From a virus: a stretch of DNA of 26,686 bases. A model generated the notes under the pieces. The model did not search any database. It saw nothing but the letters and a program-made list of their open reading frames with translations, and was not told the DNA's origin. Of this stretch, positions 1-26,686 are shown in pieces. A program made the position numbers and the translations under genes. Each line of letters opens with the position of its first letter. Position 1 is the stretch's first letter. Location: the IMG/VR virus record IMGVR_UViG_3300049484_000171, positions 1-26,686 of that record. The stretch is one strand, 5' to 3'.

Positions 1-1
1 G

Positions 2-646
2 TACCGCTCGCACCGGCTCGGCGGGACGCTCTCCGTCTGGGAGACGGAGCACCTGTGCCGCGCCGTGTCCTCGATGCGTGAGCGTCTCGTCGACCCGAAG
101 GCATGGGAGCGCGGGGAGGCCGTTCTGGATGCGCCATCCGGCCCGTTCATGGGGATCTCGCTCGACCCTCGTGGGTCCCGTGCGAGCGCTGCCATCGCGT
201 GGGTCCAGGCGGACGGCAAGCCTGCGCTCCGTCTGCTGTTCGACGTCACCGGCAGCCCGATCGACACGGACAAGCTGGGCCCGGACCTCCGCGACGCTGC
301 GGCGAAGTACGGCGTCGCCAGCGTCGGGTTCAACCCCCTGACTGATGCGGTCCTCGCGAAGTTCTTCCCCAAGTCCGAGGCGATCGCTGGGCAGAAGTAC
401 GCGAACGCGACGGCCCGGTTCGTGTCGGTCGTCGAGTCGTCCCGCCTCGGGTGGGCGGATTGTGCCGCGGTGACGAGCGACCTCGCCTGGACGACTCGCA
501 AGGAGCACGACGAGTCGGGGAGCTTCGAGGCCGTGCGGGGGAACGATGACCGGCCAATCACCGCGGTCATGGCGGCCATCCACGCCATCTGGCTCGCCTC
601 CGAGCCCGCAATCGTCAAGAAGCCCTATCGCCGCGCGAGCTTCTGA
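2..646 (+). CDS. Terminase large subunit, C-terminal part (5' truncated by window edge)
   Basis: The frame is open from the first bases, so the N-terminal ATPase lies outside the window. What remains looks like the RNase H-fold nuclease half of a phage large terminase, which cuts concatemeric DNA during packaging into the procapsid. The visible signature is a beta-strand ending in an acidic residue (GISLDPRG), a middle segment (VGFNPLTDAVLAKFF) in the position where these proteins select the substrate strand, and a C-terminal helix after an acidic pair (NDDRPITAVMAAIHAIWLA), the usual ending of this family. The portal gene starts 11 bases downstream, the classic terminase-portal order. A Met codon at 65 is probably internal, because the reading frame and coding bias continue upstream of it. 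The nuclease assignment rests on this pattern and on gene order. Confidence 0.85.
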   Translation, partial: YRSHRLGGTLSVWETEHLCRAVSSMRERLVDPKAWERGEAVLDAPSGPFMGISLDPRGSRASAAIAWVQADGKPALRLLFDVTGSPIDTDKLGPDLRDAAAKYGVASVGFNPLTDAVLAKFFPKSEAIAGQKYANATARFVSVVESSRLGWADCAAVTSDLAWTTRKEHDESGSFEAVRGNDDRPITAVMAAIHAIWLASEPAIVKKPYRRASF

Positions 647-656
647 GGAGACCCCC

Positions 657-2120
657 ATGGACCCGAACACCGCCCCGGTCGGATCCTCCGAGTGGTGGAT
701 CGCCCGCCTCTCCAAGGAGCTCGACGCCCGGGCCGCCCCGATGCAGCGGTTCGACGATTACTACCAGGGCCACCACCCGATGCTCTACGCGGGCGCGAAG
801 TACCGCGCCGCGTTCGGCAACCTGTTCTCCGGCTTCTCCGACAACTTCTGCGGGCTGGTCGTCGACGCCGTCGAGGAGCGCCTCGACGTCGAGGGCTTCC
901 GGATGGGCGCCGACCTCGAGGCGGACGCCGACGCCTGGCGCATGTGGCAGGAGAACGGCCTCGACGCCTGGTCGCAGATCGCACACACCGAGGCGCTGAT
1001 CAAGGGTCAGGCGTCCGTCCTCGTGTGGGTCGACGAGGAAGAGGCCGACGAGGTCGAGATCACCATCCAGGACGCCCTCGAGATGGCGGTCGCGTTGGAT
1101 CGCTGCAGCCATGACCGCCTGGCCGCCCTGAAGCGCTGGCAGGAGGACGACGGGAGCACCTGCTTCACGCTCTACCTCCCCGACCGCATCGAGAAGTGGC
1201 AGACGGTCCCCAAGGGGATGCGCCTCCAGGACACGCTCAAGGTCGGCCGGTACAACCTCGTGCCACGGCTGGTGGGCAGCGAGCCCTGGCCACTCCCGAA
1301 CCCGCTGGGCGTGGTCCCGGTCGTGCCGCTGGTCAACCGGCCGCGCCTCCGCGGCGAGGGCGTGTCGGAGATCGCGGCGGTGATCCCGATCCAGAACGCG
1401 CTCAACAAGCTGTTCCTCGACATGCTCGTGGCGGCCGAGTTCGCCGCCTTCCGACAGCGGTACGCGGTCGGCCTCGAGCTCGAGGTGAACCCCGAGACCG
1501 GCAAGACCGTCGAGCCCTACCAGGCGGGCGCGGGCCAGCTATGGGCGGAGGAGAACCCGGACGTCAAGTTCGGCGACTTCGAGGTCAGCGACCTCGGCAA
1601 CTACCGCGGCGCGATCGAAACCGCGATCCAGCACATCGCCTCGATCACCCGCACCCCGGCGCACTACCTCATGGGCAACGCCGGATCGTTCCCGTCCGGC
1701 GAGAGCCTGGCCGCCACCGAGACGGGCCTGACCCGGAAGGCGGAGCGCAAGCAGCGGTTCCTCGGCGAGTCCTGGGAGGAGGTCATCCGGCTCGCCTTCC
1801 TGGTCCGCGACGACGCGCGCGGCAAGATCACCGACGCCGAGACCATCTGGCGCGACCCGGAGAGCCGCAACGAGGCCGCCCACGTCGACTCGCTCGTGAA
1901 GCTCAAGGCCCTCGGCGTCCCGGACGAGATGCTGTGGGAGATGGCCGGCCTCACCCCCCAGCAGGTGGCCCGGGCGAAGGCGATCAACGCCGACGCCGAG
2001 CCCGACGAGGCTCCAGACCCTGCTGCGGTCCCACCCGCCATGCCGGACGCCGCGGGCGGCGGGATGAACGGGATGCCGATGGAGGCCACGGTCGGCGTCC
2101 CCGACGCCCCGTCAATGTGA
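657..2120 (+). CDS. Portal protein (SPP1 Gp6-like)
   Basis: A 487-aa protein forming the dodecameric ring at the capsid vertex through which DNA enters and leaves. The start at 657 is chosen because GAGGAG lies at 645-650, and the longer upstream frame would run through the terminase gene. The N-terminus (SSEWWIARLSKELDARAAPM, then DDYYQGHHP) is typical of actinophage portals. The hallmark ITRTPAHYLMG followed by SGESLAATETGL, then a long charged helix (KAERKQRFLGESWEEVIRLAF), corresponds to the crown/stem region of the family. The length is normal. The Pro/Ala/Met-rich last ~40 residues look disordered. No MuF-like minor head protein or capsid protease follows; the next gene is the scaffold. 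Confidence 0.9.
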   Translation: MDPNTAPVGSSEWWIARLSKELDARAAPMQRFDDYYQGHHPMLYAGAKYRAAFGNLFSGFSDNFCGLVVDAVEERLDVEGFRMGADLEADADAWRMWQENGLDAWSQIAHTEALIKGQASVLVWVDEEEADEVEITIQDALEMAVALDRCSHDRLAALKRWQEDDGSTCFTLYLPDRIEKWQTVPKGMRLQDTLKVGRYNLVPRLVGSEPWPLPNPLGVVPVVPLVNRPRLRGEGVSEIAAVIPIQNALNKLFLDMLVAAEFAAFRQRYAVGLELEVNPETGKTVEPYQAGAGQLWAEENPDVKFGDFEVSDLGNYRGAIETAIQHIASITRTPAHYLMGNAGSFPSGESLAATETGLTRKAERKQRFLGESWEEVIRLAFLVRDDARGKITDAETIWRDPESRNEAAHVDSLVKLKALGVPDEMLWEMAGLTPQQVARAKAINADAEPDEAPDPAAVPPAMPDAAGGGMNGMPMEATVGVPDAPSM

Positions 2121-2166
2121 ACGCCTGATCCATTCGACTCTTGACACCGGAGGTCCGCCAAATACC

Positions 2167-2820
2167 ATGACCGACCAGACCACCTCCGCGGGCGCGACGC
2201 CCGTCGTGCCGGACGCGACGTCCGGCCAGAGCGCACCGGCGCAGAGCAGCCCGGTGGACGCGACGTCCACCGACGAGCAGCTCGGCGAAGGGGGCAAGGG
2301 AGCGCTCCAGGCGGAGCGCAAGGCAGCCCGCGAAGCACTCAAGCGTGCCGAGGCCGCCGAGCGCGAGCTCGAAGCTCTCCGAACCGCCAACCAGTCCGAC
2401 CAGGAGAAGGCCATCGCCGCCGCCCGCAAGGAGGGCGCAGCCGAGGCACAGACCCGGGCGGACGCGAAGGTACGCCGATCCGAGGTTCGCCGAGTGCTCG
2501 CGACCGCTGGCTGCATCGATGTCGACATCGCCGCGACGGCGGGCGACTTCTCCGAGCTGGCCGTGACCGACGACGGCGACGTCGAAGGGCTCGAGAAGGC
2601 TGTGACGGCCTTCCGGACGGCCCACCCCGCGCTGTTCGCCACGAAGCGCCCCACGGGGTCCGCGGATGCCGGCAGCGTGACCGGGGGCGGGGCCCCCGCG
2701 AGCTTCACCCCGGCCCAGATCAAGGCCATGACGCCTGAGGAGTACGCCCGCAACCGCGAGGCGATCTTCGAGGCGATGGCTGCCGGCCGCATCGCCAACC
2801 GGAAAGGAACCACCGCATGA
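2167..2820 (+). CDS. Capsid scaffolding protein
   Basis: A 217-aa protein likely to guide assembly of the capsid protein into procapsids before being expelled. The first ~45 residues are Thr/Ser/Pro/Ala-rich and look disordered. Residues ~40-105 are a strongly charged heptad-like helix (GALQAERKAAREALKRAEAA onwards), as expected of scaffolds. A middle region rich in Asp/Glu (ITDDGDVEGLEKAV-like) and a C-terminal helix (TPEEYARNREAIFEAMAAGRI) complete the pattern. An SD of GGAGGT lies at 2149-2154. Its stop overlaps the capsid gene start (ATGA at 2817-2820), so translation is probably coupled. No protease domain is visible. The function is inferred from composition and position between portal and capsid. 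Confidence 0.8.
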   Translation: MTDQTTSAGATPVVPDATSGQSAPAQSSPVDATSTDEQLGEGGKGALQAERKAAREALKRAEAAERELEALRTANQSDQEKAIAAARKEGAAEAQTRADAKVRRSEVRRVLATAGCIDVDIAATAGDFSELAVTDDGDVEGLEKAVTAFRTAHPALFATKRPTGSADAGSVTGGGAPASFTPAQIKAMTPEEYARNREAIFEAMAAGRIANRKGTTA

Positions 2821-3689
2821 GCCTCGACAACTTCAACCCGGAGGTCTGGTCGCAGGAGCTCCTGGCCAACCTCCACAAGGCCCACGTCTACGGGTCGCCC
2901 GGTGTCGTGAACACCGACTACGAGGGCGACATCCGGAGCGCCGGCGACACCGTCCGCATCAACAGCATCGGCGCTGTCACGGTGTTCGACTACACCAAGA
3001 ACAGCGACATGAGCGCGCCCGAGACGCTGACCGACGCGCAGGCGACGCTCGTCGTCGACCAGGCAAAGGCCTTCAACTTCGCGGTCGACGACATCGACAA
3101 GGCGCAGCAGAGCCCCAAGGTCATGGCAGCGGCCATGGGCGAGGCGGCCTACGCGCTTCGTGACGCGGCCGACACCTACGTCGCCGCGATGTACACGCAG
3201 GCGGCCGCGGGCAACCTGATCGGCTCCACCGGCTCGCCCGTCACCGTCACGGATCCGGTCACGGCCAGCAACAAGCTCGCCTACGCCTACCTCGTCGACC
3301 TCGGCGTGAAGCTCGACGAGGCCAACGTGCCCTCCGAGGGCCGGTTCGCCATCGTTCCGCCGTGGTACGAGGGGCTCCTGCTGCTGGACAACCGATTCGT
3401 CGGCTACGGCGGCGCCGCCCAGGACGCCCGCCTCGTCAACGGCCAGATCGGGCGCGCGGCCGGGTTCGACATCTACAAGTCGAACAACGTGCCGTACGCG
3501 GCAGGCCCCATCAAGTACCGCATCACGGCGGGGCATCCGATGGCCTGGAGCTTCGCGGCCCAGATCACGTCCGTCGAGGCCTACCGGCCAGAGAAGCGCT
3601 TTGCCGACGCGGTGAAGGGCCTCTACGTCTACGGCGCCAAGGTCGTCAAGCCGGCCGCCCTGGCCGTCCTCACCGCCAACTTCTCGTAA
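2817..3689 (+). CDS. Major capsid protein (P22 coat / HK97-fold type)
   Basis: A 290-aa protein of the type annotated in actinophages as P22-like coat protein, expected to adopt the HK97 fold and form the capsid shell. The N-terminus (NPEVWSQELLANLHKAHVYG), the early beta segment with GDTVRINSIG, the helix FNFAVDDIDKAQ, the A-domain strand (GRFAIVPPWYEGLLL, DNRFVGYG) and the turn GRAAGFDIYKSNNVP are the characteristic elements, in the usual order. No N-terminal delta domain or protease site is apparent, consistent with a separate scaffold gene upstream. It overlaps the scaffold stop by four bases. This assignment is firm. Confidence 0.92.
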   Translation: MSLDNFNPEVWSQELLANLHKAHVYGSPGVVNTDYEGDIRSAGDTVRINSIGAVTVFDYTKNSDMSAPETLTDAQATLVVDQAKAFNFAVDDIDKAQQSPKVMAAAMGEAAYALRDAADTYVAAMYTQAAAGNLIGSTGSPVTVTDPVTASNKLAYAYLVDLGVKLDEANVPSEGRFAIVPPWYEGLLLLDNRFVGYGGAAQDARLVNGQIGRAAGFDIYKSNNVPYAAGPIKYRITAGHPMAWSFAAQITSVEAYRPEKRFADAVKGLYVYGAKVVKPAALAVLTANFS

Positions 3690-3704
3690 GGCAGGGACGA
3701 CGAC

Positions 3705-4109
3705 ATGGCGAATGCCACCGCGATCACCCTCACCGACTGCGTCGCCAACGGCGCAGTCGCCCAGCCGGCCGCCAACGTGCTCGACACGGGCACGGCCGCG
3801 GTCACCCTGCCGCTCGCTGCGGGCGGCAAGACGGACCGGATCATCCTCGAGGTCAAGAACACGGCCGCAGCCGCGCTGAAGGTCGAGCTCCTGGCCGGAG
3901 ACAACCCGCCCGCCCAGCGGGCGGGCATCGGCGACGCGATCCTCGTGGCCGCTGCCGCGCAGAACGCCGTCAACATCTTCGGCCCGTTCGAGTCGGGACG
4001 GTTCATCCAGAACGACGCGACGAGCAAGGGCCGCCTCGACGTCAAGTTCACCCCCGCCTCCGGGACGATCGGCGTGGAGATCCGCGCCTATCGCCTCCCG
4101 AAGGCCTGA
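3705..4109 (+). CDS. Probable head decoration protein
   Basis: A 134-aa Ala-, Val- and Thr-rich protein predicted to be nearly all beta strands (DTGTAAVTLPLAAGGKTD, IILEVKNTA, VELLAGDNP, GTIGVEIRAYRLPKA). It lies immediately behind the capsid gene (15 bases) and may share its transcript. Size, composition and position fit proteins that sit on the outer capsid surface and stabilise it. The pattern 'ILEVKNTAAAALKVELLAGD ... FGPFESGRFIQND' resembles a small beta-sandwich seen in many actinophages just after the capsid gene. No enzymatic motif is present. It could instead be another minor head protein. A very strong hairpin begins three bases after its stop. Confidence 0.6.
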   Translation: MANATAITLTDCVANGAVAQPAANVLDTGTAAVTLPLAAGGKTDRIILEVKNTAAAALKVELLAGDNPPAQRAGIGDAILVAAAAQNAVNIFGPFESGRFIQNDATSKGRLDVKFTPASGTIGVEIRAYRLPKA

Positions 4110-4111
4110 GT

Positions 4112-4156
4112 GTTCGGAACCGGGGTCGGGCCACGCGGTCCGGCCCCGGTGCGAAC
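4112..4156 (+). terminator. Strong 20-bp hairpin after capsid/decoration genes (terminator-like or mRNA-stabilising)
   Basis: GTTCG (4112-4116) pairs with CGAAC (4152-4156). After one mismatch and one bulge, 4119-4132 pairs with 4137-4150, including two G-T wobbles, closing on a 4-base loop at 4133-4136. That gives about 20 base pairs, mostly G-C. There is no T tract, so if it terminates transcription it would be a U-less hairpin. It may instead stabilise the 3' end of the capsid/decoration message. The next gene's SD (around 4158-4165) lies immediately beyond it. Confidence 0.55.
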
Positions 4157-4168
4157 GAGAGGTGAGCC

Positions 4169-4540
4169 ATGGCGAATGACTACGACATCACCGCCCGCAA
4201 CGTCGGGGTCGACGCGATCGCGGCGCTCGGCACCCGCTGGGCGCTTCACACCGCCGACCCCGGCGGCGCGAACAGCGCCACATCCGAGGTCACGGGCGGC
4301 TCTCCGGCCTACGCCCGGAAGGCCGTCGCATGGAACGCGGCCTCCGCCGGCTCCGCGACGCAGAACGGCGACGTGGTGCTGGACGTCCCGGCTGGGACGA
4401 CCGTGACCTACGCCTCGCTGTGGAACACGGCGGGCACCGTGCGCTACTTGAAGAAGGCCGTCACGTCCGAGGCGTTCGGTGCCCAGGGCACGTACACGAT
4501 CAAGGGCACGACCAGCACCCTCGACCTCAACGACGCCTAG
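4169..4540 (+). CDS. Small beta-rich structural protein (head/tail-fibre-like family)
   Basis: A 123-aa protein starting behind an AGAGGTGAGCC SD. The pattern LHTADPGGANSATSEVTGG, then AYARKAVAWNAAS, then VTYASLWNTAG, resembles a family of short phage structural proteins annotated variously as Gp80-like or 'tail fiber' proteins. These keep the elements 'LHTADPG ... EVTGG ... YARK' followed by a strand-rich half. The remainder is predicted beta structure with no catalytic motif. It sits between the decoration protein and the repeat protein, so it is probably a virion surface component. The assignment to that family is from memory of the motif pattern, not from a search. Confidence 0.5.
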   Translation: MANDYDITARNVGVDAIAALGTRWALHTADPGGANSATSEVTGGSPAYARKAVAWNAASAGSATQNGDVVLDVPAGTTVTYASLWNTAGTVRYLKKAVTSEAFGAQGTYTIKGTTSTLDLNDA

Positions 4541-4543
4541 ACC

Positions 4544-6376
4544 ATGGCAGTCGCGCACGACGCAGTCAGCGAGAGCCACACCGGGACGACCGGCGTCGCT
4601 TCCGTTGCGTCGTTCAACTGGAACCATGTGCCGACCGGGACACCCCGGTCGGCGCTGGTGTTCACCGTCGCCATCGGCGCCAACCCGGTGACGGGGGTGA
4701 CCTACGGCGGCACGGCGATGACCGCCGTCCCGTACACCGCCTACGACTCCGACACGGAGCCGGGGTTCGTCCAGGCGTGGTTCCTCGACAACGTGGCGAG
4801 CGGCACGCAGCAGGTCGTCGTCAACCGGACGAACAACACCGTCGTCACCTACGCGACGTGCATGACGCAGACCGCGGCGAAGAAGTGCCAGGTCTACCTC
4901 GCCGGCGTCAAGACCCGCGCCGCCGCCGGCGCCGAGCAGACCGCGGCATCCTCGAGCGCAACCGGCACCGCGACAGCCTGGGCCTCGATGACGCTGGACG
5001 ACGGATCGCCCGGCACCAACAGCATCCGGTACCTCGGCATCTACTCCGGCGCCGCGAGCGTATCGACGGCCAGCACGAACACGACGACGAACGGCGCCAG
5101 CGCACAGATCGACTTCGGCAACTACGTGTTCTTCACGATGCGGGAGACGACGCCGAGCCAAGGGGCCAAGGCGCTCAACATCACCACCGCCATCACGGAC
5201 GATCTCGCCGTCATCGGCCTCGCCGTCCGGGAGGACCCGGACGCCCGCGTCGCCAACGTCACCGCCACGGGCGGCGGGATCGCCACGACACCGGCGACCA
5301 AGGGCGCAACGCTGGCCGGTGCGTTCACCGCAGGCGGCGTGGCCGTCGTCTCGCCCAAGGGCGCACACACCAAGGCCGTGACCGCCACCGGTGGTGGCGT
5401 CCTGACGGGCTCGTCTGCGACCCAGCGCAGCCGCGCCGTCGCGGCCACGGGCGGCGGCGTCCTGACAAGCGCGACGCAGAAGGGCGCGCTGCTGGCCGCG
5501 TCCGCCACCGGGGGCGGGGCGGCGGTCGTCACGGGCGTCAAGGCGATCGTCGACAACCGGAACGCCAGCCTGGTCGCCACTGGCGGAGGCGTGGCCGTCC
5601 TAGCGCCGCGCAAGGGCGCGAGCTCGTCGCCGGCCGACACTGGCGGTGGCGTGGTCGCTGTGAGCGCACGGACGCAGCGTGTGCGCGCCGTCACGGCCAC
5701 CGCGTCCGGCGTGGCGGCTATCACGCCACGCAGCGCGCGGAGCGCGTCAGCGGCGCTCACAGGCGGGGGTGTGGCGACGATCGCGCGCCTGGCCGCCCGG
5801 AAGGCGTCAACGACCGCGACTGGCGGAGGCGTGGCCGCCGTCTCCGTCCGGTCCGCGCGGATCCTGGCCGCCCAACTGTCCGGCGGCGGCGTGCTCACCT
5901 ACGTCGAGACCACCGCGCGCCGCTCGAGCATCGCGGCGACCGGGGGCGGGGCGGCGGTCGTCACGGGCGTCAAGGCGATCGCCACGATCAACCGCGACGC
6001 CAGCATCGTGGCGACGGGCGGCGGCGTGGCCACGGCGACGAGCTCGACCGGCCGCGCGATCGCCGCCTCCGCGACGGGTGCCGGCTCCGCCACGCTGTCC
6101 GTCCGCTCCGCGCGCCAGCTGGCGGCCGCCCTGACTGGCGGAGGATCCGCCGCCCTGGACGCGACGAGCGCCCGCTCTGCATTCCTCGAGGCAACGGGCG
6201 CCGGCGTGGCGTTCGTCGACGGGCACGCAGGAGCGGCCGCGCCGACCATCGGCATGGCCGCGCTGATGCGCATCACCGACGCTGGATCCACCCCGGCGAT
6301 CGAAGCCCCTTCCGGCGTGTCGGTCGTCTCCGTCTCTGACGCCCCGGTCATCACCAGCGCGAGGTTCATTCCATGA
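4544..6376 (+). CDS. Repeat-rich surface/fibre protein: beta-sandwich domain plus ~16 Gly-rich repeats
   Basis: A 610-aa protein. Residues 1-230 read as a jelly-roll-like domain (SALVFTVAIGANP, VTGVTYGGTAMT, GFVQAWFLDNV, VFFTMRETT, AVIGLAVRED) of a kind common in phage appendage proteins. Residues ~239-563 are a run of about 16 degenerate ~20-residue repeats with core ATGGGVA followed by a strand and a basic (S/A)AR-type turn. The last ~47 residues are non-repetitive. It lies between head and connector genes, where head fibres or other capsid-surface proteins are sometimes encoded, and its last codons overlap the next gene's ATG at 6373. No signal peptide or catalytic motif is seen. I do not recognise the full-length family. 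A stalk or solenoid role is inferred from the repeats. Confidence 0.65.
   Translation: MAVAHDAVSESHTGTTGVASVASFNWNHVPTGTPRSALVFTVAIGANPVTGVTYGGTAMTAVPYTAYDSDTEPGFVQAWFLDNVASGTQQVVVNRTNNTVVTYATCMTQTAAKKCQVYLAGVKTRAAAGAEQTAASSSATGTATAWASMTLDDGSPGTNSIRYLGIYSGAASVSTASTNTTTNGASAQIDFGNYVFFTMRETTPSQGAKALNITTAITDDLAVIGLAVREDPDARVANVTATGGGIATTPATKGATLAGAFTAGGVAVVSPKGAHTKAVTATGGGVLTGSSATQRSRAVAATGGGVLTSATQKGALLAASATGGGAAVVTGVKAIVDNRNASLVATGGGVAVLAPRKGASSSPADTGGGVVAVSARTQRVRAVTATASGVAAITPRSARSASAALTGGGVATIARLAARKASTTATGGGVAAVSVRSARILAAQLSGGGVLTYVETTARRSSIAATGGGAAVVTGVKAIATINRDASIVATGGGVATATSSTGRAIAASATGAGSATLSVRSARQLAAALTGGGSAALDATSARSAFLEATGAGVAFVDGHAGAAAPTIGMAALMRITDAGSTPAIEAPSGVSVVSVSDAPVITSARFIP
5258..6232 (+). 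repeat. In-frame array of ~16 degenerate ~60-bp repeats (ATGGGVA units)
   Basis: Successive units translate as ATGGGIATTPATKGA, ATGGGVLTGSSATQ, ATGGGVLTSATQKG, ATGGGAAVVTGVKA, ATGGGVAVLAPRKG, DTGGGVVAVSART, TASGVAAITPRSA, LTGGGVATIARLA, ATGGGVAAVSVRS, LSGGGVLTYVETT, then a second ATGGGAAVVTGVKA, ATGGGVATATSS, ATGAGSATLSVRS, LTGGGSAALDATS and ATGAGVAFVDG, with one weaker early copy (FTAGGVAVVSPKG). Period is about 20 codons, slightly variable. All units stay in frame, so selection acts on the protein. Confidence 0.85.
5507..5981 (+). repeat. Pair of identical 43-bp direct repeats inside the repeat array
   Basis: Positions 5507-5549 and 5939-5981 are identical over 43 bases and encode the same TGGGAAVVTGVKAI segment. 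They are 432 bp (144 codons) apart in an array whose other units have diverged at the DNA level. This suggests a recent segmental duplication or gene conversion. Confidence 0.85.
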
Positions 6377-7281
6377 GGCACCTCGAGATCGAGGTCACGA
6401 ACGCCGACGAACTGCTCGCCACGGAGGCGTACGGCGCGGGCGCGCTGCTCCGCTGGGAGCGCTCGTCCACGGAGGCCGGGACCTACGTGGAGGGCGGAAC
6501 CGAGGCGCTCGTCGCCGGGACCACGCTGTACGACGTGTGGGACGCGGCGGGCATCGAGACGACCTGGTACCGCACCCGCATCAGCAACGCCGGCGGTACG
6601 ACGTTCTCCGCCTACTCCTCGCCGCGGTCGCCCGTCACGTCGGTCACGAGCGTGGCGCAGGTACGGGCGCTGGTGTCCACGAGCATGTCCGACGCGGACC
6701 TCCAGGGCGTCATCGACCGCGAGGAGGCGGCCCTGGCGCGCCAGGTGACGGCGCTGGCGGGCGATCGGACGCAGACATGGTTCGTCGGGGACCAGTCGGC
6801 CATGGGCCTCTACCGCGACAGTCTGACCACGCTCCCGTTCTCCGGGCGCGGCCCGTTCATGGGCGCATGGATGACCGTCGACCGCATGGGACCGCTGTCG
6901 CTCCTGCGCCCGACCGACGCCGTCGTGGTCACCGACAACGGGGTCACCGTCGCCGATGACGACATTCGCCTGCTGCGCGGCGGGACGCAGGTCGAGCGGG
7001 CGTCCGGCGGCTGGCAGGGGCCGATCGTAACGGTCGCCTACACGCCCAACGACGCGCTCGAGGTCGCCCGCGTGGTGATCGAGCTGTGCCGGCTGACGCT
7101 CACCGAGACCGGCTACCAGTCCGAGCGGATCGGCGAGTACCAGTACGACCGGGGCGCGAAGCCTGCAGGCGCCGACCCGCGCCGCGCACTGGTGCGCTCC
7201 CTCATGCCGCATCCGGCCAAGGGCTCGATGCGCATCCGGACCTCGTCCGAGGACGACCGGATCGGGGCGGTGACGCCGTGA
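6373..7281 (+). CDS. Head-tail connector (adaptor) with N-terminal Ig/FN3-like domain
   Basis: A 302-aa protein with two parts. Residues ~1-90 have the pattern of an FN3/Ig-like fold (GALLRWERSSTEAGTYVEG, then TTWYRTRISNAGGTTFSAYSS). Residues ~92-290 match the helical head-tail adaptor type: VAQVRALVSTSMSDADLQGVI, then a helix DREEAALARQVTAL, strands in the middle, and a late helix (NDALEVARVVIELCRLTLTETGYQSERIGEYQY) typical of connectors that bind under the portal. Adaptors are usually 100-180 aa, so this one is long because of the fused domain. The start overlaps the repeat-protein stop. Gene order (connector, stopper, gp10-like, terminator) supports the call. Confidence 0.72.
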   Translation: MRHLEIEVTNADELLATEAYGAGALLRWERSSTEAGTYVEGGTEALVAGTTLYDVWDAAGIETTWYRTRISNAGGTTFSAYSSPRSPVTSVTSVAQVRALVSTSMSDADLQGVIDREEAALARQVTALAGDRTQTWFVGDQSAMGLYRDSLTTLPFSGRGPFMGAWMTVDRMGPLSLLRPTDAVVVTDNGVTVADDDIRLLRGGTQVERASGGWQGPIVTVAYTPNDALEVARVVIELCRLTLTETGYQSERIGEYQYDRGAKPAGADPRRALVRSLMPHPAKGSMRIRTSSEDDRIGAVTP

Positions 7282-7649
7282 GCTTCGACGCGCTCCTGCG
7301 CCACGTCCTGGTCGTCAAGAGGAACGTCCAGACGACCGTGCCCGTCCACGTGCCCGCGGAGCCCACGGACGGCGACCCGATCTTCGACGACTACGGCCAG
7401 CCGGTCATGGCCGAGTCGACCGTGGCGACCGTGCCTGGCCGGATCGAGCCCAAGAGCGCCAGGGAGGTCGCGCTGCTGTCCCAGGCCGGCGCCGTCGTGT
7501 CGACGCACACGGGCTACGTGCGGCCGCTGGCAGGGCTCGACGCGGGCTGCTGGATCGAGTCTGGCGGCGTCCGGTACGACATCGTCGGGATGCCCGACGC
7601 GGCCGGGGCCGGCCACCACGTCGAGCTCGAGCTCGTGGCGGTCGTCTGA
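7278..7649 (+). CDS. Head-tail closure (stopper) protein
   Basis: A 123-aa protein. The GTG at 7278 (GTGA overlap with the connector stop) is the natural start; the open frame runs further upstream but only inside the connector gene. The sequence begins SFDALLRHVLVVKR and contains a beta-barrel-like core (VATVPGRIEPKSAREV, GAVVSTHTGYVRPLAGL, GCWIESGGVRYDIVGM). The ending, an Asp-Ala-Ala-Gly turn followed by HHVELELVAVV, is typical of SPP1 gp16-like closure proteins that seal the connector after packaging. Length and position agree. Confidence 0.72.
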   Translation: MSFDALLRHVLVVKRNVQTTVPVHVPAEPTDGDPIFDDYGQPVMAESTVATVPGRIEPKSAREVALLSQAGAVVSTHTGYVRPLAGLDAGCWIESGGVRYDIVGMPDAAGAGHHVELELVAVV

Positions 7650-8152
7650 TGCCCAGCCCGAAGGTCGCCAGCGCGCGGACGATCGCCAACCGCAAGGCGC
7701 GCGTCGTGCTGAACCGCGCCGTGCTCGACGAGCTCCAGCTGGCGATGGCCAACGGCCTGCTCGCGCTCGGCGAGCAGATCATCGCCGATGCCCGGGCCAA
7801 CGCTCCCCGCGACCCTGTGATCGCGGAGAAGCGGGGCGTCCCGATGATGGCCGACACGGGCAACCTGGTCGTCTACGCGGGCGGCAAGAAGGTCGGCGGC
7901 GACGAGGGCGGCACCGGCAAGCCCCGCGGCATGGCGACGCCGAAGGACCAGGCCGTGCTCGGCGTCTGGTTCAGCTCGCCGATCGCGCACCTGGTCGAGC
8001 TCGGCACGATCAAGATGGGCGCGCGGCCGTTCCTGACGCCGTCCCTCGCGGGCCACCTCGGCGACGTCGGGCCCTACGTCACGAAGGCCATTAACACTCG
8101 GGCGAAGCGACGCGCGGCTCGGGCTGCGCGGCTGGCAGGGGAGACGGCATGA
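7649..8152 (+). CDS. HK97 gp10-like tail-completion / neck protein
   Basis: A 167-aa protein starting in a TGATG junction with the stopper gene. The C-terminal block AHLVELGTIKMGARPFLTP is the diagnostic element of the HK97-gp10 family (a small hydrophobic-acidic helix, then 'G...RPFL.P' followed by a helix). The N-terminal half has a basic helix and the segment ALGEQIIADARANAPRDP, also usual for the family. These proteins sit at the neck and help join the tail to the head. A very basic C-terminal tail (INTRAKRRAARAARL) is present. Identification is confident. Confidence 0.85.
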   Translation: MPSPKVASARTIANRKARVVLNRAVLDELQLAMANGLLALGEQIIADARANAPRDPVIAEKRGVPMMADTGNLVVYAGGKKVGGDEGGTGKPRGMATPKDQAVLGVWFSSPIAHLVELGTIKMGARPFLTPSLAGHLGDVGPYVTKAINTRAKRRAARAARLAGETA

Positions 8153-8613
8153 GCCTCGCCGACCCCACCGGCCGCATCCTCGTCGAGATCCGAACGGCGC
8201 CCGCCGTGGCGGCCCTGACCACGCGTGTGCGGTGTCCGGATCCGATGGGCCGGACCGTGAACGCCGCTGGCGTCGAGACGGACGCGGGAGACGCCAGGGG
8301 GCCGGGCGAGTACGTCCGCTTCGTGGTCCTCACGCGGCTCGCACGGACGCGCCTCAAGCGGGCCCCGATCCAGGAGGTCCGCTACGTCGCCAAGTGCTAC
8401 GGCGTGACCGCACAGGACGCGGACGGCCTGGCGGCGGCGGTCTCCGAGGCGATCCACGCCGTCGGCCACCGGATCAGCCCGGCAGGCGTGTCGATCTTCG
8501 GCTCGTTCGACGACGGAGACGGCGGCGCGACCAAGGACCCGGACACACGTCAGCCCATGACCCCGATCTTCATCACGCTCGGCGCGCTCACCGAGACGCT
8601 GCCTATCGCGTAG
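8149..8613 (+). CDS. Tail terminator protein
   Basis: A 154-aa protein overlapping the gp10-like gene by ATGA (8149-8152). It has the alternating pattern of tail-terminator proteins, which cap the tail tube and join it to the neck: an N-terminal helix/strand (PTGRILVEIRTAPAV), a strand pair (YVRFVVLTRLAR, IQEVRYVAKCYGV), a long helix (AQDADGLAAAVSEAIHAVGH) and a final strand (TPIFITLGALTETLPI). Its place directly before the major tail protein fits. No specific family signature is certain, so the call leans on order and secondary-structure pattern. Confidence 0.68.
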   Translation: MSLADPTGRILVEIRTAPAVAALTTRVRCPDPMGRTVNAAGVETDAGDARGPGEYVRFVVLTRLARTRLKRAPIQEVRYVAKCYGVTAQDADGLAAAVSEAIHAVGHRISPAGVSIFGSFDDGDGGATKDPDTRQPMTPIFITLGALTETLPIA

Positions 8614-8660
8614 CCCATCCCGCTCCAGCGTCCCCGCCCAGGCGGAGGCGGACCAGTCAA

Positions 8661-8678
8661 CCGGGGCCACGGCTCCGG
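8661..8678 (+). other. G+C-rich hairpin in the 88-bp gap before the major tail protein
   Basis: The gap 8614-8701 between tail terminator and tube gene holds two hairpin-forming stretches. CCGCC at 8634-8638 faces GGCGG at 8641-8645. A better one is CCGGGGC at 8661-8667 facing GCTCCGG at 8672-8678, with one G-T pair and a four-base loop. A purine-rich SD (GAAAGGACAGGATCAGGA) follows before the ATG at 8702. The hairpins could terminate neck transcripts or shape the leader of the highly expressed tube gene. No promoter is obvious. Confidence 0.4.
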
Positions 8679-8701
8679 GCAGCGAAAGGACAGGATCAGG
8701 A

Positions 8702-9733
8702 ATGGTCGCCACGATCAACCCGAGCGCCATCTTCTCGGGCGCGCCAGTCAGCATCACCTACGGCGGCGTCGAGTGCGGCGCCACGACCGAGGTGCCGAAG
8801 CTCAGCCTCGAGGTCGAGGCCGGCGGGCCGGAGTTCACCAACGCAGGCGGGCCCGTGCGCAACACGCGCATCACGCGCCGGATCATCCCGAGCCTCGAGC
8901 TCACCGTGAACGAGATGACCGCGCAGAAGATCGGGTGGGCCCTGCCGGGCGCCACCGCAACCTCGAGCTCGTCCGTCGGCGTGCCGAAGACCGGCCTGGA
9001 CACCACGCTCGCCGCGGACCCGGCCCTCGGCGCCACCACCCTCAAGGTGACGAGCGTCACGACCGTCGCGGTCAACGACTTCGTGCGGGTCGCCGCTCCT
9101 GGCGTGGCCGCCACGGAGGCCAACAGCGAGGTGCTCAAGGTCACGCGCGTCGGCACACTCGGCAGCGGCGGCACGGGCATCGACGTCGAGAACAGCGCCG
9201 GCGGCGGCTGCCTCCTCGACCACGGCGCCACCGACGAGATCAAGACGGTCGCCGGGACCTACCTGGCAGCTCCGGCGCTCGCCGGAGCGACGAACCTCAA
9301 GGTCGACGCCGTGGCCGACCTGGCGCCCGGCGACATCGTGCGGGTCGGCTACGCCGGCCACTACGAGACGCGCGTCCTGAGCGCCGTCGGGACGCTCGGG
9401 CCCTCCGGCACCGGGATCACGTTCGTCATCCCGCTGACCCGCGACCACGCGGTCGACGAGTGGGTCGTCAAGGTGACGGCGATCGGCGGGACCACGATCC
9501 GGCCGGCGATCGGGCGCATCGCCAGCGCCGCGTACCAGAACCTCGTGCTCACCGACATGGGCGCGGACGGCGCCACGCTCATCGTCACGCTCGAGAACGC
9601 CATGTCGGCCGAGAACCAGGAGCTCTCGTTCGACGACGACCCGGCCAACCCGCTCGGGTTGACCCTCAAGTTCACCGGCCACTACCACGAGAGTACCCCG
9701 ACCCAGGTGCCGCTCACGCTGCAGATGGCCTGA
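8702..9733 (+). CDS. Major tail (tube) protein with a duplicated inserted domain
   Basis: A 343-aa protein. The outer parts, residues 1-~95 (NPSAIFSGAPVSITYGGVE, PEFTNAGGPVRNTRITRRI, LELTVNEMTAQKIGWAL) and ~262-343 (TTIRPAIGRIASAAYQNLVL, then DDDPANPLGLTLKFTG), form the tube-protein frame expected to stack as hexameric rings. Between them are two related ~75-residue modules, ~101-179 and ~186-258. Each has an LAA..ALGAT-LKV opening, an N/GD-VRV strand, VGTLG.(S/G)GTGI and a closing strand. The modules probably project from the tube surface. Position directly before the chaperone pair and tape measure is canonical. An average tube protein is 150-250 aa, so the insertion accounts for the extra length. 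Confidence 0.82.
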   Translation: MVATINPSAIFSGAPVSITYGGVECGATTEVPKLSLEVEAGGPEFTNAGGPVRNTRITRRIIPSLELTVNEMTAQKIGWALPGATATSSSSVGVPKTGLDTTLAADPALGATTLKVTSVTTVAVNDFVRVAAPGVAATEANSEVLKVTRVGTLGSGGTGIDVENSAGGGCLLDHGATDEIKTVAGTYLAAPALAGATNLKVDAVADLAPGDIVRVGYAGHYETRVLSAVGTLGPSGTGITFVIPLTRDHAVDEWVVKVTAIGGTTIRPAIGRIASAAYQNLVLTDMGADGATLIVTLENAMSAENQELSFDDDPANPLGLTLKFTGHYHESTPTQVPLTLQMA

Positions 9734-9737
9734 TCCA

Positions 9738-10229
9738 ATGGCCGAGCGAAGCCCGGAGGATGTCGCGGCCGGCATCCTCCGGATCGCCGTCAACGGCACG
9801 GTGCGCGAGGTCCCGACGCTCAAGGCGAAGTACGTCGGGGCGTGGGCGGAGCAGGTGCTCCTCACCGATGCCGACGGCAAGGCCGTCAAGATCAAGCCGC
9901 TCGAGGAGTGGACGTCGTTCGACGTGGCGCAGCTGGCCGGGCCCGCCGTGGACCGCCTCATCGATCTCATCTGCGCCTACGACCGCACGGGCGCGCTCGG
10001 CGGGCGAGAGTGGCTCAGCGAGAACGCCGACCCGCTGCAGCTGCAGGAGGCGCTCAGCGCCATGCTTGGCAACGCGTTCCCTTTAGCCGACAGCCCGGAG
10101 GCGCTGACCGCGACGGTCATGGGCCAGGTGGCCGCCGGGTTGAGCCAGCCGAGTTCTACGAGTGGGCGCTCGCGGTCTGGCACCTCGACCCGGACGAGCT
10201 CCGGGCGCGCCTCGACCCCGAGCAGCTGA
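9738..10229 (+). CDS. Tail assembly chaperone, short (unshifted) product
   Basis: A 163-aa product read without frameshifting, starting 5 bases after the tube gene's stop. The N-terminal ~140 residues look genuine (ILRIAVNGTVREVPTLKAKY, TSFDVAQLAGPAVDRLIDL, LQLQEALSAMLGNAF). The last ~25 residues are Ser/Arg/Thr low-complexity and appear to be out-of-frame readout of the overlapping downstream gene. In lambda-like phages, G and GT made this way coat and load the tape measure. Position between tube protein and tape measure and the open overlapping -1 frame are the supporting evidence. Confidence 0.8.
   Translation: MAERSPEDVAAGILRIAVNGTVREVPTLKAKYVGAWAEQVLLTDADGKAVKIKPLEEWTSFDVAQLAGPAVDRLIDLICAYDRTGALGGREWLSENADPLQLQEALSAMLGNAFPLADSPEALTATVMGQVAAGLSQPSSTSGRSRSGTSTRTSSGRASTPSS
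10079..10085 (+). promoter_or_regulatory. Candidate -1 slippery heptamer CCCTTTA
   Basis: In the chaperone frame the codons read C CCT TTA, a canonical X XXY YYZ heptamer. Slipping back one base re-pairs CCC and TTT and continues in the frame of the downstream chaperone half, which has no stop from here to 10493. TTA is also a rare codon for this GC-rich DNA. A caveat is that G/C-at-third-position bias stays with the first frame until about 10,145-10,150, so either the stretch is dual-coding or the real slip site is nearer there, around 10,135-10,150. Confidence 0.55.
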
Positions 10230-10495
10230 CCGTGCTCTGGACGGCCGGCCAGGCGCGCATCGCTCGGGAGAGCCGGGAGCGGCTCGTCGAGCTGTACGTC
10301 GGCGTCCGGGACGGGTCAGTCGCCGGCGAGGCCACGCTCGGCCGAGCGAAGTGGAAGGGCGGCTTTCAGGCGCCCGCCTACGTCCGCTCGGCGCAGAAGG
10401 CCGAGCCGGTCAGGCGCTCGCCCGCGATCCGCGACAGGGCCCTCGCCGAGCTCGGCGCCATGTTCCCCGGCATCGTCCGGAGGGGTGACTCGTGA
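10085..10495 (+). CDS. Tail assembly chaperone, C-terminal part made by -1 frameshift
   Basis: This frame has no convincing start of its own near its first coding-like residues. From about 10,150 it reads PAEFYEWALAVWHLDPDEL, then a helix EQLTVLWTAGQARIARES, ending GAMFPGIVRRGDS, with strong G/C third-position bias. Joined to the first 116 codons at the CCCTTTA site it gives a ~252-aa GT-type product. An independent start (for example GTG at 10232) is possible but would discard the best-conserved-looking part. The stop overlaps the tape-measure GTG (10492-10495). The functional role is that of lambda GT: bridging tape measure and tube protein during tail assembly. Confidence 0.72.
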   Translation, partial: SRQPGGADRDGHGPGGRRVEPAEFYEWALAVWHLDPDELRARLDPEQLTVLWTAGQARIARESRERLVELYVGVRDGSVAGEATLGRAKWKGGFQAPAYVRSAQKAEPVRRSPAIRDRALAELGAMFPGIVRRGDS

Positions 10496-12873
10496 GCGTG
10501 CTCGCAGACATCTTCGGGTCCGTCCGGCTGAACCTCGACACCGGGGAGTTCGAGGTCGCGGCCGCCAAGGCGGCGGACAAGACCGGCGCCTCGATGGGCC
10601 AGCGCATGAGCGGCAAGCTCGGCAAGGCGCTCGCCGGCGGGATCGGCGCCGGCATCGGCCTCGCGTTCGCCTCCGCCTCCCAGGGAGCGCTCGAGATCAA
10701 CGCCGCCATGGCCGAGTTCACGGCGCAGACCGGGGCCAGCGACGCCCAGGCCAAGGAGTTCGAGAAGACCCTGGCCGGGCTGAACAAGGCGAACGTCCAG
10801 GGCATCCCCGAGATCAGTAACACGCTGATCGCACTCAAGCAGCACTTCAACCTCGCGGGCAAGGAGGCCGAGGCGGCAGCGTCCGCGTTCCTCGACTACT
10901 CCCGCGTCGTCGGCACGGACGCTGCCACCGCGGCGGGGTCGTTCGACGAGCTCGTCGACGCCGGCGTCATCAGCGTCGAGCAGATGATCCCGTTCATGGA
11001 CCAGCTGGCGGCCAGCCACCAGAAGTACGGCGTGTCGATCCAGGACACGACCGCGGCCCTGGTCAAGTTCGCCCCGGCCATGACCGCCTTCGGGATCTCG
11101 ACGAACGACGCCCTGGCCTACATCAACCTGTTCAGCGAGATGGGCCTCAACGCGGAGACCTCGACTAAGGCGTTCAACCTCGCGCTGACCAAGGTCAAGA
11201 GCCCCGACGAGCTCAAGCGCCTGGTCGCCGACATCAGCAACACCGAGGACCCGTTCCTCCGGGCGCAGAAGGCGTCCGACCTGTTCGGCAAGCGCGCCGG
11301 CGTCCAGCTGGCGAACGCGCTCAAGCCGGGGTCCGGCGGCATCGAGGCGTGGGGCATGACCGCGGAGGAGGCGGCCGGCACCGTCACGACGCTTGGCGAC
11401 GCGCTCGACAACAGCCTCGGGAACAAGGCGAAGCTCATCCTCAAGCAGCTCAGCGGGGCCCTGGCCGAAGCCGGGACGAGCATGGGCGACCTCCTGATGA
11501 TCGCCGCCGTCATGGGGCCGGGGATGACCAAGGCGATCGTCGGCGGCCTCGGCGGGCTTGCGGGCGTCCTGACGAAGAGCCTCATTCCCAAGGTCTCCGC
11601 GGCGATCCTAGCGACGGGCCCCGGCGCATCGCTCGCCGCCTCCGGTGTGGGCACCGCGGCCGGGACAGCGATGGGCGCGGCCATCCCGATCGCCCTGGTC
11701 GCAGCCGCCGGCGTCGGGATCGCCCTGGCGTTCAAGAGCATGGTCCTGGACCCAGGCCTGCAGCAGCAGTCCCGCGACATCGGCACCGCGGTCGGGAAGC
11801 AGATCGCCACAGGCGCCACGGACGAGCTCGAGATCAGCAAGAAGGCCATCGAGCAGGGCATCACGGACATCAACAACCTGCCGCTCGGCGGGTTCCTATA
11901 CGGCGACCAGGTGCGGGACCTGACGACGCAACTCGACGCGGTGAACGCGGAGATCGCTGCCCGGGCAGCCAAGGGCGGCGAGACGGTCGGCGCGGCCGCG
12001 ACGGAGGGCGTCGCCACCGGGATCGAGACCGCGGCGCCGGTTGTCGAGATCGCCGCCGACAAGGTCGTCGCCACGTTCGGGACCAACATGGCGGGCGTCA
12101 AGGCCGCGATGGGCAAGGTCGGGTTCGAGGGCATGTCGGCGCTGGCGCAGGGGATCACGGCCGCCCGCCAGGCGCCGCTAGACGCGTTCACCAGCCTCAA
12201 GGACATGCTCAAGAACGCGATGACGCCGCAGGCGGAGCAGCTGCGCCTCCACGGCCAGCTTCTGAGCAAGACCCTCGCCGCCGGCCTTCGGTCCGGGGAC
12301 CCCGCGGTGCGGGCGCAGGCACAGGCCACGGCCCAGGCGATCGCGAACCGCCTGGCGGAGCTCTCGCAGTCGGGCGGCAAGGCCGGCCGGGAGAGCATGA
12401 AGGCGCTCAACGCCGGGATCCGCAGCAAGATCCCGGAGGTCCGGGCCGCGTCCCTGGCGGCCAAGAAGGCGCTCGACGAGAAGCTCGCCGCGGCCAAGGG
12501 ATCCGCGAGCACGGCCGGCAAGAACGCGGGCGCCGCGTTCTCGAGCGGCGTGGCCAGCGGCGTCGGGTCGACCGGCTTCAAGTTCAACGGATCCTTCTCG
12601 TTCCGGGGGGGGATGAAGGCGCTGGCGTCCGGTGGGCCGATCACGGCTCCCAGCTGGGTCGGCGAGGACGGGCCAGAGGTGTACGTGCCCGAGCGCGCTG
12701 GCCGGATCCTCAGCCATGAGGACGCGATGGCGGCCGTCTCCGCTGGCGCCGCTGGCGGACGGTCCGCCGGCGGGCCCATCACCGTCAACGTCTACAACCC
12801 GGCGCCCGAGCCGGCATCGACGTCCACGCGGCGCGAGCTCCGGAAGCTCGCCCTGTCCGGGAGCGCGGCATGA
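10492..12873 (+). CDS. Tape measure protein
   Basis: A 793-aa protein that sets tail length and is probably ejected into the host envelope. At about 0.15 nm per residue it would give a tail near 120 nm. GTG at 10492 is preceded by GGAGGGG. The N-terminal helical region carries hallmark features (SVRLNLDTGEFEVAAAKAAD, a Gly-rich hydrophobic helix ~43-67, then TGASDAQAKEFEKTL and the 'GTDAATAAGSFDELVDAG' block of PhageMin_Tail-type proteins). Hydrophobic stretches at ~333-360 and ~370-415 could insert in membranes. The C-terminus has the typical ALASGGPITAPSWVGEDGPE, then VYVPERAGRIL and PITVNVYNPAPEPAS. It is short for an actinophage tape measure but intact. Confidence 0.93.
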   Translation: MSVLADIFGSVRLNLDTGEFEVAAAKAADKTGASMGQRMSGKLGKALAGGIGAGIGLAFASASQGALEINAAMAEFTAQTGASDAQAKEFEKTLAGLNKANVQGIPEISNTLIALKQHFNLAGKEAEAAASAFLDYSRVVGTDAATAAGSFDELVDAGVISVEQMIPFMDQLAASHQKYGVSIQDTTAALVKFAPAMTAFGISTNDALAYINLFSEMGLNAETSTKAFNLALTKVKSPDELKRLVADISNTEDPFLRAQKASDLFGKRAGVQLANALKPGSGGIEAWGMTAEEAAGTVTTLGDALDNSLGNKAKLILKQLSGALAEAGTSMGDLLMIAAVMGPGMTKAIVGGLGGLAGVLTKSLIPKVSAAILATGPGASLAASGVGTAAGTAMGAAIPIALVAAAGVGIALAFKSMVLDPGLQQQSRDIGTAVGKQIATGATDELEISKKAIEQGITDINNLPLGGFLYGDQVRDLTTQLDAVNAEIAARAAKGGETVGAAATEGVATGIETAAPVVEIAADKVVATFGTNMAGVKAAMGKVGFEGMSALAQGITAARQAPLDAFTSLKDMLKNAMTPQAEQLRLHGQLLSKTLAAGLRSGDPAVRAQAQATAQAIANRLAELSQSGGKAGRESMKALNAGIRSKIPEVRAASLAAKKALDEKLAAAKGSASTAGKNAGAAFSSGVASGVGSTGFKFNGSFSFRGGMKALASGGPITAPSWVGEDGPEVYVPERAGRILSHEDAMAAVSAGAAGGRSAGGPITVNVYNPAPEPASTSTRRELRKLALSGSAA

Positions 12874-13697
12874 CCAACCTGGCGATGCCCGAGCGCTGGC
12901 GGTTCAAGACCGTTGACCTATCGACCTACGCCGTGCTCGTCCGCAAGGTCGACGGCGTTGACGAGCTCCCCGACCTGCGGGGCGAGAACATCGTCGTGCC
13001 GGCGATCACCGGGCGGCGGTGGGCCCGCAAGCGCATGGACCAGAAGCGGCTCACGCTGGCCGTGTGGGTCACGTCAGCCAACGCCGCCGGAGGCCTGACC
13101 GAGACGACGAACGCGCGCCAGGCGAGGGCCAACCTCGACGCGCTGCAGGCGCTGTTCTCGGGTCGCACAGCTGGCGCGCTGGTCCGGGTCATGCCCGACG
13201 GATCCGAGCGCACCGCATCCGCGGAGGTCATCGCCGTCGGCAACATCGAGGACGGCTACGCCGGCGAGGCGCTCGGCCTGACCGTCGACTTCCTGCTCGC
13301 AGACCCCGTGTTCTACGGCGCCGCGGCCAACCCGTCGCAGGCGATCGCCGCCAGCCCGACCAACTTCACCGTGACGAACGCCGGCTCGGCGCCGACGCAC
13401 CGCCAGGTGCTCACGTTCACGGGCCCGATCGCCAACCCGCGGCTCATCAACCTGACCATCGACGCCGGCGCGGCGTTCTACGTAGAGGCGCTCGTCACCG
13501 TGGCCAGCGGGAAGCTCCTGGTCATCGACTGCGGAGCGTTCACGGCGACCAATGACGGCGTGAACGCGATCGGATCGGTGCGCCACTCAGGCGCCTTCGA
13601 GTTCTTCCGTCTCGAGCCTGGCGCGAACAGCCTGCGCGTGACGGCCACGTCGCCGGGTGGAAGCCTGGCGATCGCCTACTCGCCGCCGTACATCTGA
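12870..13697 (+). CDS. Distal tail protein (Dit-like)
   Basis: A 275-aa protein overlapping the tape measure by ATGA. Residues ~1-150 have the Dit N-terminal pattern: RFKTVDLSTYAVLVRKVDG, a loop with ELPDLRGENIVVPAITGRR, a strand (RLTLAVWVTSANA), a helix (ARQARANLDALQALFSG) and strands ending LTVDFLLADPVFYG. The C-terminal ~120 residues form a second beta-sandwich (FTVTNAGSAPTHRQVLTFTG ... FEFFRLEPGANSLRVTATSPGG) as in Dit galectin-like domains. Dit forms the hub joining tube to baseplate. Position directly after the tape measure is canonical. Confidence 0.85.
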   Translation: MTNLAMPERWRFKTVDLSTYAVLVRKVDGVDELPDLRGENIVVPAITGRRWARKRMDQKRLTLAVWVTSANAAGGLTETTNARQARANLDALQALFSGRTAGALVRVMPDGSERTASAEVIAVGNIEDGYAGEALGLTVDFLLADPVFYGAAANPSQAIAASPTNFTVTNAGSAPTHRQVLTFTGPIANPRLINLTIDAGAAFYVEALVTVASGKLLVIDCGAFTATNDGVNAIGSVRHSGAFEFFRLEPGANSLRVTATSPGGSLAIAYSPPYI

Positions 13698-13708
13698 GGA
13701 GCTGAGCG

Positions 13709-14107
13709 ATGGAGAACGAGCTGCCGTCCGACGAGCCGCTGCAGCCGGATGGGCCGACGGGCCCTGACAAGCGGCTCAAGCCACGTCCAGCCCGGCGTGA
13801 GGATCCGGCTGGCCATGCGTGGCACAGTGAGGCCCGCGGTCGCTGGAAGCGCGCTAAGGAGCTCGCGCCTGAGGCGACGTTCGAGGTCTACGACGCGCCG
13901 GCGCTGCCGGCCTGGTCAGCTCCGGCGCACGTGAAGCGCGAGCTGTTCGGCCGCTACCTCGTCGACCGCGACAGCGGGGTCGTCCACGACGTCCAGCACG
14001 CGCTCGAGGACTGCGGCGTTGACGCCATCGTCAACGCGACCTTCTACCACTTCGAGAGCGAGCTGCCCGAGGGCGAGTTCGCCGACTGCGCCTGCATGGG
14101 GGCCTGA
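13709..14107 (+). CDS. Conserved-looking small tail-region protein, Cys-containing C-terminus
   Basis: A 132-aa protein of unrecognised function. The first ~60 residues are Pro-, Arg- and Glu-rich and probably disordered. Residues ~80-132 look folded: GRYLVDRDSGVVHDVQHALE, then CGVDAIVNATFYHFESELP and a final Cys-Ala-Cys motif; a Cys also precedes GVDAI. Similar short proteins with a 'VDR.SGVVHD' motif occur next to Dit or baseplate genes in actinophages, as far as I recall. The Cys residues could bind a metal. A baseplate accessory or assembly role is a guess from position. SD: GAGGAGCTGAGC before the ATG. Confidence 0.55.
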   Translation: MENELPSDEPLQPDGPTGPDKRLKPRPARREDPAGHAWHSEARGRWKRAKELAPEATFEVYDAPALPAWSAPAHVKRELFGRYLVDRDSGVVHDVQHALEDCGVDAIVNATFYHFESELPEGEFADCACMGA

Positions 14108-14110
14108 CCG

Positions 14111-14938
14111 ATGCCGTACACCGCGCTCCCCGACCGGCGGATGCCATGGGACAACGACGGGACCGTCTGTGCCTGGGGCGACCTGTTCAACGGCGTCACC
14201 GGCTACCCGAGCGGAGCACAAGCGATCATCCTGAACGGGCCGATCTACACGTCCCGCATGGGCAGCGTGAGCATGTGGTGGTTCTTCCCTGAGAGTCGAG
14301 AGGTCACGGGCACCTGGGTCTACGGTTGGAACGAGGCCGGCAACGGATCACCGCAGCCGATCAACGAACTCAAGGGATCGAACGACTCGACGAATGGCCT
14401 CGACGGGACATGGGAGACGGCCTCCATGCCGAGCGGGTTCCCTGCCAGGAACACGGCCTACGACTGGCGGGGAGGCATCGTCCCGGTCTCCTTCACGGGC
14501 GGCAAGAAGGTGATCCGGACGAACCAGTACTCACCCTACGGCGCTGCGATGATGAACGCCCATTGGTTCGGCGAGAAGGTCGCCGGCCAGACGCCGGACG
14601 ACATCATCTTCATCAACCACGACGACACCCCGGGCGGCGAATACACCGCCTGTGAGGACTTCGGGGACCAGCCGCTCGCCACGACCGTCGTCCGCCAGTT
14701 CCGGCTCAAGAACACGTCCGCGACCAAGACCGCGAACACGATCAACATTCAGTGCAACGACACCGATTTCGCCATCTCCACCGACAACGTGAATTGGGTC
14801 GTCACGATCAACCTGGCGAGCCTGGCAGCCGGCGCGGAGTCACCGACCTACTACGTGCGGTGTACGACGCCGGCCGTCGGCGCGCTCCTCGGACCCCGCT
14901 TCGCCCGGATCGTTACCACCGTGGCCAGCTACACGTAG
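14111..14938 (+). CDS. Minor tail protein with C-terminal Ig-like domain
   Basis: A 275-aa protein starting three bases after the previous stop. The N-terminal ~190 residues are rich in aromatic and Gly residues (MPWDNDGTVCAWGDLFNG, SMWWFFPESREVTGTWVYGW, AYDWRGGIVPVSF) in a pattern suggesting a beta-sandwich or carbohydrate-binding fold. Residues ~190-275 resemble an Ig-like/choice-of-anchor domain: TTVVRQFRLKNTSATKTANT, DFAISTDNVNWVVTINLASL, SPTYYVRCTTPAVG. No catalytic residues are recognised. It lies in the tail-tip cluster and is probably a baseplate or host-recognition protein. Confidence 0.58.
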   Translation: MPYTALPDRRMPWDNDGTVCAWGDLFNGVTGYPSGAQAIILNGPIYTSRMGSVSMWWFFPESREVTGTWVYGWNEAGNGSPQPINELKGSNDSTNGLDGTWETASMPSGFPARNTAYDWRGGIVPVSFTGGKKVIRTNQYSPYGAAMMNAHWFGEKVAGQTPDDIIFINHDDTPGGEYTACEDFGDQPLATTVVRQFRLKNTSATKTANTINIQCNDTDFAISTDNVNWVVTINLASLAAGAESPTYYVRCTTPAVGALLGPRFARIVTTVASYT

Positions 14939-14949
14939 AGGAGCTCCCG

Positions 14950-15264
14950 ATGAGTCTCGCAGCCGCAGCCGCGGTCTCCGTCGACAACACGACCTGGACG
15001 ACCGTCGCCACCGTCACCGGCGATGGCACGAAGCAGCTGATCGGTGCGGCGGCGTCCTGCGACGGCGACGCCACCGTGGCGTTCGAGGTCCGCGTTCAGG
15101 TCAACGGGTCCAACGTGATCGCGCCGTTCCGCGTGCCGGCTGGCCAGGCGGGCGTCGTCTATGACAGCCCGACGACGATCCCGAACGCTCAGGCCTGCAT
15201 CGTCCAGGTCTACCACTCAGCCGGTAGCGCCAAGACCTTCTCCGCGACCCTGTTCGGGAGCTGA
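14950..15264 (+). CDS. Small beta-rich minor tail protein
   Basis: A 104-aa protein starting at 14950, with GAGGAG at 14938-14943 as its SD. It is almost entirely predicted beta strands (TTWTTVATVTGDGTKQLIGA, ATVAFEVRVQVNGSNVIAPF, IVQVYHSAGSAKTFSATLFG) and looks like a single compact sandwich of the type found as accessory domains in tail fibres. There is no catalytic motif. It starts 11 bases after the Ig-containing protein's stop and ends 3 bases before the next gene, so it is co-translated with tail-tip genes. Specific function unknown. Confidence 0.55.
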   Translation: MSLAAAAAVSVDNTTWTTVATVTGDGTKQLIGAAASCDGDATVAFEVRVQVNGSNVIAPFRVPAGQAGVVYDSPTTIPNAQACIVQVYHSAGSAKTFSATLFGS

Positions 15265-15267
15265 CCC

Positions 15268-16605
15268 ATGTACGCGCTCGCGCACTCGCCGGGTCCGCGG
15301 CTGGCCGGCGCGTTCATGCGGAATATCCGGGCGATCGCCGTCTCGCCGGCGGCCGGAGCTGACAACACATCGGCGACGGTCTCGCTGCAGGGCAAGACGT
15401 TGGACCCGTTTCGGAGGACCGGCGCGGCGAAGTTCCAGCTGGACCGCTCAGGCGCCTTCGGGTCGCCGGAGCAGCAGACGTCGAGCGGCGTGACAGTCGC
15501 GGGCTGGGCTGACACGCCGGCGTCCTGGGCGAGCTCGGCGTTCGGCAACGGCCTCTGGTACTACCGCGTGCGCAGCTCGGGCGTCCGGATCGGCGCGGGC
15601 CCGTCAGTCCCGGACGACCGGTGGACGGTCCCGATCGCGTTCACGCAGTCTGGCGGCGCCGGGCTGCCGCGATCGCTGTACCTCTACGTGAACAAGGCGG
15701 TCCAGTCGATCGTCCCCGGCGTCGGGACCTCCTCGCGCGGCCTCTACCTCTACGTGAACAAGGCGGTCCGGAACGAGCTCGACAAGCCGTACCCGAGAGC
15801 GCTCTACCTGTTCGAGAACCGATCGATGTACCCAGGCGTGATCTTCGCCGGCTTCAAGCGCGGCCTCTACCTCTATCTGTCGGCGAAGGACGGCGAGGTG
15901 TTCCCCTACCTGAACCACCTCTCGCCGGCTGAGCAGTACGAGGGCGGCCAGGTGGATCTCTATGGCGACGGGCTCGGCCAGTACCTCGACGCCACGCAGT
16001 CGGCCACGCTGACCGTCTCCTCGACCTACTCGTCGAACGTCGTCGACAACGTGCGCGACGGCACGGCGGCGGAGTGGAAGTCAACATCTGGCGCGTCAGC
16101 GTGGGTCCGGTTCACGTGGGGCGCCGCGAAGCGCATCGTGGCGATCGTCCTCGAGGGCGGGCTCGCCGATCCGTGGGGCACGCCGCGCTTCCGCTTCTCC
16201 GACGCGAGCTCGCAGGACGGCGTGGACGCCGTGCCGACGCCGGCAGAGGTGCTCCGCGACGCGCAGTACCCGGTCGGCTCCGGCCGGACTGCCTACTGGC
16301 TCGCCACGCCGAAGCTGTCGACGTATGTCGAAGTGGCCATCGCGTCGGGCGGATCCGGCACGAACAGAGGGCTCACCGAGGCGTGGATCATCGAGGAGGC
16401 GGTGCCGGCTGACGGCGCGGAGCTGTCTCGCGCCTGGCTCAACCTCGACCTGGTGAGCGAACAGGACATGGGCATCGTCGCCTGGCAGAACCGCTCGCCC
16501 AACTGGCACCCGGCCAACGGCGGCCTCACGCCGCTGGCGGCGGCGACCGTGACGATCCCGAGCGGCGCCGTCTCCGGGCTCGTCACCGTGCAAGAGGAGA
16601 TCTAG
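15268..16605 (+). CDS. Minor tail/receptor-binding protein with LYLYVNKAV repeats and discoidin-like domain
   Basis: A 445-aa protein with three parts. Residues ~1-130 are a beta-rich N-terminal domain (RLAGAFMRNIRAIAVSPAAG, then GLWYYRVRSSGVRIG). Residues 135-217 carry four ~20-22 residue repeats, RSLYLYVNKAV, RGLYLYVNKAV, RALYLFENRSM and RGLYLYLSAKD. Residues ~222-378 look like a discoidin/F5-8C galactose-binding fold (ATLTVSSTYSSNVVDNVRDG, EWKSTSGASAWVRFTWG, RIVAIVLEGG, STYVEVAIASGGS). A C-terminal strand region closes it. The layout suggests a baseplate wing that contacts surface glycans. The repeats start with the same RGLYL motif as the N-terminus of the next gene product. Confidence 0.6.
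   Translation: MYALAHSPGPRLAGAFMRNIRAIAVSPAAGADNTSATVSLQGKTLDPFRRTGAAKFQLDRSGAFGSPEQQTSSGVTVAGWADTPASWASSAFGNGLWYYRVRSSGVRIGAGPSVPDDRWTVPIAFTQSGGAGLPRSLYLYVNKAVQSIVPGVGTSSRGLYLYVNKAVRNELDKPYPRALYLFENRSMYPGVIFAGFKRGLYLYLSAKDGEVFPYLNHLSPAEQYEGGQVDLYGDGLGQYLDATQSATLTVSSTYSSNVVDNVRDGTAAEWKSTSGASAWVRFTWGAAKRIVAIVLEGGLADPWGTPRFRFSDASSQDGVDAVPTPAEVLRDAQYPVGSGRTAYWLATPKLSTYVEVAIASGGSGTNRGLTEAWIIEEAVPADGAELSRAWLNLDLVSEQDMGIVAWQNRSPNWHPANGGLTPLAAATVTIPSGAVSGLVTVQEEI
15670..15918 (+). repeat. Four LYLY(V/F)-N repeats, two nearly identical in DNA
   Basis: Units begin at Arg135, Arg157, Arg177 and Arg198 (spacing 22, 20, 21 codons). The first two share a perfect 25-bp direct repeat (15679-15703 and 15745-15769, 66 bp apart); the third and fourth have diverged. 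Recent duplication of the first unit is the simplest reading. Confidence 0.8.
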
Positions 16606-19326
16606 GTGCCCGGCATCCGCCGATCCCGCGGCCTGTACCTCGAGATTCTCGAGCCGGCCACGCTGCTCGACGTCCCGATCGAGGTCGACGTGTTCTCGGG
16701 CGCCAACCCCGCCACCATGCTGGCGACGCTCGATGGTGCGTTCTCCAAGCGCTTCACGCGGGAGCTGAGCGAGCTCGGCTCGGGCGGCTTCTCGCTCGCG
16801 CGGACGGATCCGAAGGCGACAGCTGGCAACCTGGCGATCGGCAACCTCGTCAAGTTCAAGGTCGCCGGCACGTACCGGCACGCCATCTGGATCGAGGAGC
16901 CGGCCGCGACCGTCGTCTCGCGCGGCGAGGAGGCCGGCGAGTCCGTCGCCATCAACGGCCGCGGCGCGCTCGCGTACCTCGAGCGGGCGACGGTCTACCC
17001 GCCTGTCTGGCCGCCGGCGGCGGCGTTCGTCGCGGGGAGCTCGTCGGCTGACAACGGCATCACGGGCACGACGTCCCTGGCGGTCCCGAAGCCGGCCGGC
17101 GCCGCAGCTGGCGACGTGGCGATCGTCGGGGTGCTCTGCACCGGCGCGCTGGCCGTGACACCGCCCGGCTGGCGCAGGATCCGCGACGTCACGGAAGGGT
17201 CGCTCCGGCTGGCAATCTACGTCAAGCGGCTCCTGTCCTATGAGCCGGCGAGCACGAGTTGGCATTGGGCAGCTGCGACCAAGGCGTCCGCGGCGGCGAT
17301 CGTTCTGCGGAACGCCTCCGACGACGATCCGAGCTGGGCCATCGCGGACACGACCGGATCCGGCACGGCGATCGAGCTGCCGTCCGTGGCCGTCAACCTC
17401 GTCGACGGCGTGCTCGTCACGCTGGCGTGCTCGGCGGCGAACACGTCGATCGCGCCAGGCGCCGGGCTGACCGAGCTCGTCGACAGGGGCACAACGAGCC
17501 GAACCATCGAGCTCGCCGTCATCGAGAACCCCGCGCTCGGCGACACGGGCGATCTCACCGCGACGGCTGGCAGCTCAGCCGCGTGGATCGGCGTCCAGCT
17601 GTCCATTCCCTCCACCGCGACCGCCGAGGCCGCGTTCGGCGGCGCCACCTTCGGCGGCGTCCTGGCCACGCTCATCGACGCGGCGCAAGTGCGCGGCACG
17701 CTGCCAGTCCTGACCTATGACTTCACGACGGATGCGGACAGCCACGGCGAGCCGTGGCCGGACGTGCACGATCTCTCGTTCCACATCGGCACCAGCCTCC
17801 TCGACGTCTGGCGGCATCTGGTGACGCTGGGGCTCGAGGGCGGCATGACGCCGGATCTCCGCCTGCAGGCCTACGTCGACTCGTCACGGCACTTCGAGGC
17901 AACGGTGATCTTGCGCAAGGGGCACCACCTCATCGGCGACGTCGTTGACACGGCGCACGGATCCGGCCTGCGGACCCGGATGCTGGTCGAGGGCGCCGGC
18001 GGGCGGATCCTCGAGGTCACGGACCCCGTGGCCGAAGCGGACGGCAGGATCGGCCGGCGCGAGGGCTACCTGTCCATGTCCACGTCGGACAACGCGACGA
18101 CGCTGCAGCGGGCCGGCGACGTGGCGCTGGCGTCAGCTGCGGCGGAGGATCAGGCGCGATCGATCGCCGTCGTCCACGGCCCGACGACCTCCGGCCAGTT
18201 CGAGCCGTGGGTCGACTACCGCGAGGGAGACTGGGTCGGACTGGACGCGGACGGGTCCGGAGGAGCTGCCGTAGCGCAGCGCGTCGCATCGATCACGCTC
18301 GAGGAGACCGACGCCGGCGACTTCGGCACGGAGCTCGAGCTGAACAGCGTCGAGATGGACGCCTTCCTGCGCCTGCAGCGGCGGCTCGACGCGCTCTCGC
18401 GCAGCTCGACGGCGAGCGGTTCGGGCGGTGCGAGCGGAGGCGGCGGAGCTGGCGGCGGCCGCGTAGGCGCGACGAGCTCCGACACGCCGGGCTACCTGTT
18501 TGACAAGCTCGACGTGGCCGCCGGGCTCACGAAGCAGCTCGCCGGCGACGTAGGCGTCCAGCGCGTGCGCCTGGCGGTCAACGCCCCGGCGATCGGATCG
18601 GGCACGCCGACGGGCTCGAAATTCCTCCGCGATGATGGCGCGTGGGCCCTGACTCCCGGTGGCGTGGCCGGGCCCGCGGACCGACTTTGGACGCCGCCGT
18701 CGGGCCACGACCCCTACGGCCTCAGCGACGAGTTCAACGACGGCGCGATCGATCCGTCGTGGATTCTCGTGAACCCGTCGCCCGTTCGGGCGACGTGGAC
18801 TGAGGGCGCGGATGTCCTCTCGTGCTACGTCGCGCCTGGCAACGGCGCGGGGCAATACAACGCGATCATGAAATCGCTCGGCGGCCGCAGCTACCCGATC
18901 ACCATTGAGTCGGCGATGCGCTACCTGACGCCCTACGCCTACAACTACTTCATGCAGGGCATCATCTTCGCGTCCGGCGTGGCGTGGGGCTCGGGCGTCA
19001 ACGTCGGCAGCGAGGAATACACCGCGAACAACCTTGCCGTGTCCGGCAACTTCAGCCTCCATCCGCAACCGACCGCCTATAACTCGGACGGGGTGCGCAA
19101 CGGCCAGGTTGCGCTCCAATGGACCGGCTCGACCATCTATCACAAGGTCGTCTGGTCAGCGGCCAACACGTTCAGCTGCTACGTCTCGCCCGACGGCGTG
19201 AGCTGGATCACCGTGTACGCCAACCTCGCGGTGACGCTGACGCCCGCCTACGTCGGCATCAACACGTCGGGGTGGGCCGGCGGCTCGCCGTGCATCGGGT
19301 CCTTTGAATACTTCCGGGTCTACTGA
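16606..19326 (+). CDS. Baseplate/tail-associated protein, ReqiPepy6 Gp37-like, with inserted jelly-roll and C-terminal lectin-like domain
   Basis: A 906-aa protein; GTG at 16606 follows an AAGAGGAG SD. Residues ~1-137 (RRSRGLYLEILEPATLLDV, FTRELSELGSGGFSLARTDP, AGTYRHAIWIEEP) and ~345-600 (VRGTLPVLTYDFT, a DSHGEPWPDV loop, FHIGTSLLDVWRHLV, LRTRMLVEGAGGRILEVTDP) fit the Gp37-like baseplate family, which occupies the tail tip. A beta-sandwich of ~200 residues (~138-338) is inserted between them. A Ser/Gly linker (~598-620) and a fibre-type SKFLRDDGAWA (671-681) lead to a C-terminal domain from ~705 (GLSDEFNDGAIDPSWI onwards) that resembles concanavalin/LamG folds. This is the last recognisable tail gene and the likely receptor binder. 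Confidence 0.78.
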   Translation: MPGIRRSRGLYLEILEPATLLDVPIEVDVFSGANPATMLATLDGAFSKRFTRELSELGSGGFSLARTDPKATAGNLAIGNLVKFKVAGTYRHAIWIEEPAATVVSRGEEAGESVAINGRGALAYLERATVYPPVWPPAAAFVAGSSSADNGITGTTSLAVPKPAGAAAGDVAIVGVLCTGALAVTPPGWRRIRDVTEGSLRLAIYVKRLLSYEPASTSWHWAAATKASAAAIVLRNASDDDPSWAIADTTGSGTAIELPSVAVNLVDGVLVTLACSAANTSIAPGAGLTELVDRGTTSRTIELAVIENPALGDTGDLTATAGSSAAWIGVQLSIPSTATAEAAFGGATFGGVLATLIDAAQVRGTLPVLTYDFTTDADSHGEPWPDVHDLSFHIGTSLLDVWRHLVTLGLEGGMTPDLRLQAYVDSSRHFEATVILRKGHHLIGDVVDTAHGSGLRTRMLVEGAGGRILEVTDPVAEADGRIGRREGYLSMSTSDNATTLQRAGDVALASAAAEDQARSIAVVHGPTTSGQFEPWVDYREGDWVGLDADGSGGAAVAQRVASITLEETDAGDFGTELELNSVEMDAFLRLQRRLDALSRSSTASGSGGASGGGGAGGGRVGATSSDTPGYLFDKLDVAAGLTKQLAGDVGVQRVRLAVNAPAIGSGTPTGSKFLRDDGAWALTPGGVAGPADRLWTPPSGHDPYGLSDEFNDGAIDPSWILVNPSPVRATWTEGADVLSCYVAPGNGAGQYNAIMKSLGGRSYPITIESAMRYLTPYAYNYFMQGIIFASGVAWGSGVNVGSEEYTANNLAVSGNFSLHPQPTAYNSDGVRNGQVALQWTGSTIYHKVVWSAANTFSCYVSPDGVSWITVYANLAVTLTPAYVGINTSGWAGGSPCIGSFEYFRVY

Positions 19327-19363
19327 GCCATTAACGATCTCGTCGGGATGGCGGCGCCGATCC

Positions 19364-19462
19364 TCAGCGGAACATCGCCTGCTGCTCGTCGCCGGAGTCA
19401 GGCTTCACGCGCTCGGCCTTGCCCAGCGACGGCAGGACGAAGGGCGGCAGGTTCGGCGCCAT
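19364..19462 (-). CDS. Possible 32-aa minus-strand ORF beside the SOS box
   Basis: A short ORF reading MAPNLPPFVLPSLGKAERVK, then PDSGDEQQAMFR. Third positions are almost all G or C over its whole length, which is unusual for chance frames here. The coding-like frame continues a few codons upstream of the ATG without another start. The SOS box at 19476-19490 lies 13-27 bases upstream of its ATG. No family is recognised; it could be a fragment of a larger lost gene. Apart from this ORF and the box, I see nothing supportable in 19327-19586. Confidence 0.35.
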   Translation of the reverse strand: MAPNLPPFVLPSLGKAERVKPDSGDEQQAMFR

Positions 19463-19475
19463 GTTCGTGGAGAAC

Positions 19476-19490
19476 TCGAACGCCTGTTCG
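19476..19490 (+). promoter_or_regulatory. SOS (LexA) box, TCGAAC-GCCT-GTTCG
   Basis: A CGAAC half-site and its inverted GTTCG copy are separated by four bases, the core spacing of Gram-positive LexA boxes (CGAAC-N4-GTTCG). TACGCT at 19493-19498 could serve as a -10 element on the plus strand, placing the box where a repressor would block RNA polymerase. It could equally act on the minus-strand ORF at 19364-19462. LexA binding is inferred from the motif. Confidence 0.6.
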
Positions 19491-19586
19491 GTTACGCTAG
19501 TCCGCCGCGGCCGCGTCCCAGCCGCCGGCAGGGCCCTCCGGTCGGGGCCCGTGAGTCGACCGGGCTGGCCTCCATGGGGGGACGCA

Positions 19587-19820
19587 TTGGACGCAGCCGC
19601 CACCGATCCGGAGGTCATCAGGATCCTGCTCGCCTACCGCGAGGCGGTGGCGCGGGCGACGGATCAGGCGCTCGGCGATCTCCGGGCTGCTGGCGTTCCT
19701 GATCCCGTCGGATGCCTTCTCGGACGCCCGACTCCACCGGTGATCCCGGCTCGACCAGCTGCGGCGGCGGACCGTCGTAGTACACGAACGCCACCAGCTC
19801 CGCCGGATCCAGTCCGATGA
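19587..19820 (+). CDS. Possible short coiled protein (coil A), 77 aa
   Basis: A TTG start at 19587 is preceded by GGGGGGA. The first ~36 residues look coding: DAAATDPEVIRILLAYREAV, then ARATDQALGDLRAAG. They have good third-position bias and an amphipathic helix. After about 19,690 the bias collapses and the rest of the frame is Pro/Arg-rich, overlapping the minus-strand XRE fragment. The helix resembles coil B further right, with an aligned pattern IL...R..(V/I)..A.D.A...L. A truncated or decaying gene is possible. Unrecognised function. Confidence 0.35.
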   Translation: MDAAATDPEVIRILLAYREAVARATDQALGDLRAAGVPDPVGCLLGRPTPPVIPARPAAAADRRSTRTPPAPPDPVR

Positions 19821-19875
19821 CCCCCGCGAGCCGCCGCAGCGTCTCCGGCTCGGGCTGCGCGCCCTGCCACCATGA
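19741..19875 (-). pseudogene. Truncated XRE/HTH repressor fragment (minus strand)
   Basis: Reading leftward from 19875 the minus strand gives SWWQGAQPEPETLRRLAGVI, then GLDPAELVAFVYYDG and PPPQLVEPG. This is a good match to the second half of an XRE-type DNA-binding domain (recognition-helix end, then 'P..etLrrLA..lgldpaeL'). There is no in-frame start codon and the first half of the helix-turn-helix is missing. It is in the same frame as the complete XRE gene to its right, separated from it by that gene's TGA at 19918-19920. It most likely represents a degraded duplicate. Confidence 0.5.
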
Positions 19876-19988
19876 CAGCGGACGAGCGGACGATCCTGGC
19901 AGAGATGCGCGCGGAGATCAGGGCCGCGATGGACCGGGCGCGTGCCCGTCTCGCGGAAATCGAACGGCGTCGTACGCCGCGATCCTGA
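19872..19988 (+). CDS. Possible 38-aa coiled protein (coil B)
   Basis: A small plus-strand ORF, MTADERTILAEMRAEIRAAM followed by DRARARLAEIERRRTPRS. It is strongly charged and helical throughout, with mostly G/C third positions. Its ATG coincides with the point where the XRE fragment breaks off, and its end overlaps the last ~70 bases of the intact XRE gene on the opposite strand. It resembles coil A. No SD is obvious. It may be a genuine micro-protein or a fragment. Unrecognised. Confidence 0.4.
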   Translation: MTADERTILAEMRAEIRAAMDRARARLAEIERRRTPRS

Positions 19989-20253
19989 CCAGCGTTTCGG
20001 AACGGGTGGCCGGCGGATCGAGCAGCAGATCCGCCGGTAGTCCCAGCGCCTCCCCGAGCCGCGCCAGCGAGTGTCCGCGCAGGTCCACGTTCGCTCGCTC
20101 CCACCGCGCGACCGTCTCGCCGTCCACGCCGCACAGGGCGCCCACCTCGTCGCGCGTCATCTCCCTGACGTAGCGCGCCGTTCGCAGCACGAGGCCCAGA
20201 CGCGTCGCGTATTCGTCGTCGGTGCCCACCCCCGGATGGTAGGCGGTTGTCAT
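19918..20253 (-). CDS. XRE-family repressor-like protein
   Basis: A 111-aa minus-strand protein with a full helix-turn-helix of the XRE (lambda-repressor/Cro) type: LRTARYVREMTRDEVGALCG, then VDGETVARWERANVDL and SLARLGEALGLPADLLLDPP. The HTH spans roughly residues 32-55. The rest is short, so there is no separate oligomerisation or peptidase domain. The start at 20253 (ATG) is chosen by coding bias; a GTG at 20229 (residue 9) is the alternative, and no strong SD precedes either. It is transcribed divergently from the early operon and is the natural candidate to bind the intervening operator. Whether it maintains lysogeny is inferred. Confidence 0.78.
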   Translation of the reverse strand: MTTAYHPGVGTDDEYATRLGLVLRTARYVREMTRDEVGALCGVDGETVARWERANVDLRGHSLARLGEALGLPADLLLDPPATRSETLVRIAAYDAVRFPRDGHAPGPSRP

Positions 20254-20309
20254 GGCCCGTGCAACGCTGCACCGCCGAACGTCACTCCGATAGTGCCACT
20301 CGGCAGGGG

Positions 20310-20339
20310 TTGACGTGTAGCACCACACGCATGTAGTGT
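20310..20339 (+). promoter_or_regulatory. Early promoter (leaderless)
   Basis: TTGACG at 20310-20315 and TAGTGT at 20334-20339, 18 bases apart, resemble -35 and -10 elements of a vegetative promoter. The expected start of transcription is about seven bases after the -10, which is the ATG at 20347, so the early message is probably leaderless. No SD precedes that ATG. This is the only convincing promoter found in the window. Confidence 0.6.
20315..20339 (+). promoter_or_regulatory. Candidate repressor operator overlapping the early promoter
   Basis: Short GTGT/ACAC elements occur at 20315-20318, 20325-20328 and 20336-20339, alternating in orientation and 10-11 bases apart, about one helical turn. 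They occupy the spacer and -10 region, so a bound dimer would block transcription. TGTAG is also directly repeated (20316 and 20332). An imperfect palindrome (CCGATAGTG facing CACTCGG) lies at 20288-20304. The XRE or the small HTH protein encoded on either side could bind these. No binding data exist. Confidence 0.4.
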
Positions 20340-20346
20340 TGCGGGC

Positions 20347-20571
20347 ATGGAACAGACACCCGGCACCACACGCGGAATGGCGCAGGTCGAGGCAACCCTT
20401 GGCCAGCCCCTCCAGATGTACCTCCAGGACGCCTACAACGACCGCCGCCTGTCGATGGCGGAGATCGGCGCCGAGTTGGGCGTGGACAAGGCGACCGTGA
20501 GCCGGTGGATGCGCCAGCTCGGCGTCCGGGGCATCCGGTACGTCGGCTACACCGGGAGGAAGTCCGCATGA
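20347..20571 (+). CDS. Small helix-turn-helix protein (first early gene)
   Basis: A 74-aa protein; residues ~35-58 form an HTH (RRLSMAEIGAELGVDKATVS, then RWMRQLGVRG), of the kind seen in small phage regulators and Cro-like or excisionase-like DNA-binding proteins. The N-terminus (ATLGQPLQMYLQDAYND) forms a preceding helix. It begins at the probable transcription start, and its 3' end overlaps the tiny membrane ORF by ATGA. As the first gene of the early operon opposite an XRE gene, a regulatory role is likely; a direct Cro role is inference. Confidence 0.68.
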   Translation: MEQTPGTTRGMAQVEATLGQPLQMYLQDAYNDRRLSMAEIGAELGVDKATVSRWMRQLGVRGIRYVGYTGRKSA

Positions 20572-20654
20572 CCCCCACCGACATCCTCGTCATCCTCGTC
20601 GTCGCCGCGCTCCTCACGCTGGTGATCGTCCAAGTCCGGTCGGCGCTCCGATGA
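20568..20654 (+). CDS. 28-aa single-span membrane peptide
   Basis: A tiny ORF, MTPTDILVILVVAALLTLVI followed by VQVRSALR. It is a near-perfect transmembrane helix with a short polar N-terminus and basic C-terminus. It overlaps the HTH gene by ATGA and its own TGA overlaps the next ATG (20651-20654), the same tight coupling used by its neighbours, which supports it being real. The function is unknown; early-operon membrane peptides of phages sometimes modulate host membranes or exclude other phages, which I cannot show here. Confidence 0.6.
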   Translation: MTPTDILVILVVAALLTLVIVQVRSALR

Positions 20655-20932
20655 CCTGCATCACGAAGGGCTGCGCCCGCGCCCGCCGCGAGCCCGTCAA
20701 CGGCATCCGCTTCGCCCACTGCGACGCCTGCCTCGAGCGTCTGCTGCGCGAGGCGTTCGGGCCGGTCGCGTGGACCGAGCGGGCGCTCACGAACACCCTG
20801 CCGCCGATGGTCGTCGGCGGCGTGCCCATCGACCCCCCGGCCCAACCGCGTAGTGCCCCTCCGCGGTTGGACCAGGGCGCCGACCTGTCCGACTGGGCAC
20901 CAGGGGAGCTGGTCGAAGTCTTCGGCCGCTAG
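20651..20932 (+). CDS. Small Cys-containing protein (possible zinc-binding)
   Basis: A 93-aa protein. Cysteines at residues 3, 8, 24 and 27, in the pattern C-x4-C ... C-x2-C with a nearby His, could form a small zinc site in the N-terminal half (ITKGCARARREPVNG, then FAHCDACLERLLREAFG). The rest is Pro-rich and ends DLSDWAPGELVEVFGR. It overlaps the membrane ORF and belongs to the early operon. No family is recognised. Confidence 0.6.
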   Translation: MTCITKGCARARREPVNGIRFAHCDACLERLLREAFGPVAWTERALTNTLPPMVVGGVPIDPPAQPRSAPPRLDQGADLSDWAPGELVEVFGR

Positions 20933-20950
20933 GCAAGAGAGAGGGGCCAT

Positions 20951-21139
20951 ATGACCACGATCACCCGTGTCCGCATCCGTTGGGCCGCCCGGCGGGACGG
21001 CATCAGCCACGGACACACGCCCGTCGGCATCAGGACGCTGTGCGGTCTGCCGGAGATCCGCGACCGCGACGGCTGGCCGGCACACCGCAAGTGCCTCGGC
21101 TGCGTCGAGATCGCGAAGGACCTGGGGTGGAAGGGATGA
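20951..21139 (+). CDS. 62-aa early protein with Cys/His pairs
   Basis: Starts at 20951 behind a GAGAGAGGGG SD. It contains a HGHT segment, a Cys after RTL, and HRKCLGC near the C-terminus, a combination that could bind one metal ion. Basic residues dominate the first 20 positions (ITRVRIRWAARRDG). It resembles small actinophage early proteins of unknown function. Its stop overlaps the next ATG (21136-21139). Confidence 0.55.
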   Translation: MTTITRVRIRWAARRDGISHGHTPVGIRTLCGLPEIRDRDGWPAHRKCLGCVEIAKDLGWKG

Positions 21140-21267
21140 TCGAGTTCCTGATCGGCTGCGTCCTGTTCCTCCTGTTCCTCGCCACGCTGGCGACCATCGC
21201 CGACTGGATCGACGGGCGCGAGCGGCGAGCAGCGAGGAAGCGCAACCACGCGAGGCCGTGGCGGTGA
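21136..21267 (+). CDS. 43-aa membrane protein with basic cytoplasmic tail
   Basis: Reads MIEFLIGCVLFLLFLATLAT, then IADWIDGRERRAARKRNHARPWR. One hydrophobic helix is followed by a positively charged tail, predicted to stay in the cytoplasm. ATG overlaps the preceding stop, and its own TGA overlaps the next GTG (21264-21267). Function unknown; it is one of three very small membrane proteins in the early operon. Confidence 0.6.
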   Translation: MIEFLIGCVLFLLFLATLATIADWIDGRERRAARKRNHARPWR

Positions 21268-21473
21268 GCGCTCTCCGCATCTCCACACCCGACCACCGCC
21301 CGACGTTCATCGACCTCGGCCCGACCCCGTGGACGCCAATCAAGGGCACGTCACGCCTGCGCGGCCGCCTCTGCATCCCGGATCCGGCGCCTCGCTACCG
21401 CAGCGTGGACGCCAAGGCGAACGCGCGCGTCCAGGCGTTCCGCAAGCGCCACGGCGGGCGGGTCGCGGCATGA
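21264..21473 (+). CDS. 69-aa basic early protein
   Basis: A GTG start at 21264 (GTGA overlap); a GTG two codons earlier is possible. The sequence begins SALRISTPDHRPTFIDLGPT, has a Pro-rich middle (LCIPDPAPRYRS) and ends with a basic helix (AKANARVQAFRKRHGGRVAA). No family is recognised. Coding bias and tight coupling with both neighbours support it. Nucleic-acid binding is possible from charge alone. Confidence 0.55.
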   Translation: MSALRISTPDHRPTFIDLGPTPWTPIKGTSRLRGRLCIPDPAPRYRSVDAKANARVQAFRKRHGGRVAA

Positions 21474-21688
21474 CCGTGACCGCCCACGACAAGGCCGTGA
21501 AGTGCGCACTCGAGCGCGCCTACCACTTCGCCATCTCGGCCGAGAACTGCATCGAGGCAGAGCAGCACGACGCTCGCGTCACCGCGCTCTACCACGAGAC
21601 GAAGGCCACCCGGAAGTCGATCGGCGCGGCGCTGGCCGAACTGATCGTGCGAGAGGAGACGGAGGTGCTGTTCACGGCGCAGCGATAG
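21470..21688 (+). CDS. 72-aa helical early protein
   Basis: ATG at 21470 overlaps the previous stop. The sequence is helix-rich and amphipathic (AVKCALERAYHFAISAENCI, then ARVTALYHETKATRKSIG and AALAELIVREETEVLFTAQR), with two Cys residues and no known motif. It is followed by a 42-base gap in which the SD of the SSB-like gene lies (AAGGAA near 21716). Unrecognised function. Confidence 0.55.
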   Translation: MTVTAHDKAVKCALERAYHFAISAENCIEAEQHDARVTALYHETKATRKSIGAALAELIVREETEVLFTAQR

Positions 21689-21730
21689 ACGACCACCCAC
21701 CCATTCCAGCCAGTGAAGGAAGCAACCCAA

Positions 21731-22204
21731 GTGTCCGAAGACTTCGAGTTCAGCCAGAGCGCCGGTCAGAGCGACATCGCGCCGGGCACCTACCTCGTCA
21801 CCCTGACCGAGATCAGCGAGGTCCGCACCATCATCCCCCGCACCGGGCCGAACGCCGGCCAGGAGCGCGACCTGCGTGACTGGACGTTCGCCACCGAGGA
21901 CGGCCAGGAGATCACCGACAGCGCGGCCGTGTCGCGCTCGCCTCGATCCAAGGCGTACACCTGGACCAGCGCCCTGTTCGGGCAGCCCGTCCCGCTCGAC
22001 AAGCCATTCCCGATCAGCAGCCTCATCGGCCGCGAGGCCATCGCCACCATCGGCCTCAACGACGGCGGCTGGCCGAAGATCCTCAACCTCTCGGCCAAGC
22101 CGAAGGCGGGGAAGCAGACCGTTGCGCCCCCGCCGCCGACGCGGGCAGTCGACCGCAAGGTCGCGCCCGTGGCCGCCGGCACCGCCGACGACCTCCCGTT
22201 CTGA
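21731..22204 (+). CDS. Single-stranded DNA-binding-like protein (C-terminal DDLPF)
   Basis: A 157-aa protein. GTG at 21731 is preferred because an AAGGAA SD lies about ten bases ahead; an upstream GTG at 21713 also exists. The N-terminal part is a predicted beta barrel (APGTYLVTLTEISEVRTIIP, LRDWTFATEDGQEITDSAAV, REAIATIGLNDGG), consistent with an OB-like fold. A flexible Lys/Pro-rich linker leads to the acidic-aromatic tail DDLPF, the classic ending by which SSB-type proteins recruit partners. It directly precedes the nuclease and primase-helicase genes. Family membership beyond this is not established. Confidence 0.68.
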   Translation: MSEDFEFSQSAGQSDIAPGTYLVTLTEISEVRTIIPRTGPNAGQERDLRDWTFATEDGQEITDSAAVSRSPRSKAYTWTSALFGQPVPLDKPFPISSLIGREAIATIGLNDGGWPKILNLSAKPKAGKQTVAPPPPTRAVDRKVAPVAAGTADDLPF

Positions 22205-22207
22205 TCG

Positions 22208-22792
22208 ATGGCCGACCTGTTGTCGGTCGGTGAGCCGAGGGTCGTCCCCACGACGGCCCTCGGTTACCGGTTCCGCTCGACCACCGAGGCCCGATGGGCC
22301 GTGTTCCTCCGCGCGCTCGGCGTTGCCTTCGAGTATGAGATGGAGACGTACGACCTCGGCGACCTCGGCTGGTACCTGCCCGACTTCTGGCTGTCCAATC
22401 TCGGGATGCACCTCGAGGTCAAGCCATCGCGCAAGATGCTCGACACCGAGTACGACCGGGCCCGCGCGCTGTTCCTCCTGACGCAGCGCCCGGTGCTCGT
22501 GGCGCAAGGTTTCGGCCGGCCGCCGTGGGAGGAGCTCCCGTCCGGCCGGGCAGGCGACTGGCCGGGGCGGCTGTACGACGTGTGGACGACGAAGTCGTCC
22601 CTGTCGTCGGCCGGTTTCGGCGGTGACGACCACCACTTCACGATCTGTCGTTGCGGACGTGTCGACCTCTCCTTCGGGGGCTACGGCACGAAGTGCAGCA
22701 ACGGCAGTCACCACGTACCCGACTGGGACCGCCTCAACCGTGCCTACGACGAGGCCCTGTCCTTCCGACCCGACGACAAGGCCGGGCGATGA
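22208..22792 (+). CDS. PD-(D/E)XK-type endonuclease with C-terminal zinc-finger-like segment
   Basis: A 194-aa protein beginning three bases after the SSB-like gene. Residues 21-75 hold the nuclease signature: FRSTTEARWAVFLRALG (Glu27), YLPDFWL (Asp59), then LEVKPS (Glu70, Lys72). This pattern marks a widespread actinophage/actinobacterial family. Residues 147-169 have CRC, then KCSNGSHH, which could bind zinc and help position DNA. It overlaps the primase-helicase start. Likely roles are DNA processing during replication or recombination; the substrate is unknown. Confidence 0.72.
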   Translation: MADLLSVGEPRVVPTTALGYRFRSTTEARWAVFLRALGVAFEYEMETYDLGDLGWYLPDFWLSNLGMHLEVKPSRKMLDTEYDRARALFLLTQRPVLVAQGFGRPPWEELPSGRAGDWPGRLYDVWTTKSSLSSAGFGGDDHHFTICRCGRVDLSFGGYGTKCSNGSHHVPDWDRLNRAYDEALSFRPDDKAGR

Positions 22793-24978
22793 TCGCGATG
22801 CCCGTCCCGACGTCGGACCTCGAGCGCTTCGCCCACCTGTTGTGGCGGCCAGGCGACGTGCGAGAGGTCCGCGTCCCGGCGCCAGGTCGCACCGACGCGG
22901 GCTACTTCGACAGTCCCGACGAACTGGTGCGGGCCGTGGCCGCCATCGACGGCAGGCAGAACGTCTACGTCACCGTCAACCCGGTGGACCCCGCCCTGAT
23001 GGCACGGGCGGCGAACAGGATCAAGCCCAAGATCCGCTCCACGACAGCCGATGCCAACGTGCTGGAGCGCCGATGGCTGCCGGTGGACATCGACCCCGTC
23101 CGCCCGTCCGACATCAGTGCGAGTGAGGAGGAGCGAGAGGCCGCCCTCAACGTGACGCGCGGCGTCTGGCGCTACCTGTCCGAGCTCGGCTGGCCGGAGC
23201 CGGTCAGCACGATGAGCGGCAACGGGTACTGGCTCCTGTACCCGATCGACCTGCCCAACGACGAACCGTCAAAGGTGCTCGTTGATGGCGTGCTGCACCA
23301 CCTAGCCGACCGCTTCAACACGTCGGCGGTGACGATCGATACGACGGTGTCCAACGCCTCGCGGATCGTCGCGATGATCGGCACCGTCAAGGTCAAGGGC
23401 GACGCGACGAAGGATCGCCCGCATCGGCGGTCTGGGCTACTGCGGGAACCGGCCGAGCTGGTGCCCGTCCCCCGCGAGCTGCTGGCTGCGCTGGTCCCTC
23501 CGGTGGCCCCAGAGGCCGCGCACCCGTCTGGGTCGCTCTCGTTCACCGACAGGATGCCTGCCGGCTGGGTCGGCAAGCTGCTGGCGGACGCGGGCGTAGC
23601 CTGCCGCGAGGGCAGCCGCGGCGGGCGCACCTGGTACCGGCTCAACCGCTGCCCGTTCCATCCCGACGACGACCAGGGCGGAGACTGTGGCGTGGGCGAG
23701 GACGCCGACGGCAAGGGGCTCGGCCACTGCTTCCACAACCGGGGCGCGGGCAAGGGCTGGCAGGACTTCAAGGCTGCACTCGGGCTTGACACGAGCACGG
23801 TCCGACCGATGGCCTCAGTGGCTCAATCCGGCCCGAAACAGCCACCAAAGCCATCGGTTCGGATCGATGCCGCAGACCTGCTTGAGCTCCACCTGCGGCC
23901 GCTACGCTGGGTCGTGCCGGACATCATCCCCGAGGGGACCACGATCCTCGCCGCCCCGCCGAAGGTCGGCAAGAGCTGCCTCATCTACCAGATCGCTGTC
24001 GAGGCGGCGATCGGCGGCGACCTGCTCGACCGGCGGGTGACGCCGGGAAGCGTCCTGTACCTCGCGTTGGAGGACGGCAAGCGACGCGGCCAGGACAGGC
24101 TCCGGGCCGCGCTGGCGGGTCGCACGATGCCGCACGGCCGGCTCGAGGTGCAGTGGGACGCACCCAACATCGGGGCCGGCCTCGAGGAGGAGATCAGCGC
24201 CTGGCTGGACGCGCACCCCGATGCGGTGATGGTCGCGATCGACACGCTCGGCAAGGTGCGCGGGGCCAGCAGCGGCCGGCGGAACGCCTACGAGGTCGAT
24301 GTCGAGGCGATGAACCGGCTCCAGGACCTATTCCGTGATCGCCCGGTTGCCCTCGTGATCGTCCACCACGCCCGCAAAGAAGGGCACGAGGACGTGCTCG
24401 CCTCGGTGTCCGGCACCTACGGCATCACGGGCTCGGTGGACACGATCGTGGTCGTCCGCAGGAAGCGTAACGAGACGTTCGGGACGCTCCACATCACGGG
24501 TCGTGACGTCATCGAGGACAGCATCCCCGTGCGGTTCACCGACATGACCTGGACGAGCGCGCCGGCCACCCTGCCTACCGCGTCGTTTGAGCGCAGCGAG
24601 GTCTACCGCTACATCGAGGAACACGGCCCCGTGTTCCCGGCCGCCATCGCGACGGCGCTCGGACTCAGCAGCCGGAAGAGCGTCGACAACATGGTCCAGA
24701 AGCTCGTCACCGACGGCGCTGTGGTCCGCGCTGCGAAGGGCTACGTGGTCGCGGAAGTGCGGTTTTCCCTTTCACCCCCTGACTCCTCCGATGGCTCTGA
24801 GAGCCATCAGGGGAACGGGGGACACACACGCGAGGCTGAGCCGCCGCGGCTGTCCGTCGTCACGAACGCCGAGTGGCTGCACGCCTGCCGCGTCTACGCC
24901 GCCCACCAACACCACCACCGGCAGACGCCATCCGGTTGGACGTGCGACGCCTGCCATCCCAAGGGAGAGGGAGCATGA
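22789..24978 (+). CDS. Primase-helicase (AEP-type primase plus RecA-fold helicase)
   Basis: A 729-aa protein; ATG at 22789 overlaps the nuclease stop (a second ATG follows three codons later). Residues ~90-215 fit an archaeo-eukaryotic-type primase: LPVDIDPVRP (Asp100, Asp102), MSGNGYWLLYPIDLP and an RIVAMIGTVKVKGD segment ending in RPHR. Residues ~288-316 (CPFH, then C, C and H) are a zinc-binding motif. Residues ~385-590 are RepA/DnaB-like: Walker A APPKVGKS, Walker B VMVAIDTL and a VIVHHARKEG motif. A winged-helix (~603-655) and a C-terminal Cys/His segment (HACRVYAAHQHHH ... CDACH) follow. It should unwind DNA and prime synthesis at the phage fork. Confidence 0.88.
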   Translation: MIAMPVPTSDLERFAHLLWRPGDVREVRVPAPGRTDAGYFDSPDELVRAVAAIDGRQNVYVTVNPVDPALMARAANRIKPKIRSTTADANVLERRWLPVDIDPVRPSDISASEEEREAALNVTRGVWRYLSELGWPEPVSTMSGNGYWLLYPIDLPNDEPSKVLVDGVLHHLADRFNTSAVTIDTTVSNASRIVAMIGTVKVKGDATKDRPHRRSGLLREPAELVPVPRELLAALVPPVAPEAAHPSGSLSFTDRMPAGWVGKLLADAGVACREGSRGGRTWYRLNRCPFHPDDDQGGDCGVGEDADGKGLGHCFHNRGAGKGWQDFKAALGLDTSTVRPMASVAQSGPKQPPKPSVRIDAADLLELHLRPLRWVVPDIIPEGTTILAAPPKVGKSCLIYQIAVEAAIGGDLLDRRVTPGSVLYLALEDGKRRGQDRLRAALAGRTMPHGRLEVQWDAPNIGAGLEEEISAWLDAHPDAVMVAIDTLGKVRGASSGRRNAYEVDVEAMNRLQDLFRDRPVALVIVHHARKEGHEDVLASVSGTYGITGSVDTIVVVRRKRNETFGTLHITGRDVIEDSIPVRFTDMTWTSAPATLPTASFERSEVYRYIEEHGPVFPAAIATALGLSSRKSVDNMVQKLVTDGAVVRAAKGYVVAEVRFSLSPPDSSDGSESHQGNGGHTREAEPPRLSVVTNAEWLHACRVYAAHQHHHRQTPSGWTCDACHPKGEGA
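24776..24813 (+). repeat. Inverted repeat inside the primase-helicase gene
   Basis: GATGGCTCT at 24790-24798 and AGAGCCATC at 24800-24808 are exact inverted copies around one base. CCCCT at 24776-24780 and AGGGG at 24809-24813 add an outer arm. The surrounding codons are atypically A/T-ending for this genome (TTT, CTT, TCA, TCT, GAT, CAT). They encode a Ser/Asp/Gly linker after the winged-helix. It may mark a recombination seam or form a stable mRNA hairpin. Confidence 0.75.
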
Positions 24979-25742
24979 CCACCGCCACGGCGCCCAGGAC
25001 CCGGACACCCGCGGAGGGCGTCCACCGCAGCAAGACGCACCAGTACTACTTCAACGGCCAGGGGCCGTGGCCCGGGGTGACCACCATCACCAAGGTGCTC
25101 GACGCTCCGGCGCTCACCAACTGGAAGATGGGTGAGGTTGCCCGGTCGGCCATCGACAACGCCGAGCGGCTCATCGAGGACCGCGAGGCCGGGAAGACCG
25201 AGGCTGCGGTCAAGTACCTGACCACCCTGTCCACCACGGCGATGGACCGCGGCTCGCGCATCCACGCCAGCATCGAGTCGGTCCTGCGGCGCGAACCCGC
25301 CGACGTCGACCCCCGCGACGAGGCGGCGGTCGCCGGCGCCAGGGGCTGGCTCAACGACCAGGCGACCACCCACGGACTCCGGCCGCTCGAGGTCGAGGCG
25401 TACCTCATCAGCGAGACGCACGGCTACGGCGGGACGCTGGACCTGATCGCCGAGATCGACGGCGAGGTGTGGCTGCTCGACTGGAAGACGGGCAAGTCGG
25501 TGGCGTGGCCGTCGGGCGACGTCTACAGCGACCACCGCCTCCAGCTCGCGGCCTACGCGCACGCCGACTTCATCGCCAAGCCGGGTGACCCGGTCCGCTA
25601 CCCGCTGCCGGCGGTCACCCGCTTCGGCATCGTCCACGTCACCGACGGCGGGACGCGGCTGTACGAGGCGCCGGTCACCGACGCCGACTGGACGGCCTTC
25701 CGGGCGTGCCTCCACCTGCACGCCTGGCGGAAGGGGAAGTGA
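24975..25742 (+). CDS. RecB/Cas4-like PD-(D/E)XK exonuclease
   Basis: A 255-aa protein whose ATG overlaps the primase stop. Family hallmarks are visible in order: RGSRIHASIE (His97), PLEVEAYL (Glu141), GYGGTLDLIAEIDG (Asp156), WLLDWKTGKS (Asp169, Lys171) and DHRLQLAAYAHAD (Gln190, Tyr194). This is the motif set of RecB-family (Cas4-like) nucleases, which digest or process DNA ends and typically accompany phage recombination. The N-terminal ~40 residues carry GPWPGVTTITKVL, as in the family. No Cys cluster for an Fe-S centre is present, unlike Cas4 itself. Confidence 0.85.
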   Translation: MTTATAPRTRTPAEGVHRSKTHQYYFNGQGPWPGVTTITKVLDAPALTNWKMGEVARSAIDNAERLIEDREAGKTEAAVKYLTTLSTTAMDRGSRIHASIESVLRREPADVDPRDEAAVAGARGWLNDQATTHGLRPLEVEAYLISETHGYGGTLDLIAEIDGEVWLLDWKTGKSVAWPSGDVYSDHRLQLAAYAHADFIAKPGDPVRYPLPAVTRFGIVHVTDGGTRLYEAPVTDADWTAFRACLHLHAWRKGK

Positions 25743-26194
25743 TGACGCGCCTGATGGCGATCGACCCCGGCACCTACCGCTCGGCGTGGGTCCTGCTCGA
25801 GGACGGCCTTCCGATCGACTTCGGCTACGAGGCCAATGTCGTGGTGCTCGACCGCGTCAAGCGCGGCGACCCGTCCCGCGACGTGCTGGTCATCGAGGAG
25901 GTCCGCAGCTACGGGATGCCCGTCGGCCGGGAGGTCTTCGACACCGTCCGCTTCACCGGTCGCCTCGAGCAGGCGTCCCGCGTCCCGGTCGCCTGGCTGG
26001 GCCGCAAGGAGATCGTCACCAACCTCTGCGGCTCGCCCAAGGCCAAGGACCCCAACGTCCGCCGTGCCCTGCTCGACCGCTTCGGCCCGGCCGGTACCAA
26101 GGCCAGTCCCGGCCCGACCTACGGCATCAGCGGGGACGTCTGGGCCGCTCTCGCCGTGGCCGCCACGTACGTCGACCTGGAGGTATCGAAGTGA
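25742..26194 (+). CDS. RuvC-like Holliday-junction resolvase
   Basis: A 150-aa protein whose ATG shares bases with the preceding stop (TGATG). RNase H-fold acidic residues can be picked out: AIDPGTYRSAWVLLE (Asp8), LVIEEVRSYG (Glu52/Glu53) and YGISGDVWAALAVAATY (Asp132). The order and spacing fit small phage RuvC-like resolvases, though the catalytic assignment is by pattern only. It follows the exonuclease and primase genes, consistent with processing recombination or replication junctions before packaging. A region around WLGRKEIVTNLCGSPKAKD is typical of the family. Confidence 0.78.
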   Translation: MTRLMAIDPGTYRSAWVLLEDGLPIDFGYEANVVVLDRVKRGDPSRDVLVIEEVRSYGMPVGREVFDTVRFTGRLEQASRVPVAWLGRKEIVTNLCGSPKAKDPNVRRALLDRFGPAGTKASPGPTYGISGDVWAALAVAATYVDLEVSK

Positions 26195-26382
26195 GAAGCG
26201 ACAACCTCGACATGAACGCCGTTCCCGAGTGGGTCTACCGCGTGGACTCCCCGCCCGCCACCGACGACGAGCCCTACCAGTCGCACGAGCTGGAGCGCCA
26301 GACCTCCCGCGACACCGTGCTCCTCTGCATCGCGGGCATGGTCATCATCGCCGTCCTCGCCTACTGGGCGGGCTCCCGATGA
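26191..26382 (+). CDS. 63-aa tail-anchored membrane protein
   Basis: GTG at 26191 overlaps the resolvase stop (GTGA). The first ~40 residues are soluble and acidic (NAVPEWVYRVDSPPATDDE), followed by one C-terminal transmembrane helix (VLLCIAGMVIIAVLAYWAG) and a single Arg. The topology suggests the body lies in the cytoplasm. Function unknown. Its stop overlaps the next ATG (26379-26382), the usual coupling in this operon. Confidence 0.6.
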   Translation: MRSDNLDMNAVPEWVYRVDSPPATDDEPYQSHELERQTSRDTVLLCIAGMVIIAVLAYWAGSR

Positions 26383-26686
26383 TCCTCTGCGCCGACACCT
26401 ACCCGCACCGTCCGCACTTCACCGACGACGGGGAGTGCGCTGGCCTCGCCGCCACCCCCGCCCCGCCTGCTGGGTTCAGCGTGTCGATGAGCGGTGAGCC
26501 GTATTGGTCGGAGACTCCCGTCACCCCCGCCCCGCTGGCCCTGACCCCTGACCTGTTCTCCGATCTGGGCGAAGTGCTCGCGGCGGCGGTCTACGAGGCG
26601 GATGGCGAGCGGTACATCTGCCGGATGTGCGACTCGGACGTGACAACCGCGCCGCACTCCGACGACTGCGAAGTGAAGCACCTCCG
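26379..26686 (+). CDS. Cys/His-containing protein, truncated by window edge
   Basis: The ORF starts at 26379 and is still open at the end of the window (102 complete codons). The start (ILCADTYPHRPHFTDDGECA) and the later YICRMCDSDVTTAPHSDDCE contain several Cys and His residues that could bind zinc, CxxC followed by His and Cys. The middle is Pro-rich. It continues the overlapping early operon. I do not recognise a family, and the missing end limits interpretation. Confidence 0.55.
   Translation, partial: MILCADTYPHRPHFTDDGECAGLAATPAPPAGFSVSMSGEPYWSETPVTPAPLALTPDLFSDLGEVLAAAVYEADGERYICRMCDSDVTTAPHSDDCEVKHL

Follow-up and report, generated by a model that had tools for sequence, protein, structure and literature searches.

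A 20-residue-repeat protein paired with a neck-whisker-type gene, most likely the adjustable stalk of a little-known phage surface appendage

Introduction

Few phages are known to have neck appendages, and the genes that encode them are mostly annotated "hypothetical" or "head protein". The DNA considered here is a stretch of 26,686 nucleotides, IMG/VR virus record IMGVR_UViG_3300049484_000171 (hereafter, the window), in which a gene related to known neck components (the partner, and putative anchor) stands directly ahead of a gene for a protein with a long array of 20-residue repeats.

The neck whiskers of Shigella phage Sf14 consist of gp30 and gp31 and are attached to the adaptor (PMC11821841). 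Both the Sf14 structure (PDB 9C39) and that of the Bas63 connector (9MT4) contain a chain of about 110 residues homologous to the putative anchor; relative to these, the window adds a putative stalk of 20-residue repeats with an N-terminal domain of its own. ORF55 of FelixO1 falls in the anchor's family, but no repeat protein adjoins it, and gp80 of phage GP4 ("fiber I"; PDB 8JOU) belongs to PF23140, the Pfam family of the anchor. T4 fibritin-type whiskers are a long alpha-helical coiled coil, whereas the repeat protein is predicted to be all-beta, with no helix of four residues or more. The neck fibres of Anabaena phage A-1(L) (gp82-gp81-gp80) are similar in outline, each a long row of repeated beads whose last and larger member bears a carbohydrate-binding module; in A-1(L), however, the row consists of some 14 trimers of a separate protein (PMC10966104), whereas the 20-residue units of the window lie within one chain.

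Two further proteins invite comparison. Curli CsgA of Pontibacter korlensis (8C50) resembles the predicted model of the array in having two short strands and two turns per stacked unit, but the array lacks the curlin repeat (PF07012; nothing in Pfam matches even at an E of 1) and is encoded in a phage structural cluster. Magritte gp27 resembles the window's repeat protein in gene order, in the anchor-type genes upstream, in a phage N-domain and in a C-terminal array of 20-residue units, and differs from it in an inserted GDPD enzyme and in a unit of the SGSGxLxA type. A literature search covering the Bas63 neck, curli-like phage fibres and 20-residue neck repeats returned nothing on this system, which is not in itself proof of novelty.

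Results and discussion

Architecture of the repeat protein

The preliminary description of this DNA, made by reading the sequence, had reported about 16 Gly-rich 20-residue repeats of no recognised family behind a jelly-roll-like domain, and all three points are borne out. The protein consists of a beta-sandwich region of about 230 residues, 16 units and a 46-residue tail (Table 1). The units follow the Gly-rich consensus xAsxtATGGGVAtvxxxxAR, with anchor positions at residues 242, 262, and so on to 551; the spacing is exactly 20 in 13 of 15 intervals, and 24 and 25 in the others. Over residues 229-570, BLOSUM62 autocorrelation reaches 0.97, 0.86 and 0.67 at lags 20, 40 and 60, compared with a maximum of 0.29 over all lags in 500 shuffles. 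Pfam, PHROG and PDB sequence searches over the array gave no family match, and a PDB sequence search with the repeat protein yielded nothing meaningful. Used whole as a query for related loci, the protein found none, and tblastn against phages found nothing either, the likely reason being that low-complexity filtering hides the array.

Table 1. Features of the anchor and repeat-protein pair in the window.
Feature	Coordinates	Strand	Details
Whisker-like anchor protein	4169..4540	+	123 aa; phrog_240 "head protein" / PF23140 Gp80; from profile and fold
Repeat protein, whole ORF	4544..6376	+	610 aa; ATG start; 0 internal stops
N-terminal beta-sandwich (jelly-roll/CBM-like) module	4544..5233	+	residues 1-230; from profile and predicted structure
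Array, 16 units in 3 blocks (5, 7 and 4 units)	5249..6235	+	unit start taken 6 residues before TGGG
Long unit 5, end of block 1	5507..5578	+	24 aa; VDNRNAS linker motif
Long unit 12, end of block 2	5939..6013	+	25 aa; TINRDAS linker motif
C-terminal tail of repeat protein	6236..6376	+	about 46 aa

At the DNA level, the copies in the window's array are old and diverged, too much so for detection by Tandem Repeats Finder, with the exception of one stretch in the long units: the 46-nt segments 5504-5549 and 5936-5981, which lie 432 nt apart, are 98% identical, a recent-looking conversion or duplication inside the array. The long units of relatives measure 22-26 residues and often carry ENH(D/N)xS, where those of the window carry NR(N/D)AS. 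Because these linker motifs recur, and because a motif akin to ENH(D/N)xS often precedes the first unit in relatives, we regard the array as built of blocks. The C-terminal tail ends in PVITSARFIP both here and in L002 (IMGVR_UViG_3300046490_000097), the nearest whole relative, where it lies directly ahead of a connector-type gene.

The N-terminal domain is predicted to be all-beta, with a pLDDT of about 76-96 at residues 21-120 and lower values beyond. Residues 1-186 match the minor tail protein profile phrog_2106 (E 1.9e-6), and the corresponding domains of L017, L046 and L197 likewise match minor tail families (phrog_2106/phrog_553). In VIA-align comparisons, the model resembles the C-terminal domain of a GH86 agarase (8h97; Z 9.1, rmsd 2.7 A across 108 residues); the prophage proteins XepA (6i56; Z 8.0) and YomS are further matches. 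Among the fold matches are also jelly-roll capsid proteins, P3 of PRD1/PR772, at just E 0.05 and Z of about 6; because these values are so weak, we do not take the likeness as evidence of a capsid function, and that assignment was set aside.

The partner gene and its neck homologues

The partner gene stops 3 bases ahead of the repeat-protein gene. Its product matches phrog_240 at E 3.2e-19 and PF23140 at E 5.4e-8 (33.7 bits against a cut-off of 27), and its profile finds chains of two solved phage necks, 9c39_K from Sf14 (E 6e-5) and 9mt4_I from the Bas63 connector (E 1.5e-4). The AlphaFold2 model of the partner (pLDDT 91.5) points to the same maps, with Foldseek matches to 9mt4_K at E 1.5e-7 and 9c39_K at E 1.6e-6, and TM scores of 0.79/0.90 against 9mt4_L. 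The profile match to 8jou_a of the Ralstonia podophage GP4 is sub-threshold (E 0.11), and matches to gasdermin along a stretch of 43 residues (E about 0.01) were dismissed as chance. The matching 9c39 chain is most likely the Sf14 whisker protein gp31, an assignment made from size, gene order and homology to FelixO1 (whose ORF55, 110 residues long like the PDB chain and encoded by the second gene past the portal, the place that gp31 takes in Sf14, matches phrog_240 at E 6e-29) and not from the PDB label.

The anchor family is present in 732 isolate phage records. In Gordonia phage Kenna and Mycobacterium phage Krueger, distant homologues of the partner are encoded among minor tail genes; in some phages, then, the anchor may occupy another site. 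Krueger gp29 (NC_051601) and Kenna gp31 (NC_048141) are annotated "head protein" after phrog_240 at these minor tail positions, a name that probably misleads, since the members of the family with solved structures belong to phage necks.

Repeat arrays regularly follow the partner gene

To collect relatives of the array, we scanned IMG/VR for DNA in which two runs of TGGGV codons are spaced by 60 nt, and obtained 41 stretches that reduce to about 20 distinct contigs with true TGGGV arrays. When this pattern was applied to 84,980 genomes of bacteria and archaea, it picked out 68 loci with no convincing array after repeat-profile scoring; those that were read were simple GGV/GV repeats, with L101 borderline. 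A DUF2807 match in L029, whose E of 3e-5 equals the cut-off, was set aside, as it spans repeat units only. Defining the TGGGV family by at least 8 units in a 20-residue register downstream of the partner, we find 16 such units in the window. The measured arrays hold 8 to 18 units, some of these counts being minima from cut contigs, and the earlier supposition that unit number could vary among related phages is thereby supported. In L143, two adjacent 60-nt units are identical, which points to a recent unit duplication.

Every TGGGV contig with enough flank has a homologue of the whisker-like partner upstream of the array gene, at 65-91% identity. A scan with the partner alignment returned 415 viral loci, the best 80 of which provide the pairing counts. 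In the close partner subfamily among these 80, each of the 23 loci that extend 1.5 kb or more downstream has an array there; 17 were flagged automatically, and the TGGGV/period-20 array of L128, L133, L134, L137, L140 and L158 was recognised otherwise. In the distant subfamily (again within the best 80 of 415), about half of the loci, 22 of 41, have downstream a period-20 protein built of a different unit, of types such as VSGxGxVxxTGRKxxxx and SGNGxxxxxGxKxxxx. Around the partner genes of the best 80 loci, period-20 ORFs make up 42 of 293 downstream ORFs versus 4 of 286 upstream, figures that include phylogenetically related loci and thus do not count independent events. The whisker-like gene is a near-obligate upstream partner of the TGGGV array, and 20-residue arrays of unrelated sequence occupy the same slot in many phages; the partner gene and these same-slot arrays both go beyond what the preliminary description had contained.

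A different kind of repeat was seen in L182, where a nearly perfect 23-residue leucine-rich-type repeat (FTGDLSGWTLPTGLVHLYLYSNS) occupies the slot of the array, about 700 nt past the whisker-like gene.

Predicted fold of the array

The AlphaFold2 model of the array gives each unit two strands of about 6 residues, with turns at the GGG and at the variable segment. Its best VIA-align match is curli CsgA (8c50_A; Z 24.5 over 307 residues, rmsd 9.0, for a model with pLDDT of about 60), followed by the S-layer protein RsaA and other beta-helical proteins. Foldseek against the PDB returned nothing with E below 0.05, placing 8c50 at E 0.32. Given this pLDDT and the non-significant Foldseek values, we treat a curli-like beta-solenoid with two strands per unit as a working model and not as a result. 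On that model, 16 units at 4.8 A per coil would give a rod of about 8 nm.

A mobile pair with an exchangeable N-terminal module

In the window, portal, scaffold, major capsid protein (MCP) and a small phrog_24894 protein precede the pair, and head closure, neck1 and tail terminator follow it, so that the earlier placement of the repeat protein between head and connector genes stands. The pair is not confined to such a setting. In L017 the partner is 91% identical to that of the window (90% by tblastn) and the N-domain 77% identical, in the company of an unrelated MCP, which rules out a tie to one capsid type. The pair lies elsewhere in the structural cluster in L027, L050, L053 and L055, and in L053 and L055 it is apart from the head genes. 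Anchor and repeat gene thus behave as a mobile cassette that moves between phages with unrelated capsids.

The N-terminal module is itself exchangeable. Array genes that abut the partner (gap of at most 223 nt) have 130-250 residues ahead of the first unit, or 842 in L158, whose array protein carries three phage tail collar domains; where the gap is at least 640 nt, little sequence precedes the array and separate small genes occupy the gap. In this comparison the values for L128 and L136 come out too high, having been read from stop to stop; L189, with a weak array, is an exception. In the isolate Microbacterium phage Magritte, which has the gene order of the window and its pair between MCP and neck genes, a GDPD phosphodiesterase is inserted between the N-domain and array of gp27. 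The 20-residue period is weak as a whole-protein average in Magritte gp27 and Kenna gp32, and the Magritte array was read from its sequence. Two whisker-like genes, gp25 and gp26, stand in tandem ahead of gp27 in Magritte (L208, 7639-8348).

In L002 the N-domain is absent. The interval between its whisker-like gene and array (9726-11466) holds a 142-aa ORF, an HNH endonuclease-like ORF (10147-10692) and two small ORFs, and looks as if it had been entered by a homing endonuclease. The corresponding interval of L143 contains a 396-aa ORF that resembles, by eye, a BNR/sialidase-type beta-propeller, and the protein would, on the same visual reading, fill the slot of the N-terminal module in trans.

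In other relatives the array is joined to a neck protein: it runs on into a tail terminator domain, phrog_17840, in L051/L149 and L138 (E 3.5e-15, 7.4e-15 and 2.8e-14). A separate gene of L149 corresponds to the N-domain that is fused in L138 (62.5% identity over 215 aa, E 1e-64). Such fusions suggest a physical link between N-domain, array and neck, the array having its C-terminal end at the neck.

Site and proposed organisation of the appendage

Since 20-residue arrays lie just after a neck-whisker gene across many unrelated phages, we conclude that the repeat protein most probably serves as a stalk of adjustable length in a surface appendage about which little is known; the fibre or stalk role proposed at the outset, now backed by the anchor pairing and the variation in unit number, remains the best reading. 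The earlier "capsid-region" label is probably not correct as the final site: because the partner matches a chain from solved necks and the array is fused to the tail terminator in two relatives, a neck or neck-proximal appendage is likelier than a head decoration.

More specifically, we think it probable that the repeat protein supplies stalk and adhesin of a two-part virion appendage that is anchored through the whisker-type partner. The product of 4169-4540, of the phrog_240 whisker type found as a neck component in Sf14 and Bas63, would be the anchor. The Gly-rich array would form a rigid all-beta rod, each unit contributing two short beta-strands, a tight turn at TGGG and a second short turn, and gain or loss of units would set the length of the rod. 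Its C-terminal end would point towards the virion neck and the N-terminal beta-sandwich outward, where the latter probably contacts cell-surface glycans.

The main rival, given that distant Mycobacterium and Gordonia anchors lie among minor tail genes, is that the same pair is attached to the far end of the tail and acts as a conventional side fibre. The minor tail matches of the N-domain (phrog_2106 and phrog_553), the position of the Kenna and Krueger homologues, the separation of the pair from head genes in L053 and L055 and the tail-collar domains of L158 are all in keeping with such a fibre. We nevertheless consider it unlikely: the window and Magritte both have the pair between MCP and neck genes, relatives have the array fused to the tail terminator, and the nearest solved homologues of the partner are neck chains. 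A fibre or decoration on the capsid surface, comparable to Hoc or to the head fibres of phi29, would account for a pair encoded directly after the MCP and the small phrog_24894 protein, and for the PHROGs name "head protein"; this name is an annotation, however, the solved members of the family come from neck maps, and the pair is bound to no single capsid type, so that we judge a head location quite improbable. That the protein is instead non-structural or disordered, a low-complexity product maintained by the mutational bias of a G+C-rich genome, might be suggested by its Ala/Gly/Thr/Val-rich composition, its G+C-rich DNA and the low confidence of the array model, but is very hard to reconcile with an exact 20-residue register across 16 units despite diverged DNA, long-unit motifs conserved across phages, near-obligate pairing with a structural gene, and arrays of unrelated sequence that keep the period of 20.

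Beyond the neck-anchored stalk proposed for the window, we tentatively raise the broader idea, which may well prove too sweeping, of a widespread unnamed class of appendages, in which a whisker-type neck anchor would be regularly paired with a length-variable beta-solenoid stalk, a curli-like viral rod whose units would keep to 20 residues while their sequences become unrecognisably different and which would bear interchangeable adhesins or wall-degrading enzymes, fused or separate. A rule that joins whisker gene and 20-residue-repeat stalk could allow many unannotated structural genes to be named, and the N-terminal module would stand out as a candidate second host-contact protein, separate from the tail tip. 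That the period stays at 20 residues while the sequence turns over almost completely also poses a clean question for structural biology.

One neighbouring gene deserves mention. The gene after the array (6373-7281) encodes a 302-aa protein with no family match, in which, by eye, the first 90 or so residues are fibronectin-III-like and the remainder is head-tail-connector-like; the appendage might dock on this protein.
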